This document shows positions 1 to 64,000 of a stretch of DNA of 64,000 bases, in pieces. Made by a program: the position numbers and the translations under genes. This DNA comes from Rhodobiaceae bacterium (GTDB lineage: Bacteria > Pseudomonadota > Alphaproteobacteria > RS24), in assembly GCA_024645085.1 (NCBI GenBank), contig JAHEGN010000012.1, forward strand, positions 1-64,000, written 5' to 3'. Under the pieces are notes generated by a model that was given only the letters and a program-made list of their open reading frames with translations, was not told the DNA's origin and ran no database searches. Within the stretch, counting starts at the first letter, position 1. Every line of letters starts with the position of its first letter.

Positions 1-421
1 TCCCCAAGCTGCGCAGCCGTGGTATTTCAATGGCCGGACATTTATCAACCACCACCTCCATGCCATGCGCCAAAGCGCTTTCAATGGCTTGTCGGTGCAC
101 CACATTTAATTGCGTCCAAATGGCTTTGGCGCCATGCGCATGGGCTTCGTCCACCACTTGCGGTAGGCTGTCACTGTGGCGAAACACATCAACCAAATCC
201 ACCGTCTGCGCAATGTCGCTCAATTGGCCGACAATCTCGTGTCCGACTAATTGCTGGCCCGCCAGCCCCGGATTAACCGGTATCACCTGAAACCCCTGTG
301 CCATAAGAAAACAGCACACTTGATAGCTTGGCCGTTCCGGCTTCAGGCTGGCGCCAAGCACGGCGATGGTTTTTGTTCGGCGCAAAAGGCCGGCTAAATC
401 AGCGTCGCTGTGCAGCAGCAT
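1..421 (-). CDS. CoA-binding domain protein (YccU-like), 3' end cut by window
   Basis: About 140 residues are visible and only the last few are missing at the window edge. The N-terminal half is a Rossmann-type CoA/nucleotide-binding fold with the motif IAVLGASLKPERPSYQV at about residues 19-35, followed by VIPVNPG (47-52). Near the end VVVDKCPAIE (about 123-132) matches the conserved tail of this family. Such proteins resemble the CoA-binding half of succinyl-CoA synthetase alpha, but stand alone and have no proven enzyme activity. The start overlaps the stop of the upstream crotonase gene by one base (TAATG), so the two are almost certainly co-transcribed and translationally coupled. The family call is firm; the physiological role is not known. 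Confidence 0.85.
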   Translation of the reverse strand, partial: MLLHSDADLAGLLRRTKTIAVLGASLKPERPSYQVCCFLMAQGFQVIPVNPGLAGQQLVGHEIVGQLSDIAQTVDLVDVFRHSDSLPQVVDEAHAHGAKAIWTQLNVVHRQAIESALAHGMEVVVDKCPAIEIPRLRSLG

Positions 422-1221
422 TACGCGTCGCCCCATTTTGGTGGGCGTTTGTCGATGAACGCCCGCCGCCCTTCTTCGGCGTCGCCCTCAGAGGTCACAG
501 CGCAGGCCATGGCTTCATTAGCAAAGGCGAAAGATTGCGCCAAAGGCATGTCGATTTGCTGATAAAACGCCGCCTTGCCAGCCCGAATGCCCTGCGCTGA
601 ACGGCTGGCGATTTTATCGGCCAATTGTTTCACCTCTTGCGACAATTTCTGGCCTGGCACATGCCGATTGATAAGGCCAAACTCTTGCGCTTGAGCGGCC
701 GCGAACATATCGCCGGTCAGCGCCATTTCCATAGCGTGTTTGCGCGATAAATTGCGTCCAACCCCAACCAGCGGCGTGGTGCAGAAAATGCCAATATTCA
801 CCCCCGGTAAGCAAAAACTCGCATCATCGGCGGCAATCGCTAAATCGCAGACCGAGACCAATTGACAACCGGCGGCGCTGGCCGTGCCTTGCACACAGGC
901 AATCACAGGTTTAGGAGCGTGCACAATGCCCATCATCATGCGCGCGCAATCGGCCAACAATTGCTTCACCCGGGCATCAAATGCGGCGTCGCTTTCACCG
1001 GCGGTTTTTTGCATTTCTTTCAAATCATGGCCAGCGCTGAAAACCGGCCCCTCGGCGGCCAGCACAATCACCCGGGTTTGCGCATCATCATAGGCCGTCG
1101 CCAAGGCGGCGCTGAGCGCGGCAATCATTTGCGACGACAGCGGGTTGCGGCTCTTGGGTTGATTAAGGGTGAGCCAAGCGCAATGGCCGTCCTGCTTTGT
1201 TATCACCAGACTATCATCCAT
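421..1221 (-). CDS. enoyl-CoA hydratase/isomerase family protein, ECHDC3-like
   Basis: A 266-residue crotonase-fold protein, the usual length. The first oxyanion-hole segment is FSAGHDLKEM (about 60-69) and the second is GTASAAGCQL (about 111-120). The stretch that carries a catalytic Glu in true enoyl-CoA hydratases reads LPGVNIGIF here, without Glu, as in the mitochondrial ECHDC3 group. Ordinary hydration activity is therefore doubtful, and isomerase, hydrolase or another acyl-CoA reaction is possible. The start is preceded by an AAAGGAGACACG leader with a good ribosome site. It forms a two-gene leftward operon with the CoA-binding protein, which suggests a shared role in acyl-CoA handling. 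Confidence 0.88.
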   Translation of the reverse strand: MDDSLVITKQDGHCAWLTLNQPKSRNPLSSQMIAALSAALATAYDDAQTRVIVLAAEGPVFSAGHDLKEMQKTAGESDAAFDARVKQLLADCARMMMGIVHAPKPVIACVQGTASAAGCQLVSVCDLAIAADDASFCLPGVNIGIFCTTPLVGVGRNLSRKHAMEMALTGDMFAAAQAQEFGLINRHVPGQKLSQEVKQLADKIASRSAQGIRAGKAAFYQQIDMPLAQSFAFANEAMACAVTSEGDAEEGRRAFIDKRPPKWGDA

Positions 1222-1361
1222 CGCGTGTCTCCTTTATGAGCTTAGGCTAATCAGCCAGCCTTGCGCACGTCAAGCCAAACTTGGCGCCGCGCCAATGTCA
1301 ATAAAATTTCTTGCCCCGACCACCCGCTTTCCGCCAAGATAAGCCATTGAAGGAAAGCACC

Positions 1362-1698
1362 ATGGGCAGATTTCTCAAAACAATAAATTTCGCATTGTCG
1401 GCCTATTGATGGTGCTGGTTTTGGCCGTTGCTAGCTACGCCTATTATCGGCTCCAGCAGCCCTTGTTTACCGCCGAAGTGATTGCCGCGAAACGCGCGGC
1501 GGCGCTGGCGCAAAATGAATTCGCCGTACCAAATTGGCTAATTTGACCAGTGAGGAATCCGAGTCAACCTTGCTGGTCTCGGTTTACAATCTCACCGATG
1601 AAGACCCGCCACGGGCGCGCCTAGATTTGAACTATGACCCCTATACGCATAATCCGTTTGGTCGGATGATTAAAGTGGGTCTGCGTCACAAGTTCTAA
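1362..1698 (+). pseudogene. broken locus: single-span membrane start joined to a TonB-dependent receptor tail
   Basis: No intact gene fits this stretch. An ATG at 1362 with an AAGGAAAG ribosome site opens a frame that stops after 15 codons. A second frame (about 1364-1546) gives IVGLLMVLVLAVASYAYY, one membrane span, then stops. A third frame (1519-1698) ends in LDLNYDPYTHNPFGRMIKVG and LRHKF-stop. This is the typical end of a TonB-dependent receptor: last beta strands, DP-Y-NP-GR signature and terminal Phe. The parts lie in different frames, so the locus looks like a deletion plus frameshift remnant. The first two frames could be a separate frameshifted small gene. The receptor-tail reading is fairly secure; how the pieces were joined is inference. 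Confidence 0.6.
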
Positions 1699-1725
1699 GG
1701 TGCGGGCTTAACACAGCCATCATTG

Positions 1726-1757
1726 GGGCTGTCCGTCGTCAGACGGGCAGCCCTTTT
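1726..1757 (+). terminator. Rho-independent terminator
   Basis: A 12-bp stem (GGGCTGTCCGTC against GACGGGCAGCCC, one G-T wobble) closes a GTCA loop and is followed by TTTT. It lies 27 bases after the stop of the receptor remnant. It presumably ended the original rightward transcript, and it survives although the gene is broken. Confidence 0.85.
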
Positions 1758-1765
1758 GAGTCTCA

Positions 1766-2668
1766 TTAGGCCGGTGTCAAAATCTGCCCCAAAAGCGGGA
1801 AGTGCACATGAACTAGACCGGCTTCGGCGGTTTCGCGCGCTAAGCTCACCCGCTGGGCGCTCAGTCCTACCAATGTGCCGTGCACAGTGGCCGGGTCAGG
1901 TGACTCGGTTTTAATGGCCACGGGCTGGCCGGCGCGAAAGCCCATTGTTTCGTCAACCGTGCAGCCGTCCATGGGCTGGCAATCCTTGGCATGCGCAATT
2001 GCCTGCTCGGTCGACCAGGCTTCTTCGCAATCTCCCATGCCAATGGCGGAAAGCCGCTCGAACCAAGCCGCCACATGCGCCCCCAGGGCCGATGGCTGCA
2101 AGCCAGACAAGCCAGCAAAGGCGACACAGGCATAAAGCGTGCAATCAGCGTGGCCGGGTAAATCGCCACCAATAAAGCGGCGACCATCCGATAGGGCGTT
2201 GCCAAGCGCCTGTCCACCAGCGGCAAATTGGCCTTGCAAATGCGGCACAGCCGGCAAAAACGCTTCCTTTTTCATGCCAAAACGCGCCTCGCGGTCTTGC
2301 CAGAAAGCCTCGTCCATCATATCGGCATTGCTGCCCAAAGCCGTGCCAACCGCTGGCATAAACCAGCTGGCGCCAGCCCATAGGGCCCATAATTTGGCGG
2401 CCCGTCCGCTCGGTGCCGGATATAGGCTGGGCGTGGGTTTGGCGGTTTCTAGCGCATCGGTGATGCAATCTGTGTCGCAAAAAATATCAGCGCCAATTTG
2501 CAATACCGGAATCCGCTCATAGCCGCCGGTCAAAACGCTCAGCTCTGGCTTCGGACAAATCACTGGTTGTTCGACAGATTTCCACGCCATTTGTTTAATG
2601 GTGAGCGCCATACGCATGGCTTGGCCAAAGGGTGACATGGGATAATGGTGCAGGATAATTTCGGACAT
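1766..2668 (-). CDS. glutathione S-transferase family protein
   Basis: A 300-residue protein with an N-terminal thioredoxin-like domain: IILHHYPMSPFGQAMRMAL at about residues 4-22, and a YERIPVLQIGADIFCDTDCI segment (about 46-65) corresponding to the cis-Pro and gamma-glutamyl-binding region. A helical C-terminal part follows, longer than in ordinary GSTs (200-220 residues). The last 70 residues (MDGCTVDETMGFRAGQPVAI...) look like an added small domain. An upstream in-frame extension exists, but the ATG at 2668 has a GGAAAGAG ribosome site and begins exactly at the GST fold, so it is preferred. Substrate is unknown. It is divergent from recQ, with no operon partner. Confidence 0.8.
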   Translation of the reverse strand: MSEIILHHYPMSPFGQAMRMALTIKQMAWKSVEQPVICPKPELSVLTGGYERIPVLQIGADIFCDTDCITDALETAKPTPSLYPAPSGRAAKLWALWAGASWFMPAVGTALGSNADMMDEAFWQDREARFGMKKEAFLPAVPHLQGQFAAGGQALGNALSDGRRFIGGDLPGHADCTLYACVAFAGLSGLQPSALGAHVAAWFERLSAIGMGDCEEAWSTEQAIAHAKDCQPMDGCTVDETMGFRAGQPVAIKTESPDPATVHGTLVGLSAQRVSLARETAEAGLVHVHFPLLGQILTPA

Positions 2669-2853
2669 GGGACTCTTTCCATTTAATATGTGAAGATACA
2701 GACGCTCGGCCTTGGCTGAAGATTGCCCATAGTTTGGTCGTAAACCCAAGCGAAAACAACAATGTTTTGCCGCCCGAGTAGAATCGCGAGAGATATAGTC
2801 GCTCTTGCCCACTCACCGATCAAGGCGCGCGCCGAAAGAAACCATAAATAGCC

Positions 2854-4653
2854 ATGTCGTCATCCATTGCTCAATCGCTCAAACAATATTTCGGCTTTTC
2901 GCAGTTTCGCGACGGTCAGGAAGATGTTGTGGCGCGAATTTTGTCGCGCCAAAACCTATTGGCGGTCATGCCGACCGGCGCCGGCAAGTCTCTTTGCTAT
3001 CAATTACCCGCGATGCTGCTCGACGGGCGAACCATCGTCGTATCGCCATTGATTGCGCTGATGAACGACCAAGTGGCTTATTTGCAATCGCTGAACTTGC
3101 CAGCAGAAAAAATCCACTCGCACGCTGATTATAATGACAATGCCGATGTCTGGCGGCGCTTTGTTAGTGGCGAGGTAAAAATCCTTTATATTTCGCCCGA
3201 AAGATTAATGACCGAGCGCATGTTGGCGGCGCTAGAGCATGTGCCGGTCGAGCTTTTTGTTATTGATGAAGCGCATTGTATTTCCAAATGGGGCGCTGCT
3301 TTTCGGCCTGAGTATGACCAATTATCAGGCCTTCAGAACAGATTTCCTAATGCCGTTTTGACCGCCTTTACCGCCACGGCAGACAAAGCCACGCGGCAAG
3401 ATATCGTCGATAAGCTGACTGGCAATCGGGCCCATATTATCGTCAAAGGCTTCGACCGCCCGAATTTATCCCTCGCTGTGGCTCTGAAAGATGCTTGGAA
3501 GCAGCGGCTATTGGCGTTTGTCGAGGCGCGCAAAGGTCTATCCGGCATTGTCTATACTTTGTCGCGCCGTGAAACTGAGACAGTGGCGGCGTTTCTATCC
3601 GATAATGGCCACAAATCAGTCGCCTATCACGCCGGTCAAGAAGCCCATCAACGCCAGCAAGGTCAAGACCGTTTCATGACTGAAGACGGCGTGGTGATGG
3701 TGGCGACCATTGCCTTTGGCATGGGCATTGATAAGCCCGACATTCGCTATGTGGTGCACACGAATATTCCCGGCAGTGTGGAGGCATTTTATCAAGAAAT
3801 TGGCCGCGCCGGACGCGATGGCTTGCCGGCGGATACGCTGTTGATTTACGGGCTTGATGATTTGGTCAAACGGCGCCGGATGATTGCCGATGGTGACGGC
3901 GATGAGGCGCATAAATTGCGTGAAAACAAACGCCTCGACTCGCTACTGGCCTATTGCGAGGCCTCGGCCTGTCGAAAAAAAGCCCTGCTCGCCTATTTTG
4001 ATGAGAGCCAACCCGATTGTGGCAATTGTGATAATTGCCTGAACCCGCCTGAAATGGTCGATGGCACGCGTGAGGCGCAAATCCTACTGGCGACAATTCT
4101 CGGCACTGGCGAATATTTTGGCGCCGTGCATGTCGTTAGTGTGGTGCGCGGTCAGAGCAGTGATAAAATTGCTCAGCGTCGGCATGATGAATTGGCGAGC
4201 TATGGCCAGGGGGCCGACCAGTCGGTGGAGTTTTGGCAGGCGTTAATTCGGCAATTGCTGGCGGCGGGCAAAATTTATGTCGATTTGGAACGCTATGGCG
4301 CTTTGCGTTTGACGCCCGAAGGGCAGCAGATTTTGAACGGCGATATTGGCTTTTTTTGTAAAAAAATTGTGCCGCGGCCGAGTAGCCAAAAAACCGCCTC
4401 GGCGCGCGCTGTCGTCACGTTTGAAGATCCCGTCGATCAACAGCTGTTGGCGCGGTTGAAAACGCTACGGCTTGATTTGGCGCGCGAGAAAAACGCCCCC
4501 GCCTATGTGATTTTTTCCGATCGTGTGCTGATGGAAATGGTCGCCCAAAAACCGCAAAACGCCGCTGAATTACTGGCGCTAAATGGGGTCGGGCCGCAAA
4601 AACTTGAGCAATATGGCGCTTTATTCTTGGCAGCTATCGAAAAACCAGTTTAA
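2854..4653 (+). CDS. recQ: ATP-dependent DNA helicase RecQ
   Basis: A 3'-5' DNA helicase of recombination and fork repair, 599 residues, family-typical length. Walker A is MPTGAGKS (39-46) and the Walker B box is DEAH (138-141). Further helicase motifs include TAFTATAD and QEIGRAGRDG. A cysteine cluster (YCEASAC... DCGNCDNC, about 365-390) is the RecQ zinc site. The C-terminus (about 520-597, NGVGPQKLEQYG) is an HRDC domain. The aromatic-rich loop after DEAH, usually QWGHDFRPEY, reads KWGAAFRPEY here, so the His and Asp of that loop are both Ala. The gene stands alone, rightward, with DoxX following 38 bases later. Confidence 0.96.
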   Translation: MSSSIAQSLKQYFGFSQFRDGQEDVVARILSRQNLLAVMPTGAGKSLCYQLPAMLLDGRTIVVSPLIALMNDQVAYLQSLNLPAEKIHSHADYNDNADVWRRFVSGEVKILYISPERLMTERMLAALEHVPVELFVIDEAHCISKWGAAFRPEYDQLSGLQNRFPNAVLTAFTATADKATRQDIVDKLTGNRAHIIVKGFDRPNLSLAVALKDAWKQRLLAFVEARKGLSGIVYTLSRRETETVAAFLSDNGHKSVAYHAGQEAHQRQQGQDRFMTEDGVVMVATIAFGMGIDKPDIRYVVHTNIPGSVEAFYQEIGRAGRDGLPADTLLIYGLDDLVKRRRMIADGDGDEAHKLRENKRLDSLLAYCEASACRKKALLAYFDESQPDCGNCDNCLNPPEMVDGTREAQILLATILGTGEYFGAVHVVSVVRGQSSDKIAQRRHDELASYGQGADQSVEFWQALIRQLLAAGKIYVDLERYGALRLTPEGQQILNGDIGFFCKKIVPRPSSQKTASARAVVTFEDPVDQQLLARLKTLRLDLAREKNAPAYVIFSDRVLMEMVAQKPQNAAELLALNGVGPQKLEQYGALFLAAIEKPV

Positions 4654-4691
4654 GCTCAAAGTGCGTAAATAAGACCGACAAAGGAGGGCCT

Positions 4692-5078
4692 ATGAACGCG
4701 CAAACCCATCTCACTGCCATCACCATTGGTCGTATTCTGCTCGGCGTCTATTTTCTTCTTCCGGGCATTATGAAAATTGTCGATTGGGATCGGCATGTTG
4801 CGCTGATGCAGCATCATGACATTGGCTACACAGCCCCGCTTTTGTTGATTGCGACCGGCGCCAATATTTTATTGGGCGTGCTGCTGATGGTTAATCAGCA
4901 AGTCCGATTGGCTGCCTATGGCTGTGTCGCCTATATTGTGGTGATCAATTTTTCCCTGCATGATTTTTGGAATTTTGAGGGCATAGAAGGCGCCCATGAG
5001 CTACAAAACTTCGTCAAAAACCTCGGCATTTTGGCCGGTCTTTTGGTGCTGGCAGGCTATAGTCCAAACCGGCGTTAG
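4692..5078 (+). CDS. DoxX family membrane protein
   Basis: A 128-residue integral membrane protein with four predicted spans. It opens with the DoxX-type TIGRILLGVYFLLPGIMKI (about 10-28), followed by LLLIATGANILLGVLLMV, YGCVAYIVVINFSL and a last span near residues 108-123. A strong AAGGAGG ribosome site sits six bases before the ATG. DoxX proteins are small membrane proteins linked in some bacteria to thiol or quinone redox stress; nothing here specifies the role. Its stop overlaps the stop of the convergent lipoprotein gene by four bases. Confidence 0.85.
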   Translation: MNAQTHLTAITIGRILLGVYFLLPGIMKIVDWDRHVALMQHHDIGYTAPLLLIATGANILLGVLLMVNQQVRLAAYGCVAYIVVINFSLHDFWNFEGIEGAHELQNFVKNLGILAGLLVLAGYSPNRR

Positions 5079-6199
5079 TCGGTTTTCACATGAGCGTCGA
5101 AAAAGCTGCAGATTTCATCATTCAAAATAACCCGCAATTCTTCGCGCGGTATGTCGCCGATTAAGCCAAAGCGTTTGGCGCGTGATGAAAATTGCGGCGT
5201 GTCGGAAAAATCACCGTGAATACTACCAGCCAAAAAGCGTTTGCGTGACTCGCCTGTATTGGCCGCCATCATGCGGTCGAGCTTTTGATAATTTATCGGA
5301 TCCGTCCAACTGCTTTGACCCAAATATAAAAATGGCTGTTTGAGACCCGCGTCAATTTTATCTTCCGGTATTGGCAGCATCCAGCCATCAAGGGCAATCA
5401 CCGCATCAATTCGCGCATCGCTGGCCCCTGCCATAATGCTGGTGGCGCCGCCGTAAGAATGGCCAAACACGCCGACATGATCGACGCCGACATGTTGCCA
5501 GAACGCGTCACCGGCGGCGTTTAACGCGCCGACTCGGTCGAGCATAAAGCGCACATCAGCCGTGCGTGTGGCCAATTGCGGGCTGCGGAAAGCCCAAAAT
5601 TCTTCCGTCGTCAAAGGCCCATTAGCGCCCGACCGATAGTCAGCCGTGCTGCCATCTTCAAAAATCGTGAAATAGGAATCATAAGCATGGTCGGTGGAAA
5701 TGACGACATAACCATGGCTGGCCAATTCTTCGGCTTGTACGGCATTTTGATTGCGCGTGCCACCCAGACCATGTGAGAAGACTAAGAGGCGACGCCGCTG
5801 GCCATTCTCGCCCAGGGCCAGAGGCGCATCGCGATAGGCATTGGTTTTCACCGAACGCATGTGGTCAATAATCGGCGGCCATAAATTCAATTGTGCTGCT
5901 AACCGCGGCAGTCGACGGTCTGCATTGAGCAAATAATCCATGGTCTCGCCGCTTTGTTGGCTGGTCGGATACCAAATTTGCACCACCAAACGGCGCTTAT
6001 CGCTGGCCTCTTCGGTAAACCATTCGTCACGGCTTTCATCGGTCCAATAGAGTATTTGCCCGCCAACTTTATATGGCCCCGTTGGTACTGGCAAATCATC
6101 CAGCGGAAAGACAGATGGAATGACCATAGAACAGGCTGAAATCAAACCTGTGAGGGCCAAAATCGCAATGGCTTTGGCGGTTTTAACGAATTTTTGCAT
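5075..6199 (-). CDS. alpha/beta hydrolase lipoprotein, PAF-acetylhydrolase-like
   Basis: A 374-residue lipoprotein. The signal peptide ends in the lipobox LISAC (about 19-23), so Cys23 should be lipidated and the protein membrane-anchored outside the cytoplasm. The hydrolase fold shows the oxyanion segment LVFSHGLGG, the nucleophile elbow GHSYGG, an Asp in IALDGWM and a candidate catalytic His in SIHGDFSD. The order and spacing fit the platelet-activating-factor acetylhydrolase isoform II family, that is, an esterase or lipase. Neighbours do not indicate the substrate. It converges on DoxX, with the two stop codons sharing 5075-5078. Confidence 0.82.
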   Translation of the reverse strand: MQKFVKTAKAIAILALTGLISACSMVIPSVFPLDDLPVPTGPYKVGGQILYWTDESRDEWFTEEASDKRRLVVQIWYPTSQQSGETMDYLLNADRRLPRLAAQLNLWPPIIDHMRSVKTNAYRDAPLALGENGQRRRLLVFSHGLGGTRNQNAVQAEELASHGYVVISTDHAYDSYFTIFEDGSTADYRSGANGPLTTEEFWAFRSPQLATRTADVRFMLDRVGALNAAGDAFWQHVGVDHVGVFGHSYGGATSIMAGASDARIDAVIALDGWMLPIPEDKIDAGLKQPFLYLGQSSWTDPINYQKLDRMMAANTGESRKRFLAGSIHGDFSDTPQFSSRAKRFGLIGDIPREELRVILNDEICSFFDAHVKTD

Positions 6200-6277
6200 G
6201 ATACGCTGCCTTCTCTAACTATCCGTTTGATATAGATAACTGGCCGTCGAAAGCAAATGGATTATGGTCCAGTCGTC

Positions 6278-9004
6278 TTATTTTTCAGTTAGGGGCATCG
6301 AAAGCCCGGGCGGCGTCCATTGGCCGTCACTATTGGCGTCAATATAAATCGGATTGGAATAAGCATAGGGGAAATAGCCCGGATAGACCGCCTGATAAAT
6401 GTCGCTCGCTTGGCCGCTGATTTCTATCGTCACATAGGCATCGCCGGTGACTTCAATCGGCATAGAAAAATGACCATCATCGGCAATTTGCGCCTGACCA
6501 ATGGCATTGCCATTGATTTGAACATCGAGCCTGTCAACATCCACCCAATCGGCGCTAAACACCCGCCCGCTCAATGTGCCGGTGCTGCCCTGATGCGTGC
6601 CCCCCATGCCGGTGCCCGATAAAGACAGGTCAAAAAATGGACCCGTTGTACCGTAAAAATCGCCTTGCCGCAGGGCGTTGGTGAAACCGTCAATGGAAAA
6701 ATCCGCCACAGTGTCTGCCGCCAAGCGCACCATATTGCGAGGCAAAGCCACTTGCTGTGTGGTGCCATGTGAGTCGCTATTGGCGCTGCCCGAAATTCGC
6801 TCACCTTGTGATAAGAGCGCGTGCCAATCGCGCCGCAAAGATTGGGTGCGTTCGGGCCGATAGGCCTGCGAACCATTCATTAATTCCATGGCGTCAAAAT
6901 CAATATCACGAAAACCGGTCACCGGATCGCGCTCAATCAAACTATTATTGGGGAATTGGGTCAGTTCCAGCGTCGGGTTAAACGGGTGATTGGCAGCGCC
7001 CATATGGGTGAAGAAAGCCTCATCATCAACCGCCTCTTGATAATCATCGGGCAAGTCACCACTCAGCTTTAGGTTTTCGCGAGCATGGTTGAGCTGCGCA
7101 AAAGGGGCGCCAAAGCCGACATGCATATCATAGAGAACATCGCGGGTGCGGCGGTTTTCATGGGCGGGCAAACCGCGCCGATAAGCATGTGCTTGCCGCT
7201 CAAGTGGGAAAAAATTCATATGCCCAATGGTGTGCGGTGCCCGTGCTGAGGCCAATGTGCTGGTCACTTCAGAGCCAGTAATGGCAATCATTTTGTCGCT
7301 GGCACCGATTTGCGCCAATAATGGATTGAAATCGAAAATCGTATCATGTTCGGCAGCCACCATCACTTCGCCATGCTCAGCGATGAAACTGCGTAGCCGT
7401 TTGTGAGTCGAAAAAGCATTGTCAAAGCTCGGCCCTGAATGCACATGCAGATCAGCAGCCATAAAGCCCTGCGTTTCGACAAGGCGGCGCGGCGCTTGAA
7501 TGTTGAGCTTTTGCGCTTGTCCATCGGCGACCGTCAGTGTGGTGGTCTCGACGGAAAATTCCGGGCCGCGAGCGCTATAAATTTGATAACTGCCGGGCGA
7601 TAAATAAACATGTGTCGGGTCGCCCAGCGTTGCCGCCAAATGAACATCCGTCGCCGCCTCAATTGGCAGCATTTGCCCATCGACAGCCTCGCCATAGCCG
7701 GTCAGCTGGTCTTCCAAATGCGGGTCCGGCGTGCCATTGGTGCCGCGAAAGATCAACCGCATGGGGGTGCCACGCGGCAGGTCAATGCGGGCCGCTGGCG
7801 GTACACTCAAAGTGCCAATACGGACGTCATCAGCGGCCACGCTAACGGCGGTTTCAATCGGTTGGCCGGCGCGCGACAACAGCCGAAACTGGTAATCACC
7901 GGCTGGCAGGTGGGCGCTGAATTGGCCGTCAGCATCGGGGGTTAATTGGGTAAAGGGCGCACCGTCTTTGCGGTCAATGTGTAGGCTGGTTTTTTGCCCA
8001 GCGCCGGCCACAACCTGCCCAGAGACGCGTGCCGCATGGGCGTATAAATCATCGGTGATGGCGGCCACATCATGGCTTGGCGCGACGATGATTTCTTCTT
8101 CAATGTGAATTTCTTGGCCCAGTTCGAGCCCTAAAAACGGCACTTGCAATAATTGCACTAACCCAAGGTTTTCGCCGTCACCTATGGTTAAAGGTTCGAC
8201 CAAGGTAACAAACGCCAAGGCGCTGCGGTCGGCCAGCGCGAAGCTCGGCAAGGCGACGCGATCACCGCCGTCGGTTGATTGCCGATGCGCCGACAGCAAA
8301 CGCCAACCATAAGCAATAGGTTCAACCGCGTCATGCGGTGACAACATGACAATGACATCGGTTTTGCGCGCCGCTTGGGTAAACGCCATGGAACTGCGGC
8401 CAACGAATTTCTCCTGTTTGAAACCATTGCTGCGCGACGGATTTTGCGTCGACAAAAGAAACGTCTCCAATGAATGATAATTAAAGCTCAAAGAGCTGAA
8501 AATGCCAGGGTCGGCCGCATCGTCATTTTTGCGCCAAATACGTTTGTTGATTTTCAAACGATTGGCCACTTCGGCGCTCAGGCTATAGCGTGTTTCAACC
8601 ATCATGCCGGCGTTTTCACCAAGCGTCACCAGCGCTGCTTTTTGGCGGCTATGGCTGGCTTGAATGGCACTAATATCAACCGGCTGCGATTGACTGCCAT
8701 TGAGCAAATCCTGACCCGAAACGAAATGGTCATCGTCGCGATGGCAAAAGCCAATATCGCGCAATGTGCCGCCACGGGCCGAAAAATCGCCCTCGTGGTC
8801 AAGCGCCGCAAGGGTCACGCATAATGTGCCATTAGATAAAATCCAATCGCCAATACCAGCCGACGCATCGGGGCCGTTTTGAACATAAGCGTCTGCATTG
8901 CTGGCGGTGATTTGTTCGGCCACCATGGTTCCCGCGGCAGGGGCGCTCAGCGACAGGCCCATCAGGCCGATAGCGCAGAAACTTTTCAGAGCAAAGGCCC
9001 GCAT
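6278..9004 (-). CDS. exported CehA/McbA-type PHP metallohydrolase
   Basis: A 908-residue exported protein with a Sec signal peptide (about 1-23, ...LSLSAPAAG). The first 500 residues are beta-rich, including a carboxypeptidase-regulatory-like stretch (DGQFSAHLPAGDYQFRL). The metal-binding PHP-like domain starts at about 520: DLHVHSG, then AEHDTIFDF, and SDSHG at about 745. These match the CehA/McbA family, whose founding members hydrolyse carbaryl. Most relatives are uncharacterised, so a phosphoesterase or amide/ester hydrolase role is only inferred. A GGGAG ribosome site precedes the ATG at 9004. A second exported PHP-like protein (DUF3604) lies at 46.9 kb. Confidence 0.8.
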   Translation of the reverse strand: MRAFALKSFCAIGLMGLSLSAPAAGTMVAEQITASNADAYVQNGPDASAGIGDWILSNGTLCVTLAALDHEGDFSARGGTLRDIGFCHRDDDHFVSGQDLLNGSQSQPVDISAIQASHSRQKAALVTLGENAGMMVETRYSLSAEVANRLKINKRIWRKNDDAADPGIFSSLSFNYHSLETFLLSTQNPSRSNGFKQEKFVGRSSMAFTQAARKTDVIVMLSPHDAVEPIAYGWRLLSAHRQSTDGGDRVALPSFALADRSALAFVTLVEPLTIGDGENLGLVQLLQVPFLGLELGQEIHIEEEIIVAPSHDVAAITDDLYAHAARVSGQVVAGAGQKTSLHIDRKDGAPFTQLTPDADGQFSAHLPAGDYQFRLLSRAGQPIETAVSVAADDVRIGTLSVPPAARIDLPRGTPMRLIFRGTNGTPDPHLEDQLTGYGEAVDGQMLPIEAATDVHLAATLGDPTHVYLSPGSYQIYSARGPEFSVETTTLTVADGQAQKLNIQAPRRLVETQGFMAADLHVHSGPSFDNAFSTHKRLRSFIAEHGEVMVAAEHDTIFDFNPLLAQIGASDKMIAITGSEVTSTLASARAPHTIGHMNFFPLERQAHAYRRGLPAHENRRTRDVLYDMHVGFGAPFAQLNHARENLKLSGDLPDDYQEAVDDEAFFTHMGAANHPFNPTLELTQFPNNSLIERDPVTGFRDIDFDAMELMNGSQAYRPERTQSLRRDWHALLSQGERISGSANSDSHGTTQQVALPRNMVRLAADTVADFSIDGFTNALRQGDFYGTTGPFFDLSLSGTGMGGTHQGSTGTLSGRVFSADWVDVDRLDVQINGNAIGQAQIADDGHFSMPIEVTGDAYVTIEISGQASDIYQAVYPGYFPYAYSNPIYIDANSDGQWTPPGLSMPLTEK

Positions 9005-9089
9005 GATGAAACTCCCAATGACTTACCATGCGAAAATATCATGGCCAAATTTGGTTATGATTTTGCTGTCAAATGAGGCCGCGCACAAG

Positions 9090-9692
9090 TCAATTTAATC
9101 GGCTGCGGCTGGCTTCCCACTCAATCATTAATTTCTTGCGCTCCATGCCCCAGCGATAGCCGGTCATGCGGCCATCACTGCCGATAATGCGGTGGCAGGG
9201 TATCAGAAAAGCGATATCATTTTTGCCAATCGCGCCGCCAATGGCACGGCTAGCTGTTGGTCGCCCAATGGCCGTGGCAATATCACGATAAGTAGCCAGC
9301 TCGCCAACCGCAATATCACATAACGCCTTCCAAACGGTTTCTTGAAAAGCTGTTGCCTCAATATGCAAATGCAGATCAGCGAGGGCTTTCGGGTCGCCGC
9401 TAAAACAAGCCATGGCGGCGGCATGATCTTTCGGTTCGCCAGACTCTATGTTGGCATGGGGAAACCGTTGGCGAATATTTTGCAGCGCCGCATACTGACT
9501 GTCATCAAATGACAAATGGCAAATTCCTTGATCCGTTGAGGCAATCAAAGCGCTGCCAAAAGGCGTGTCGTGAAAAAGAATGCTTAGCTGAAGCGTCGCG
9601 CCACTGGTCGCATATGGCTCCTGCTTCATAATACGAATATGCGGCTTATAAATGCCCGGCTTAGGCTTTTTGGCTGGTTTTTCTTGTGTCAT
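9090..9692 (-). CDS. ogt: methylated-DNA--protein-cysteine S-methyltransferase
   Basis: A suicide repair protein that takes alkyl groups from O6 of guanine onto a cysteine. The C-terminal domain has the signature RAIGGAIGKNDIAFLIPCHR with the acceptor Cys in PCHR, then GYRWGMERK. The N-terminal part (SILFHDTPFGSALIAST, about 36-52) resembles the C-terminal half of Ada-type proteins more than E. coli Ogt. The 200-residue length leaves no room for an Ada AraC domain, so it works as a stand-alone repair enzyme. A GAGGG ribosome site supports the ATG at 9692. The basic leader (KPAKKPKPG) is unusual. Confidence 0.92.
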   Translation of the reverse strand: MTQEKPAKKPKPGIYKPHIRIMKQEPYATSGATLQLSILFHDTPFGSALIASTDQGICHLSFDDSQYAALQNIRQRFPHANIESGEPKDHAAAMACFSGDPKALADLHLHIEATAFQETVWKALCDIAVGELATYRDIATAIGRPTASRAIGGAIGKNDIAFLIPCHRIIGSDGRMTGYRWGMERKKLMIEWEASRSRLN

Positions 9693-9805
9693 TCTCGGCC
9701 CTCTTTAGCCAAATCTTAGCGCAAGCCTCAGCCTATTTCGATGAAAATATTTCTAGAAAATGGCTGTCGTATTGCTCATGCTCAAAACTAGGTTAAGCTG
9801 GCTAA

Positions 9806-11038
9806 ATGGAAAATAATCAACATAGCGGTGCACTTTCGCGCCTGCTGATTTTATTGGGCCTGGCGGTATCGGCCGTCGGTTTCTGGTTGTTCGCGCCAAA
9901 CCGGCCGCTGTTGCACGATGATTTATTGGTGCTTGATGCTCATTTAGACACGCCGGCCGTGCTAGACCGCCCCGGTTTTGACATTACCGCGCGCCATGAC
10001 CCGCATCATGATTTTTCGCAAGTCGATGTGCCGCGCATGCGTGACGGCGGGCTGGATGGTGGCTTTTGGGTGATTTACACACCGCAGGGCCGGCTAACAG
10101 AAGATGGTTTCGCCGCCGCTCTCGCACATGCTCGCCACCGCAACACATTGATTGATGACATGGTTGCCAGCCATAGCGAGATTTTCGCCCACGCCACTTT
10201 AGCTGAACACGCCGCGCCCATTGCTGCGGCTGGCAAGCGTGTGGTTTTCAAAAGCATTGAGAACGCTTATCCGCTCGGCATGGATGTGTCGTTGCTCGAC
10301 GAGTTTTATGCCAAGGGCGTGCGCATGATTGGCCTTGTGCATATGAGCAATAATCAATTTGCTGACAGTTCAACCGATAAAAACGGCCCGAAATGGGGCG
10401 GCCTCTCGCCGCTTGGGCGACAATTGGTTGAACGGGCCAATGCGTTGGGCATGGTGATTGACGCGTCGCACGCCCACGACGCGACTTTGGCGCAATTGAT
10501 TGAGCTATCGCGCACGCCAATTATTTTGTCGCATTCTGGCGCCAAACATATTTTTGACCATCCGCGCAATGTGCCCGATGATTTATTGCAAAAATTGGCG
10601 GCACAGGGCGGGGTGATACATATTAATTCGTTGTCGGGTTATTTGAAGACATTGCAATCTGATCCGGAGCGGCGTCCAGCGCTGATGGCGCTTTATGGCG
10701 ACTTGCGAGCCAACCCGCCACAAACATTGGCTGAGCAAGACGCTTTCTTGGCGCGTCGGCGTGCCATTGACGCCCAATATCCGCCAGATTTCGCTGATTT
10801 TGCCGATGTCATGGCGCATATTCAGCACGCATTGACCATTTTGGGCCCGCAACATGTTGGCATTGGCCTTGATTGGGATGGCGGCGGCGGCGTTGCGGCT
10901 TTGCACGATATTGCCGCTTTGCCAAAAATCACCCAAGCCATGCAACGGGCCGGATATGCGCGTCAGCAATTAAGCGATGTTTGGAGCGGCAATCTTTTGC
11001 GTCTGCTGCGCCAAGCCCATGCGGCCCGCCAGCACTAG
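9806..11038 (+). CDS. membrane dipeptidase, peptidase family M19
   Basis: A 410-residue zinc dipeptidase of the renal-dipeptidase family. An N-terminal span (about 13-30, LLILLGLAVSAVGFWLFA) anchors it or acts as a signal peptide. Metal ligands include H46 and D48 in DAHLDTP. The family blocks VDVPRMRDGGLDGGFWVIY, VIDASHAH and ILSHSGAKHIFDHPRNVPD carry the further zinc-binding His residues. GIGLDWDGGGG near the end matches the last conserved block. Likely substrates are dipeptides or other dehydro/D-amino acid dipeptides in the periplasm. No strong ribosome site is visible before the ATG. It is divergent from the ogt gene. Confidence 0.9.
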   Translation: MENNQHSGALSRLLILLGLAVSAVGFWLFAPNRPLLHDDLLVLDAHLDTPAVLDRPGFDITARHDPHHDFSQVDVPRMRDGGLDGGFWVIYTPQGRLTEDGFAAALAHARHRNTLIDDMVASHSEIFAHATLAEHAAPIAAAGKRVVFKSIENAYPLGMDVSLLDEFYAKGVRMIGLVHMSNNQFADSSTDKNGPKWGGLSPLGRQLVERANALGMVIDASHAHDATLAQLIELSRTPIILSHSGAKHIFDHPRNVPDDLLQKLAAQGGVIHINSLSGYLKTLQSDPERRPALMALYGDLRANPPQTLAEQDAFLARRRAIDAQYPPDFADFADVMAHIQHALTILGPQHVGIGLDWDGGGGVAALHDIAALPKITQAMQRAGYARQQLSDVWSGNLLRLLRQAHAARQH

Positions 11039-11148
11039 ACGCCCCCAAGCCAAACGTGAACCTGGCGAAACTTGCCTTTCGCATGAACACAGCTTAAGGG
11101 AAGGGTTCCCCAAAGCTGTCATGCGTCTCTCGCGCAGAAAGAATTTTT

Positions 11149-12765
11149 ATGACAACAAATTATATCGGCCGCGCCGCCCGTTCTCTTGGCATTATGTCTG
11201 GACCTGTGGGGCAAGCCAAACCGATTTCAGCCGGCGACTTGCGCACGGAAATTTTATCTGGCTTAACCGTCGCTTTGGCGCTGGTGCCGGAAGCCATTGC
11301 CTTTGCCTTTGTTGCCGGAGTGGCGCCCTTAGTGGGGCTTTATGCGGCCTTTATTGTCGGCCTAATTACGGCTGTTTTCGGTGGCCGCCCGGGGATGATT
11401 TCAGGCGCAACCGGCGCTTTGGCGGTGGTCATGGTGGCACTGGTCGCTGACCATGGCGTGTCATATCTATTCGCGACGGTTATTCTCATGGGCATTTTCC
11501 AATTACTGGCTGGCGTCTTCCGGCTTGGTAAATTCATTCGCATGGTGCCCAATTCGGTCATGCTCGGCTTTGTTAACGGCTTGGCGATTGTCATTGGCAT
11601 ATCGCAATTGCAGCAATTTCAAATCGTCGACGCGGCAGGCCAAAGCCAGTGGATGAGCGGTGTGACCCTCTATATCACGCTGGCGCTGGTTATGGCGACC
11701 ATGGCGGTGATTGTGTTGACGCCGAAAGTGACAAAAATTATTCCCGCGCCTTTGGCGGCGATTGGCCTGATTACCGCCGTGGTGATTTTCGCCGATTTGC
11801 CGGTGCCGCGTGTCGGCGATATGGCCAGTGTTGCTGGCGGCTGGCCGCAATTTGCTTTGCCTATGGTGCCATTCACCATGCAGACATTTTACATCATCGC
11901 CCCTTATGCGCTGATTTTGGCGGCGATTGGCTTGATTGAAAGCCTGCTCACCTTGAATTTAGTCGGTGACATCACCGGCAAGCGGGGCGGGGCGTCGCAA
12001 GAATGTTTGGCCCAAGGTGCGGCTAATGTGGTCACCGGATTTTTCGGTGGCATGGGCGGCTGCGCGATGATTGGCCAGTCAATGATTAATGTAAAATCTG
12101 GCGGCCGCACGCGTTTGGCCGGCATTGCTGCGGCTTTATTCCTGCTTGGTTTTATCCTCTATGCTTCTTCAGCCATTGAGATGATACCGCTGGCCGCTTT
12201 GGTCGGCGTCATGTTCATGGTGGTGATTGGCACATTTGCTTGGCAATCGATTCAAATTCTGCTGCGCGTGCCGAAAGCCGATGCCTTCACCATCATTTTG
12301 GTCACCGTGGTCACCGTATTGGAAGATCTGGCGATTGCCGTTATCGTCGGCGTGATTGTATCAGCCTTGGTTTATGCGTGGAATGCGGCCAAACGTATTC
12401 AAGCTTCGGTTCGGCCATTGGAAACCGAAAATGGTGTGCTGGTCTATGATATTCGCGGCCCCTTATTTTTTGGGTCTGCGGCTAATTTCATGGAATTATT
12501 TGATGTCGCCAATGACCCCGATACGGTGATGCTGGATTTCAAAGAATCGCGCGTCGTTGACCAATCAGCCTTGCAAGCTATTGAAGATATTGCTGGTAAA
12601 TATGACGCTGCGGGCAAACGCCTGCTATTGCGCCATTTGAGCCGCGATTGTCACAAATTATTGCGCCGTTCTGGCCAGTTGATGATTGATAGCGATGATG
12701 ACCCGACCTATGGCGTGGCGGTTGATTATGATGTTAACATTGGCGCCCTTGGTGGCGGTCACTAG
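11149..12765 (+). CDS. SulP family anion transporter with STAS domain
   Basis: A 538-residue SLC26/SulP-type transporter. The membrane domain (about 30-420) has the family signature GLTVALALVPEAIAFAFVAG in the first span and the GRPGMISGATGALAVV segment, plus roughly ten further hydrophobic stretches. The cytoplasmic STAS domain (about 430-530) contains VMLDFKESRVVDQSALQAI. SulP proteins carry sulfate, bicarbonate or dicarboxylates, and the substrate cannot be told here. A beta carbonic anhydrase lies at 24.3 kb, too far to argue for a bicarbonate pair. Its stop shares a CTAG with the stop of the convergent helicase gene. Confidence 0.9.
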   Translation: MTTNYIGRAARSLGIMSGPVGQAKPISAGDLRTEILSGLTVALALVPEAIAFAFVAGVAPLVGLYAAFIVGLITAVFGGRPGMISGATGALAVVMVALVADHGVSYLFATVILMGIFQLLAGVFRLGKFIRMVPNSVMLGFVNGLAIVIGISQLQQFQIVDAAGQSQWMSGVTLYITLALVMATMAVIVLTPKVTKIIPAPLAAIGLITAVVIFADLPVPRVGDMASVAGGWPQFALPMVPFTMQTFYIIAPYALILAAIGLIESLLTLNLVGDITGKRGGASQECLAQGAANVVTGFFGGMGGCAMIGQSMINVKSGGRTRLAGIAAALFLLGFILYASSAIEMIPLAALVGVMFMVVIGTFAWQSIQILLRVPKADAFTIILVTVVTVLEDLAIAVIVGVIVSALVYAWNAAKRIQASVRPLETENGVLVYDIRGPLFFGSAANFMELFDVANDPDTVMLDFKESRVVDQSALQAIEDIAGKYDAAGKRLLLRHLSRDCHKLLRRSGQLMIDSDDDPTYGVAVDYDVNIGALGGGH

Positions 12766-14351
12766 TCAGCTTTGCGTCCGGCATTGGGCCGGTCATTACG
12801 ACGACCAGCGGGCTTTCCACCCGGTTTGCCACCGGGCCGCCCACCTGGTTTACCGCCGGGGCGTCCGCCTGGTTTACCGCTGGCTTTACCGCGAAATGGT
12901 TTTTTCCCGTCACGGGCTTGACCGTCAAATCCACCTTCAGAACTTTTGCCGTTGAATTTAGGCTTGGCCTGGCGATGGCCCGGCTTGCCGGTTTTATCGC
13001 CGTCGCGTCGGTTGCTGGGTTTCTTGCCAGCGCGTTGCGGGCGACCACCTTTAGTGCCGCGTGGGCGCTGCGGCTGGCTGCCGTCTTCGTCATGATGCCG
13101 TGTGTCGAGTGGGTGCTCGCTATTTTCATCACGGTTCTTACTGCGTGGCTTCGCGGCTGGCGTCATATCCATCGTCGGCTTCACTTGCTTGCCCTTAAGC
13201 GGGTCATAGCCAGTGGCGTCCATGACCACAGAATGGGCCACATTTTCGGTCGGAATTTTGCTTTTCATCATCCGCTCAATATCGCGCAAACGCGGGCGTT
13301 CATCGCTTGAGCATAGAGAAATAGCTTGCCCTTCACGGCCAGCGCGCGCGGTTCGGCCGATGCGGTGAATATAGGCTTCAGGAACCGTTGGCATATCATA
13401 ATTGACCACCAAAGAGACTTCCGGAATATCAATGCCGCGCGCGGCAATATCGGTAGCGACTAGAATATGTTCCTTGCCCGAGCGGAAGGCTTCCAAGGCG
13501 CGCTGGCGTTGGCCTTGCGATTTGTCGCCGTGGATGGCCGAGGCTTTCTTGTCATTTTTGGCGAGATATTTGACCACTTGGTCGGCGCCATGTTTGGTGC
13601 GGGTGAAAACAATCGTGCGGAACGCATTTTCCAGCGCGCGCAAAAGAAACGGCCGCTTTTCGGCTTTTTCAATCAAAAACACCGTTTGGTCGATACGCTC
13701 AACCGGCTGCGATTGCGCGCTGACGGCGATATCGGCTGGATTGTTCAAAATCTCATTGGCCAGTTGACGAATTTGTTTCGGCATGGTGGCGGACAATAGA
13801 ACCGTTTGACGCTGTTTTGGGCTTTGCGCCACAATCCGTCGAATGGCTGGCATGAATCCCAAATCAAGCATTTGATCGGCTTCATCAAGAATAATTGTCG
13901 TGGTGTCGCGCAGCGAAATACTACCGGACTTCAAATGGTCTTCAAGGCGCCCCGGCGTTGCGACCATAATATCCAATCCACGCGCCATTTTCTTAATTTG
14001 CGGCGGATATTTCATGCCGCCAACAATCGTCGCCCGCAAATGCGGCACGTTAATACCGTATTTGGCAACATTATCTTCAATCTGGCTGGCCAGTTCGCGG
14101 GTCGGCACAATAATCAAAGCGTGGCAGGTTTTTGGCCGCGGGCGCTGCTCAGTCTTGCTGATTTTTTCGAGAATGGGCAGCACAAAGGCGGCGGTTTTAC
14201 CGGTGCCCGTCTGGGCGATGCCAACCACATCTTTGCCTTTCAGCAAAAGCGGAATGACTTCAGTTTGAATCGGTGTTGGGGTTTCATAATTATTATCGCT
14301 CAACGCGCGTGTGAGGGCTTGCGACAAACCAAGTTTAGCAAAAGCTGACAT
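12762..14351 (-). CDS. DEAD-box ATP-dependent RNA helicase, RhlE-like
   Basis: A 529-residue RNA helicase. The Q-motif region (NYETPTPIQTEVIP) is followed by Walker A AQTGTGKT (47-54), PTRELASQI, DEAD, SAT and HRIGRTARAGREG. The core ends at about residue 370. The rest is a basic, Gly/Pro/Arg/Lys-rich tail with repeated GGRPGGKP units, typical of RhlE-type tails that bind RNA. The chosen ATG at 14351 starts directly at MSAFAKLGL; an in-frame extension upstream has no homology. Likely roles are ribosome assembly or RNA decay. The repeat-coded tail (about 12770-12890) is prone to length change. Confidence 0.93.
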   Translation of the reverse strand: MSAFAKLGLSQALTRALSDNNYETPTPIQTEVIPLLLKGKDVVGIAQTGTGKTAAFVLPILEKISKTEQRPRPKTCHALIIVPTRELASQIEDNVAKYGINVPHLRATIVGGMKYPPQIKKMARGLDIMVATPGRLEDHLKSGSISLRDTTTIILDEADQMLDLGFMPAIRRIVAQSPKQRQTVLLSATMPKQIRQLANEILNNPADIAVSAQSQPVERIDQTVFLIEKAEKRPFLLRALENAFRTIVFTRTKHGADQVVKYLAKNDKKASAIHGDKSQGQRQRALEAFRSGKEHILVATDIAARGIDIPEVSLVVNYDMPTVPEAYIHRIGRTARAGREGQAISLCSSDERPRLRDIERMMKSKIPTENVAHSVVMDATGYDPLKGKQVKPTMDMTPAAKPRSKNRDENSEHPLDTRHHDEDGSQPQRPRGTKGGRPQRAGKKPSNRRDGDKTGKPGHRQAKPKFNGKSSEGGFDGQARDGKKPFRGKASGKPGGRPGGKPGGRPGGKPGGKPAGRRNDRPNAGRKAD

Positions 14352-14487
14352 TTTAAATCTTTCAACGAAGCGCTTAGACCTGAGAGTGCACATAAGCAAC
14401 ATTGAACCGCTAAGCTAATAGAGCCATCACCTAGCACGTTTTCAGACTTATGCACCTATTAAATTACGTTTGGGCCTGCAAGTTTAT

Positions 14488-14516
14488 TTGGCGTTTGGCC
14501 GACACAGGGTTACACT
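14488..14516 (+). promoter_or_regulatory. putative sigma-70-like promoter before the DUF502 gene
   Basis: TTGGCG (14488-14493) and TACACT (14511-14516) are separated by 17 bases and lie 40 bases before the ATG at 14556. The fit is moderate and judged by eye only. Confidence 0.35.
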
Positions 14517-14555
14517 AGCCTATCAACTCACCGCAAATAGGCGGCAAAGGACACA

Positions 14556-15215
14556 ATGGACGAACTTCTTGATAAAGAAAAACCCAAGCGACGAAGCCCG
14601 TTAGCGGTTATTCGGACCTATTTCTTCACCGGTCTGGTGGTCGCGGCGCCGATTTACATCACTTTCTATTTGTTATCTTGGGCGGTCAGTGTGCTGGATG
14701 AATGGTTCCGGCCATGGATTCCGCTTGATTATCGCCCGACAACCTATCTGCCCTTTGACGTGCCGGGTATTGGCGTCATTTTGGCGTTTATTCTATTGAC
14801 CATTATCGGCGGGCTGACAGCTAATTTTCTCGGTCGCGCTTTATTGTCTTATGGCGAACGGCTTATCCGCCACATGCCAGTGATCGGCACGGTTTACACC
14901 GCCTTGCAGCAAATCTTCAAAACCGCTGTGCAGGAAGATGGCAAAGCCTTTTCCAAAGTCGCGCTGATTGAATATCCGCGCAAAGGTCTGTTTGCTATCG
15001 CTTTTGTCACCAAAGCCGCTGATCGGCGGGTCAATAAATCAACCGGCAAAACAATGATCGGCGTGTTTCTGCCAACCACGCCGAACCCAACTTCCGGGTT
15101 TTTGCTTTTTGTGCCAGAAGATGAGCTGACGATTTTAGACATGACGGTGGAAGAGGGCGCACGTTTGGTGATTTCGGCCGGCCTGTCAGATGACGAAGAA
15201 AGCCCCTCAGCCTGA
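14556..15215 (+). CDS. DUF502 family membrane protein
   Basis: A 219-residue protein with two membrane spans: YFFTGLVVAAPIYITFYLLS (about 22-41) and GIGVILAFILLTIIGGLTAN (about 71-90). A conserved cytoplasmic or periplasmic part follows, with PVIGTVYTALQQIFKT, IEYPRKGLFAIAFVT and the PNPTSGFLLFVP block. These are the hallmarks of DUF502, widespread in proteobacteria and of unknown function. A GGCAAAGGAC ribosome site supports the start. The end runs nine bases into the end of recG on the other strand. DUF502 genes often sit next to recG in alphaproteobacteria. Confidence 0.9.
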   Translation: MDELLDKEKPKRRSPLAVIRTYFFTGLVVAAPIYITFYLLSWAVSVLDEWFRPWIPLDYRPTTYLPFDVPGIGVILAFILLTIIGGLTANFLGRALLSYGERLIRHMPVIGTVYTALQQIFKTAVQEDGKAFSKVALIEYPRKGLFAIAFVTKAADRRVNKSTGKTMIGVFLPTTPNPTSGFLLFVPEDELTILDMTVEEGARLVISAGLSDDEESPSA

Positions 15216-17288
15216 GTGCAAATAACGAATAGCTTCGTCACGGCGGAATAAATATAGCAAACAGCGCAAAGCCTGCCCGCGCGGGCTTTCAAGATTTGGG
15301 TCATTGTTGAGCATCAGCTTCACATCATCATGCACCGTTGGCAAAAGGGCGGCATGGTCTTCAAGGCTGGCAATGCGAAAAGTCGGCAAGCCGCTTTGCC
15401 GCGTGCCCAAGACTTCACCGGCGCCGCGCAGCCGCAAATCCTCCTCGGCAATCACAAAGCCATCTTCCGTGTCGCGCATAATCTCCAGCCGCGACCGAGC
15501 GGTTTGCCCCAAAGGCCCGCGATAAATCAGCAGGCATGTGGACTTATCAAGGCCGCGCCCAACGCGTCCGCGCAATTGATGCAATTGGGCCAGACCAAAG
15601 CGCTCGGCGTGTTCAATCACCATCACAGTCGCTTCGGGCACATTGACCCCCACCTCAATCACCGTTGTCGCCACCAATACGCGAATATCGCCGGCTTGAA
15701 ATTTGGCCATGACGGCGTCTTTTTCGGCGGCTTTCATTTGCCCATGCACAAGCCCAACTTGTTCGCCATAGAGTTTTTGCAATTCTTTGAAACGCGCCTC
15801 AGCCGCTTGTAGGTCAATCAATTCGCTTTCATTGACCAAAGGGCATACCCAATAGACGCGGGCGCCATCGGCCAGAACATTTTTCAAATTACCAGCAATT
15901 TCGCCATAGCGATCCATGCTGAAAATATGCGTGCTAATCGGTTTGCGACCGGCGGGCTTATCGACCATGCGCGACACATCCATGTCGCCATAGGCGGTCA
16001 ATGTCAGCGTGCGCGGTATCGGCGTGGCGGTCATCACCAACACATCAACCCCTTGTCCTTTCGATGACAGGCTCATGCGCTGATGCACGCCAAAACGATG
16101 TTGCTCGTCAACCACCGCAACCCCAAGGTCTTTGAACACCACATCATCTTGAAATAGCGCATGTGTGCCAATGGCAATTTGCGTGTCGCCAGAGGCTAAG
16201 TCGGCGAGCCGCGCTTGCCGTTGTTTACCCTTATTACGGCCGCTGATCAGCGCCCAACGAATGCCCAAAGCATCGAGCCACGGGCCGATGGTTTCGCCAT
16301 GTTGTTGGGCTAGAATTTCAGTCGGCGCCATAATCGTCGCCTGCGCTCCATTGGCCACGGCTTGCAGCATGGCCAAGACTGCCACCACAGTTTTGCCACT
16401 GCCAACATCGCCCTGCAGCAAGCGCAGCATGCGTGTCGGGCTTTGCATATCGGCTTGAATATCGTCAATCGCCTGTTGCTGCGAGCCGGTCAGCGCGAAT
16501 GGCAATTGAGCGAGAAACGCATTTTGCATTTTGTCGTCAATGTGAAACCGCCGACCGGGCAATTGGCGCCTTTGCCGCCGCACCAGCGCCAGCACTAATT
16601 GATGGGCTAATAATTCGTCATAGGCCAAACGCGCCCGATTGGGGTGCAATGGCGCCAAAGCCGCCAAATCCTCCGGCTGATGGGCACCGCGCATGGCGTC
16701 GTGCCAATTGGGCCATTGGTTTTTCTCAATCCATTGCGCGTCTTGCCATTCGTCCAATTGCGGCAGCCGTGGCAGGGCCGCTTGCGCCGCTTTCATCAGC
16801 ACTTTGGCCGAAATCCCAGCGGTCAGCGGATATACCGGCTCAATCACCGGCAATTGTTCAAACTCATGCTGGTTCAGCATATGGTCGGGGTGGACGATTT
16901 GCAGATTGTCGCGAAACCGCTCAACCCGTCCGGAAATCATCCGCGTTTCGCCGACCGGCAGGGCTTTTTGCAGCCAATCGCCGCGTGCATGGAAAAACAC
17001 CAGTGACAAAAACCCCGTGTCATTTTGACAGGTCACCCGATAGGGCAAATGCCGGCGCGGCGGCGCTTGATGTTTGACAATGGTCACTTCAAATGTCGCA
17101 ATGCGGCCATCTTCGACATCGGCTAGCGACGGGCGATATTGTCGATCGATCAAATTGCTTGGTAAATGCCACAGCAAATCAATAATTTTGTCGCCGACGA
17201 AGTCTTGCAAGGTTTGCGCAAGCTTCGGCCCAATGCCCGGCAAATTTGTGGCATCTGCAAAAAGCGGGTCGAGGCTAGACGGGCGCAT
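15207..17288 (-). CDS. recG: ATP-dependent DNA helicase RecG
   Basis: A 693-residue branch-migration helicase acting on stalled forks and Holliday junctions. The N-terminal wedge/OB part (about 1-240) contains LWHLPSNLIDRQ. Walker A is GDVGSGKT, followed by MAPTEILAQQH, DEQHRFGVHQR and TATPIPRTL. The C-terminal helicase half has GRVGRG and the TRAP-like RLRGAGEVLGTRQSG. The ATG at 17288 has an AGGAAGG ribosome site five bases upstream; a start eight codons earlier has none, so 17288 is preferred. It is divergent from sdhE. Confidence 0.96.
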   Translation of the reverse strand: MRPSSLDPLFADATNLPGIGPKLAQTLQDFVGDKIIDLLWHLPSNLIDRQYRPSLADVEDGRIATFEVTIVKHQAPPRRHLPYRVTCQNDTGFLSLVFFHARGDWLQKALPVGETRMISGRVERFRDNLQIVHPDHMLNQHEFEQLPVIEPVYPLTAGISAKVLMKAAQAALPRLPQLDEWQDAQWIEKNQWPNWHDAMRGAHQPEDLAALAPLHPNRARLAYDELLAHQLVLALVRRQRRQLPGRRFHIDDKMQNAFLAQLPFALTGSQQQAIDDIQADMQSPTRMLRLLQGDVGSGKTVVAVLAMLQAVANGAQATIMAPTEILAQQHGETIGPWLDALGIRWALISGRNKGKQRQARLADLASGDTQIAIGTHALFQDDVVFKDLGVAVVDEQHRFGVHQRMSLSSKGQGVDVLVMTATPIPRTLTLTAYGDMDVSRMVDKPAGRKPISTHIFSMDRYGEIAGNLKNVLADGARVYWVCPLVNESELIDLQAAEARFKELQKLYGEQVGLVHGQMKAAEKDAVMAKFQAGDIRVLVATTVIEVGVNVPEATVMVIEHAERFGLAQLHQLRGRVGRGLDKSTCLLIYRGPLGQTARSRLEIMRDTEDGFVIAEEDLRLRGAGEVLGTRQSGLPTFRIASLEDHAALLPTVHDDVKLMLNNDPNLESPRGQALRCLLYLFRRDEAIRYLHSG

Positions 17289-17409
17289 GGTTACCTTCCT
17301 GTTCCGAGTCATACTAGTTTACCATAAATTTCCACCTATATCGTCAGCTTAGCCCGTGCAAGACGACGGCACAGTGTGTATATAGAAGCCAGAGAAAAGG
17401 TCGAGACCC

Positions 17410-17685
17410 ATGCAACATTTGAACGATCATAAACGAAAATTATATCACCGCTCTTGCTATCGCGGCATTAAAGAGATGGATATCATCTTCAAAAAATTCG
17501 CCGAAACTTTTTTGGAAGAGCTAGAAGGCGATGATTTGGTCGACTATGAGCGGATTTTGGAATTGCCGGACGACCAATTATTCATTTGGGCGACAGGGCG
17601 CGATAGCGTGCCAGAAGATACACGCTCACCGCTTTTGGACAAGCTTTTGAGCTTGTCATTTATGAATCAAACAATCGCAAAATAA
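17410..17685 (+). CDS. sdhE: FAD assembly factor SdhE (succinate dehydrogenase flavinylation)
   Basis: A 91-residue SdhE/Sdh5-type protein that promotes covalent FAD attachment to the SdhA flavoprotein subunit of succinate dehydrogenase. The signature RGIKEMD (about 18-24, RGxxE type) and the downstream FAETFLEELEGDDLVDYERIL helical region fit the family, as does the size. It sits between recG and mfd, a common alphaproteobacterial arrangement with no functional link to repair. It is probably transcribed with mfd, which starts 30 bases after its stop. Confidence 0.93.
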   Translation: MQHLNDHKRKLYHRSCYRGIKEMDIIFKKFAETFLEELEGDDLVDYERILELPDDQLFIWATGRDSVPEDTRSPLLDKLLSLSFMNQTIAK

Positions 17686-17715
17686 ACCGCCTTTATTGGC
17701 ACGCCGCTGGGGATT

Positions 17716-20700
17716 ATGGTGTCACACGCTCATTTTGATACGCTTATCGCGGCTGAAAAACGCCTGCATATTGGCGGCATTCCCAATGGCTACCAGCCTT
17801 TAGTGCTGGCCGATATGGCGCGTTTGGCGCAAAACCGCATTGTCTTTATCGCCCGCGACGCCGGACAGGCGGCCAGCTTGGTCAATATGTTGCAGTTTTT
17901 CGCTGTCGACGTGCCGGTGCTTGAATTACCGGCATGGGATTGCCAGCCGTTTGACCGACTGTCGCCACATGGCGCGCTCATGGCCAAGCGCATGGCCTGT
18001 TTATCGGCCTTGCCGCAATATGACAGCCAGCCACATATTGTCGTCACCACTGTCTCGGCTGCAGCACAGCGCTTGCCGCCGCGTCATATGCTGGCGAAAT
18101 TAGGGTTTTCCATCCGCCCCGGGCAAATGCTCGACAGTGAAGCGCTGGTTGGGTTTTTGGCTGGCAATGGCTATAGCCGCTGTTCAACCGTCATGGAGGC
18201 TGGTGATTATGCCGTGCGTGGCGGCATTATCGACTTATTCGCACCCGGTGAAGAAGCGCCCGTGCGGCTTGATTTATTCGGCGACACGTTGGAGTCAATC
18301 CGCAATTTTGACCCTGAAAGTCAGCGCACCACCGGCCAATTAACCGAATTGCAATTGACCACGGCCAGTGAAATTCATTTAACCGATGATAGTATTCTGG
18401 CTTTCCGGCGTGGCTATGTCAGCCAATTTGGCACGGTGATGGACCAAGACCCGCTGTATCAAGCGATAAGCGAAGGCGCGCGTTATCAAGGCATGGAACA
18501 TTGGTTGCCCTTGTTCCACGATACGCTGGAGACGATCTTCGATCACTGCGGCGCCTGTGTTTATGTTTGCGATGACCAATTAGAAGCCGCCTATCAAGAG
18601 CGCCTGAGCCAAGTCGAAGATTATTATCAAGCGCGCCATCAAGCGATGATTGATGACAGCAAACGGCCGACCACACAACGCATCATCAAACCGCTGCCGC
18701 CGGAAAATCTCTATCTGCTGCAAGAAGAATGGAGCGCCCGCCTCAATGATATGCGGCTGCGCCAATTGACCGGCTTTACCCTGCCGGAGGGCGATCAGGT
18801 CATAAACTTTCAAGGCCGCGAAGCCTATCAATTCTCCAGCGAGCGGCAGCAGGAAAACATCAATCTTTTCGATACAGTGGTCGCGCATTTACGCGACAAG
18901 CAAAAGCAGGGCAAAAAAATTCTGCTCAATGCGTCAAGCGCGGGCGCCGTCGACCGGCTGGTGCAATTATTTCAGGAACATGGGCTGCAAGCCATTCATC
19001 TAAGCGCTCATTGGCAAGATGTAGTGGCCTCGCCAGAGCCAATTCATATTGCAGACTTCCCAATGGATCACGGTTTTGAGACCGATGATTACTATCTACT
19101 GACCGAGCAAGATATTCTCGGCGACCGCATGGTGCGTCCGGCGCGGCGTAAGCGGGCAGAGAATTTTCTCACCGAAACCAACAGCCTCAGCCCGGGCGAT
19201 CATGTGGTGCACGTCGAACATGGCATTGGCCGGTTTGAGGGCTTGCAGACGATTGATGCCGGCGGGGCGCCGCATGATTGTTTGAAATTGGTCTATCACG
19301 GCGATGCGCGGCTGTTTTTACCGGTTGAAAATATTGATCTGCTGAGCCGTTTTGGTGGCGATGATATGACCGTCAGCCTTGATAAAATTGGTGGCGGCGC
19401 CTGGCAAATGCGCAAAACGCGGCTCAAAGAAAAGCTGAAAATCATTGCCGCTGAATTGATTAAAACCGCCGCCGCGCGGGCCATGCGACAGGGTGAAAAA
19501 CTCCTCGCCGACCACACGATTTACGATGAATTTGCCGCGCGTTTTCCGTTCAATGAAACCGATGACCAGCATGAAGCGATTGATGCGGTGCTGGAGGATT
19601 TGGCCAGCGGGCATCCGATGGATCGGCTGATTTGCGGCGATGTGGGCTTTGGCAAAACCGAAGTGGCCCTGCGCGCTGCCTTTGTTGCATCTATGGCTGG
19701 GCGGCAAGTGGCAATTATTGCGCCAACCACTTTATTGGCCCGCCAACATGGCAAGACTTTCCGCCAGCGTTTCGCCGGATTGCCGGTCGTGGTGCGCGAA
19801 TTATCGCGACTGGTGTCCACCGCAGAGGCCAATGAAACCCGCGCCGGTTTGAGTGATGGCAGCGTCGATATTGTGATTGGCACACATGCGCTATTGTCGA
19901 AAAAAATCACCTTTGACCGTCTCGGCCTAGTGATTGTCGATGAGGAGCAGCATTTTGGCGTTATCCATAAAGAACAGCTGAAAAAATTACGCGCTGAAGT
20001 GCATATGTTGACGCTAACGGCGACGCCGATCCCGCGCACTTTGCAAATGGCGCTAACCGGCGTGCGCGATTTATCGCTGATTGCGACGCCGCCAGTTGAC
20101 CGTTTGGCGGTGCGCACCTATGTCGCCCCATTTGATGCGGTGAGCTTGCGCGAGGCGCTCTTGCGCGAAAAATACCGCACTGGTCAGAGCTTTGTCATTG
20201 TGCCGCGAATTAGCGATATTGCCGAAATCGCCAGCTTCCTAGAGGAGCAAGTGCCGGAAGTGAAATTCGTGACCGCTCATGGGCAAATGGCAGGCGGCGA
20301 TTTGGAAACGCGGATGAACGCGTTTTATGACGGCAGTTATGATGTGCTGTTATCGACGTCGATTATTGAAAGCGGCCTTGATGTGCCGTCGGCCAATACG
20401 ATTATCATTCACCGGGCCGACCGTTTTGGTTTGGCGCAGCTTTATCAAATGCGGGGGCGTGTTGGGCGCTCAAAGGCGCGCGCCTATGCTTATTTGACCT
20501 ATGATGAGGCATTGGGGCTGAGCGACAATGCAGAAAAACGCCTGAAAGTCATGCAATCACTCGACAGTCTCGGCGCCGGATTTAATCTGGCCAGTTATGA
20601 TTTGGATTTGCGCGGCGCTGGTAATTTGGTCGGCGAGGAACAATCGGGTCACATCAAAGAGGTCGGCTTTGAGCTTTATCAGCAAATGCTGGAAGAAGCG

Positions 20701-21192
20701 GTCGCCGAACAGCAGGGCGTCGACGTCGACGATAATTGGTCGCCGACCATTAATGCTGGTATTTCGGTTTTGATACCGGAAAATTATGTGCCCGAATTGG
20801 ATTTGCGCATGGGCCTATATCGGCGTTTATCATCGCTGGATGACCGCGCGCAAATTAATAGTTTCGCCGTTGAGCTGGTCGACCGATTTGGCAAAATGCC
20901 ATCGGAAGTTAAGCATTTGCTGGATATTTTGGCGATCAAAATTGATTGCTTGGCGGCTGGGATTGAAAAAATTGACGCCGGACCAAAGGGCGCTGTGGTG
21001 ACCTTTAGAAACCGCGCCTTTGCCAATCCCGAGGCGTTGATTGCCTATGTGTCTGAGCACCAAGAGCGCATTAAAGTACGTCCTGACCAGACCATCGTGT
21101 TTCGCATGAAGGCCGAAGATGATGAGGAGCGCCTGCGCGCTGCCGGTCTGATTGCCGCGCGTTTGGCAGAGTTGGCCAAAATTGCTGCCTAA
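17716..21192 (+). CDS. mfd: transcription-repair coupling factor Mfd
   Basis: A 1158-residue ATP-driven translocase that removes stalled RNA polymerase and recruits UvrA. The UvrB-like N-terminal module (about 1-350) includes ELPAWDCQPFDRLSP. The RNA-polymerase-interaction domain follows at about 490-560 with GDHVVHVEHGIGRFEGL. The RecG-like motor has Walker A GDVGFGKTE (about 639-647), DEEQHFG (about 740) and TATPIPRTL. The TRAP motif region contains LRGAGNLVGEEQSGHIKEVG. The C-terminal domain (from about 1010) has the VPELDLRMGLYRRL segment. It is full length with no break. The stop lies one base from the stop of the convergent oxidoreductase gene. Confidence 0.97.
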   Translation: MVSHAHFDTLIAAEKRLHIGGIPNGYQPLVLADMARLAQNRIVFIARDAGQAASLVNMLQFFAVDVPVLELPAWDCQPFDRLSPHGALMAKRMACLSALPQYDSQPHIVVTTVSAAAQRLPPRHMLAKLGFSIRPGQMLDSEALVGFLAGNGYSRCSTVMEAGDYAVRGGIIDLFAPGEEAPVRLDLFGDTLESIRNFDPESQRTTGQLTELQLTTASEIHLTDDSILAFRRGYVSQFGTVMDQDPLYQAISEGARYQGMEHWLPLFHDTLETIFDHCGACVYVCDDQLEAAYQERLSQVEDYYQARHQAMIDDSKRPTTQRIIKPLPPENLYLLQEEWSARLNDMRLRQLTGFTLPEGDQVINFQGREAYQFSSERQQENINLFDTVVAHLRDKQKQGKKILLNASSAGAVDRLVQLFQEHGLQAIHLSAHWQDVVASPEPIHIADFPMDHGFETDDYYLLTEQDILGDRMVRPARRKRAENFLTETNSLSPGDHVVHVEHGIGRFEGLQTIDAGGAPHDCLKLVYHGDARLFLPVENIDLLSRFGGDDMTVSLDKIGGGAWQMRKTRLKEKLKIIAAELIKTAAARAMRQGEKLLADHTIYDEFAARFPFNETDDQHEAIDAVLEDLASGHPMDRLICGDVGFGKTEVALRAAFVASMAGRQVAIIAPTTLLARQHGKTFRQRFAGLPVVVRELSRLVSTAEANETRAGLSDGSVDIVIGTHALLSKKITFDRLGLVIVDEEQHFGVIHKEQLKKLRAEVHMLTLTATPIPRTLQMALTGVRDLSLIATPPVDRLAVRTYVAPFDAVSLREALLREKYRTGQSFVIVPRISDIAEIASFLEEQVPEVKFVTAHGQMAGGDLETRMNAFYDGSYDVLLSTSIIESGLDVPSANTIIIHRADRFGLAQLYQMRGRVGRSKARAYAYLTYDEALGLSDNAEKRLKVMQSLDSLGAGFNLASYDLDLRGAGNLVGEEQSGHIKEVGFELYQQMLEEAVAEQQGVDVDDNWSPTINAGISVLIPENYVPELDLRMGLYRRLSSLDDRAQINSFAVELVDRFGKMPSEVKHLLDILAIKIDCLAAGIEKIDAGPKGAVVTFRNRAFANPEALIAYVSEHQERIKVRPDQTIVFRMKAEDDEERLRAAGLIAARLAELAKIAA

Positions 21193-21193
21193 A

Positions 21194-21886
21194 CTAAGAG
21201 GCGCTGGCCAATTTGCTTTGCGCCTTGGTGAAAAATTTCAGCAGATAAGCTGGGTCTTGCGCCCCTGAGAGAATGAATTTGCCGCCGGCTAAAAACGCGG
21301 GCACACCGGCAATGCCCAAATCGCGGGCTGCCGCATCATCATTGCGGGTGCTGTCAATATCTGTGTCAGAGGCAAATAGGCTGGCCAATTGTGCCGTATC
21401 CATTTGATGGGTGGCGGCAATTTCTAGCAAACAGCCGACATCGCCAATATCAATGCCCTGCTCAAAATAGGCGACAAATAGTGCCTCGGCGATATCATGT
21501 TGCTGGCCGGTGCTGGCGGCCCAGCGAATAAGTCGGTGAGCGTTCAGCGTATTGGGCGTGCGGGTGATTTTATCAAAGGCAAAATCAATACCCGTGCCCT
21601 GCGAGGCGGCGAGAATATTTTGATAAATTTGCTTACCGCCGTCGGGCCCGAATTTGCGTTTCATCTGGGTTTCGCGGTCGTAGCCTTCCGGCGGTGTGCG
21701 CGGGTCGAGCTGATATGGTCGCCACATCAAATTGATCCGCAAATCACTCAATTGCGCTAGCGCGCTATCCAAATGGCGCTTGCCGATGAAACACCATGGG
21801 CAAATCACATCAGAAATAACGTCGAGCTGTAAAATAGGCGTGTTTGTCTCGGCATCTTGTGTCATGTTTTGAGCATAGAACGTCAT
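21194..21886 (-). CDS. DsbA family oxidoreductase, FrnE-like
   Basis: A 230-residue thioredoxin-fold protein with an inserted helical domain. The active site is CPWC in DVICPWCFIGKRHLD (about 27-41), typical of the cytoplasmic FrnE/2-hydroxychromene-2-carboxylate isomerase-like group. No signal peptide is visible, which argues against a periplasmic disulfide role. The cis-Pro region is GIAGVPAFLAGGKFILSGAQ. The gene lies back-to-back with a GPH transporter, 31 bases apart. It could be a polyketide-type isomerase or a general dithiol reductase; the sequence does not decide. Confidence 0.87.
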   Translation of the reverse strand: MTFYAQNMTQDAETNTPILQLDVISDVICPWCFIGKRHLDSALAQLSDLRINLMWRPYQLDPRTPPEGYDRETQMKRKFGPDGGKQIYQNILAASQGTGIDFAFDKITRTPNTLNAHRLIRWAASTGQQHDIAEALFVAYFEQGIDIGDVGCLLEIAATHQMDTAQLASLFASDTDIDSTRNDDAAARDLGIAGVPAFLAGGKFILSGAQDPAYLLKFFTKAQSKLASAS

Positions 21887-21917
21887 CCGCAGGGCCGCTA
21901 GGGGTTAGGTAAAATTT

Positions 21918-23288
21918 ATGAACACAAAGTTAGCACCGGCTCCAAAGGCGCCGACCTCTCTCGGGTGGGGCCAAAAAATTGGCTATGGCAGCGGTGACTT
22001 CGCTTTCAACCTTTATTGGCAGGGAGTCAGCCTTTATCTGTTTTACTTTTATACCGATGTGCTCGGCCTACCCAATGCTTTGGCTGGAATGATTTACGCC
22101 ATTGGCTCCATGTGGGATGCGATTACCGATCCGGCCATGGGCTATGTCGCCGAGCGCACGCGTTCACGCTGGGGGCGTTATCGCCCCTATTTATTATTCG
22201 TGCCAATCCCGCTGGCGCTCAGCTATTTGCTGCTGTTTTGGTCGCCCAATGGCCAATCGATTCCGCTCTTGGTGGCGATGGCATTGGCCGGACAATTTAT
22301 TTTCCGTCTGGTGTTCACCATTGGCTCGACCCCTTACTCATCGCTCATGGCGCGCATGACCAGTTCCTCAAAAGACCGCGCGGGCATGGCTGGGGCGCGT
22401 ATGGTGTTTGCCTATATGGGCAGTTTCGCCGTCGTGCTATTGGCCGGATTTCTGCTCGAAAGGGCTGAAAATGACGCCCAGGGGTTTTTCTATTTGGCGG
22501 TTGTATCCGGGGTTTTGGCCAGTGTGATTTTATGGCTGTGCTTTGCCGTTTGCCGCGAACCAGCCGAAGATCCGCAAAACAGCCATCAGCTCAGCTTGCG
22601 TCAGACCTTTGCTTCAATGCGCGCCAACACGCCTTTCCTCATCGCTTTTAGTGCCATTTTATTAATGGTCGCGGGCGCCACGGTCATCAGCAAAACCGTG
22701 CTTTATGTGTTTGAATATGAAATGGGCGACCGCGCTGCCGGATCAACAGCGCTGCTTTATTTCACCCTGTCGGGCTTTGTGGTGATTCCGCTATGGACCT
22801 TCATCACCTTGAAAACCTCCAAGCGATTTGTCTGGATGGCGGGCAGTGTTATCAGCGTCATTGGTCTGCTGGCCTTATGGTTTAATCCAGCCCAGTCGAT
22901 TGAACTCATGCAGATGAATTATCTGCTGATTGCCGTCGGTGTCGGCGCCTATGGCGTGACCTTTTGGGGCATGTTGCCCGATACGGTGGAATATGGCGAA
23001 TGGCGCAGCGGCGTGCGCGTCGAGTCGATGATTTTCGGTGCTGTCACTTTCGCGCAAAAAACCGCCGTTGCCTTGAGCGCCATTATTCTCGGCCTTTTGC
23101 TTGATGTGATTGGCTATCAGGCCAATGCGGTGCAAACCGCTGACACAATTTTGGGCCTGCGGGCGATTGTTGTGTTCGTGCCGCTGACTGGCATTTTGCT
23201 ATCGGTTTGGGTGATGGCCTATTATCCGCTATCGCCGCAACGCCACGCCGCAATTGTTGCTGATATTGAAGCGCGCAAAGCTGGCTAA
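21918..23288 (+). CDS. GPH-family (MelB-type) major facilitator transporter
   Basis: A 456-residue permease with about twelve hydrophobic spans. The glycoside-pentoside-hexuronide family signature is present: GSMWDAITDPAMGYVAERT followed by RSRWGRYRPYLLF (residues near 60-95). The second half has LPDTVEYGEWRSGVRVESM, the conserved central loop of this family. These are cation symporters for sugars or sugar-like compounds, though many alphaproteobacterial members sit in unrelated catabolic islands. No sugar enzyme gene is nearby. A paralogue lies at 57.2 kb. Its stop abuts the stop of the next, convergent gene. Confidence 0.88.
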   Translation: MNTKLAPAPKAPTSLGWGQKIGYGSGDFAFNLYWQGVSLYLFYFYTDVLGLPNALAGMIYAIGSMWDAITDPAMGYVAERTRSRWGRYRPYLLFVPIPLALSYLLLFWSPNGQSIPLLVAMALAGQFIFRLVFTIGSTPYSSLMARMTSSSKDRAGMAGARMVFAYMGSFAVVLLAGFLLERAENDAQGFFYLAVVSGVLASVILWLCFAVCREPAEDPQNSHQLSLRQTFASMRANTPFLIAFSAILLMVAGATVISKTVLYVFEYEMGDRAAGSTALLYFTLSGFVVIPLWTFITLKTSKRFVWMAGSVISVIGLLALWFNPAQSIELMQMNYLLIAVGVGAYGVTFWGMLPDTVEYGEWRSGVRVESMIFGAVTFAQKTAVALSAIILGLLLDVIGYQANAVQTADTILGLRAIVVFVPLTGILLSVWVMAYYPLSPQRHAAIVADIEARKAG

Positions 23289-23942
23289 TCAGCGCAAACG
23301 ACGTTCAGCGAAATAGCCCATCAGTGGCACGATTAAAAAGGCCGCCAAACCGGTAATCGCCGCCTCCTGCGTATTGGCCACTGGCAGGGGCATGATGAAG
23401 GGTTGGATAACAAACAGATAAAATATCACGCAGATTGCCCCCAAAATAATGCGGTTGATAGCGAAGCGCGGGTCGCGTGACCGGCGGTAAATCAGCAGAG
23501 CCAGCGTCAACATACTGGCCTCAATGAGTACTGTCACAAGCGGCATATTCCACAGGCCGAACCCGACTTTCCAATCTTCGCTCAAAAGAATCGGCAAATC
23601 TGGCACATGCACAATCAGGTCTAAAAACCAATGGCAGGCAACCGCTGCGGCAATGGTCAATAGCGCTGCACGACTGGCTTGACGATCGTAAAGCCAGTAC
23701 AGAGCGGCGCCAATCGCCGCCCATACCGGCGTCATCACCAAACTATGGGTAAACGGCATGAACATATCAAAATCATTATATTTGGTGAAACCGGGCACAA
23801 TATCGAGCCGCTCAATGCCAATTAGCACGAAAATCATAGTGGCAATATCAACCAATTGCACGGCCACCAAAAGCGCCCAAAGCGGCACTTGGCGGTCGAC
23901 ACCTTTAAACGCAATCCCAGCAGCGAAATGACCAATAAACAT
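23289..23942 (-). CDS. conserved membrane protein, possible YdjM/DUF457-like
   Basis: A 217-residue protein with about six hydrophobic stretches. Conserved-looking polar residues sit at the start (FIGHFAAGIAFK), in the second span (QLVDIATMIFV) and in PFTHSLVMTPVWA, where His and Asp could bind a metal. The pattern recalls membrane-bound YdjM/DUF457-type predicted metal-dependent hydrolases, but this is a resemblance by eye. An AGGAG ribosome site supports the ATG. No operon partner is present; the small membrane gene upstream is divergent. Confidence 0.6.
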   Translation of the reverse strand: MFIGHFAAGIAFKGVDRQVPLWALLVAVQLVDIATMIFVLIGIERLDIVPGFTKYNDFDMFMPFTHSLVMTPVWAAIGAALYWLYDRQASRAALLTIAAAVACHWFLDLIVHVPDLPILLSEDWKVGFGLWNMPLVTVLIEASMLTLALLIYRRSRDPRFAINRIILGAICVIFYLFVIQPFIMPLPVANTQEAAITGLAAFLIVPLMGYFAERRLR

Positions 23943-24031
23943 TTTGCAATCTCCTGTTATTATTTTGTGATAAGCCTAACGCGCTTTTTCAATCAAGCAA
24001 ATGATTAACTTAATCAGAAAAGTAGACATAA

Positions 24032-24259
24032 ATGTTGTCAGTTCAAAATTTAAAATGGGCCAGCACGGCTTGCGTTTTAATCGGTATTTTTCTCACCAGC
24101 GTGAATATTTACCCGATAAATATTATGTTTCACTTCACCGGTTCTCTCGGCTGGACAATCGCTGGTGTGGCGACGAAAGATCGGGCGATTATGACCAATT
24201 TCGGCCTGCAATTGCCGCTCTTTTTAATTGGTTTCGCCAGTCTGGCCGGACTGGTTTAA
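24032..24259 (+). CDS. small two-span membrane protein, DUF6552-like
   Basis: A 75-residue protein with hydrophobic segments at about 10-30 (STACVLIGIFLTSVNIYPIN) and 55-74 (LQLPLFLIGFASLAGLV). A central LGWTIAGVATKDRAIM block separates them. The layout, with a KDRAIM-type loop between spans, resembles small alphaproteobacterial proteins annotated as DUF6552; that link is from memory. The ribosome site is weak. An overlapping reading frame (24001-24264) shows no protein-like pattern. Function unknown. Confidence 0.55.
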   Translation: MLSVQNLKWASTACVLIGIFLTSVNIYPINIMFHFTGSLGWTIAGVATKDRAIMTNFGLQLPLFLIGFASLAGLV

Positions 24260-24294
24260 GTTGAATTTTAGATTTGAAATCGCTACACAACACC

Positions 24295-24316
24295 ATATCG
24301 ACATCATATCGACATC
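24295..24316 (+). repeat. 11-bp tandem repeat, two copies
   Basis: ATATCGACATC occurs twice head to tail (24295-24305 and 24306-24316), ending 24 bases before the carbonic anhydrase start. It may be a regulator site or only replication slippage. Confidence 0.7.
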
Positions 24317-24340
24317 ATCTTTGGCTTACGAGGGACGGAC

Positions 24341-24994
24341 ATGAAAAACATCAAATCTTTACCGCAAAACTTGGTCGAGCGTTATCAAAACTGGCGCGCT
24401 GGTGTATTTGAAGAAAAATCGGCACATTATTCCGATCTGGCGAATTATGGGCAAAATCCGCCGACCATGATTATTTCATGCTGCGATAGCCGTCTCCATG
24501 TCACAGAAATTTTGGGTGCCGATACCGGTGATATTTTTGTCCATCGTAATGTCGCCAATCTGGTGCCGCCCTATACGCCCAATAGCGACCACCACGGCAC
24601 ATCAGCGGCCGTTGAATATGGTGTGCGGGCGTTGAAAGTCAGCCATCTCATCGTCTTTGGCCATTCGCAATGCGGTGGCGTTGAGGCGTGCCATAATATT
24701 TGCAAGCATGGCGTGGCCGATGAGCAAAGAGACTATGAATTTGTCGGCCCATGGTTGGAAATTCTCAAACCGGCCTATAGTCGGATTAATGAAAGCGCAG
24801 ACCATGAAGCGCAATTGGTTGATCTTGGCCAGCAGGGCGTCATCGCCTCGCTGCAAAACCTCCTCGGCTTTCCATTTATCGCCGCCGCCATTGCTGATGG
24901 CTCGTTGACCCTGCATGGCGCATGGCATGATATTGGCTCCGGCACGCTGTATCATTACGACCCAAAAGTCGAAAAATTTATCACTGTCGCCTAA
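24341..24994 (+). CDS. beta-class carbonic anhydrase
   Basis: A 217-residue zinc enzyme interconverting CO2 and bicarbonate. Zinc ligands are Cys47 in SCCDSR (47-51, with the Asp-Arg dyad D49/R51) and His108 plus Cys111 in FGHSQCGGV. DIFVHRNVANLVPP (64-77) is the second conserved block. Length is normal. A GAGGGACGG ribosome site precedes the ATG. The fused biotin-dependent carboxylase starts 150 bases downstream. Supplying bicarbonate to a carboxylase would make sense of the neighbourhood, but co-transcription is not shown. Confidence 0.94.
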   Translation: MKNIKSLPQNLVERYQNWRAGVFEEKSAHYSDLANYGQNPPTMIISCCDSRLHVTEILGADTGDIFVHRNVANLVPPYTPNSDHHGTSAAVEYGVRALKVSHLIVFGHSQCGGVEACHNICKHGVADEQRDYEFVGPWLEILKPAYSRINESADHEAQLVDLGQQGVIASLQNLLGFPFIAAAIADGSLTLHGAWHDIGSGTLYHYDPKVEKFITVA

Positions 24995-25064
24995 GCCTTT
25001 CGCACGGCAATGCTTCACAAGCTGGCAAAGCTGGTGCAGGATAGGCGCGCGAGGGGGAGAGATT

Positions 25065-25136
25065 ATGTTACCAACCATGATTGCAGGAACGCTGATTATT
25101 GTTGCATTGCCTGTTGCCGCCCGCCTAACCCGATAG
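25065..25136 (+). CDS. possible 23-residue membrane peptide upstream of the fused carboxylase
   Basis: ATG at 25065 follows a strong GAGGGGGAGAG ribosome site. It opens a 23-codon frame, MLPTMIAGTLIIVALPVAAR plus three residues, with one predicted membrane span. The stop lies seven bases before the carboxylase ATG, which itself has no good ribosome site. The small frame may therefore couple or lead translation. This is an ORF plus ribosome-site argument only. Confidence 0.4.
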   Translation: MLPTMIAGTLIIVALPVAARLTR

Positions 25137-25143
25137 GTCTGTC

Positions 25144-26994
25144 ATGAGTGAAAGTAAAAATAAAACCATTCGCATTAAAGCGCCAATGCAGGCGGTGGTG
25201 CATCAAGTCAATGTGGCAGTCGGTGATAGCGTCGCCGCCGGGCAGGAAGTCGCGGTTTTAGAAGCGATGAAAATGCAGCACGGGATTACCGCCCCGACAT
25301 CTGGCGTGGTCAAGGCCATTAGCGTTGGTGTCGGAGAGGTGGTCGAGCAAAATGGCGCCATTTTGAGCCTGCTGAGTGGCGAGGAAACCGCCGTCGTCGA
25401 GAACCAAGTCGATACGCAAGACCTCGACTATATTCGCCCGGATTTGGCTGAATTAAACGCCCGCCTCGACCGCACGCTTGACGCGGCGCGGCCTGACAAA
25501 ATGGCGCGGCGGCATGAAAAAGGCCACCGCTCGGCGCGCGAAAATGTCGATGATTTATGCGATGCCGATAGTTTTATCGAATATGGCCAATTAGTGGTGG
25601 CGGCCCAGCGCCTGCGCCGCGATTTAGATGATTTAATCGACAACACACCGGCCGATGGCATGGTCGCTGGCTTTGGCGCCATTAACGGCGATTTATTCGA
25701 TGATGACAAATCCCGCGTTGCCATTTTGGCCTATGATTATACGGTTTTGGCTGGCACGCAGGGGGCTTTCAATCATAAAAAAACTGACCGGCTTTTGGAG
25801 TTGGCGCAGGAATGGCAAACGCCGATTATTTTCTTCACCGAAGGTGGCGGCGGGCGGCCCGGTGACACGGATTTCGCTAAGGTTCAGGCGGCGACACTGG
25901 ATGTTATGACTTTTGCAACCTTCGCCAAAGCCAGTGGTGTGGCGCCGCGCATTGCCATTAACAATGGTTATTGTTTTGCTGGTAATGCGGTGTTGTTCGG
26001 CTGCGCCGATGTCACCATTGCCACCAAAGACAGCTATATTGGCATGGGCGGCCCAGCAATGATTGAAGGCGGCGGCCTCGGCGTTGTGGCACCCACAGAT
26101 ATCGGCCCAATGGATGTACAAACTGCCAATGGGGTAGTTGATTTATTGGCCGAGGACGAAGCCGACGCCGTGCGTTTGGCGAAAAAACTCTTGGGCTATT
26201 TCCAAGGCGCCATTGCGCCAACCGATTGTGCCGACCAACGCAAATTACGCCATGTTATTCCCGAAGACCGCAAGCGCGCCTATGACATGCGAGAGGCCAT
26301 CGAGCTCATGGCCGACAGCGATAGTTTTCTCGAACTACGGCGCGGTTACGGCGCGGGCATGATTACCGGTTTCGTGCGCGTCGAGGGGCGCCCATTTGGT
26401 TTGATTGCCAATAACCCCACCCATTTGGGCGGCGCCATTGATGCCGAAGCGGCTGAGAAAGCTGCCCGTTTCTTGCAATTATGCGATGCTTTTGATGTGC
26501 CGATTTTGTCCTTGTGCGACACGCCGGGTTTTATGGTCGGGCCCGAACATGAGAAAAACGCCACCGTTCGGCGCGCCTCCTCCCTAATGGTTGTCGGTGC
26601 CAGCTTAACCGTGCCGGTGTTTATGATTTGCCTACGCAAAGGCTATGGTTTGGGCGCTCAAGCCATGGCTATGGGCAGTTTTCATGTACCGCAATTCACC
26701 ATTGCTTGGCCAACTGGTGAGTTTGGCCCAATGGGTTTGGAGGGCGCGGTACGGCTTGGCTATAGCAAAGAATTAGCCGCCGCCGGGTCACCAGCCGAGC
26801 AGAAAGCTTTGTTCGATAAATTACTCAACGCCATGTATGAAAGCGGTAAGGCGCTGAATGTCGCCATGTATCAAGAAATTGACGCGGTCATAGACCCACG
26901 CGATACACGCGCGTGGATTTCGCGTGGCATTAAATCCATGCCGGTTGGCAAAAAAGGCGGCAAAGGCAAGCGCCCATTTATTGATACTTGGTAG
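25144..26994 (+). CDS. fused biotin-carrier / acyl-CoA carboxyltransferase
   Basis: A 616-residue two-part protein. Residues 8-78 are a biotinyl (BCCP) domain with the biotinylation motif EAMKM at 40-44, so Lys43 would carry biotin. Residues from about 100 onward are a complete carboxyltransferase of the acetyl/propionyl-CoA carboxylase beta type, with FFTEGGGGRPGDTDF, GCADVTIATKDSYIGMGGPA and LCDTPGFMVGPE. Normally the carrier is fused to biotin carboxylase or free; here it is joined to the transferase. No biotin carboxylase lies beside it, so one must come from elsewhere. Acyl-CoA substrate unknown. It converges on the BVMO operon with a two-base gap. Confidence 0.9.
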   Translation: MSESKNKTIRIKAPMQAVVHQVNVAVGDSVAAGQEVAVLEAMKMQHGITAPTSGVVKAISVGVGEVVEQNGAILSLLSGEETAVVENQVDTQDLDYIRPDLAELNARLDRTLDAARPDKMARRHEKGHRSARENVDDLCDADSFIEYGQLVVAAQRLRRDLDDLIDNTPADGMVAGFGAINGDLFDDDKSRVAILAYDYTVLAGTQGAFNHKKTDRLLELAQEWQTPIIFFTEGGGGRPGDTDFAKVQAATLDVMTFATFAKASGVAPRIAINNGYCFAGNAVLFGCADVTIATKDSYIGMGGPAMIEGGGLGVVAPTDIGPMDVQTANGVVDLLAEDEADAVRLAKKLLGYFQGAIAPTDCADQRKLRHVIPEDRKRAYDMREAIELMADSDSFLELRRGYGAGMITGFVRVEGRPFGLIANNPTHLGGAIDAEAAEKAARFLQLCDAFDVPILSLCDTPGFMVGPEHEKNATVRRASSLMVVGASLTVPVFMICLRKGYGLGAQAMAMGSFHVPQFTIAWPTGEFGPMGLEGAVRLGYSKELAAAGSPAEQKALFDKLLNAMYESGKALNVAMYQEIDAVIDPRDTRAWISRGIKSMPVGKKGGKGKRPFIDTW

Positions 26995-26996
26995 GG

Positions 26997-28874
26997 CTAA
27001 GCGGTTCGAAACGCCTGCACATCCAATTGCCGCGTCATATGCCAATAATCCACCATCCGCCACGGCATTACTGAGTAGACGCGGTTTTTCGAATTTCGAT
27101 AATAAGTGTTGAGCTGAGGGTGCATCCAAATCAGGTCAGCGTGCATGGCATTATAGCGATCCATATAATGCTGTTGCGCTTCCGGCTTGGCATCCAAAAC
27201 ATCAATTTCTTGCGCCAACATTTCGCTAATGGCATTGGCAATATAATGCGCATGGCACTCGGCAATAAACATGCCACTGCCGCCATGGCCAAGCCCTGTC
27301 GTCGGCCCCGCCATCATAAAGAAATTCGGAAAATCCGGCACGCATATGCCCAAATAGGCTTGCGGGTCATCGCCATTCCACACTTGGTCGAGGCGTTGGC
27401 TGCGGCCGGTAATATTTAACCGACTGGCCATTTTAGTCACTTCAAAACCGGTCGCCATGACAACAATATCAGGCGTGCAGTGATTGCCCTTTTGGCCAAT
27501 CACATCGCTGGCGCTAAACGCCGCCACCCCTTCATTATACAGTGTCACATTGGGCTTGCGGATGGTGTCATACCACCCATTATCCAATAAAATACGTTTG
27601 CCATAGGGCGGATAGCTGGGCATGGATTTTTCAATCAAATCAGGGCGGCCATCAAGTTTGGCGATCATATAGTCGACCATTTCCTGCCGGTGCCGGTCAT
27701 TGACCCGATTCATTGCCCGCTCTGGATGCGGCCATTCAGGGTCTTTTTTCAAAAACGGCAGCAGCCCGTCGCCATAGCGCCAAAACATGGTGAAGCGAAA
27801 CCAAGCGGCGTAAAACGGCACATTTTCCAGCAAATATTGCGCCTGCGCGCTGAGCGCATCATGATAGCGCGGAATTGGCCGCGCCCATTGTGGGCTGCGC
27901 TGAAAAATTGTTAGCTCGCTCACCTCATCAGCAATTGCCGGCACAATTTGCATGGATGACGCGCCGGTGCCGATAATCGCCACCTTTTTATCCTTTAACT
28001 CAAGCGCCTCAGGCCAATGGCTTGAATGGAATATCGGCCCTTGAAAATCTTCTAATCCGTCAATCGGCGGTAATTTGGGCACGCTAATTTGCCCGACGGC
28101 GCTGACCAAAATCGGCGCCACCATGGTTTGCGCTTGCCCGTCCGCGACAATCTCAAGGCGCCAATTTTTCTCGCTCTCTTGCCAATCGACCTGCACCACT
28201 TCGGTGTTAAAGCGAATATGCGGGCGCACGCTAAATTCATCGGCCTTTTTCGAAATATAGGTTTGAATTTCCTTTTGCGGCGCGAAATAACGGCTCCAGC
28301 GTTCAATTTTGCCAAAGCTGAAACTATAGGCATGATTGGGCGTATCGACACCAGCCCCCGGATAAGTGTTTTCCCACCATGTGCCGCCGACATCTTGGTT
28401 TTTTTCCAAAATAATATAGTCGAGGCCTTTGTCATTCAGCAATTTGCCCAGCGCGATACCGGCAACACCGGCGCCGACAATAATAATTGGTGCAGCCGGT
28501 TTTTGGCCCGCCGTCGCAATGTCTTGGCCCAGTGCATGAAAGCCCATTTGCTCGCGCATCATCGGCGCATATTCTTCCGCTACTTTTTCGCTCAGACAAT
28601 GGCGCATCATAGTTAACAGCGTTGCCTCGTCAGGGCTGGGCAGGGCAGGCGCCGTGTCGGCCAAAAGCGCATCAGCCGCCGCCTGACAAATTTCGGCCCG
28701 CATATCATCGTCAAAGCCAGCGTCTTCGGCGGCAATCAAATTGACATCGCGACGCGGCGTATAAGGCGGCATCAACCATTTACCATCGCCGGTAAAATGA
28801 TACAAAACCATCAATAACACGCGCATATCGGCATGCGGCAAGGCGTCGATAAGCGCCTGTCTGTCTAATTGCAT
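26997..28874 (-). CDS. flavin monooxygenase with N-terminal extension, Baeyer-Villiger (HAPMO-like)
   Basis: A 625-residue FAD/NADPH monooxygenase. The FAD site GAGVAGIALG lies at about 130-139 and is followed by VGGTWWENTYPGAGVD. The Baeyer-Villiger fingerprint FxGxxxHxxxWP appears as FQGPIFHSSHWP. The NADPH site is GTGASSMQ. The first 125 residues are a helical extension absent from cyclohexanone monooxygenases but present in 4-hydroxyacetophenone monooxygenases. The likely reaction is ketone to ester or lactone. The ATG at 28874 overlaps the stop of the CoA-transferase gene by ten bases and has an AAGGAAG ribosome site; a longer start seven codons upstream is less likely. Last gene of the TetR-led leftward operon. 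Confidence 0.88.
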   Translation of the reverse strand: MQLDRQALIDALPHADMRVLLMVLYHFTGDGKWLMPPYTPRRDVNLIAAEDAGFDDDMRAEICQAAADALLADTAPALPSPDEATLLTMMRHCLSEKVAEEYAPMMREQMGFHALGQDIATAGQKPAAPIIIVGAGVAGIALGKLLNDKGLDYIILEKNQDVGGTWWENTYPGAGVDTPNHAYSFSFGKIERWSRYFAPQKEIQTYISKKADEFSVRPHIRFNTEVVQVDWQESEKNWRLEIVADGQAQTMVAPILVSAVGQISVPKLPPIDGLEDFQGPIFHSSHWPEALELKDKKVAIIGTGASSMQIVPAIADEVSELTIFQRSPQWARPIPRYHDALSAQAQYLLENVPFYAAWFRFTMFWRYGDGLLPFLKKDPEWPHPERAMNRVNDRHRQEMVDYMIAKLDGRPDLIEKSMPSYPPYGKRILLDNGWYDTIRKPNVTLYNEGVAAFSASDVIGQKGNHCTPDIVVMATGFEVTKMASRLNITGRSQRLDQVWNGDDPQAYLGICVPDFPNFFMMAGPTTGLGHGGSGMFIAECHAHYIANAISEMLAQEIDVLDAKPEAQQHYMDRYNAMHADLIWMHPQLNTYYRNSKNRVYSVMPWRMVDYWHMTRQLDVQAFRTA

Positions 28875-30073
28875 GCGACGCTTCCTTGCGCACAAAGCGC
28901 CTCAATGCGTGCTTGTTCAAACCCTAATTCTTGCAAAATTTCAACACTATGCTGCCCCAGCGCTGGACTATCGGCGGCCAAAGATGTGGCCTTGCCCTCG
29001 AATAAAATCGGCGGTGTTGGCACGGTAATTTTGCCCATGGTCTTTGTCACATAGCTCTCAATAGCGCCAATCGCGTTGATCTGATCATTGGCGCTTAACG
29101 TGTCGCGGCGCTCGCAAATCGCGCAGGGCACATCGGCCGCCTCAAGAATCGCCATGGCCTCGTGCACGCCAATATCTATTTTCGGGTCTTTCAGCACGCG
29201 CATGACCTTATCCATATTCACGGCCCGTCCGGCCATAGAATTAAACGCTGGATCATCGAGCAATTCAGCGTGTCCGAGCATTGGAAATAAGGCCTCCCAG
29301 TGGTGGTCATGCAAAGCGGCAATGGTCAGCGCCCCGTCTTTTAATTTTAGCACCTGATAATAGTCAGCCATTGGCGGCATCACCACGGCCTCGCTATCAT
29401 CGGCATCCAAGGTCTGGTTCATCATCATGTCTGGCCATAGAAAGGCGATACAGGCGTGTAGCATGGAAACATCAATATGCTGCCCAACCCCCGTGCTGGC
29501 GCGGGCTAACAGCGCTGCCGTCGCCGCTTGCGCCACCGTATAAGCGGTCACCTTGTCGCAAATCAGCGAGCGCACATAGGCATACTCATCGGCTGCCTCA
29601 CCTTGCAAATCGGTTAAGCCAGACAGGCCCTGAATGACATGGTCATAGGCCGGTTTGGCCGCCATCGGGCCGGTCGTGCCAAAGCCACTGACGGCAATAT
29701 AGACCAGTTTTGGGTTGAGCTGGCGCAATCTGTCACTGCCAAAGCCGAGCCGGTTCATCACCCCAGGGCGATAATTGTGCAAAATCACATCGGCGTCTTG
29801 CGCCAGTTGCGTCACCGCTTCTTGTCCGGCTGGCGATTTCAAATCAATGGCCAGCGATCGCTTGCCGCGATTGCAATTGTTAAACAATGTCGACATGCCA
29901 GCCTTTTGTGTGCCGATTTTGCGCATGGCGTCGCCCATGCCGGGCGGCTCAACTTTAACCACGCTGGCCCCTTGCCCGCGAAGCGTCATGGCGGCCAGCG
30001 AGCAGGTTATCATGGTCGATAATTCGATGACTTTCAGCCCAGCCAGAGGCTGTTGCGCTGTTGCTTGTGACAT
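28865..30073 (-). CDS. CaiB/BaiF family (class III) CoA-transferase
   Basis: A 402-residue transferase that moves CoA between carboxylic acids. Recognisable blocks are GLKVIELSTMITCSLAAMTL at the start, NRGKRSLAIDLKSPAG, NYRPGVMNRLG and AYDHVIQGLSGLTDLQG, whose Asp is the expected acyl-carrying residue. Length is typical. A GGGAGGG ribosome site supports the ATG. It lies between acyl-CoA dehydrogenase and BVMO in a leftward operon. It could activate the acid product of ring or ester cleavage to its CoA ester before beta-oxidation. Substrate unknown. Confidence 0.92.
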   Translation of the reverse strand: MSQATAQQPLAGLKVIELSTMITCSLAAMTLRGQGASVVKVEPPGMGDAMRKIGTQKAGMSTLFNNCNRGKRSLAIDLKSPAGQEAVTQLAQDADVILHNYRPGVMNRLGFGSDRLRQLNPKLVYIAVSGFGTTGPMAAKPAYDHVIQGLSGLTDLQGEAADEYAYVRSLICDKVTAYTVAQAATAALLARASTGVGQHIDVSMLHACIAFLWPDMMMNQTLDADDSEAVVMPPMADYYQVLKLKDGALTIAALHDHHWEALFPMLGHAELLDDPAFNSMAGRAVNMDKVMRVLKDPKIDIGVHEAMAILEAADVPCAICERRDTLSANDQINAIGAIESYVTKTMGKITVPTPPILFEGKATSLAADSPALGQHSVEILQELGFEQARIEALCAQGSVACN

Positions 30074-30106
30074 TATTCCCTCCCTAAATACGCATAGACA
30101 AGAAGC

Positions 30107-31249
30107 CTAAAGCCCCATTTGCTTAACCGTCAAGTCGCGCATAATTTCTTGCGAACCGCCGCCAATAGCTTGCACTTTAACTTCGCGATAAATCCGCTCG
30201 ACCGCATTGCCGCGCAAATAGCCGGCGCCGCCGAAAATTTGCATGGCCTCGCTGGCAATCCATTCCAGATTGGTCGAGCAGAAAAATTTCAATTTACTGA
30301 TTTCCGCAACCGGCGTGTCGCTAGTGTTGATGATTTCCGCCACTTGATTGAGATAGGCGTCCATGGCGTCGATTTTGGCCGACATATCGGCCAATTTGTG
30401 ACGGATCACCTGATGTTTAATCAGCGGTTTGTTGAAGGTCTGTCGGTCTGTCGCATAAGCCACACATTCGTCAAACAGGCGTATTGACATGCCGAGCATT
30501 TGCGCCGCCATCCAAAACCGCTCATTATTGAAATTATTCATAATGGCGTAAAACCCCTTGTGTTCTTCGCCCATCAGATTGGCAGCCGGGATGCGGCATT
30601 CGTCAAAATATAAAGTCGCCGTATCGGAGGCCCACCAGCCCATTTTGCGTTCAATTGGTGTGCGTGAAAATCCCGGCGTGTCGGCTTCGACGAAGAACAG
30701 CGATATGCCGCCCATGCCGTCGCCGCCAGTGCGTGCGCCGATGACAAAATAAGACGCCTGCATGCCGCCGGTGATGAACATTTTTTGGCCATTGAGAACC
30801 CACTCATCGCCTTCTTTGCGGGCGGTGGTTTTCATATTGGCCACATCGGAGCCGCCGCCCGGTTCGGTAATACCCAGCGCACCGCCTTTGCGGCCGGATA
30901 ATAATTCCGGCAAAACCCGCTGGCGAATTTCTTCATTGGCCAATTCGGTGAGCGGCTTCAGCATAATGGAGCGCGAGCCGACGCTGGCCATCAGGCCACC
31001 GGCTGAACTGCGGCCCATTTCAACGCCGCTGGCTTTGCGCATATGCGCATCATCAAAACCCAGGCCGCCATATTCTTCCGGAATATCGAAACCAAAAACC
31101 CCAAGGGCGCAAATCTTTTCGTTCATTTCATGCGGATAGGCGCCAGCCTCATCCCAGGCGTCGACATGCGGCCAAACTTCGGCTTCCAGAAATTTGGCGA
31201 TACTATCTTTGAAGGCGCGGCGCTGTTCATTTTCAAACGGGTTTATCAT
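30107..31249 (-). CDS. acyl-CoA dehydrogenase
   Basis: A 380-residue FAD enzyme making the first double bond of beta-oxidation. FAD/substrate blocks are GITEPGGGSDVANMKTTA (126-143) and WVLNGQKMFITGG. The Glu found in the IYEGT motif of medium-chain enzymes is Gly here (AIGGGSQEIMRD). E243 in NNERFW occupies the position used as base by isovaleryl-CoA and long-chain dehydrogenases. That suggests a branched or long-chain substrate, possibly citronellyl-CoA (AtuD-like) or isovaleryl-CoA. The gene overlaps the end of tetR by 17 bases and has an AGGAGAGAG ribosome site inside it. Confidence 0.92.
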   Translation of the reverse strand: MINPFENEQRRAFKDSIAKFLEAEVWPHVDAWDEAGAYPHEMNEKICALGVFGFDIPEEYGGLGFDDAHMRKASGVEMGRSSAGGLMASVGSRSIMLKPLTELANEEIRQRVLPELLSGRKGGALGITEPGGGSDVANMKTTARKEGDEWVLNGQKMFITGGMQASYFVIGARTGGDGMGGISLFFVEADTPGFSRTPIERKMGWWASDTATLYFDECRIPAANLMGEEHKGFYAIMNNFNNERFWMAAQMLGMSIRLFDECVAYATDRQTFNKPLIKHQVIRHKLADMSAKIDAMDAYLNQVAEIINTSDTPVAEISKLKFFCSTNLEWIASEAMQIFGGAGYLRGNAVERIYREVKVQAIGGGSQEIMRDLTVKQMGL

Positions 31250-31925
31250 GGCTCTCTCCTGTCCGTTGACGGGTTTCTAAATAGGGCGCAATCAGGCGAC
31301 CAAATCTATTAATGGCCCGATCAATCTCATTCGGATCGGGGGTGAAGGGTTGTTGCAAAATCAGCCCGCGCATAAAGGTGCGGGCAATCATCCAAATCTG
31401 CCGCACATCATCATCATCGCCATGTGGCGAGGCATAAAAGCCGACGACGGCGTCATCAAGCATGGCATTCCAGTCGCGCAATCGACTGCCGACACGGGCT
31501 TGCAATTTTTTATCCGTACGCGTCGCCATGAGCACTTCTGATAGGGCGCGGCCTTTAGAAGTGCCTGTCATATTGCGCGCCAGCCAGCGTAAATCGGCAA
31601 TAATATCGGTTTGGCTCAATTTTTTTGATGGCAGCGATGGCCGCAAAAGGCTCTCTAATAAATAGTCAATCGTCGCCACCATCAGCAATTCCTTCGATGG
31701 AAAATGGTGGGTCAGGGCGCCGCGCGACACATTGGCCTGCGCTTGAATACGGGCAATGGAAGTGTCGGCATAGCCAAATTTATCGAGGCAGGTGATTGTC
31801 GATTCCAGCAGAACACGGCGCGCTTCGTCCGATTGCCGCTGCCGAACGCCGACCTCATCCGCGTCGGCGGCGTCACCGGCGCGGGCGTTGTTCGCGACCG
31901 AATTAAGTTTTATTTGCGACGACAT
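31233..31925 (-). CDS. TetR family transcriptional regulator
   Basis: A 230-residue repressor-type protein. After about 30 disordered residues, the helix-turn-helix domain runs over about 35-80: LDKFGYADTSIARIQAQANV SRGALTHHFPSKELL. The rest is the helical ligand domain. The ATG at 31925 is preferred, with GGGAG six bases upstream; a TTG two codons earlier is possible. It heads the leftward operon and faces the rightward AtuA operon across 91 bases. That gap contains one perfect palindrome, so it most likely represses both directions and itself, with an acyl-CoA as likely inducer (inference). Confidence 0.92.
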   Translation of the reverse strand: MSSQIKLNSVANNARAGDAADADEVGVRQRQSDEARRVLLESTITCLDKFGYADTSIARIQAQANVSRGALTHHFPSKELLMVATIDYLLESLLRPSLPSKKLSQTDIIADLRWLARNMTGTSKGRALSEVLMATRTDKKLQARVGSRLRDWNAMLDDAVVGFYASPHGDDDDVRQIWMIARTFMRGLILQQPFTPDPNEIDRAINRFGRLIAPYLETRQRTGESHDKPV

Positions 31926-31965
31926 TAGCAACTCCCGAAAACAAGATTAGCGATAAATTTAGGAC

Positions 31966-31995
31966 TTTACAAGCAGAACAACCGTTCTGTAATAT
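31966..31995 (+). promoter_or_regulatory. promoter of the rightward AtuA/carboxylase operon
   Basis: TTTACA (31966-31971) and TAATAT (31990-31995) are 18 bases apart and lie 21 bases before the ATG at 32017. An AAGGGAGA ribosome site sits at 32003-32010. The leader would be very short. The TetR palindrome fills the spacer. Confidence 0.65.
31974..31989. promoter_or_regulatory. TetR operator palindrome
   Basis: CAGAAC-AACC-GTTCTG is a perfect 6+4+6 inverted repeat, placed exactly between the -35 and -10 boxes of the rightward promoter and 48 bases before the TetR start. Position and symmetry make it the natural site for the divergent TetR protein. A bound dimer would block RNA polymerase. Confidence 0.75.
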
Positions 31996-32016
31996 CAAAA
32001 TCAAGGGAGATAAAAC

Positions 32017-33807
32017 ATGTCCAAAAAAATTCGCATTGGCGGCGCTAGTGGCTATTGGGGCGAGTCGATGATGGCGACCCCACAATTGTTGCAAGTCGAA
32101 GGGTTAGATTATCTGGTCTATGATTTTTTGGCTGAAATCACCATGTCGATTATGGCCCGCGCCCGTGCCTCGCGGCCCGAAGCTGGCTATGCGACGGATT
32201 TTATCACCGGCGTTTTGAAACCAAATCTGCGCGACATTGCCGACAAGAAAGTCAAAATTTTAACCAATGCGGGTGGCGTTAATCCGCAAAGTTGCGGCGC
32301 TGCGGCGCGCGCGCTAATCGCTGAAATGGGCTTAAATTTGAAAGTCGCGGTGATTAGCGGAGATGATTTGCTGGCCAATGGCGATCAATTGACCGCCTAT
32401 AAAGACATGTTCTCCGGCGTTGATTTTCCCGAGGTTGACAAATTAGCCAGCGTGAACGCCTATCTCGGTGGCTTTCCAGTCGCCGCTGCCTTAGATGCTG
32501 GCGCTGACATTGTCATCACTGGCCGCAGCGTTGATAGTGCGGTGACATTGGGGGCGTGTATTCATGCCTTTGGCTGGACGCCGGAAGATTACGACCAATT
32601 AGCCGGCGGCTCATTGGCTGGACATATTATTGAATGCGGCCCGCAAGCCACGGGTGGCAATTTCACCGACTGGCACTTGGTCAAAGATAATATCGCCAAT
32701 ATTGGCTATCCATTTATCGACATTGACGCGCAGGGTGATTTCACCTGTTCCAAGCCCGAAGGCACTGGCGGCATTGTTAATATCGGCACTGTAGGTGAGC
32801 AAATGGTTTATGAAATTGGCGACCCGCAAGCCTATATGTTGCCTGATGTCACCTGCGATTTTTCCAATGTGACCATCACCCAGAGTGGAGACAATATCGT
32901 GCGTGTCGCAAACGCCAAAGGCTATCCGCCCAGCGATAGCTATAAAGTCAGCGCCACTTATTTTGACGGTTTTCGTGTCGGCACAATGATGAGTTTTGTC
33001 GGTCTTGAGGCGGCTGAAAAAGCGCGGGTTTTTGCCGCCGCCGCTTTTGAGCGCACGCGCCACCAATTGCGGCAGCACAATCTGGCAGATTTTGCAGAGA
33101 CCAGTGTCGAAATCCTCGGCGATGACAGCCAATATGGTGCCGCTGCGGGCCCGTCGAGCGCGCGCGAGGTGGTGTTGAAAATTGCTGCCAAACATGAAGA
33201 TATGTCGGGGGCTGGCGCTTTGCTGAAAGAAATCAGTGGTCTTGGTTTGGCGACCCCAGCTGGGCTGGCGATGTTTGCCGGGTCGCGCCCCAAGCCATCG
33301 CCTTTGGTGCGTTTGTTTTCTTTCCTGATTCCGAAAAAACATATTGCCATCACTCTCGATGTTGATGGCGTTGAAAGCCAAATCGACGTCACAGATGGCC
33401 AGCCCTTTGACGCCAATAAACTGCAGCGTCCTGACGCTCCAGCCGCTATTGAGCAAGATGGCTTGGTCGAAGTGCCGCTTGTGAAATTGGCTTGGGGGCG
33501 TTCGGGCGACAAGGGCAATAAGGCCAATATCGGCATTATCGCCCGCCACCCATCCTATCTCCCCTATATTTGGGCGGCGCTGGACGAGGTGACAATTGTT
33601 CAAAGATTTGGTCATTTTATGGCCGAAGGGTCGGGCTGCACGCGCTATTATTTGCCCGGCAGTCACGCCATTAATTTTCTCATTGATGAAGCCTTAGGTG
33701 GCGGCGGTGTTGCCAGCTTGCGCAATGACCCGCAAGGTAAGGCCTATGCACAAATTCTTCTTGATCATCCGATCGCTGTTCCCACTCATATTGCGGAGGC
33801 CGTGTAA
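32017..33807 (+). CDS. atuA: AtuA-like DUF1446 protein
   Basis: A 596-residue protein with the DUF1446/AtuA fold over about 1-450: RIGGASGYWGES, FLAEITMSIMARA, ILTNAGGVNPQSCG and VITGRSVDSAVTLG. An AtuA C-terminal ferredoxin-fold domain follows at about 480-590: LVKLAWGRSGDKGNKANIGI. AtuA is required for growth on citronellol/geraniol in pseudomonads, yet its reaction is unknown. It is the first gene of a rightward operon. Its stop overlaps the start of the carboxylase beta subunit by one base (TAATG). The symbol is by family and context. Confidence 0.88.
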   Translation: MSKKIRIGGASGYWGESMMATPQLLQVEGLDYLVYDFLAEITMSIMARARASRPEAGYATDFITGVLKPNLRDIADKKVKILTNAGGVNPQSCGAAARALIAEMGLNLKVAVISGDDLLANGDQLTAYKDMFSGVDFPEVDKLASVNAYLGGFPVAAALDAGADIVITGRSVDSAVTLGACIHAFGWTPEDYDQLAGGSLAGHIIECGPQATGGNFTDWHLVKDNIANIGYPFIDIDAQGDFTCSKPEGTGGIVNIGTVGEQMVYEIGDPQAYMLPDVTCDFSNVTITQSGDNIVRVANAKGYPPSDSYKVSATYFDGFRVGTMMSFVGLEAAEKARVFAAAAFERTRHQLRQHNLADFAETSVEILGDDSQYGAAAGPSSAREVVLKIAAKHEDMSGAGALLKEISGLGLATPAGLAMFAGSRPKPSPLVRLFSFLIPKKHIAITLDVDGVESQIDVTDGQPFDANKLQRPDAPAAIEQDGLVEVPLVKLAWGRSGDKGNKANIGIIARHPSYLPYIWAALDEVTIVQRFGHFMAEGSGCTRYYLPGSHAINFLIDEALGGGGVASLRNDPQGKAYAQILLDHPIAVPTHIAEAV

Positions 33808-35429
33808 TGCCGGTTTTTGAGTCCAAACTAAATGTAAATTCTGAGGCCTATGCCAAGAACCGAGCCGACCAGCTTGAGAAATTGGCGCATTTGCGCATGC
33901 TTGAGCAACGCGCTGAGGCGGCGTCGGAAAAGCGCCGTCCACGGTTTGAAGAACGCAATCAATTGACCCCACGCGACCGTCTGGCGCAATTGCTCGACCC
34001 GGGCATGCCCTATTTGCCGCTCTATAATATGGCCAGCTATTGCGTCGATGATCCCGATCGTGAAACCTCAATTCCCGGTGGCTCGGTGTTGGCTGGCATT
34101 GGCTTTATCAATGGCGTGCGCTGCATGGTATGCGTCGATGATAGCGGCATTAACGCTGGCGCCGCCACAGAAATGGGTTTCCGCAAAAACCTCGAAGCCA
34201 TGCGCTTGGCCTTGGCCAATAAATTGCCTTTCATCCATTTGGTGGAAAGCGCAGGCGCCAATTTGATGACCTATAAAGTCGAATTATGGGCCCATGGCGG
34301 CAGTGTGTTTTACACTTTGGCCAAGCTCAGCGCCGCGGGGATTCCAACCATGACCGTCTTGCACGGGCCGTCGACAGCAGGTGGTGCTTATATGCCTGGC
34401 ATGTCTGATTATAATGTCGGGGTGAAGCATAATGGCATGGCGGCGCTTGGCGGCGCTGCTTTGGTGCAGGCGGCGACCGGTGAAATTGCCGATGAACGCG
34501 AACTCGGCGGCAGTGAAATGCACTCATCCGTCACCGGCTTGATTGAATATTTGGCCGAGGATGACCGCGATGGCATTCGCCAAATTCGCGAAGTGGTAGG
34601 CAGTATTGGCTGGAACGCGCATTGCCCACCATTGCCGCAGCATGTTTTTGATGAGCCGCTTTATGACGCTGAAGAAATTCTTGGCCTCGTGCCGGTTGAT
34701 TATAAAGTGCCCTATGATGGGCGTGAATTGATTGCCCGACTTGTCGATGGTTCAGAGTTCACCGAATTCAAATCGCGCTTTGGCCCAAATTTGGTCTGCG
34801 TGCAGTCAAAAATATTTGGTCACCCGGTGGCTTTGGTTGCCAATAATGGGCCGATGGGGCCAGACGAAGCGGCCAAGGGCGCGCATTTTTTCCAAATCAC
34901 TGACCAAGCTAATATCCCATTGATTTTCCTTAATAATATCACTGGCTACATGGTCGGCACGGAATATGAGCGGGCCGGTATGATCAAACATGGCGCCAAA
35001 ATGATTCAGGCGGCGTCGAATATTCGCGTGCCAAAATTGACCTATTATGTCGGCGCCAGCTATGGGGCTGGTAATTACGGCATGGCCGGTTTGGGCTATG
35101 AGCCAGACTTCCTATTCTCATGGCCCGGCGCAATGACCGGCGTGATGAGTGGCGAGTCGGCGGCTGGCACGATGGAGACCGTGGCCATTGCCGGTGCCAA
35201 ACGTCGTGGCGTCGAACCGGATATGGCAGCTTTGGCCAAACAGCGGGCCGCGATTGAGGCAATTTTTGGCGGTCAAGAAGACGCCTTTTTCACCTCCGGG
35301 CGATTGCTTGATAATGGCATTATTGACCCGCGCGACACCCGCAAAGTTATTGGCTTTACCCTTGAAACCATTTGGGAGCGCAAGCACCGCAAAGTCCAGC
35401 CAAATGCCTTTGGCATTGGCCGGATGTAG
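33807..35429 (+). CDS. acyl-CoA carboxylase beta subunit (AtuC-like)
   Basis: A 540-residue carboxyltransferase of biotin-dependent acyl-CoA carboxylases. The N-half includes LTPRDRLAQLLDPG, VCVDDSGINAGA and FIHLVESAGANL. The C-half includes ITGYMVGTEYERAGMIKHGA and the SYGAGNYGMAGLGYEPDFLF block, characteristic of the methylcrotonyl/geranyl-CoA carboxylase beta group. It works with the biotin carboxylase/BCCP subunit at 36246. Carboxylation of geranyl-CoA or 3-methylcrotonyl-CoA is the likely step; AtuA next door favours the terpenoid substrate but does not prove it. Confidence 0.9.
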   Translation: MPVFESKLNVNSEAYAKNRADQLEKLAHLRMLEQRAEAASEKRRPRFEERNQLTPRDRLAQLLDPGMPYLPLYNMASYCVDDPDRETSIPGGSVLAGIGFINGVRCMVCVDDSGINAGAATEMGFRKNLEAMRLALANKLPFIHLVESAGANLMTYKVELWAHGGSVFYTLAKLSAAGIPTMTVLHGPSTAGGAYMPGMSDYNVGVKHNGMAALGGAALVQAATGEIADERELGGSEMHSSVTGLIEYLAEDDRDGIRQIREVVGSIGWNAHCPPLPQHVFDEPLYDAEEILGLVPVDYKVPYDGRELIARLVDGSEFTEFKSRFGPNLVCVQSKIFGHPVALVANNGPMGPDEAAKGAHFFQITDQANIPLIFLNNITGYMVGTEYERAGMIKHGAKMIQAASNIRVPKLTYYVGASYGAGNYGMAGLGYEPDFLFSWPGAMTGVMSGESAAGTMETVAIAGAKRRGVEPDMAALAKQRAAIEAIFGGQEDAFFTSGRLLDNGIIDPRDTRKVIGFTLETIWERKHRKVQPNAFGIGRM

Positions 35430-35435
35430 GAGACG

Positions 35436-36245
35436 ATGATGCAAATACCGGAAACAACCGTCATTGAATTAGAATTTGACGTCGATTGGGCGACCATCTG
35501 GTTGAACCGCCCCGATGCGCGCAATGCCATGTCCGATGAGCTGGTCAGCGAATTGCAAGCGGCGCTCGATTATGTCGCCAGTCGTAGCGATATTCGCGGC
35601 TTAACGGTGCGCGGGCGCGGCGATGTGTTTTGTGCTGGCGGTGACCTGAAAGGCTTTAAGGACAATTTCCAAAACGCCCGCACGCAGGACGAAGTGGTGG
35701 CTGATAGCGCCAAAATGGGAGATTTTTTCCTCACCGTGCGCTCAATGCCGCAAGTGGTTGTGTTTTTGCTGCACGGCGCCGCCATGGCTGGTGGCTTGGG
35801 CATGGCTTGCGCTGGCGACATTGTTATCGCCAGCAAAGACACGCGCATGGCTTTAACCGAAACCGCCATTGGCGTGGTGCCAGCGCAAATTGGTCGCTTC
35901 ATTGTTGAGCGGGTCGGCGAGTTTAACGCCCGCTATATCATGCTGACGGCGCAACGATTTACCGCCGTTGAGGGCAAGGAATATGGCTTGGTGAATTTCC
36001 TTGCCGATGATTTGGCAGCGGGTGAAGAAAAATTGGCTGAAGTCATTGCCAATGTGCGCCGCTGTGCTCCGAAGGCCAATGCGGCGACGAAAAAATTATT
36101 GCAGGCCAATAAGCAATTGGGCCCGCAGGAGATGATTCAATATGCCGGCCGGCTGTTCGCCGAAGCGGTGCAAAGTGACGAGGGGCGCGAAGGGGTCGCT
36201 TCCTTCCTCGAAAAACGCAAACCTAATTGGGTTCGGGAGCAGTAA
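35436..36245 (+). CDS. enoyl-CoA hydratase/isomerase (AtuE or methylglutaconyl-CoA hydratase-like)
   Basis: A 269-residue crotonase. The oxyanion blocks are FCAGGDLKGFKDNF (about 65-78) and HGAAMAGGLGMACAGD. LTETAIGVVPAQIG (about 130-143) keeps a Glu at the catalytic position, so hydratase activity is plausible, unlike the crotonase at 421-1221. By position between the two carboxylase subunit genes it should hydrate the carboxylated product, isohexenylglutaconyl-CoA in the atu route or 3-methylglutaconyl-CoA in leucine breakdown. Two ATGs in a row follow AGGAG; the second has the better spacing. Its stop directly touches the next ATG. Confidence 0.87.
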   Translation: MMQIPETTVIELEFDVDWATIWLNRPDARNAMSDELVSELQAALDYVASRSDIRGLTVRGRGDVFCAGGDLKGFKDNFQNARTQDEVVADSAKMGDFFLTVRSMPQVVVFLLHGAAMAGGLGMACAGDIVIASKDTRMALTETAIGVVPAQIGRFIVERVGEFNARYIMLTAQRFTAVEGKEYGLVNFLADDLAAGEEKLAEVIANVRRCAPKANAATKKLLQANKQLGPQEMIQYAGRLFAEAVQSDEGREGVASFLEKRKPNWVREQ

Positions 36246-38237
36246 ATGGCGAGTATTCGTAAAATTTTGATTGCCAATCGCGGCGAGATTGCCTGCCGTG
36301 TGATGCGCACGGCCAAACAATTGGGCATACAGACGGTGGCTGTTTATTCACAAGCCGATGCTGGCGCCCCGCATGTGGCAATGGCTGATCAAGCCGTGCT
36401 TATCGGCCCCGGGCCGGTTGGGCAATCTTATCTTGTGGCTGAAAAAATTCTGCAAGCCGCCGCCCAATCAGGGGCTGATGCCATTCACCCAGGCTATGGG
36501 TTTTTGTCAGAGAATGCAGATTTTGCCAAAGCGGTTGAAAAAGCGGGATTGACCTTTATCGGCCCAACCGGCGAGTCGATTGATTTAATGGGCAATAAAG
36601 CCGCCGCCAAACGCCGCATGATTGAAGCCAATGTGCCCTGTGTGCCTGGCTATGAGGGCAAAGATCAATCCGATGAGGTGTTGATTGCTGAGGGCGAAAA
36701 AATTGGTTACCCAATTATGGTCAAAGCCGCCGCTGGCGGCGGTGGCCGTGGCATGCGTTTGGTTGAAAAGTCAGCTGATTTGGCCAATGCCATCACCGCC
36801 GCACGTTCCGAGGCTGAAAACGCTTTTGGCTCCGGTGAGCTGATCTTGGAGAAAGCCATTGTCAAACCGCGCCATGTTGAAGTGCAAGTTTTCGCTGATA
36901 CGCATGGCAATATTGTCCATCTTGGCGAGCGCGATTGCTCGGTGCAGCGGCGCCATCAAAAAGTTATTGAAGAAGCGCCATGTCCGGTGATGACGCCAAC
37001 TTTACGTGACGCCATGGGGGCGGCAGCGGTTGAGGCGGCCAAGTCGATTAATTATCGCGGCGCTGGCACGGTTGAATTTTTGCTTGATGCCAGCGGCGCG
37101 TTTTATTTCCTTGAAATGAACACCCGCCTGCAAGTTGAGCATCCGGTGACCGAAGAAATTACCGGTCTGGATCTGGTGGCTTTGCAAATCAAGGTCGCCG
37201 AGGGCGGCCAATTAGGCATGACGCAAGACGATGTGCGCCTGTCTGGCCACGCCATTGAAGTGCGACTCTATGCCGAAGACCCAAGCAATAATTTCCTACC
37301 GAGCACCGGTCTGGTGTCTTTGTTTTCACAATTGGCCCGCCCCGGTGTGCGCTATGATACGGGCATTGTCAGCGGTCAGGAGATTTCGCCATTTTATGAC
37401 CCGATGATTGCCAAGCTCATCACCTATGGTGACAATCGCGAGGCGGCCCGCAAGCTGATGATTGAAGCCTTGCACGAAACTGCGCTATTTGGCCCGCGCA
37501 CAAATCGCGATTTCCTGATTGCTTGTTTGGAAAATGACAAATTCACCAGTGGTGATTTTTCAACCGCTTTCATTGCCGAAGAATTTGGCGCTGATGGTCA
37601 CAAAGAAGCCGATGTGGAAGGCCGCGATTTGGCGGTTTTAGCGCTGCGCCATTTCCTCTTTGACCAGCAAAATGTGGTGCGCAAATCTCTCGGTATGCCG
37701 GCAGCCCTGCTGAATTTCTCGGCCGCTGACATGCTGCGCACGCCCTATCGGTTGGAAGTCAAAGATACAATTTATGACGTGGTTGTGGCGACACGGGCAG
37801 CCGGTGCCTATCAAATATCAGTTGGCGAAGAGAGCTTTGCCGTCACCGTGCGCAGCACAAGAGACGCGCGGGTTGAAATGATTATTGATGAGCAGACCAT
37901 AGCCAGCCATGCATCTATGGCCGGTGCGACCTTATTCGTCAGCTATTTGGGCCGCAGTTTGACGGCGGTCAATCTACTGGCATTGAATGCCGCCAATAGT
38001 GACGCCAGCGACGGGCGCAGCGTGTTGGCGCCAATGCATGGTCGGGTGATTGATGTCTATGTTGCAGCCGGTGACGACGTGTCCATTGGTGATCGTCTGG
38101 CGACAGTCGAGGCGATGAAAATGCAACATGAAATTCTGGCGCAGATTGATGGAACCGTGCAAGATGTGCTGGTGATCAAAGAGCAACAGGTTGCAGCCGA
38201 TGATTTAATGATAAGCATTGCCGCGGAAGAGGACTAG
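36246..38237 (+). CDS. acyl-CoA carboxylase alpha subunit: biotin carboxylase plus biotin carrier (AtuF-like)
   Basis: A 663-residue subunit. The biotin carboxylase part (1-450) has ILIANRGEIACRVMRTAK, the ATP-grasp glycine loop KAAAGGGGRGMR, and EMNTRLQVEHPVTEEITG. A middle BT-type domain follows. The C-terminal biotinyl domain (about 590-663) has the motif EAMKM with biotin Lys625. It partners AtuC at 33807. It is the only biotin carboxylase in the window and could in principle also serve the transferase-fused carrier at 25144, an open question. It is followed without a gap by a TIGR03084-type gene. Confidence 0.94.
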   Translation: MASIRKILIANRGEIACRVMRTAKQLGIQTVAVYSQADAGAPHVAMADQAVLIGPGPVGQSYLVAEKILQAAAQSGADAIHPGYGFLSENADFAKAVEKAGLTFIGPTGESIDLMGNKAAAKRRMIEANVPCVPGYEGKDQSDEVLIAEGEKIGYPIMVKAAAGGGGRGMRLVEKSADLANAITAARSEAENAFGSGELILEKAIVKPRHVEVQVFADTHGNIVHLGERDCSVQRRHQKVIEEAPCPVMTPTLRDAMGAAAVEAAKSINYRGAGTVEFLLDASGAFYFLEMNTRLQVEHPVTEEITGLDLVALQIKVAEGGQLGMTQDDVRLSGHAIEVRLYAEDPSNNFLPSTGLVSLFSQLARPGVRYDTGIVSGQEISPFYDPMIAKLITYGDNREAARKLMIEALHETALFGPRTNRDFLIACLENDKFTSGDFSTAFIAEEFGADGHKEADVEGRDLAVLALRHFLFDQQNVVRKSLGMPAALLNFSAADMLRTPYRLEVKDTIYDVVVATRAAGAYQISVGEESFAVTVRSTRDARVEMIIDEQTIASHASMAGATLFVSYLGRSLTAVNLLALNAANSDASDGRSVLAPMHGRVIDVYVAAGDDVSIGDRLATVEAMKMQHEILAQIDGTVQDVLVIKEQQVAADDLMISIAAEED

Positions 38238-38238
38238 A

Positions 38239-39039
38239 ATGTTACAAGAAGCGATTGATTTCAAAGAAGAATCTGACGCCCTCTATGGGCTTTTAAGCAC
38301 CCTCGAAGACGCTGATTTTGCTCAGCCTACGCAGTTCAAAGGCTGGACGTTGAACGATGTGCTGGAACATTTGCACATGTGGAATTGGGCGGCCAATGAG
38401 AGCCACGCTGATGAGGCGAATTTTGTCGCCTTTTTGCAAGATGTCATGGGGTCAGCGGCCGATGGCGGCATGAAAGCCTATGAACGCAAATGGATTAATG
38501 GCCTGTCGGGCCGCGCCTTGCTTGAAGCATGGCACACATTCTACACAGATATGTCAGCCCGCTTCACGCAAATTGACCCGAAAAAGCGCCTGAAATGGGC
38601 CGGTCCGGACATGAGCGCGCGCTCGTCTATTTCGGCTCGGTTGATGGAAACATGGGCTCATGGGCAAGAGGTTTTCGATCACCTTGGAGTTGTGCGCCAA
38701 GATGCTGACCGTATTCGCTCAATTGCCGTATTGGGCACCAACACTTTTGGCTGGACTTATGCGACGCGCAAACAAACCCCGCCAGGGCCGATGCCCTATG
38801 TGCGCCTGACGGCGCCATCTGGCGATATTTGGGAGTTTGGCACGCCTTCCGAGGCCGAGCGTGTTGACGGCAATGCCAGCGAATTTTGTCAGGTGGTGAC
38901 CCAAGTGCGCAATATTGCCGACACGCAATTGCAGGTAACCGGCGAGGTGGCGCAGGATTGGATGTCAAAAGCCCAATGTTTCGCCGGCGGGCCAGAAACC
39001 CCACCCGCCCCGGGCACACGTTTTACCAAGAGCCGTTAG
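38239..39039 (+). CDS. TIGR03084 / mycothiol-maleylpyruvate-isomerase-like protein
   Basis: A 266-residue protein of the DinB/MDMPI-like helical-bundle superfamily, with LEDADFAQPTQFKGWTLND (about 24-42). The candidate metal-binding His residues lie in VLEHLHMWNW and in METWAHGQEVFDHLGV. The layout matches TIGR03084, found next to CoA-carboxylase and acyl-CoA genes in actinobacteria and proteobacteria; its reaction is unknown. The ATG at 38239 is chosen because GGAAGAGGA precedes it and it begins one base after the stop of the carboxylase gene. Last gene of the tightly packed run. Confidence 0.82.
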   Translation: MLQEAIDFKEESDALYGLLSTLEDADFAQPTQFKGWTLNDVLEHLHMWNWAANESHADEANFVAFLQDVMGSAADGGMKAYERKWINGLSGRALLEAWHTFYTDMSARFTQIDPKKRLKWAGPDMSARSSISARLMETWAHGQEVFDHLGVVRQDADRIRSIAVLGTNTFGWTYATRKQTPPGPMPYVRLTAPSGDIWEFGTPSEAERVDGNASEFCQVVTQVRNIADTQLQVTGEVAQDWMSKAQCFAGGPETPPAPGTRFTKSR

Positions 39040-39076
39040 CAGCACAAAAATTATTGCCGTTTGGTCGCATGGACAG

Positions 39077-39104
39077 TTGACCTTGATCAATTGTACCCTA
39101 TCTA
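39077..39104 (+). promoter_or_regulatory. putative promoter before the second acyl-CoA dehydrogenase
   Basis: TTGACC (39077-39082) and TATCTA (39099-39104), 16 bases apart, lie in the 110-base gap after the TIGR03084 gene. TGACC recurs inverted as GGTCA at 39107-39111. The match is moderate. Confidence 0.35.
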
Positions 39105-39149
39105 TTGGTCAGGCATATGCAATGCCCCTATCATGCTATGGAGCTTAAA

Positions 39150-40349
39150 ATGAATTTGTCACTGTCATCAGAAGATCTGGCTTTTCAGGCCGATGTGCGC
39201 AGCTGGTTAGAAGAAATTCTGCCAGAAGGGTCGCCCTATCGCGGCTTGAACTTATTTACCCAAAATCGCGAAGACAGCGCATGGTGGCAGAAAAAGCTCA
39301 ACGAGCGCGGCTGGGGCTGTGTTGGTTGGCCTGTTGAATATGGCGGCACTGGCTGGGATGATGCGAAAAAGCAAATTTTCTCGGCTGAATGCGCCCGCGC
39401 CGAAGCGCCGATGCAATCACCATTTGGTGAGACCATGGTCGGGCCAGTGATTTATACTTTCGGCACGCAACAGCAAAAAGACCAGCATTTGGCCGGCATC
39501 CGCGACGGGTCCGTTTTCTGGTGCCAAGGCTATTCAGAGCCCGGCTCGGGGTCAGATTTGGCTTCTTTGCGCACCAGTGCGCTGCGTGATGGCGATGACT
39601 ATATCGTCAATGGCCAGAAAATTTGGACAACACAGGCGCATTTTGCCGACTGGATTTTCTGCCTCGTACGCACCAGCACAGAGGGCAAGCCGCAAGAGGG
39701 CATTTCCTTCCTGCTGATTGACATGAAAACCCCCGGTGTCGAGGTCAAACCAATTTACACCATTGATGGCGAGCACCATTTGAACGAGGTTTATTTTTCC
39801 GATGTGCGAGTGCCGGTTAGTAATTTGGTTGGCGAAGAGAATAAAGGTTGGACTTACGCCAAGTTTCTTTTGATGAACGAGCGCGTTGGCATTGCCGGCA
39901 CCGGTCGCTTGCGCACCGGCTTGGGCAATTTAATGGCCATCCACAATCATCTCAATGAAACCGCCGCTGGCAGCTATGATGGCGACGATGTGGCCCGTAA
40001 ACACGCCGAATTATCTGTCCGTTTGGACGCTTTGGAAGCGCTTGAGTCACGTGCCTTGACGGCCGAAGAGGGGTCGGGCGAGTCGATGATTTTGCCATTG
40101 CCACTGAAACTATTGGGCACGCATTTGCAACAAGATGTGGCCGATTTGGGGGTTGAAATTCTTGGCTATTCAGCCATGCCGCGTTCCGGCTATGGCTTTG
40201 GCGAGAATGACTCCTCAAATGAACCAAATTATCGCGCCAAGGGCCCGGGGCTGACCTCCTTCATGCTGTCTGGCCGTGCTTCCACTATTTATGGCGGCTC
40301 GTCGGAAGTGCAGCGCGGTATTATGTCGAAATTCGTGCTGGGCCTTTAG
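39150..40349 (+). CDS. acyl-CoA dehydrogenase (second copy)
   Basis: A 399-residue flavoenzyme. Blocks: WCQGYSEPGSGSDLASLRTS (124-143), YIVNGQKIWTTQAHFADWIF (151-170) and the end TIYGGSSEVQRGIMSKFVLGL. The IYEGT Glu is again Gly, and E244 in MNERVG is the candidate base. The IYGGSSEVQR end and early-half sequence recall FadE-type enzymes used for sterol side chains and other bulky acyl-CoAs. The ATG at 39150 has GGAG eight bases upstream; a 15-codon in-frame extension is unsupported. A gap with a possible promoter separates it from the carboxylase run, so it may be a separate unit. Confidence 0.92.
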   Translation: MNLSLSSEDLAFQADVRSWLEEILPEGSPYRGLNLFTQNREDSAWWQKKLNERGWGCVGWPVEYGGTGWDDAKKQIFSAECARAEAPMQSPFGETMVGPVIYTFGTQQQKDQHLAGIRDGSVFWCQGYSEPGSGSDLASLRTSALRDGDDYIVNGQKIWTTQAHFADWIFCLVRTSTEGKPQEGISFLLIDMKTPGVEVKPIYTIDGEHHLNEVYFSDVRVPVSNLVGEENKGWTYAKFLLMNERVGIAGTGRLRTGLGNLMAIHNHLNETAAGSYDGDDVARKHAELSVRLDALEALESRALTAEEGSGESMILPLPLKLLGTHLQQDVADLGVEILGYSAMPRSGYGFGENDSSNEPNYRAKGPGLTSFMLSGRASTIYGGSSEVQRGIMSKFVLGL

Positions 40350-40355
40350 AGCGCG

Positions 40356-41141
40356 CTAGCTGAACACGGCAAGGTGCTGCATTGAATCCATAATGCGGCG
40401 GCCTTGCCGGTTCCAGATTTGTATCAATTGCGACGAATAACCATCGCGGATAAAGCGGGTGGCAGAGCGCACCAGCCACCAGCCGTCTTGCGTGCTGATG
40501 TCATCGCTGAGCATATTAACATTCCAATTCATTGAGCTCAGGGCTTGAATTTGCGTCAAACCGGCAAGCGCTGCCGGTGGCGCGTCACCCAATACCATGA
40601 GCGGCAATAGACCCTTGCGGGCGTTTTCGTCTGTATGGCGTGTCCACAATAGCATGTCGGGATTATCCGACCCTGACAACAGATCTGGGCCAGAGACTTT
40701 GCGCCGTTCAAAATTGGTGAGAAACGTTGGCGCCGGTGCCTGCGGCACAATCAACTCGGCGTCTTCGGGGCAGATATCGGGCAGATTAATTGGATAATCC
40801 ATGGTTTTATCCATCGCCCGATTAACCCCAAAGGTGAAATAGCCATAAGTGCCAGCGCCCAGCTCGCTGTCGAGACGTGCTTCAATGGTGACGTTGTTCT
40901 TACCCTGTCGCAATAGCTTATGCGTGACCTGCAAGGGCCCGGCGGCGGGGCCAATAAAATTGACCTGCATGGTGCGCAATGGCGGTAGGTCAGGGTAGTG
41001 GTGTTGAATGGCGGCCAGCAAGAGGGCGCTGGTCATGCCGCCAAAAGCGGTGCGTCCTTGCAGCCAATTACCCGGTAATTCGACGGCATAATTTGGAGCG
41101 GCGGCATAAAACGTCTCTAACAACTCAGAATAAGTATTCAT
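40356..41141 (-). CDS. TesB-like acyl-CoA thioesterase (double hotdog)
   Basis: A 261-residue protein of the thioesterase-like superfamily. ELPGNWLQGRTAFGGMTSAL (about 20-39) starts the first hotdog domain. TMQVNFIGPAAGPLQVTHKLL follows (about 57-77), and the second half contains TQIQALSSMNWNVNMLSDD and WWLVRSATRFIRDGYSSQL. It would hydrolyse acyl-CoA to acid and CoA, which is useful for releasing CoA in a catabolic island. The in-frame start eight codons earlier uses TTG; the ATG at 41141 is preferred. The start lies one base from the end of the GIY-YIG gene. Confidence 0.82.
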   Translation of the reverse strand: MNTYSELLETFYAAAPNYAVELPGNWLQGRTAFGGMTSALLLAAIQHHYPDLPPLRTMQVNFIGPAAGPLQVTHKLLRQGKNNVTIEARLDSELGAGTYGYFTFGVNRAMDKTMDYPINLPDICPEDAELIVPQAPAPTFLTNFERRKVSGPDLLSGSDNPDMLLWTRHTDENARKGLLPLMVLGDAPPAALAGLTQIQALSSMNWNVNMLSDDISTQDGWWLVRSATRFIRDGYSSQLIQIWNRQGRRIMDSMQHLAVFS

Positions 41142-41142
41142 T

Positions 41143-41424
41143 TTACAGTGTCTTCTCTTGCTCAATGTCGCCGGCTAGGGTCAATAAATGCAGGCGTTCG
41201 GTTTTACTTTTCTTCAATTCATATTCGCGCGCCATAGCAGCACCACGGGTTTTGAAAGCCTCGCTATGCACCAAACGCCATTGCCGTCCACGCGTTGATT
41301 TGGCACCTTTCCCGCTATTATGGGCGGCCAGCCGCTGCTGCAAATCAGTCGTCCAGCCGACATAGGATTTGGCTGGTCCGGCGTCACAGCTTTGCAGCAG
41401 ATAGACAAAACAGGGCTTGATGAT
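41143..41424 (-). CDS. GIY-YIG nuclease-fold protein, UPF0213-like, no canonical start
   Basis: About 93 residues fit the UPF0213 GIY-YIG domain: PCFVYLLQSCDAG, SYVGWTTDLQQRLAAHNSGK, GAKSTRGRQWRLVHSE and a basic end. The open frame runs back to a TAA at 41467-41469, yet it contains no ATG, GTG or TTG before the domain begins. The natural start falls at two ATC codons (41424-41419), and no ribosome site precedes them. A GTG at 41447 and an ATG at 41452 are in a different frame. The gene is therefore either started from a rare codon or disabled by a small indel. An internal TTG at 41343 would remove the fold's first strand. Confidence 0.6.
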   Translation of the reverse strand: MIKPCFVYLLQSCDAGPAKSYVGWTTDLQQRLAAHNSGKGAKSTRGRQWRLVHSEAFKTRGAAMAREYELKKSKTERLHLLTLAGDIEQEKTL

Positions 41425-41584
41425 TGGCGGTGCGATTGCGGCCTCACATGGTTGCGATAAACACGCTTAGCTTATAGTGCTTCGGCAATGATTTGTAACC
41501 CCGCAAAGGCTTTCACAATATGCTTTACAGCCTTGGCTAAAGCGGCTAATCACGCAAATTCACTCGGGTTTTATGAGGTTGTTG

Positions 41585-43528
41585 ATGTCCCATACAAACA
41601 CCACGCATTTTGGCGATGATAATATGGCCGCCAAATCGCCGGCTTTGGCGCATGCTGACGCGCAATATGGCGTCTCCCGTTGGGGTGATGGGCTGATTAC
41701 AATTTTGGATAATGGCCATATCGGTCTGTTGCACCCCAATCGTCCAGATGATGTGCCGACTGATTTGATGTCAGTCATTGAAAACCTTGACGCGCGCGGC
41801 ATTGCTGCGCCGATTTTATTGCGCGTGTCAGATTTCATCTCATGGCGCATTGAACAAATCAATGAGGCCTTTCGCGACGCGATATCAGAGCTAGATTATC
41901 GCGGCACTTACCAAGGCGTGTTTCCGGTTAAAGTGAACCAACAAGCGCAGGTGATTGAGCGCATTGTCGCCGAGGGGCGGCAATATGACTTTGGCCTTGA
42001 AGTCGGCTCAAAAGCTGAACTACTCATTGCCTTATCGCATGACACCGGCAGCAAAGCGGCGCTGATTTGCAATGGCGTGAAAGATGAAGAATTTATCTGC
42101 TTGGCGCTGATGTCGCAGCGGCTTGGCTTTAACACATTTATTGTTTTGGAAAGCCCGCGCGAATTAGATTTGGTGCTGCGTGTGTCGCGCGAAATGGATA
42201 TTCGTCCGCAGCTTGGCATCCGAATTAAATTAACTCATGAAGTGAGCGGCAATTGGTCGGCGTCGAGCGGAGACCGGTCGACATTTGGCATGACCATTGC
42301 GCAAGTGATGGACGTGATTGACCAATTGCGCACCGAAGAGTTCCTCGATTGTTTGGTGTTGCAACACAGCCATTTGGGCAGTCAGGTGCCGAATATTATT
42401 GAAATTCGTATGGCCGCGCAGGAAGCCTGTCGGTTTTTTGTCGAATTACGCAAAGAGGGCGCGCCCTTGTCGTTTCTTGATTTGGGCGGCGGTCTTGGCA
42501 TTGACTATACGGGCGAACATCGGGCCACTGAGAACTCGACCAATTACACCTTATCCGAATATTCAGTGAATATTGTTGAAACGGTGAAATATGCCATGGA
42601 CAAGGCCGATATGGCGCATCCGATTATCATCACTGAAAGCGGCCGCGCCTGTGTCGCGCAATCATCCATGCTCTTGTTCAATATTCTTGAAGCGACACAT
42701 TTTGACAGCGCGCAGCCGGTTGAAGCTGAAGACGGCGACCATACGGTTTTACAATCCATGTTGGCGATTGAAGCCTATCTCACGGCTGAGCGTGTGCATG
42801 AGTGCTGGAATGATTTGGTGTTTTACCGCAATGAAATGCGCGCCCTGTTGAAAAGCGGACAGGCCAGCTTGCGCGAAACCGCCAAGGCCGAGCGTGTGCA
42901 TCTTTATTTGATGAACCGAATTAAAGCGCTATTGGCTGAAAACGACTCGATGAATGAAGAAATGGCCGAGGCCATGAAGCAGGCGGCTGATATTTATCAC
43001 GGCAATTTTTCGCTGTTTCAAAGCCTGCCAGATGTTTGGGCGATTGACCAAATTCACCCAATTGCGCCGCTGCATAGATTGGATGAAAAGCCAACCCGCC
43101 ACGCGGTTTTGAGCGACATCACCTGCGATAGCGATGGCAAGATTGATAATTTCGTGCTTGGCAAGGGCCTATCAAAAACCCTGCCGGTTCATGAATTAAA
43201 AGAAGACGAAGATTATTATCTCGGCGTGTTTTTCGTTGGCGCCTATCAAGAGACTTTGGGCGATTTGCACAATCTATTTGGCGACACAAATGTGGTGACC
43301 ATTGAATTGCGCACCGACGGCTCATTTGAGTTGATGCATGAGCAAGAAGGCGACACAATATCTGAAGTGCTGTCTTATGTGGAATATGACCCGCGCCAAA
43401 TGGTCGATGCATTTAAGAAAACCGTTGAAAATGCGGTAAAAACTGGCCGTATTCCGGCGACCGAACGGCGCCAGATGATTTCTGCCTTTAAGGACAGCAT
43501 TAACGGATATACTTATTTCGAACAGTAA
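41585..43528 (+). CDS. speA: biosynthetic arginine decarboxylase
   Basis: A 647-residue PLP enzyme of the alanine-racemase fold that converts arginine to agmatine and CO2. The PLP lysine is K116 in GVFPVKVNQQAQV. Glycine-rich phosphate-binding and substrate motifs include FLDLGGGLGIDYTG. The C-terminal half has HAVLSDITCDSDGKID and the DYYLGVFFVGAYQETLGDLHNLFGDTN block, which is diagnostic for SpeA. The ATG at 41585 has GAGG six bases upstream; an in-frame ATG at 41573 lacks it. First gene of a four-gene polyamine operon. Confidence 0.95.
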   Translation: MSHTNTTHFGDDNMAAKSPALAHADAQYGVSRWGDGLITILDNGHIGLLHPNRPDDVPTDLMSVIENLDARGIAAPILLRVSDFISWRIEQINEAFRDAISELDYRGTYQGVFPVKVNQQAQVIERIVAEGRQYDFGLEVGSKAELLIALSHDTGSKAALICNGVKDEEFICLALMSQRLGFNTFIVLESPRELDLVLRVSREMDIRPQLGIRIKLTHEVSGNWSASSGDRSTFGMTIAQVMDVIDQLRTEEFLDCLVLQHSHLGSQVPNIIEIRMAAQEACRFFVELRKEGAPLSFLDLGGGLGIDYTGEHRATENSTNYTLSEYSVNIVETVKYAMDKADMAHPIIITESGRACVAQSSMLLFNILEATHFDSAQPVEAEDGDHTVLQSMLAIEAYLTAERVHECWNDLVFYRNEMRALLKSGQASLRETAKAERVHLYLMNRIKALLAENDSMNEEMAEAMKQAADIYHGNFSLFQSLPDVWAIDQIHPIAPLHRLDEKPTRHAVLSDITCDSDGKIDNFVLGKGLSKTLPVHELKEDEDYYLGVFFVGAYQETLGDLHNLFGDTNVVTIELRTDGSFELMHEQEGDTISEVLSYVEYDPRQMVDAFKKTVENAVKTGRIPATERRQMISAFKDSINGYTYFEQ

Positions 43529-43539
43529 AAGGGTTAGCC

Positions 43540-44745
43540 ATGGGTAATGTTTTGGTAATTGGCGCTGGCGGTGTGGGGTCAGTCGGCGTGCATAAAATGG
43601 CGATGCTGCCTGAGCGTTTCGAAAATATCACGCTGGCCAGTCGGACGCTAAAAAAATGCGATTTGATTGCCGATAGTGTCGAGGCGCGTTTTGGCAAGCG
43701 CATTCAAACCGCAGAGATTGACGCCGATGACAGCAAAGCCACGGCGGCGCTAATCGAAAAAACCCAGCCTGATCTCGTGGTTAATCTGGCCCTGCCATAT
43801 CAAGATTTGGCGATTATGGATGCCTGTCTAATGGCCGGTGTTGATTATCTCGACACCGCCAATTATGAGCCGCGCGATGAGGCCAAATTCGAATATCACT
43901 GGCAATGGGATTACCAAGACCGTTTCGCCGACGCCGGTTTAATGGCGCTTTTGGGGTCTGGTTTTGACCCCGGCGTCACCAATGTGTTCACCGCCTATAT
44001 TCGCAAACATTTGATTAGCAATATGCAGACCTTGGATATTCTCGATTGCAATGGCGGCGACCATGGTCAGGCTTTTGCGACTAATTTTAATCCAGAAATT
44101 AACATTCGCGAAGTCACCGCACCGGCCCGCCATTGGCACAATGGTGCTTGGGTTGAAACGCCGGCTTTGTCACATAAACAGAGCTTCGACTTTCCCGAAG
44201 TCGGCGCCCGCAATATGTATTTAATGTATCACGAGGAGCTCGAGTCGCTGTCGAAACACTATCCCGAGCTGACCCGTGCGCGGTTTTGGATGACCTTTGG
44301 CGATGCTTATTTGAAACATCTCGAAGTGCTGCAAAATATTGGCATGACGTCGATTGAGCCAGTGCTCTATGAGGGCCGTGAGATTGTGCCTTTGCAATTT
44401 CTCAAAGCCGTGCTGCCAGACCCGGGTGATTTGGGGAAAACCACCCATGGTAAAACCTGCATAGGCAATATTGTTAGCGGCACGCAAGACGGCGCTGAGC
44501 GCCACGTCTATCTGTATAATATTTGCGACCATGAAGCGTGTTTTGCCGAGGTTGGCAGCCAAGCGGTCAGCTATACCACCGGTGTGCCAGCGATGATTGG
44601 CGCGGCGCTGATGCTAGATGGCACATGGCGCCAGCCCGGCGTGTTTAACCTTGAGCAGCTTGATCCGGATCCATTTATGAAAATGCTCAATGAAAATGGC
44701 TTGCCCTGGCAATATGTTGACCTCGACCGACCGCTGGATTTCTAG
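43540..44745 (+). CDS. carboxynorspermidine/carboxyspermidine synthase (saccharopine-dehydrogenase family)
   Basis: A 401-residue NADPH enzyme that condenses a diamine (putrescine or diaminopropane) with aspartate semialdehyde. The Rossmann motif is VLVIGAGGVGSVGVHKMA (4-21). LGSGFDPGVTNVF, NCNGGDHG-type IDCNGGDHGQAFATNFNPE and the PALSHKQSFDFPEVG segment match the LYS1/CASDH family. Context settles the call: it lies between arginine decarboxylase and NspC. An AAGGG ribosome site precedes the ATG, and the NspC gene starts two bases after the stop. With putrescine the product would be carboxyspermidine. Confidence 0.92.
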   Translation: MGNVLVIGAGGVGSVGVHKMAMLPERFENITLASRTLKKCDLIADSVEARFGKRIQTAEIDADDSKATAALIEKTQPDLVVNLALPYQDLAIMDACLMAGVDYLDTANYEPRDEAKFEYHWQWDYQDRFADAGLMALLGSGFDPGVTNVFTAYIRKHLISNMQTLDILDCNGGDHGQAFATNFNPEINIREVTAPARHWHNGAWVETPALSHKQSFDFPEVGARNMYLMYHEELESLSKHYPELTRARFWMTFGDAYLKHLEVLQNIGMTSIEPVLYEGREIVPLQFLKAVLPDPGDLGKTTHGKTCIGNIVSGTQDGAERHVYLYNICDHEACFAEVGSQAVSYTTGVPAMIGAALMLDGTWRQPGVFNLEQLDPDPFMKMLNENGLPWQYVDLDRPLDF

Positions 44746-44747
44746 CC

Positions 44748-45908
44748 ATGATGGAGACGCAATCAACAGGGGCGGGCGGTTTTGCCGATTTTGATTTATC
44801 GCGCGTGCCCAGCCCATGTTTCGTCGTCGATGAGATAGCGCTTGAGCGTAATTTGAAAATTCTCCAAAGCCTGTCGCAAAACGCTGGGGTTGAGGTTCTG
44901 CTCGCCCTGAAAGCCTTTTCCATGTGGTCTTTGGCACCATTGATCAATCAATATTTGGCTGGCACTTGCGCTTCTGGCCTGTGGGAGGCGCGTTTGGCGC
45001 GGGCCCATTATGGTGGCAAATTGGCTAGTTTTGCGCCCGCTTTTCGGCCCCAAGAAATCGACGAAATCGCTGCCCTATCTGATCATTTAGTGTTCAACTC
45101 AGTGGCCCAGATTGAGCGTTTTAGCGCCGCCGCCAAAGCTGGCGGAGCGGATATTGGCTTGCGCTTAAACCCGCAACATTCCGAAGGCGAGATTGAAAAA
45201 TACGACCCATGTGCGGCCGGTTCGCGGCTTGGACAACCGCTGCCGCAATTGGCCGATGCGCCATTGACCGGCGTGTCGGGTTTTCACATGCATACTTTAT
45301 GCGAGCAGGGCTTTGAGCCGCTGGCTCGCACAGTCGCCGCCTTGCAACCGTTTTTGCAACAACGCAAGGGGCAGTTTTCTTGGTTGAATTTTGGCGGTGG
45401 CCATTTGGTAACGCGGCCCGGCTATGACATTGACGGGCTCAGCCAGCTTTTACGCCAGACCAGCCAAAACTATGGCGTGCAAACCTATTTAGAACTGGGC
45501 ACGTCAGTGGCTTTTGATGCCGGTATTCTTGTCGGTGAAGTGCTTGATGTGGTTGAAAATGACGGCCCGATTGCGGTTTTGGATATTTCCGCCACCTGCC
45601 ATATGCCAGATGTGATTGAGGCGCCTTATCGGCCAGCGCTGATGGGCGAAAGCGGGGATGGCACGTCGGTGAAATTGGGCGGCCCGAGCTGTTTGGCTGG
45701 CGATGTGATTGGCGATTATCAGTTTGCTCAAGTGCCACAGGCTGGCGACCGGCTGGCGTTTCTCGACCAGGCGCATTATTCCATGGTGAAAACCTCAACA
45801 TTCAATGGCATTGGCTTGCCGTCGATTGCCATTTGGAATAGTCAAACCGACGCTCTGCGTATGGTTCGGCAATTTGATTATACTGATTTTGAAGGGCGGT
45901 TATCGTGA
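44748..45908 (+). CDS. nspC: carboxynorspermidine (carboxyspermidine) decarboxylase
   Basis: A 386-residue PLP decarboxylase that removes CO2 from carboxyspermidine or carboxynorspermidine. The PLP lysine is K55 in LLALKAFSMW. The TIM-barrel half has GGADIGLRLNPQHSEG and GVSGFHMHTLCEQ. The C-half has YLELGTSVAFDAGILVGEV, and the catalytic cysteine region LGGPSCLAGDVIGDY. It is short and clearly of the NspC type, not SpeC or LysA. It completes spermidine synthesis without S-adenosylmethionine. Its stop overlaps the agmatinase start by one base (TGATG). Confidence 0.94.
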   Translation: MMETQSTGAGGFADFDLSRVPSPCFVVDEIALERNLKILQSLSQNAGVEVLLALKAFSMWSLAPLINQYLAGTCASGLWEARLARAHYGGKLASFAPAFRPQEIDEIAALSDHLVFNSVAQIERFSAAAKAGGADIGLRLNPQHSEGEIEKYDPCAAGSRLGQPLPQLADAPLTGVSGFHMHTLCEQGFEPLARTVAALQPFLQQRKGQFSWLNFGGGHLVTRPGYDIDGLSQLLRQTSQNYGVQTYLELGTSVAFDAGILVGEVLDVVENDGPIAVLDISATCHMPDVIEAPYRPALMGESGDGTSVKLGGPSCLAGDVIGDYQFAQVPQAGDRLAFLDQAHYSMVKTSTFNGIGLPSIAIWNSQTDALRMVRQFDYTDFEGRLS

Positions 45909-46762
45909 TGCAAGACCAGTTTCTCGGAGAAGAATTATCGGCCGAAGAAAATAATATGGCGACGGCGCAATTTGAGGTTGTGCCATGCGGCCTTGAAGCT
46001 ACGGTTTCCTATGGCACGGGCGCAGCGCAGGGGCCGGCAGCGATTATCGCCGCCTCGCATCAATTGGAACGCTTGGTCAATGGCCAAGAAACCTGCGCGC
46101 GAGGTATTTTCACCCATCCGCCGATCAACTGCCAGCAGCCGATTGAAACCGTCATGTCTGACTTGCGCCAGCTGACCAGTGCCATTGCCGCGCGTGGCCA
46201 TGTGCCGGTGACTTTGGGCGGCGAGCATAGTTTGAGCTATGGCGCCGTTATGGGCGTGGTTGACGCGCTCAATGGGCCAGTCGGATTGGTGCATATTGAC
46301 GCCCATGCTGATTTTCGCAACGCTTATCAAGGCCACAAACATTCGCACGCCAGTGTCATGCATTTATTGGCTGGCGAGGGTCTGCCAATGGCGTCTTTTG
46401 GCGTGCGCGCCTTGGCGGCAGAAGAAGAAGCTGGCCGCCGTGCCCATGGGGTGATTTGCCACGATGGGCCAGAGCTGGTTCGCGGGCAGATTTCAGCGGT
46501 CAATTTGCCCGATGATTTTCCCGAAAATATCTATGTCACCTTTGATCTCGATGGCCTTGACCCGTCGGTTCTACCGGCCACTGGCACCCCCGTGCCCGGT
46601 GGGCTTGGGTTTTATCAAGCGTTGGATTTGGTGCAAAGCACGCTGGTTGGGCGCCGTTGTGTCGGTATTGATGTCGTCGAACTGGCGCCGATTAGCGATC
46701 AGCCGGTCAGTGATTTCACCGCGGCAATGATTACCTATCAGCTAATGCGCTTTTGCCAATAG
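45908..46762 (+). CDS. speB: agmatinase (ureohydrolase family)
   Basis: A 284-residue manganese enzyme, expected to turn agmatine into putrescine and urea. Metal ligands lie in GGEHSLSYG, HIDAHADFRN and TFDLDGLDPS, the three ureohydrolase blocks. PATGTPVPGGLGF follows. The ATG at 45908 is used; a GTG one codon earlier is possible. The family includes arginases and guanidinobutyrases, but the operon with arginine decarboxylase makes agmatine the obvious substrate. The four-gene operon so encodes arginine to spermidine in full. Confidence 0.92.
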   Translation: MQDQFLGEELSAEENNMATAQFEVVPCGLEATVSYGTGAAQGPAAIIAASHQLERLVNGQETCARGIFTHPPINCQQPIETVMSDLRQLTSAIAARGHVPVTLGGEHSLSYGAVMGVVDALNGPVGLVHIDAHADFRNAYQGHKHSHASVMHLLAGEGLPMASFGVRALAAEEEAGRRAHGVICHDGPELVRGQISAVNLPDDFPENIYVTFDLDGLDPSVLPATGTPVPGGLGFYQALDLVQSTLVGRRCVGIDVVELAPISDQPVSDFTAAMITYQLMRFCQ

Positions 46763-46799
46763 GCGCTTGTGCTGCAAGCCCGCGGCAAAATCAATGAGT

Positions 46800-46863
46800 G
46801 CCTCCCGACAAGAGGGAGACTTTGCCAGGAGGCGTGCAATCGAGGGGTAAGAGAGATTGCACG
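46800..46863. promoter_or_regulatory. structured leader before the DUF3604 gene
   Basis: Three inverted repeats lie in the 163-base gap. CTCCC/GGGAG (46802-46806, 46814-46818) overlaps GCCTCC/GGAGGC (46800-46805, 46828-46833), so these two are mutually exclusive. A nine-base perfect stem, CGTGCAATC/GATTGCACG (46833-46841, 46855-46863), follows. No T-run follows any stem, so they are not ordinary terminators. The region could be a leader RNA or a pair of protein sites. Confidence 0.5.
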
Positions 46864-46925
46864 ATGCCACGCTAGGTAATATAAATTAAGGCAGCGTTAA
46901 AAATAAAAAGCGCCAAGGGGGGATT

Positions 46926-48752
46926 ATGAAATTCACGAAACTTTTATCAACACTTGTTCTGAGCGCCAGTTTGAGTGTCAGTTTAACAGCCACCACTATG
47001 GCCGCAGAGGCGCCGGAAAACCGCGCCGTGCTATTTGGTGAAACCCATTTGCACACTGCCTTGTCATTTGACAGCTATATTTTTGGCAATCGCAACTCAC
47101 CCGATGACGCCTATCGTTATGCCCGTGGTGAGACCATCAAGCACCCTGCCGGTTTTGACATGAAGCTCAATGATCCGCTGGACTTCCAGGCGGTCACCGA
47201 CCATGCGATTTACCTTGGCATGTTGCCCGCCATGCACGACCCGCGCCAAGCCGCGTCCAAGCATGAATTGGCGCTGGCCATTCGTAAAGCCAAGACACCA
47301 GCTGAGCGTTTGGCGGCGTTTCAAAACCTGTTTCCGCGTCTCAACAAAAGCGACACGCCAGATGATTTGGTCGACAATGACGTCATGCAGTCGGCGTGGG
47401 CGCATATTATTGAAAAGGCCAATGAATATAATGAGCCAGGCAAATTCACCACGCTGATTGCCTATGAATATACCTCAGGGCCAGACAATCAAAACCTGCA
47501 CAGAAATGTTTTCTTCCGTGGCGATAAAGCCCCAGCTTTGCCCTTCAGCCGCATTATGTCACCCAACCCGGAAGACTTATGGGCATGGATGGACGGTTTG
47601 CGCGACAACGGCGTCGACACGATTGCCATACCGCATAACTCCAATGGTTCTAATGGCTTAATGTTCAAAACCGAAAAATGGGACGGCACCCCAATGGATC
47701 AGCAATATGCCGCCACCCGTATGCGCAATGAGCCCTTGGTTGAAGTCACGCAAGTAAAAGGCGACAGCGAAACCCACCCCGCTTTGTCACCGAATGATGA
47801 ATTTGCTGATTTCGAGACCATGCCGTTCCGCATTGGCGCTTGGGTTGAAAGCCAAGTTGACGGTTCTTATGTGCGCCAAGCCTATTTGCGTGGCCTTGAA
47901 ATGGCCGCCAAGGGCGATGGCAATCCTTATAAATTTGGCCTGATTGGCGCCTCTGACACGCATGTGGCGGCCGGTGCTTTTGATGAGGATAATTATTGGT
48001 CAAAAGTTGGTGTGATTGATGCCTCGCCACGTTTGCGCGGCTCCGTGCCGCTGAAAAAAGCCAATCCAGATGGCAGCAAATATAACCTCAATAATTTCCA
48101 AACATGGAGCGCCTCGGGTTTGGCCGCCGTGTGGGCGGATAGCAATACGCGGGGCGATATTTTCGATGCCATGCGTCGCAAAGAGACCTATGCCACCACT
48201 GGCCCGCGTATTAAATTGCGCTTCTTTGCCTCAGAAAACTTCGACGCCAATATTTTAACATCTGTTGATATGGTCAAAAAAGCCTATCAGCAGGGTGTTT
48301 CAATGGGCGGTGATTTGTCGCTTGCGGCTGGCAAAGGGCCTGAATTTCTTATCTGGGCGATGCGCGATGCTCGCTCTTATGGTTTGCAACGCCTGCAAAT
48401 CGTCAAAGGCTGGGTCGACACTCGAGGCCGCGCGCAAGAAAAAGTCTTTGACGTGCAATGCGCGGGTGATGTTGCGCCCAATGCGCAAAACCGCTGCCCA
48501 GACAATCAGGCCAAGGTTGATTTGACGACTTGCCAAGTCTCGGCCAATACATCAGCTGATGAGCTGAAAACAGTTTGGCGGGACCCGGAATATAAATCAG
48601 GTCAATCGGCGTTTTACTATGTCCGTGTGATGGAAAACCCAAGCTGCCGCTGGTCAAGCTGGGATGCATTGCGGGCCGGAGTGGCACCGCGTGAAGACAT
48701 TGCCGCGACTTTGCAAGAGCGCGCCTATTCTTCTCCGATTTGGGTCAATTAA
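46926..48752 (+). CDS. exported DUF3604 protein (PHP-like)
   Basis: A 608-residue exported protein. The Sec signal peptide covers about 1-26 (...LTATTMAAEA). GETHLHTALSFDSY (about 38-51) gives the first metal-binding His pair, VTDHAIYLGML (about 90) the next, and GASDTHVAAGAFDEDN (about 342) a further His. This is the DUF3604 pattern, a PHP-type metallohydrolase relative of unknown substrate. The C-terminal part carries several Cys that could form disulfides, fitting an extracytoplasmic site. An AAGGGGGG ribosome site precedes the ATG. It stands alone after the polyamine operon, behind a structured leader. Confidence 0.88.
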   Translation: MKFTKLLSTLVLSASLSVSLTATTMAAEAPENRAVLFGETHLHTALSFDSYIFGNRNSPDDAYRYARGETIKHPAGFDMKLNDPLDFQAVTDHAIYLGMLPAMHDPRQAASKHELALAIRKAKTPAERLAAFQNLFPRLNKSDTPDDLVDNDVMQSAWAHIIEKANEYNEPGKFTTLIAYEYTSGPDNQNLHRNVFFRGDKAPALPFSRIMSPNPEDLWAWMDGLRDNGVDTIAIPHNSNGSNGLMFKTEKWDGTPMDQQYAATRMRNEPLVEVTQVKGDSETHPALSPNDEFADFETMPFRIGAWVESQVDGSYVRQAYLRGLEMAAKGDGNPYKFGLIGASDTHVAAGAFDEDNYWSKVGVIDASPRLRGSVPLKKANPDGSKYNLNNFQTWSASGLAAVWADSNTRGDIFDAMRRKETYATTGPRIKLRFFASENFDANILTSVDMVKKAYQQGVSMGGDLSLAAGKGPEFLIWAMRDARSYGLQRLQIVKGWVDTRGRAQEKVFDVQCAGDVAPNAQNRCPDNQAKVDLTTCQVSANTSADELKTVWRDPEYKSGQSAFYYVRVMENPSCRWSSWDALRAGVAPREDIAATLQERAYSSPIWVN

Positions 48753-48763
48753 AGGCCGGTTCA

Positions 48764-49549
48764 TCAGCCTTTGCGGGTTGCCAGACGGGCCATCAGCACA
48801 AGCATAAAGCTGGCGACTGAGACGCAGACAATGACCGGACCGGTCGCCAGCTGAAAATTTTGCGCCAATGGCAGGCCAATCAACATGCACAGGCTGGCAA
48901 TGGCGCTGCCGCCAATGGCCATGGCTTCTGGCGAGCGGGCAAACAACCGCGCCGTCGAGGCCGGTATAATCAGCAAAGATGTAATCAGCAAAATACCGAC
49001 CAATTGAATAGAGGCGGCCACCACAACCCCCATCAGCACCATGAGGGCAAATTCATAACGCACAATATGTACGCCTTCGGCATGTGCCAAATCTTCGCTA
49101 GTGGTCATCAAAATAAGCCCTGGCCATAGCCGCATCAACAGGCCCAGCGATAGGCCGCTACCGGCAATCACCCAAACCGCCATATCTTGCGTAACGGCGT
49201 CGAGACTGCCGAGCAAATAATCATGCACTTCAATATCGCCAGCCCCCAAAAGGGTCATTGCCACCACACCCAAAGACAAAGCCGCATGGGCTAAAATACC
49301 GAGCAATGTATCCGTTGCCAGCACCCGTTTGGCACGCAGCCAAATCAGGGACAGGGCAAAAATAATCGCAATCGCCATCATGCCAATCTGATTAGAGACG
49401 CCAATCACCAGACCAATAGCCACGCCGAGCAGGGCGCTATGGGCCAGCCCATCGCCAAAATAAGCCATCCGCCGCCAGACGACGAAACAGCCAAGCGGCC
49501 CTGCGACCAGCGCCAAGGCCAAAGTGGTCAGTAATATATGCGCGCTCAT
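48764..49549 (-). CDS. znuB: zinc ABC transporter permease ZnuB
   Basis: A 261-residue ABC-3 family permease with seven to eight membrane spans. Typical blocks are LVAGPLGCFVVWRRMAYFGDGLAHSALLG near the start and VGILLITSLLIIPASTARLF towards the end. It pairs with ZnuC, whose stop overlaps its start by one base. Together they import zinc, or manganese in related systems. The periplasmic binding protein ZnuA and the Zur repressor are not in the window. No Zur-like palindrome was found upstream of the pair. Confidence 0.93.
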   Translation of the reverse strand: MSAHILLTTLALALVAGPLGCFVVWRRMAYFGDGLAHSALLGVAIGLVIGVSNQIGMMAIAIIFALSLIWLRAKRVLATDTLLGILAHAALSLGVVAMTLLGAGDIEVHDYLLGSLDAVTQDMAVWVIAGSGLSLGLLMRLWPGLILMTTSEDLAHAEGVHIVRYEFALMVLMGVVVAASIQLVGILLITSLLIIPASTARLFARSPEAMAIGGSAIASLCMLIGLPLAQNFQLATGPVIVCVSVASFMLVLMARLATRKG

Positions 49550-50328
49550 CAGCTTTCCTCGTCCGTCGCCGCATGGTGATGGTGGTCATGATCATGGTCG
49601 TGGTCATGGGCGTGACTATGCGGGTAAACAGCCATTAATTTGGCCATATCATCGCCGAAAATTGAGATGAATTCAGGGTCGCGGGCAACGCTTTCGGGCG
49701 CCCCAGAGCAACATATATGGCGAAACAGGCAAACCACTTTGCGGGTCGATGACATCACCAAATGCAAATCATGCGACACCATAAGAACCGATAATTTGCG
49801 GCTTTCATAAATCTCATCAATCATTGTGTAGAACTGCAATTGCCCGTTGACGTCCAGGTTTTGCGCTGGCTCATCTAATATCAGTAAATTTGGTTTGCCA
49901 GCCAAAGCCCGGGTCAGCAAAACCCGCTGCAATTCTCCGCCGGACAAATCGGCCAGCGGGCTGTTCAGCAAATGGCTGATTTTGGTTTCCGTCGCCAAAC
50001 TGTCGAGCTGGCTGCGGGTGACGTCATTATTGACGGTCAAAAACCGCTGCACTGTCATTGGCAGGCTTGGGTCAATGGTGACGCGCTGCGGCACATAGCC
50101 AATTTTCAGGCCAGATTGATGGTGCACGCGGCCGCCATACGGCGATTCGAGTTTCAGCAAATGCCGCAAAAGAACGGTTTTGCCAGCCCCATTGGGGCCA
50201 ATCAGCGTAATAAAGTCATGTTTGGCAATGTCCAGCGACACCGCGTCCAAAATGGTTTGCCCCTGTTTCACGACGGTCAGGTCGCGAACGGTAACAAGAT
50301 AGTCAGTGGCGGAGAGTTCTGCGGACAT
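49549..50328 (-). CDS. znuC: zinc ABC transporter ATP-binding protein ZnuC
   Basis: A 259-residue ATPase. Walker A GPNGAGKT, signature LSGGELQRVLLTRALAG, Walker B LLILDEPAQNLD and the H-loop MVSHDLH are all present. The C-terminus ends in a dense His/Asp run (HSHAHDHDHDHDHHHH, about residues 233-248), a likely cytoplasmic zinc-binding tail. That fits zinc specificity. The ATG at 50328 begins the domain; an upstream in-frame TTG start lies before an AAAGGAGG, which would then be coding. Overlaps ZnuB by one base. Confidence 0.94.
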   Translation of the reverse strand: MSAELSATDYLVTVRDLTVVKQGQTILDAVSLDIAKHDFITLIGPNGAGKTVLLRHLLKLESPYGGRVHHQSGLKIGYVPQRVTIDPSLPMTVQRFLTVNNDVTRSQLDSLATETKISHLLNSPLADLSGGELQRVLLTRALAGKPNLLILDEPAQNLDVNGQLQFYTMIDEIYESRKLSVLMVSHDLHLVMSSTRKVVCLFRHICCSGAPESVARDPEFISIFGDDMAKLMAVYPHSHAHDHDHDHDHHHHAATDEES

Positions 50329-50386
50329 AAAACAACCTGTTAGTGAGCCTCCTTTATGTCGCAAGAAAGCCGCTACAGCAAGGTGA

Positions 50387-50782
50387 TTAAGAAGCTTTCA
50401 TTTGATCCAGCGTGGCGGCCATTTTTTCCCATAGCATATTGACCGCTTGCAACGGCCGCACCATGACTTTGAATTGGGTAATTTTACCCTCATCATTAAA
50501 GTCGATAATATCCACGCCATTGACATATTTTCCGTCAATTTCAGCCTCAAATTCCAGCACCATGCGGTTGGCGCCGACCAACTCGCTGACATAACGAAAT
50601 TGCGTGTCATGAAAAACCTGTCCGGCTGACAACAAATATTTCATTGTCATATCGCGGCCCTTTTGCGGCGTGAAGACAACTGGCGAAATAAAGCTGCACT
50701 CCTCGTGCAGCATGGCTTCAAGCGCTTCTGCGCTCGGCTTATCCATATAGGCGTGCCAAGCGGCGACTAATTTATTCTGCAT
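50387..50782 (-). CDS. SnoaL/NTF2-like protein
   Basis: A 131-residue cone-shaped alpha+beta fold protein: KLVAAWHAYMDKPSAEALEAMLHEE at the start, then ECSFISPVVFTPQKGRDMTM and the closing strand pattern FEAEIDGKYVNGVDIIDFND-GKITQFKVMVRP. These pockets serve as enzymes or as ligand binders; nothing fixes the role. Two ATGs follow GGAGG and the second, at 50782, has workable spacing. It sits between znuC and the copper chaperone gene, same strand, but gaps of about 60 bases leave co-transcription open. Confidence 0.78.
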   Translation of the reverse strand: MQNKLVAAWHAYMDKPSAEALEAMLHEECSFISPVVFTPQKGRDMTMKYLLSAGQVFHDTQFRYVSELVGANRMVLEFEAEIDGKYVNGVDIIDFNDEGKITQFKVMVRPLQAVNMLWEKMAATLDQMKAS

Positions 50783-50840
50783 CATGACCTCCGCCTATAT
50801 CTAACCGCAAAGCGACAAGAAAATAAACCGCTATTGCCGG

Positions 50841-51308
50841 TTAATGGCCCTTGTGATGCATCATATCATGGCGCATGGCATTGGCCTGCGGCGCCACGAT
50901 TTGGCTGATTTGCTGGCCATTATCGAAAATGAACAGCAGGCGAACGGGCGCCTCTTTGTCGCTCATTGTCGGTTCGAACAACATTAAATGATAGCCGCCC
51001 GGCTTCAGCTCCAGCGTCGCCCTTGCGGCCAGCGCCAACTCAGCCACTTGCCGCATACGCATCACCCCATCAATCTTGGTGTGGGTGTGCAGTTCAATGC
51101 GCCCAAATGATGGGCTGGTGACATTGGTCAGGCGCACCGCTTGGCGACCATGATTGCTGAGTTTGCCGTGCACAACGCCGGGGCGTGCGCCAATACCGTG
51201 TTTAACGGTTAAATCAGAGACGGTTATGTGCCCCTCGGCAGTTTGCGCCTGCGCAACATGCGTTGACAGCAAGACAGCCAAAGCGGCCGCGAGAAAATAT
51301 TTCATCAT
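50841..51308 (-). CDS. periplasmic copper chaperone PCu(A)C
   Basis: A 155-residue periplasmic copper carrier. The signal peptide runs to about residue 21 (LLSTHVAQAQ). The copper site is the H-M-x10-M-x21-H-x-M type motif: His in IELHTHTK, Met in GVMRMRQV, and HLM in PGGYHLMLFEP. The His/Met-rich end (RHDMMHHKGH) may add a second site. It delivers copper to cytochrome oxidase in relatives. The ATG at 51308 has AAGG seven to eight bases upstream. It follows the BVMO gene on the same strand by 14 bases, possibly only by chance. Confidence 0.9.
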   Translation of the reverse strand: MMKYFLAAALAVLLSTHVAQAQTAEGHITVSDLTVKHGIGARPGVVHGKLSNHGRQAVRLTNVTSPSFGRIELHTHTKIDGVMRMRQVAELALAARATLELKPGGYHLMLFEPTMSDKEAPVRLLFIFDNGQQISQIVAPQANAMRHDMMHHKGH

Positions 51309-51322
51309 CAATTTACCTTGAG

Positions 51323-52840
51323 CTATTCAGCCGCGCGGTTCGGGGTTGGCGTCACATCATAATCTTCGAGATTAATTTTTTGCGTCGCATCTTTATATAT
51401 ATAGGTGAAGTCGGGCCAGTTATTGGTCACTTTGCCAGCCTCGTTTTTATACCAACTATCGCACTCTTTTTCCCATACGGATGTCGCCAGACGGGCTTTC
51501 AAATAATCGGCGAATTCGACCATTTTATTGGCTTTCAAATCGAGGGTTTTGAGGTTCAGCTTGGCCATATTCTTAACCGCACTAATGACATAATTAGCCT
51601 GACATTCAATCATGAAAATAATCGAATTATGGCCAAGGTTGGTGTTCGGCCCATAGAGCATAAACAGATTGGGGAAATGCGGCATGGTAATGCCGAGATA
51701 GGCTTCGGCGCCGTCTTTCCAGACTTTATTCAAATCAGTTTTTTGCTTACCGGTAATTTGCATGGGCGCCAAAAAGTCGGTAGAGGCAAAGCCGGTGCCA
51801 TAAATAATCACATCATATTGATGATTGACCCCATCAACCGTATCAATACCGGTTTCGGTGATTTGCTGAATGCCAGCGGTCTCAACCGATACATTGTCGC
51901 GGTGCAGGGCAGGGTAATAATCATCTGAAATCACCACACGTTTGCAGCCAACCGGATAATCTGGTTTCAAAATTTCGCGCAAATGCGGATCCGTAACTTG
52001 CTCGTTAAAATGCTCTTCCACTTGATCGGTCAGCGTGCTGGAAAAATTCAGCGCTTTAATCAAAAAGCGGGTTTTCTTCAGCTCGTTAAACGCCGTGAAA
52101 TTGCTTTCCAGCGACCAATAAATCAGCCCGCGCATAAATTTGCGATAGCCGGGAATATATTTGAACATCGCCTTTTGCAGCGCCGAATAAGGCTCGTCAT
52201 TGCGCGGCACCACATGGCATGGCGAGCGCTGGAAAACCGTCAAATGGCCAGCCACTTTGGCGACCTCGGGAATAAATTGAGCCGCTGACGGGCCATTGCC
52301 AATCACCGCCACCCGCTTGCCCTCAAGTGATACGTCATGCTGCCATTCAGCGGAGTGAAAAATTGGCCCTTTGAAGTCTTTTTGGCCTTTGATTTCCGGC
52401 ACTTTCGGACGGTTCAATTGTCCCAAGGCGGTGACCACAACATCGGTTTCTAAGGTCTCGCCTGATTTGGTGTGCAACTTCCATTTCTGGCTGGTTTCAT
52501 CAAATTCAGCGGTTTCGATTTCTGTATTAAACCGCGTTTTGCTGCGCAATTTATATTTCTCAACTAAACTGTTGAGGTAAGCATAAATCTCGCTTTGCGG
52601 CGGAAATGTTCGCGACCAGTCAGAGCGGCCTTCGAAAGAAAATGAATAAAAATGTGACGGCACGTCGCAGGCGCAACCGGGATAAGTATTGTCGCGCCAT
52701 GTGCCACCAATATCGCCAGCCTTTTCGACGATTTCAAAATTGCTCAGGCCAGCATTATGTAATTGCATAGCCATGCACAGGCCGCCAACGCCGCTACCAA
52801 TTACGGTAACATGCGGTAAATTTTCATTAGACTTTGTCAT
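51323..52840 (-). CDS. flavin-containing monooxygenase, Baeyer-Villiger type (second copy)
   Basis: A 505-residue FAD/NADPH monooxygenase without the N-terminal extension of the copy at 27 kb. FAD motif VTVIGSGVGGLCMAMQL (about 11-27), then IGGTWRDNTYPGCACDVPSH. The Baeyer-Villiger fingerprint reads FKGPIFHSAEWQ, with W present and the usual last P/D replaced by Q. NADPH motif: VIGNGPSAAQFIP. The ATG at 52840 has an AGGGAGAG site. It is divergent from the PQQ alcohol dehydrogenase. Alcohol to ketone (PQQ enzyme) then ketone to ester (BVMO) would be a logical sequence, although in different compartments. Confidence 0.88.
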   Translation of the reverse strand: MTKSNENLPHVTVIGSGVGGLCMAMQLHNAGLSNFEIVEKAGDIGGTWRDNTYPGCACDVPSHFYSFSFEGRSDWSRTFPPQSEIYAYLNSLVEKYKLRSKTRFNTEIETAEFDETSQKWKLHTKSGETLETDVVVTALGQLNRPKVPEIKGQKDFKGPIFHSAEWQHDVSLEGKRVAVIGNGPSAAQFIPEVAKVAGHLTVFQRSPCHVVPRNDEPYSALQKAMFKYIPGYRKFMRGLIYWSLESNFTAFNELKKTRFLIKALNFSSTLTDQVEEHFNEQVTDPHLREILKPDYPVGCKRVVISDDYYPALHRDNVSVETAGIQQITETGIDTVDGVNHQYDVIIYGTGFASTDFLAPMQITGKQKTDLNKVWKDGAEAYLGITMPHFPNLFMLYGPNTNLGHNSIIFMIECQANYVISAVKNMAKLNLKTLDLKANKMVEFADYLKARLATSVWEKECDSWYKNEAGKVTNNWPDFTYIYKDATQKINLEDYDVTPTPNRAAE

Positions 52841-52872
52841 ACAACTCTCCCTTTGCAACTTATCTTAGAAAA

Positions 52873-52895
52873 ATAAGCTGTGCTCGCAAGCTTAT
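52873..52895. promoter_or_regulatory. inverted repeat between BVMO and PQQ dehydrogenase genes
   Basis: ATAAGCT and AGCTTAT form a perfect 7-base inverted repeat with a nine-base spacer, in the 159-base divergent gap. It may be an operator for the two genes; no regulator gene lies next to it. Confidence 0.4.
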
Positions 52896-52999
52896 AGTTT
52901 GGCGGTTCGGAAAATATTTTGAATTTGCGACAATCTGCCCTTGTTCTTGGCCCAAGAATGTCATTAAACTTTCAGATAAGTAAGTGGAGGAGAGTAATC

Positions 53000-55261
53000 A
53001 TGGCACATCCATCTTTTAATCGTAAGCAGGCGACAACAATCAATGTCGTCGCGCTTGGCATAATTTCGTTAATGGTTCTGATCGGCCTGTCGCCGTCAGA
53101 CAAAACATCATCAAGCCAAGCGCCGCAAACCGGTGCCACGGCCAGTGATACATTAGGTCAAATTGACACCACGCGCATTGTCAACGCAGATGCCGCGCCC
53201 GGTGATTGGTTGGCTTATGGTCGCGACTATCGTGAGCAGCGTTTCTCGCCGCTGACCCAAATCAATAAAGACAGTATTGATGAGCTGGAACTGGCTTGGT
53301 CATTTGACATGCTCACCACGCGTGGTCTTGAGGCGTCGCCAATTGTCGCCGACGGGGTGATGTATATGACCGGCTCGTGGAGTGTGGTGTATGCGGTTGA
53401 TGCGAAAACCGGTGAAGAGCTGTGGTCATATGACCCAGAAGTGCCCGGCGATTGGGCCCGCAAAGCGTGTTGCGACGTCGTCAATCGCGGCGTTGCGGTG
53501 TACGACGGCGCCGTCTATGTCGCCAGCCTTGATGGCTATTTGATTGCCTTAAATGCGCAAAACGGTGAAGTGATCTGGCGCAAAAACACAATTATTGATC
53601 GCGCGCGCGCCTATACAATCACTGGCGCGCCACGGGTTGCCAATGGCCGTGTGTTCATCGGCAATGGCGGCGGCGAATATGGTGTGCGTGGCTATGTCAC
53701 CGCCTATGATGCCAAAACCGGCGAGCAAGACTGGCGCTTCTACACAGTGCCAGGCGATCCATCGAAACCATTTGAGCATCCTGAAATGGAAGAAGCCGCC
53801 GCCACTTGGAAAGGTGGCGAGTGGTGGAAAATCGGCGGTGGCGGCACGGTTTGGAATTCCATCGTTTATGACCCGGATACAGACACAGTGTTCTTAGGCG
53901 TCGGCAATGGCTCGCCTTGGACACGGTCGATTCGTTCGCCAGGCGGTGGTGATAATTTATTCTTATCCTCTATTGTGGCGCTTGACCCCAATACCGGCCG
54001 CAAGAAATGGCACTATCAAACAACCCCGGGCGACACATGGGACTACACAGCCGTGCAAGACATGATGTTGGCCGATATGGAAATCGACGGCAAACAGCGC
54101 AAAGTGATTATGCAAGCCCCGAAAAATGGCTTCTTCTATGTGCTTGACCGCGCCACAGGCGAATTATTGCGCGCCAATCCATATGTCGCGGTGAACTGGG
54201 CCAGCCATATTGATATGGCCACAGGCCGTCCGGTGGAAATCGCCGAACGCGATTGGAACAGCAGCAAAAAGTCAGCCTGGATTCTGCCGGGCCCGCTCGG
54301 CGGTCACAATTGGCAGGCCATGTCGTTTAACCCCGACACTGGCTTGGTTTATATTCCAGCCATGGAAAGCCCGTTGGTCTATGATGTAGATCATGATTTC
54401 AAAGCCACGGGTCGCTATAAATATATTGAAGGCGGTTGGAACACGGGCATTGAATTTGGCCGTTTGCTCGAAGTCATGGGCAATCACCCTGATCTGCCAC
54501 CAGCCAAGGGCTATATCACGGCTTTTGACCCGTTGACCGGTAAAACTCATTGGGTCAAAGAACACGGCACCCATTGGAATGGCGGCACGCTCTCAACGGC
54601 AGCTGGCCTTGTTTTCCAAGGCAATGGCGATGGCTTTATTGTCGCTTATGACGCCAAAACCGGCGCTGAAGTTTGGAAAGTCAACACTTACACCAGCATT
54701 ATTGCGCCGCCGGTTACCTATATGGTTGATGGCGAGCAATATATTGCCATTCAAGTTGGTTCTGGTGGTGCCGCTGGCCTCACTGAAGGCGATGCAGCCA
54801 CCCCGGCTTCTGCCAAATATGGCAATTTCGGGCGCCTTGTTGCCTTTAAGCTGAATGGTGGTTTGTCGATTGAGGAGCCAGAAAGCTGGGCGCGGGAAAT
54901 TCCTGAGCCACCAGTGATCAATGCCTCAGCTGAGCAAATTGACCGTGGCATGGAAAAATACCATGAGGTCTGCACCTTCTGCCATGGCATTGGTGTTTAT
55001 GGCGGGGCTGTGGTGCCAGATTTGCGCAAAATGAGCCCGCAAACCCACCGCATGTTCAAAGAGATTGTGCTTGAGGGGCTGCTCGAAGATCGCGGCATGT
55101 CAAACTTCTCAGATCGTTTGAACGAGCAAGATGTTGAAGATATTTACGCCTTCATCAACGCCCGTGCTTGGCAAGATTATAGCTTGCAAGAAGACGCCAA
55201 AAAAGCGGCGACGGGCGATAAGACAAGTGCCCTCGAAGTCACTGCGCCAGCGGTGCGCTAA
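53000..55261 (+). CDS. PQQ-dependent alcohol dehydrogenase with cytochrome c domain
   Basis: A 753-residue periplasmic quinohemoprotein. An N-terminal span (about 15-33) anchors or exports it. The eight-bladed propeller starts at about 80, with tryptophan-docking repeats such as LYVFD-type YAVDAKTGEELWSYD and ALDPNTGRKKWHYQ. The vicinal cysteines C157-C158 in KACCDVV form the PQQ-contacting disulfide. Catalytic Asp lies in GDTWDYTA; the +2 residue is Thr, not Asp, so it looks calcium- rather than lanthanide-dependent. The C-terminal haem c site is CTFCH (about 658-662). An AGTGGAGGAG ribosome site fixes the start at 53000. It ends four bases into a convergent gene. Confidence 0.93.
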   Translation: MAHPSFNRKQATTINVVALGIISLMVLIGLSPSDKTSSSQAPQTGATASDTLGQIDTTRIVNADAAPGDWLAYGRDYREQRFSPLTQINKDSIDELELAWSFDMLTTRGLEASPIVADGVMYMTGSWSVVYAVDAKTGEELWSYDPEVPGDWARKACCDVVNRGVAVYDGAVYVASLDGYLIALNAQNGEVIWRKNTIIDRARAYTITGAPRVANGRVFIGNGGGEYGVRGYVTAYDAKTGEQDWRFYTVPGDPSKPFEHPEMEEAAATWKGGEWWKIGGGGTVWNSIVYDPDTDTVFLGVGNGSPWTRSIRSPGGGDNLFLSSIVALDPNTGRKKWHYQTTPGDTWDYTAVQDMMLADMEIDGKQRKVIMQAPKNGFFYVLDRATGELLRANPYVAVNWASHIDMATGRPVEIAERDWNSSKKSAWILPGPLGGHNWQAMSFNPDTGLVYIPAMESPLVYDVDHDFKATGRYKYIEGGWNTGIEFGRLLEVMGNHPDLPPAKGYITAFDPLTGKTHWVKEHGTHWNGGTLSTAAGLVFQGNGDGFIVAYDAKTGAEVWKVNTYTSIIAPPVTYMVDGEQYIAIQVGSGGAAGLTEGDAATPASAKYGNFGRLVAFKLNGGLSIEEPESWAREIPEPPVINASAEQIDRGMEKYHEVCTFCHGIGVYGGAVVPDLRKMSPQTHRMFKEIVLEGLLEDRGMSNFSDRLNEQDVEDIYAFINARAWQDYSLQEDAKKAATGDKTSALEVTAPAVR

Positions 55262-55815
55262 CGGGCAGACTTTGGCGGCAAGCTCGGCGCTGGTAATTCT
55301 CTGAATTCCAGTTTCAGCCGATCTTTATCGCCTTCAGAATCGGGACGGCTTTTTTGGCCGTCCCTTTTTTGTGACTTTTTATCCTCGTCTGGATTGGCCG
55401 CCTTATAGCTCAAATTTGCTTCCAATGGCTTGCCATTGTCGACCTCTTTCAGCGCCTCATCAATTTGCTCAGCCAATTCTGGCGAAAACGGCAATTGATA
55501 AAGCCGCGGGCGGGCCATCAGCGCGCCATGTTCGGATAGAGCTTGCGCCAGAATATAAATCGCGCCATCGGTTTTTTGTGCCTTATCAGGCTCCTCAACC
55601 ACGGCCCAGTGCAGTTTGAACGGATTGGGCGGGGTTTGCGCAATGGCCCAGCCGCGCAATTCCTGCGTGCCCTGATAAGCGGCAAAATACAGCAAGGTTA
55701 CCAAGCCAATGGCTGCCAACTTAATTTCATGGCGCCAAGATGTGTTGAGATTGAGGTTGAGCAGCAAGGCCGCCAATAGCGCATAGGCGACACCGAGCAT
55801 CAGAGGAATGGTCAT
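55258..55815 (-). CDS. two-span membrane protein of a MotA/ExbD-like operon, unknown family
   Basis: A 185-residue protein I do not recognise. Two spans lie at about 4-22 and 31-48. A compact soluble part follows (about 60-135) with NPFKLHWAVVEEPDK, AIYILAQAL and RPRLYQLPFSPELAEQIDEA. The last 50 residues are charged and low in complexity (KKSQKRDGQKSRPDSEGDKD). It is the third gene of a leftward trio; its start overlaps the upstream gene by four bases (ATGA). An intrinsic terminator of the opposite strand is embedded in the part coding for the charged tail. Probably an accessory subunit of the same complex. Confidence 0.7.
   Translation of the reverse strand: MTIPLMLGVAYALLAALLLNLNLNTSWRHEIKLAAIGLVTLLYFAAYQGTQELRGWAIAQTPPNPFKLHWAVVEEPDKAQKTDGAIYILAQALSEHGALMARPRLYQLPFSPELAEQIDEALKEVDNGKPLEANLSYKAANPDEDKKSQKRDGQKSRPDSEGDKDRLKLEFRELPAPSLPPKSAR
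55342..55370 (+). terminator. Rho-independent terminator for the PQQ dehydrogenase, inside an opposing gene
   Basis: GGGACGGC and GCCGTCCC form a perfect 8-bp stem with a 7-base loop, followed by TTTTTT. It lies 81 bases after the PQQ dehydrogenase stop and within the coding region of the convergent gene. No T-run follows on the other strand, so it works in the rightward direction only. Confidence 0.88.
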
Positions 55816-56447
55816 TGGCTACCTGCCTTTTGTTGTTCAACCGGATTGGCGCGAATGAGCAATTTATTGCGCCGCGCCATTTCCACCACATTGCCAGCCG
55901 CATCAAGGCGGAAGCGAATGGCGGTCTGTTCGTCACCGGCACCCGCTAGCGTATTATTGCCAGCGTAAATCAGCGTCACTTGCGGATTGAGTTTTTCAAC
56001 CTTCACCTTAACCTCCACCGGCCGTTTGGTCGGCGATTTATAGTGCAATAAATTGACCACATATTCGCCTGCCGCAATGCCGCGCAGGGTCACAATTTCT
56101 TGGTTCAGCGGATTTTCAATGCGCTGACCATTGACCGTAATATTGTCGCCGAGCGCCCCGCGGTCATCGCGGTCAAGGTGCATCAGCCCAGCCTCGCGCG
56201 TGTCAAACCAAACAAGATTGCCTTCACCATCCTCAACAATCAGATCCACATCATCAGTGTGACCATCCGGCCATTGGGCGGTAATCATAAATTCAGCTTT
56301 TGGCGAGATTTTGCCATCGGGAATTTGCGGCCGAATAAGAATAAAGGCGACAAAAAACATGAAGGCAAAACCAAGCAACGCATTGAATAAAATATCGGTA
56401 AAAGCGTTTTGGTCTTCGGCCGGTGTTTGCAGGCGGCGTCCGATCAT
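55812..56447 (-). CDS. ExbD/MotB-like one-span protein with YfaP/DUF2135-like domain
   Basis: A 211-residue protein. One N-terminal span (about 19-39, ILFNALLGFAFMFFVAFILI) is preceded by Asp18 (FTDILFN), placed like the proton-carrying Asp of MotB, TolR and ExbD. The periplasmic part (40-211) is beta-rich. Its stretch DDVDLIVEDGEGNLVWFDT followed by HLDRDDRGALGDN recalls YfaP/DUF2135 domains. No OmpA peptidoglycan-binding domain is present. It overlaps both neighbours by four bases (ATGA). By architecture it is the stator partner of the MotA/TolQ-like protein. Function unknown. Confidence 0.72.
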   Translation of the reverse strand: MIGRRLQTPAEDQNAFTDILFNALLGFAFMFFVAFILIRPQIPDGKISPKAEFMITAQWPDGHTDDVDLIVEDGEGNLVWFDTREAGLMHLDRDDRGALGDNITVNGQRIENPLNQEIVTLRGIAAGEYVVNLLHYKSPTKRPVEVKVKVEKLNPQVTLIYAGNNTLAGAGDEQTAIRFRLDAAGNVVEMARRNKLLIRANPVEQQKAGSQ

Positions 56448-57121
56448 AGCGTTTCCTGCTCACTCATCCGCAGAAGAAGATGTTGCATGGAATCGGCGAG
56501 AAACTGGAATTGCACGCGCAGCAATAAATTGCTCACCAGTCCGGTCAGAGTGGTGTATAGCGCCACCGCCATGCCGCCGCTCATTTGGCCCAGCGCCGCT
56601 TGCAGGCTGGCAGGCTCAAAGCTTTGCATAGCGGCAATTGGCGCCAGCATTAAAATAAAGCCGATAATCGTCCCCAAAAGCCCAAGCTTGAGCACCGCAT
56701 CACAGGCAAACCAGCCATGGTTTAGCCAACGCGCCATAATGGTCTCGGTAATGTCGATAGGCTGGCCGCGCAAATCGCCAATGTCACGATTTTTCTGTTG
56801 CACCCAGAGCAGCAGATATAGCCAGCGTGCGCTCATCGCCAGCCAAATGCCAATAATCCCCCAAGAAATGCGGCTATTGTCGCCCTCCAGCAAAAGCGCC
56901 ATAAGGCCGCGCTCATATAGCAGATAGATACCAAAAATTATCAGGCCCAATAAAATAAGCCCCTGCATGAATGATTTATTGGCGTTCAAATGCGTTTCGA
57001 CCACGATAACTCTCCCCGCGAAAACTGCCGCCAGTTTAAGCAAGCCAAGCCATAGTGTCGACCCCATGAGCGCTAAATTAAACCCGCTTTGGCTGGTCAA
57101 ATTGCTTGCAAAAAAAGCCAA
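56444..57121 (-). CDS. MotA/TolQ/ExbB-like proton-channel protein
   Basis: A 225-residue membrane protein. Spans lie near 52-68, 86-106, 144-164 and 181-201. The MotA/TolQ/ExbB domain is at about 140-215: LGLLGTIIGFILML, then MSGGMAVALYTTLTGLVSNL with the Thr-rich third-helix pattern (T190, T191, T193) of TolQ and ExbB. First gene of the leftward trio. It lacks the long cytoplasmic torque-generating loop of flagellar MotA. No TonB, TolA, TolB or Pal gene is adjacent, so it is not the usual Tol or Ton system. The start lies 34 bases from the divergent transporter gene. Confidence 0.8.
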   Translation of the reverse strand: MAFFASNLTSQSGFNLALMGSTLWLGLLKLAAVFAGRVIVVETHLNANKSFMQGLILLGLIIFGIYLLYERGLMALLLEGDNSRISWGIIGIWLAMSARWLYLLLWVQQKNRDIGDLRGQPIDITETIMARWLNHGWFACDAVLKLGLLGTIIGFILMLAPIAAMQSFEPASLQAALGQMSGGMAVALYTTLTGLVSNLLLRVQFQFLADSMQHLLLRMSEQETL

Positions 57122-57155
57122 TTAATGGTGCTGTCTTGGCTGGGAGTTTGATAAA

Positions 57156-58535
57156 ATGAGTAGTGTTTCAGCGACAAATACAGGCGGGCCAACCGCGGCT
57201 GTGAAACTAAAAACAATGATCCTCTATGGCCTGCCGCCAGTGGGCGCTGGCTATATGTTCTGCATTGTGTCGCTCTATGTGATGAAATTTTCCACCGATG
57301 TGTTGTTGATTGCGCCTGCGGTTATGGGGCTTATTTTCGGCATTTCGCGGTTCTGGGATGCGATTTCTGATCCGCTGGTTGGCTATTTGTCAGACAAGAC
57401 CAATTCGCGCTGGGGGCGGCGACGCCCATGGCTATTTTGGAGCGTGATACCGGTTTTTGTCAGTTTCTGGATGGTCACCGCACCGCCCGAGAGCTTGACC
57501 GGTATGCCATTGATCTTGTGGATGGGGGCTGGGGTGATTTTATTTTACTCAGCCCAGACCATGTTCATTGTGCCGCATATGTCGCTCGGGGCTGAGCTGA
57601 GCGATGATTACCATGAGCGCAATAAGATTTTCGGGGCCCGACATGCTGGCTGGGTATTGGGTTACATCAGTGCACTGGCGACCATGTATTGGCTGATTAA
57701 AGCCGAGCAAGCCGGGCCCGAACAAGTGCGCGCCTTGGCTGGCGCGCAGTCGATTTATGCCGGTATTTTTAGCGCCATTCTGCTCTTGGCCTGTGTCTAT
57801 GGCATTCGTGAGCGTTCTGAATTTGCCGGACGCGGGGCTGAAAAACCATGGACGGCGGCCAAGGATATTTGGCAAAACTCGCATGCCCGCTTGCTGCTGA
57901 TTGTGATTTTCATCGAGAATTTGGGCGGCGCGGTGATTACAATTTTGACCCTGTATAACGCCCAATATGTTTTGAAAGCGCCGACTATGGCGCCGTTTTT
58001 TATTCTCGCCTATATGGTCTGGTCGCTGATTCTTGTGCCCATATGGATGCCCTTGGCGCGCCGTGTCGGCAAGAAAAGATTGTGGATTTACTCCATGGTC
58101 GTCACCGGTTTTGCCTTTGGCGGCATGTTCTTCTTAAATGAAGGCGATGATTTGATTTTGATTGTGCTGGCCTCTATTGCCGGCGCCGCGGGTGGTTGTG
58201 GTGGCACCATTAACCCGTCGATTAAATCCGACGTCATTGACTATGACGAATATCAAACCGGCGAGCGCAAAGAGGGCGCTTATTTTGCAGCTTGGTATTT
58301 TGTCACCAAATCAGCCTATGGCGTGATGTTGACGGTGACTGGCTTTGCCCTTGGCATTGTTGGCTTCATGCCCAATGTCGAGCAGACCGAAGGCGTCATT
58401 TTAATGATGAAGTTCCTGTATGGCGGCATACCGTTCATTTTCTATCTGGCGGGTGCTTTTTTATTAATGCGTTTTGCGTTTAATGAAAAAGAGCATGGCG
58501 AAATTGTTGCTCAATTGGAAGCACGCGGGCGATAA
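57156..58535 (+). CDS. GPH-family major facilitator transporter (second copy)
   Basis: A 459-residue permease with about twelve spans. The signature RFWDAISDPLVGYLSDKTNSR with RWGRRRPWLFW lies near residues 68-95, and SIKSDVIDYDEYQTGERKEG in the second half marks the GPH family. An AGTTTGATAAA leader with GGGAG upstream supports the start. It is followed by DUF1329 and lies in a segment with PQQ dehydrogenase and BVMO. Import of a substrate used by these enzymes is a reasonable guess, not shown. Paralogue of the gene at 21.9 kb. Confidence 0.88.
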   Translation: MSSVSATNTGGPTAAVKLKTMILYGLPPVGAGYMFCIVSLYVMKFSTDVLLIAPAVMGLIFGISRFWDAISDPLVGYLSDKTNSRWGRRRPWLFWSVIPVFVSFWMVTAPPESLTGMPLILWMGAGVILFYSAQTMFIVPHMSLGAELSDDYHERNKIFGARHAGWVLGYISALATMYWLIKAEQAGPEQVRALAGAQSIYAGIFSAILLLACVYGIRERSEFAGRGAEKPWTAAKDIWQNSHARLLLIVIFIENLGGAVITILTLYNAQYVLKAPTMAPFFILAYMVWSLILVPIWMPLARRVGKKRLWIYSMVVTGFAFGGMFFLNEGDDLILIVLASIAGAAGGCGGTINPSIKSDVIDYDEYQTGERKEGAYFAAWYFVTKSAYGVMLTVTGFALGIVGFMPNVEQTEGVILMMKFLYGGIPFIFYLAGAFLLMRFAFNEKEHGEIVAQLEARGR

Positions 58536-58605
58536 GTAAATTTCTAAGCTTGCTAAACTTGCTCATCACTTGTTACTGTTGCGCGTCTAAACGGGGAGAG
58601 ACACG

Positions 58606-59961
58606 ATGATGAAATTTAAGCATTTGGGGCTGGTGGTTGCACTTGCCTTGGCCACGGTTCAAGGCGCGCAGGCAGCTGATGCATCGCTTTTGGGCAGTAA
58701 ACTCACACCACTTGGTTCAGATCCGTCGGCCTCAAGCGATGGCACGATTCCGGCATGGACGGGGGGTATCACGTCGCCACCGGCTGGCTATGTGAAGGGC
58801 GAAGACCATATTGACCCTTATGCAGATGATAAAATTCTTTTCTCCATCACCGCTGAAAATCTCGCCAAACACAAAGACCGTTTGAGCGCTGGCCAGCAAG
58901 CCATGTTCGCGCGTCATCCGCAAAGCTATCGCATGGATATTTATCCGACGCGGCGCAGCTGTTCCTTGCCAGAAGCAGTGTATCAAGCGACCAAAGAAAA
59001 CGCCAAAAACGCGCAATTGCTCAATGATGGCAATAATATTGGCGGCGCCCGCATTGGCGTGCCTTTCCCGATTCCACAATCAGCGATTGAGATTTACTGG
59101 AACCATAATTTCCATTGGCACGGTCACCGTTACCACGCCAAAACATCTGGCGCCGGTGTCGAGCCGAACGGCACGATCACCCGCATTGTGCGTGAAGACT
59201 GGCGCTATAATTTTTACGCCGACCCAGAAATGTCGTTGGACGAGTTGGAAAACCGTCAGTTTGATTGGATGGGCATATGGACAGCGCCGCCGCGCTTTAA
59301 CGGGGCTGGCTTTTCGATGACCAATACCATTGACCAGACCGTGCAACCGCGTGAGGGTTCAATGTTCCGCCCTGATTTGCGCAAAATTATGCGCGCCACA
59401 CCGGCTGCCGCCACTTATGACGGGCCGCTGAGCACCTCGGCTGGTTTGCGCCAGAATGATAATATGTTCTTGTTCAGTGGCGCGCCTGATCGCTATGAGT
59501 GGAAAATTGTCGGCAAGCGTGAGATGTATGTGCCTTACAACGCCTATAAAGCTTCATCAACCGCCAATGATCCGGCTGATTTAATGACGCCAAATCATTT
59601 GAACCCAGATTTTCTGCGCTATGAATTGCATCGCGTTTGGGTCATTGAAGCCACCGGCAAGCCGGGCATAATAATGAATTATGGCCGCCGCACCTTCTAT
59701 GTCGACGAGGACAGCTGGATTTTCCTTGAAGCCGATTTATACGATCAGCAGGGCGAGCTAACCCGCACTCAGCATGCTTTCATCAAAAATTATTATGAAG
59801 CACCAGCCTGCGTATTTGAATTTGACGTGATGCATGATTTGGCCAGTGGCCGCTATAATGTTGATCACATTAAAAACGAATATGGGCCAGCCGATCTTGA
59901 TTATGACTTGCGCCAGCGTGATTTTGGTTCAAGCGCTTTGAAACGCAGAATTGGACGTTAG
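58606..59961 (+). CDS. exported DUF1329 protein
   Basis: A 451-residue exported protein. Signal peptide to about residue 24 (VQGAQAADA). DUF1329 landmarks follow: LTPLGSDPSASSDGTIPAWTGG written as two parts (LTPLG... and GTIPAWTGGI), then HPQSYRMDIYPTRRSCSLP and GARIGVPFPIPQSAIEIYWNH. The family is thought to adopt a LolA/LolB-like fold. It occurs with RND transporters and DUF1302 proteins in gammaproteobacterial sterol and lipid gene groups; here those partners are absent. A GGGGAGAG ribosome site precedes the ATG. Its stop overlaps a GTG start (TAGTG). Confidence 0.88.
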   Translation: MMKFKHLGLVVALALATVQGAQAADASLLGSKLTPLGSDPSASSDGTIPAWTGGITSPPAGYVKGEDHIDPYADDKILFSITAENLAKHKDRLSAGQQAMFARHPQSYRMDIYPTRRSCSLPEAVYQATKENAKNAQLLNDGNNIGGARIGVPFPIPQSAIEIYWNHNFHWHGHRYHAKTSGAGVEPNGTITRIVREDWRYNFYADPEMSLDELENRQFDWMGIWTAPPRFNGAGFSMTNTIDQTVQPREGSMFRPDLRKIMRATPAAATYDGPLSTSAGLRQNDNMFLFSGAPDRYEWKIVGKREMYVPYNAYKASSTANDPADLMTPNHLNPDFLRYELHRVWVIEATGKPGIIMNYGRRTFYVDEDSWIFLEADLYDQQGELTRTQHAFIKNYYEAPACVFEFDVMHDLASGRYNVDHIKNEYGPADLDYDLRQRDFGSSALKRRIGR

Positions 59962-60587
59962 TGTCTGATTTAGCTGACCTTAATCTGCCGCTGGATATTG
60001 CCACTGTGAAGGGGTTTTTAGACCCGCTTGAGGGGGCAGCGCTCTATCAGGCGGCAATTGATATGTCACCGCATGGCCTTTGCGTTGAAATCGGCAGCTA
60101 TTGCGGAAAATCAACCGTTTACCTCGGCGCGGCCTGTCAACAAGCTGGCGGCACATTGGTTGCCATTGACCATCATCGTGGCTCGGAAGAAAATCAGCCG
60201 GGCGAAGAATATTTTGACCCTGATTTGGATGATGGCGCTGGCGGCATGTCATCGCTGGCCCTGTTCCGCGACACCATAAAGCGGGCTGGCTTGGAAGATA
60301 CAGTGGTGCCGGTTTTGGCGTCATCAGCCATGGCGGCAAAAATTATCACCGCCGATTTGGCCCTTGTATTTATTGATGGCGGCCATTCGCTACCAGCGGC
60401 AATGGCTGATTATCGCCATTGGGGTGCCCGGGTAATGTCGGGCGGGCTATTGGCCATTCATGATGTGTTTCCCAATCACGCCGATGGCGGACGACCGCCG
60501 CATGACATCTATAAATTGGCTTTGCATTCAGGCTTGTTTGCCGAAGTCGCCGCCGTCAAATCACTGCGCTTGTTGCGTCGTCTTTAA
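59961..60587 (+). CDS. class I SAM-dependent methyltransferase
   Basis: A 208-residue methyltransferase starting at GTG, which overlaps the DUF1329 stop (TAGTG). SAM-binding motif I is CVEIGSYCGKSTVYLG (about 41-56), motif II is LVAIDHHRGSEEN, and LALVFIDGGHSLPAAMADY follows. The last part has GGLLAIHDVFPNHADGG. The pattern fits methyltransferase-24 type small-molecule O-methyltransferases. It reads rightward with DUF1329 but converges, sharing a TTAA at the stops, on the alpha-alpha-barrel gene. Its role may belong with either neighbour. Confidence 0.85.
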   Translation: MSDLADLNLPLDIATVKGFLDPLEGAALYQAAIDMSPHGLCVEIGSYCGKSTVYLGAACQQAGGTLVAIDHHRGSEENQPGEEYFDPDLDDGAGGMSSLALFRDTIKRAGLEDTVVPVLASSAMAAKIITADLALVFIDGGHSLPAAMADYRHWGARVMSGGLLAIHDVFPNHADGGRPPHDIYKLALHSGLFAEVAAVKSLRLLRRL

Positions 60588-61639
60588 TCGCGTTGGCTCA
60601 GCACCCCATGGGCGGGGGTGATTTGGTGCACGCTGTCAAAAGCCAGAATGACCGCACCCGCCGTCCAAGCTGGCCGTTCAACCGGCCAAAAAACCCGCTG
60701 CTCAACTTGCATACCCATCCAATAGGCGCCCGTGTCATCACGGAATTGCTCGAGCCAGCTGAGTATGGTTTGGGCTTTTTCTTGCGCCCCTTGGCTGACC
60801 AAGGCGATCACCAATTCGGCGGTTTCAGCCACTGTCACCCAGGGTTCATCAGCCACGCAACGGCAGCCAAAACCATCAATAATGAACTTATCCCAATCCG
60901 CCTCTAGTCGGGCTTGGCCTTGTTCAAGGCTCAGCGCGCCGCTGAGAACCGGATAATACCAATCCATGGAATAGCGGTCTTTGGCCTCCCATGTGCGGTC
61001 GTAACGTTCCGGCTTATGAGCCAGCGCCTCGGCCAGTTTGGCGCGGGCGTGCTGCCAATGCGGCCGGTCTTTCGACAGCGCCTCGGCTAATTTCAGAGCG
61101 CAGCTGAGGCTTTTGTGTATCGAACTATTGCCGGTGACCAGCGCATCTTCTTCAGGCGTTCCAGCATCGCGCGCCGTCCACCGAATATCGCCTTGCGGAT
61201 ATTGCAGGGCGATAACAAAGTCGATTGCCGCTTCCACCATGGGCCAATTGGCATGCGCATAATCCAGATCTTGGTGGAGGCATAAATGGTGCCAAATGGC
61301 AGTCGCGCAATAGGCGATAAAATTCGTGTCGCGAATTTGCTGGCCCGTGTCCATGCCTTTATTGGTGAATTGGTGCAACTCCTCGTCAATTGGCACGGCG
61401 CTGCCCAATTGCCCCCACCAAGAGCCATCTTCGAGCTGGCTATTGCGCAGATAGGCAATCGCTTTTTCTGCCTCAGCACGCGCGCCTATGACATTCAGCC
61501 CCATTGCCGCTTCCAAATGGTTCCAAGGGTCAATGACGCCATTTTTGAACCATGGAATAGAACCATCGGCATTTTGCAGGCTTAAAATCGTCGCATGGGC
61601 GCCATCAAAATAGCCGTCGAATTGGCGATTAAGGCTCAT
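60584..61639 (-). CDS. alpha-alpha-barrel protein, prenyltransferase/squalene-oxidase-repeat-like
   Basis: A 351-residue protein made of helical repeats. SLQNADGSIPWFKNG (about 20-34) and NSQLEDGSWWGQLGS (about 66-80) are QW-like repeat turns. DPWNHLEAAMGLNVIGARAE, SSIHKSLSCALKLAEAL and WPVERPAWTAGAVILAF fit an (alpha/alpha)6 barrel. No DxDD or DCTAE motif of squalene cyclases is visible, so cyclase activity is unlikely. A glycoside-active or isoprenoid-binding role is possible. It overlaps the upstream methyltransferase gene by four bases (ATGA), last gene of a three-gene operon. Confidence 0.72.
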   Translation of the reverse strand: MSLNRQFDGYFDGAHATILSLQNADGSIPWFKNGVIDPWNHLEAAMGLNVIGARAEAEKAIAYLRNSQLEDGSWWGQLGSAVPIDEELHQFTNKGMDTGQQIRDTNFIAYCATAIWHHLCLHQDLDYAHANWPMVEAAIDFVIALQYPQGDIRWTARDAGTPEEDALVTGNSSIHKSLSCALKLAEALSKDRPHWQHARAKLAEALAHKPERYDRTWEAKDRYSMDWYYPVLSGALSLEQGQARLEADWDKFIIDGFGCRCVADEPWVTVAETAELVIALVSQGAQEKAQTILSWLEQFRDDTGAYWMGMQVEQRVFWPVERPAWTAGAVILAFDSVHQITPAHGVLSQRD

Positions 61640-62364
61640 GCCTTCTGGTCCGGTTTGGTGAAATAAAGCACCACGCTTTTGCCCATCAGCCGGTCGGCCA
61701 ATTTCGAAATCAGGCGCAAGACAGGCGGGTTTTTCAAAATCTCAATTTCCAGTAATTTTTTATAAGCACGGACAAAAATATTGCGGTCATTGTTCACCCC
61801 AACGGCGCAGCGCAGCCACCAATAGGGGGTGTGCAGACCATGGCTCAAATGCCGTCGCTCAAAGTGAAACCCCAGCGCCTCAAAATCAGCGCGCAAAGCG
61901 GCGGCGTTGAAAATCCGCACATGCCCGCCCGGCGTATTGTGATAATCGTCGGATAGCAGCCAGCAAATTTTTTCCGGCCAGCGATGCGGCACCGATATGC
62001 CAATGCGCCCGCCCGGTTTGGTGATGCGCCAAATCTCGCTCAGCGCGGCTTGATAATCGGGAATATGTTCCAACACTTCGGAGCAAATCAGGCGCTCAAA
62101 TTGCTGGTCTTTGAAAGGCAATTGCAGCGCATCGCCAACCATCAAATCATAGCGCCGCGCATGGCCGGTTTGCGGTTCTAAATCCGGATTGGCCAAAAAC
62201 CCCTGACGCGCCACGCAAATATCGTCAAACCCCAAATCCAGCCCAACCGCTTGGCAGCGGGCATGAAAATAAGCCGCATGGGTATGGCGGCCATGCCCGC
62301 ATCCCAAATCAAGCAATTGCTGGCCGTCTTGCAGTTGTAAATAGTCGAGATTAATGGTCTGCAT
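61636..62364 (-). CDS. class I SAM-dependent methyltransferase (UbiE/COQ5-like)
   Basis: A 242-residue methyltransferase. SAM motif I is LLDLGCGHGRHTHAAYF (about 18-34). DLMVGDALQLPFKDQQFERL and SEVLEHIPDYQAALSEIWRITKPGGRI are the next blocks. A C-terminal basic, hydrophobic stretch could contact a membrane. The ATG at 62364 lies 14 bases inside the end of the glycosyltransferase gene; a TTG ten codons earlier is an alternative. It probably methylates the product or precursor of that glycosyltransferase. Confidence 0.87.
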   Translation of the reverse strand: MQTINLDYLQLQDGQQLLDLGCGHGRHTHAAYFHARCQAVGLDLGFDDICVARQGFLANPDLEPQTGHARRYDLMVGDALQLPFKDQQFERLICSEVLEHIPDYQAALSEIWRITKPGGRIGISVPHRWPEKICWLLSDDYHNTPGGHVRIFNAAALRADFEALGFHFERRHLSHGLHTPYWWLRCAVGVNNDRNIFVRAYKKLLEIEILKNPPVLRLISKLADRLMGKSVVLYFTKPDQKA

Positions 62365-63676
62365 GGTGTTCGGCTGCGGCGTGGAATTTTTCAATCGTGT
62401 CGCGATACATATCGACTACTTCGCGGGCGCAGCGCTCCCATTTGAACTTATCTAAAATATGCCGGCGCGCTGATTTTGACATCGCCTCGCGCCGCTCAGG
62501 GTCGCGCAATAGGCTGTCAATAGCTTCGGCCAAAGCTGGTGGATTCGAGTGTGGCACCACAATACCGGCATCGCCGACCACTTCCGGCAATGAGCCGCCA
62601 TTGGTCGCCACCAGCGGCACGCCGCATGACAGCGCCTCACCAGCCGGAAAGCCAAAGCCTTCATAGACAGAGGGCGAAACGGCAATGGTGGCTTCGGCAT
62701 AGAGGTCGCAAATATCCTGCCCTGATAAATTAGAAACAAAACGCACGCGGTCGCGAATACCGAGCTTGTCGAGCTCTTGCATGGTTTGACCCTCGCGCAA
62801 GCGGCCAACAACAAGCAGTTCCAAATCTGGATGGTCTTGCAAAAGACTGTGATAGGCGCGGATGAGATAAATCAAGCCCTTCAACGGCACATCGGCACTG
62901 GCGGTAACCATCAACCGATTGGTTAATCGTTTAATATGCGGCTGCGGGCGGAATAATTCATGATCAATACCGTGGTGAATTCGGGTCATGCGCTGTTTCG
63001 GCACTTTGAAGTCGCGTTCGACATCGCGCATGGTGCTATCAGAGACAACAATCAGCGGATCAAGCTGTTGCGCTACTTTGATTTGCATATTCAAGAATGA
63101 ATACCAGCGCCATTTCAAAAATTTCATCAATGGCCATTTGGCATGGGCAATATCAATGCGCTTATCCATAGTGATCGGGTGGTGAATGGTGCCGACAACA
63201 GGCAGCCCCATATCGCGCACTTCCAACATGCCGTAACACAGCGTCTGATTGTCATGCATAATATCGTAATCGGCTATTTTATCGCGCATATAAGCAGCCA
63301 TGCGCACGCCAAATGTATAAGGCTCCGGAAAGCCGCCCCAATTATGGCTCCACCATTCAAAGCGATCGGTTTTATTGCTCAAAATCTCGCGATTCAGGCA
63401 AGCAATCGGATTGGGCCGTGCATACATATCCAGCGATGGCAGTTTAATCAGGCCAACGCGTGGGTCGAGGTCAGGGTAGGGCGGGCCAGAAATCACGTCG
63501 ACATGGTGGCCCAAATCGACCAATGCCTTAGAAATCAGGCGCATATAAATGCCTTGCCCGCCAGTATGAGGGTCGGAACGATAGCTCGGTAAAAGAATGC
63601 GCAGAGGCGCCCCGTTTTTTATCGCTTCAAGACGTGCAACTTGCGTCAGGCCTTTGATATTCTCAGTTTTATTCAT
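62351..63676 (-). CDS. glycosyltransferase family 4 protein
   Basis: A 441-residue GT-B glycosyltransferase. The N-half has RILLPSYRSDPHTGGQGIYMR (glycine-rich loop) and DYDIMHDNQTLCYGML. The C-half has LLVVGRLREGQTM and the nucleotide-sugar EX7E motif in SPSVYEGFGFPAGEALSCG. A GT4-type retaining transferase using UDP- or GDP-sugar is likely. The ATG at 63676 is chosen over a start 20 codons upstream because homology begins after it; neither has a strong ribosome site. First gene of the leftward trio. Confidence 0.9.
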   Translation of the reverse strand: MNKTENIKGLTQVARLEAIKNGAPLRILLPSYRSDPHTGGQGIYMRLISKALVDLGHHVDVISGPPYPDLDPRVGLIKLPSLDMYARPNPIACLNREILSNKTDRFEWWSHNWGGFPEPYTFGVRMAAYMRDKIADYDIMHDNQTLCYGMLEVRDMGLPVVGTIHHPITMDKRIDIAHAKWPLMKFLKWRWYSFLNMQIKVAQQLDPLIVVSDSTMRDVERDFKVPKQRMTRIHHGIDHELFRPQPHIKRLTNRLMVTASADVPLKGLIYLIRAYHSLLQDHPDLELLVVGRLREGQTMQELDKLGIRDRVRFVSNLSGQDICDLYAEATIAVSPSVYEGFGFPAGEALSCGVPLVATNGGSLPEVVGDAGIVVPHSNPPALAEAIDSLLRDPERREAMSKSARRHILDKFKWERCAREVVDMYRDTIEKFHAAAEHHADH

Positions 63677-63753
63677 AACGGCCCGTACTTTTGCTAACAA
63701 TCGCGCGACTATAAGCTGAGCCAAGGCGCGGCTCAAGCCTTGATGGGTTTTTT

Positions 63754-64000
63754 TTAAGCAAATCGTCGGCTCAGCCAGTCGACCATCAAATTGGCTAATT
63801 CTTCCGGCTTTTCACTTTGTGTCCAATGGCCACAATCCTTAATCAGATATGTTTCCAAATCGGCAACATATTTCGACATGCCCTCGGCCATAGATGGCGG
63901 CAGGGCAGCGTCATGTTCGGCGCAAATCATCAGGCTTGGCACGCTCACTTTTTGCTCAAAATCGGCGCTTAATTGCCAATTGCGGGTGAAATTGCGGTAC
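63754..64000 (-). CDS. alpha/beta hydrolase, epoxide-hydrolase-like, 5' part beyond window
   Basis: Only the last 81 residues are present; the start lies outside the window. YRNFTRNWQLSADF, VPSLMICAEHDAALPPSM (the acid-residue strand, Asp in EHD) and IKDCGHWTQSEKPEELANLM (catalytic His in GHWTQ) are the end of the soluble epoxide hydrolase / haloalkane dehalogenase type fold. The nucleophile elbow is not visible, so the exact activity cannot be told. It lies upstream of, and in the same direction as, the glycosyltransferase operon, 78 bases away. Confidence 0.85.
   Translation of the reverse strand, partial: YRNFTRNWQLSADFEQKVSVPSLMICAEHDAALPPSMAEGMSKYVADLETYLIKDCGHWTQSEKPEELANLMVDWLSRRFA

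Follow-up and report, generated by a model that had tools for sequence, protein, structure and literature searches.

A three-gene stator-type membrane system of proteobacteria and phages, linked in its cellular branch to PQQ-dependent enzymes

Three overlapping leftward genes, here termed A, B and C, in the genome of a Rhodobiaceae bacterium appear to belong to a new family of the stator type, the cellular branch of which would energise a periplasmic step involving PQQ or quinoproteins, a reading to which we assign a probability of about 0.55. They lie in a stretch of 64,000 nucleotides that was analysed as a whole (the window). Stator-type machines are known to drive flagella, gliding and outer-membrane uptake and to serve envelope integrity and Zorya defence, and we know of none from phages or from a PQQ system. 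The preliminary description of the locus had proposed a stator-type trio distinct from the Tol, Ton and Mot systems, and this proposal is strengthened by the conserved gene order and by a membrane Asp that is invariant in 57 diverse B proteins. Moreover, the cellular branch of the family is genetically linked to PQQ enzymes or PQQ synthesis genes in several independent layouts.

All three open reading frames are present on the reverse strand and they overlap by ATGA at both joints, as was first described. The start of gene A had been placed at TTG 57121, to which the longer open reading frame extends, but a codon-position test favours GTG 57004 and the earlier start is too early. When compared with a sister genome, the first 39 codons of the long frame show no codon-position bias (differences 8/5/5), in contrast to the remainder (15/6/59). 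Given this change at codon 39, the ribosome-binding site GGGGAGAG preceding GTG 57004 and the lengths of the homologues, gene A probably extends over positions 56444–57004 and encodes 186 aa. The protein matches PF01618 well above the gathering cut-off of 22.9 (E = 2.7e-8, 34.1–34.6 bits), and the assignment of a MotA/TolQ/ExbB channel domain is thereby upheld. Its two hydrophobic hairpins are separated by a short loop, and it has no sizeable cytoplasmic domain. Among 17 bacterial and phage A proteins, 16 of which match PF01618 (E ≤ 0.1), Asp42, Gly111 and Thr152 are invariant and Gly108 is kept in at least 90%. Gly108, Gly111 and Thr152 thus account for the conserved Gly-Thr motif and pore Thr in the last two helices, at positions that we take to be equivalent to ExbB T148 and T181. 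A profile of the family matches solved chains of ZorA, TolQ, MotA and PomA (best 4.5e-7), while the phage A proteins, which are minimal at 138–148 aa, were missed by tblastn with the window's A and were detected by profiles alone. Judged from these sequence matches, gene A is a genuine MotA/TolQ/ExbB/ZorA homologue. Four other PF01618 genes are present in the genome, all on other contigs, and the earlier statement that no Tol, Ton or Mot gene lies nearby therefore holds as regards PF01618 genes.

Gene B (55812–56447, reverse strand) encodes a protein with a single predicted membrane helix, H13–38, followed by a periplasmic part that is confidently modelled as an all-beta domain (AlphaFold2, pLDDT 88.9). 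The helix carries Asp18, in agreement with the Asp originally noted at the ExbD/MotB position, and the DDVDL and HLDRDDRG motifs are also present. Apart from Asp18, an acidic cluster comprising D66, D68, D92, D94, D95, D101, N115 and E117 is invariant in the 57 aligned rows. The ExbD-like fold that was looked for in the predicted structure is absent, as is an OmpA fold, and the model contains no alpha/beta or peptidoglycan-binding periplasmic domain. Consistent with this, the window's B yields no match to Pfam or NCBIfam, including ExbD, MotB_plug and OmpA, even at E = 10. The suggested likeness to DUF2135 (PF09906) stands in part; the domain is beta-rich and DUF2135 is the most frequent Pfam match among the B proteins, but the matches are sub-threshold only (7 of 57 at E ≤ 1, best 3e-4) and the window's own B is not among them. 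Moreover, in contrast to DUF2135/YfaP proteins, the domain is fused here to a stator-type transmembrane helix. Foldseek found no solved structure resembling the B model at E ≤ 1e-3 and, in the viral library, only multi-domain proteins with partial overlaps, and a PDB sequence search with the B profile gave nothing significant.

The product of gene C (55258–55815, reverse strand) was rightly described as a two-span protein of no recognised family. Both helices, 2–24 and 29–53, are N-terminal in the AlphaFold2 model (pLDDT 87.9) and are followed by a small periplasmic alpha/beta domain, with an LPPK tail at the C-terminus that is conserved in an alignment of 99 rows. Neither Pfam nor NCBIfam provided a match, Foldseek found no solved structure at E ≤ 1e-3 for the C model, and nothing significant emerged from the PDB sequences using the C profile.

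The locus scan was limited to the window's nearest matches, and it includes related loci that do not count as independent; within this sample the full set of A, B and C was found at 94 of 97 bacterial loci and at 85 of 86 viral ones, its order being A-B-C in nearly all cases, and C is present at 182 of the 183 loci that carry B. The B/C joints overlap by 1 or 4 bases (45/85 and 36/85, respectively). A survey of gene order had been proposed earlier, and the recurrence of A-B-C across proteobacterial classes and phages argues that the trio is not a chance assembly. The full trio is carried by isolated Rhizobium phages, in which all of its genes are annotated as "hypothetical", and PHROGs contains no family for the phage A, B or C proteins. 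In the main part of the B tree, a single clade unites 54 of the 55 bacterial rows, and the viral lineages around it are more divergent. The few neighbours tested gave no support to reading the Azospirillum-like loci as prophages, and only locus L247 is prophage-like. A literature search yielded no description of the trio, and the family was absent from papers on 5:2 motors, MotAB evolution, force transducers and phage AP-16-3 when these were searched for key terms.

In the window, gene C lies tail-to-tail with a gene for a PQQ-dependent quinohemoprotein alcohol dehydrogenase (52919–55261, forward strand; TIGR03075, 661 bits), the real start of which is suggested by homologues to lie near 53000, and the two stop codons overlap in the sequence CTAA at 55258–55261. 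A dehydrogenase of this kind is convergent with C at 60 of 88 bacterial loci, with gaps of -4 to 328 bp and often with overlapping stop codons, and no neighbour other than the PQQ dehydrogenase is conserved at the majority of bacterial loci, with 77 of 97 having one. As the dehydrogenase is on the opposite strand, it is not co-transcribed with the trio. Distances calculated for B and for the dehydrogenase correlate (r = 0.91, 56 loci) and the linkage persists down to about 46% identity. Within the family the dehydrogenase co-occurs with the trio (19/19 versus 0/9) and, in a sample of the phylum, all 14 main-branch trio genomes carry a PQQ dehydrogenase scoring over the cut-off, compared with 95 of 398 genomes overall. 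Other arrangements include a type I PQQ dehydrogenase upstream of the trio in Devosia and others, a trio directly behind pqqB-pqqC-pqqE in a Burkholderiales-like genome, PQQ genes 7–30 kb away in four other genomes, and a glucose/sorbosone dehydrogenase-like neighbour in a gamma group.

This association has clear bounds. Around most Bradyrhizobium-like trios, no PQQ dehydrogenase occurs at a distance of less than about 7 kb, and an Azospirillum-like cellular branch shows no clear tie to PQQ. Among the viral loci, none of 86 carries a PQQ dehydrogenase beside the trio and, therefore, the core activity of the trio cannot be PQQ-specific. The window's genome, which has the PQQ enzyme, lacks PqqE and PqqB. 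We rejected the idea that PQQ auxotrophy alone accounts for the trio, because Bradyrhizobium-like and other trio genomes carry PqqE and because 18 of 44 trio-less genomes with PQQ dehydrogenases also lack it.

Since the bacterial trios adjoin PQQ-using or PQQ-making genes, they may power a step in PQQ handling, and we infer complex formation, stoichiometry, proton flow and the exact step powered along the following lines. A, B and C would constitute one inner-membrane machine of the stator kind in which several A subunits, five by analogy, would form a ring around the membrane-spanning helices of a dimeric B, in which Asp18 would carry protons inward such that B turns or shifts. With A almost devoid of a cytoplasmic domain, the work would all be directed to the periplasm, where B would end in a beta domain of metal- or ligand-binding character rather than in a cell-wall anchor. 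C would be an obligatory third subunit, located beside the complex in the membrane and coupling or gating the motion in the periplasm. The machine would exist in a phage-borne and a cellular form, and the latter, as in the window, would most likely supply the energy with which PQQ, or its metal, is delivered to or inserted into the quinoproteins of the periplasm; an alternative task would be the retention and uptake of scavenged PQQ. It is possible, and we propose it tentatively, that tailed phages widely carry complete proton-driven stators of a hitherto unseen family, and that one lineage was taken over by proteobacteria and came to supply the energised component so far missing from PQQ delivery in the periplasm or from the activation of quinoproteins.

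The trio shares with the 5:2 motors MotAB, TolQR and ExbBD a homologous A subunit, with the conserved Gly-Thr and last-helix Thr, and a B subunit with one span and a membrane Asp. It differs from them in the near absence of a cytoplasmic domain in A, in a DUF2135-like all-beta domain of B in place of an OmpA or ExbD fold, and in having an obligatory third protein, phage carriage and PQQ gene linkage. That it represents a divergent Ton, Tol or Mot system with an ordinary function would accord with the superfamily of A but is very improbable, given that B lacks both matches and folds of ExbD/TolR and MotB, that C has no family and that the other PF01618 genes of the genome lie elsewhere. Among the genes that recur beside the trio in the window's branch, no Ton partner or receptor was seen; a TonB-dependent receptor is present at one related locus, L243. 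Envelope defence or exclusion of the Zorya kind, with phages using the trio against competitors, bacteria having captured it for defence and the PQQ link being secondary, is more of a contender, although we consider it unlikely. The best-scoring solved relatives of A include ZorA, which is also the only family matched in PADLOC (7.5e-9 for phage 16-3, weakly for the window's A), the phage trios sit in early, replication or accessory regions, and the presence of the trio varies within a family. However, the PADLOC matches cover the channel part of ZorA only and do not extend to B and C. Unlike ZorAB, the trio has no ZorA tail, no OmpA-like domain in B, no recurrent adjacent effector gene of the ZorC/D/E kind and no link to defence, and the close association with PQQ genes that it keeps across lineages does not resemble a defence island.

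A regulated proton leak, in which protons would flow through A and B with no mechanical work being done, could serve lysis timing or membrane potential in phages and relieve excess proton-motive force from periplasmic oxidation in bacteria. The minimal size of the phage A proteins is in its favour, as is the proximity of the trio, to within a few kb, to a lysozyme and a trypsin-like protease in some Rhizobium phages and in prophage L247. Nevertheless, in the Pootjesviridae the trio lies among replication genes, an observation that also led us to abandon a general lysis role, and a pure leak would need neither the conserved beta domain of B, with its invariant acidic cluster, nor C; we regard such a leak as improbable. 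It is also doubtful that the trio and a quinohemoprotein dehydrogenase moved once as a cassette with no functional connection. Most convergent cases could stem from one such event, considering the correlated distances and the single B clade, and dense gene packing is common in small marine genomes, but the linkage is retained at low identity and differing layouts recur, namely the upstream type I enzymes, the pqqBCE operon, the looser proximity in four genomes and the gamma neighbour.

To our knowledge, little is understood of how cytoplasmically synthesised PQQ gets to the enzymes of the periplasm and how these are loaded, and a conserved three-gene machine beside quinoproteins renders the question of PQQ loading testable in cultivable genera such as Devosia. 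The purpose of a phage-encoded proton-driven complex is a second question, which is testable in the temperate phage 16-3. For PQQ acquisition, the TonB-dependent receptor PqqU and the binding protein PqqT have been described (PMC12124388), and the main text of that paper mentions neither ExbB nor MotA. These proteins are unrelated to those of the trio, and the likeness lies in the association of the cellular trio with PQQ-dependent dehydrogenases, frequently in genomes without PQQ synthesis of their own.

The preliminary description had placed three leftward, overlapping genes (A, B and C) at 55258–57121, and these are present on the minus strand with ATGA at both joints. A start of A at TTG 57121, yielding a 225-residue ORF, is probably too far upstream. 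Relative to the sister genome, the first 39 codons of this ORF differ 8/5/5 by codon position, showing no bias, and the remainder 15/6/59; moreover, GTG 57004 on the same strand is preceded by GGGGAGAG and homologues in the family start close to it. On these grounds A is most likely a protein of 186 aa, while B and C have 211 and 185 aa, respectively. The trio is followed tail to tail by a plus-strand gene (52919–55261) for a PQQ-dependent alcohol dehydrogenase (TIGR03075, 661 bits) that carries a cytochrome part at its C-terminus; the stop codons of this gene and of C overlap within CTAA at 55258–55261. A DUF1329-like gene, assigned by eye, occurs as a single copy at 58606–59961 and as a tandem pair in two other trio loci, L038 and L039.

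The assignment of A to the MotA/TolQ/ExbB superfamily held in HMM searches, with PF01618 matching at 34.1 bits (cut-off 22.9) and also matching every other A protein tested but one, including those of phages. An A profile matched the solved structures of ZorA, TolQ, MotA and PomA (best E=4.5e-7), and the MotA and PomA sequences align with the GT-x-x-GF and TT-x-x-G motifs in the last two hydrophobic segments of A. Counted along the 225-residue ORF, hydrophobic segments lie at about 50–73, 89–107 and 146–164, with a fourth, found by inspection, at about 183–205. The middle loop comprises only about 35 residues and is almost absent from the phage proteins (138–148 aa); Asp42, Gly111 and Thr152 are invariant across 17 aligned bacterial and phage sequences.

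B and C yielded no Pfam or NCBIfam match above threshold and neither predicted fold matched the PDB at E<=1e-3, leaving C, as initially proposed, a protein of no recognised family. B carries the expected membrane Asp, Asp18, within a single predicted helix (13–38) preceding an all-beta domain (pLDDT 88.9), and C is predicted to form two helices, 2–24 and 29–53, consistent with the two spans described earlier, and a small alpha/beta domain (pLDDT 87.9). DUF2135, to which B had been likened, is the commonest Pfam match among 57 B sequences, but it occurs in seven members and below threshold (best 3e-4). The positions invariant in these 57 sequences include D18, W59, D66, D68, D92, D94, D95, D101, N115 and E117, and they look like a metal or ligand site.

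The three genes are inseparable. Iterated HMMs detected A, B and C together at 94 of 97 loci from bacteria and 85 of 86 from viruses, almost always in the order A-B-C (L050, with A-C-B, is an exception), and B and C overlap by 4 or 1 bases at 45/85 bacterial and 36/85 viral loci. B occurs in 27 of 61 relatives, in 17 of the 398 genomes sampled from the phylum and, in a sequence scan, at no fewer than 473 places in bacterial and archaeal genomes; the best 80 of these at least 473 places fall in the PS1 clade, SAR86, Pseudomonadales, other Gammaproteobacteria, Devosia and some genomes labelled Myxococcota. A further 176 places were found in IMG/VR, and 27 phage records carry B, all of Rhizobium or Sinorhizobium phages.

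We consider a stator-type complex the best reading of the trio (probability about 0.8). A subunits would form a ring around a B dimer, protons would enter at Asp18 of B, and motion would be relayed to the beta domain of B and to C in the periplasm. A belongs to a known superfamily; taken together, the three genes represent a new variety of ion-driven motor. No published description was found in the literature searched, the coverage of which was incomplete, so that an earlier mention may exist, and key-term searches of reviews on 5:2 motors and of evolutionary surveys from recent years did not turn it up.

Bacterial trios are linked to PQQ. The PQQ-dependent alcohol dehydrogenase is the sole neighbour conserved in most of the 97 bacterial loci (77), and its quinohemoprotein form (CxxCH) converges with C in 60 of 88 loci at a gap of -4 to 328 bp, within about 5 bp for half of the pairs; many loci of SAR86, PS1 and Pseudomonadales show the two genes packed tail to tail as in the window. 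Distances for B and the dehydrogenase correlate across 56 loci (r=0.91), down to about 46% identity. Within the family an orthologue is present in 19/19 trio genomes versus 0/9 without the trio, a comparison confounded by genus and incomplete genomes, and in the phylum sample a PQQ dehydrogenase exceeded the cut-off in 14/14 main-branch trio genomes, the majority from a single genus, versus 95/398 overall. Elsewhere a type I PQQ dehydrogenase accompanied by cytochrome c lies upstream of the trio, as in Devosia (L115) and L130 and likewise in L090 and L045, or a dehydrogenase lies 7–30 kb away (G287, G078, G302 and G343). In G078 the order is pqqB-pqqC-pqqE-A-B-C, all on one strand (L239; pqqC assigned by inspection).

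The window's genome is 99.65% complete and encodes the dehydrogenase, yet neither PqqE nor PqqB exceeds the cut-off in it or in eight further trio-bearing family members tested; on its contig C46 a TonB-dependent receptor matches PqqU only weakly (51 bits, cut-off 1200). PqqE is also absent from 14/14 tested genomes, of unrecorded completeness, that belong to other clades and carry the convergent dehydrogenase, and 18 of 44 PQQ-dehydrogenase genomes without the trio lack it as well. Among trio genomes without the convergent form PqqE is mostly present, for example in 10/10 Bradyrhizobium-like genomes; it occurs in those of L113, L125, L129 and L132 and in G053, G055, G078 and G302, and is absent from Devosia, L130 and G287. 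The trio therefore accompanies the use of PQQ, scavenging not being its sole association. A PQQ-related role for the cellular branch is somewhat favoured, and the motor might power the supply of PQQ, or of its metal, to quinoproteins, or the retention and uptake of PQQ; any single named step is unlikely to be the right one.

Phages also carry the trio. In Rhizobium phages N34 and P10VF (Pootjesviridae) it has gyrase/topoisomerase genes on one side and a late sigma-factor-like gene on the other, in N3_19 replication genes surround it, and in temperate phage 16-3 it corresponds to p038, p040 and p042; PHROGs holds no family for phage A, B or C. Terminase large subunit (16 loci) and head-maturation protease (11 loci) families occur near IMG/VR trios, and many of these contigs are therefore truly viral. 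A trypsin-like protease (phrog_9683) precedes A, directly or one small gene away, in 16-3, TM3_3_14B, X2_25 and prophage L247; its coordinates in these Rhizobium phages and the prophage include L231:5244-6143, L235:4577-5224, L250:3093-3803 and L247:8489-9133. Superinfection control, envelope takeover and control of membrane potential are each possible functions.

In a tree of 107 B sequences, one clade holds 54 bacterial rows (support 100/98), and several viral lineages that branch deeper and are more divergent surround it (node 82/81); a separate deep clade unites phages 16-3 and X2_25, prophage L247 and Azospirillum-like chromosomal loci. Transfer from phage to cell is likely, and is put no more firmly because the tree is rooted at its midpoint. 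The trio of L047 (G049:C26) clusters with viral ones, and the 5-kb contig that carries it, assigned to a 0.8-Mb bacterial genome bin, is probably a phage contig.

Other neighbours vary. In six Bradyrhizobium-like loci (L238, L240, L241, L242, L244 and L245) the trio adjoins a gene pair encoding a histidine kinase of UhpB-like type and a NarL-type response regulator; L243 has a homologous pair, there beside genes for a TonB receptor and a PQQ dehydrogenase. In a gammaproteobacterial subgroup (L113 and kin) a glucose/sorbosone dehydrogenase-like gene lies nearby instead; genes of DUF302, L,D-transpeptidase and cytochrome b561-like type stand upstream, and a VWA-FHA gene comes after C on the same strand (L113:10262-11782, L125:10208-11743); VWA genes beside TolQR-like motors are on record (PMC12204202).
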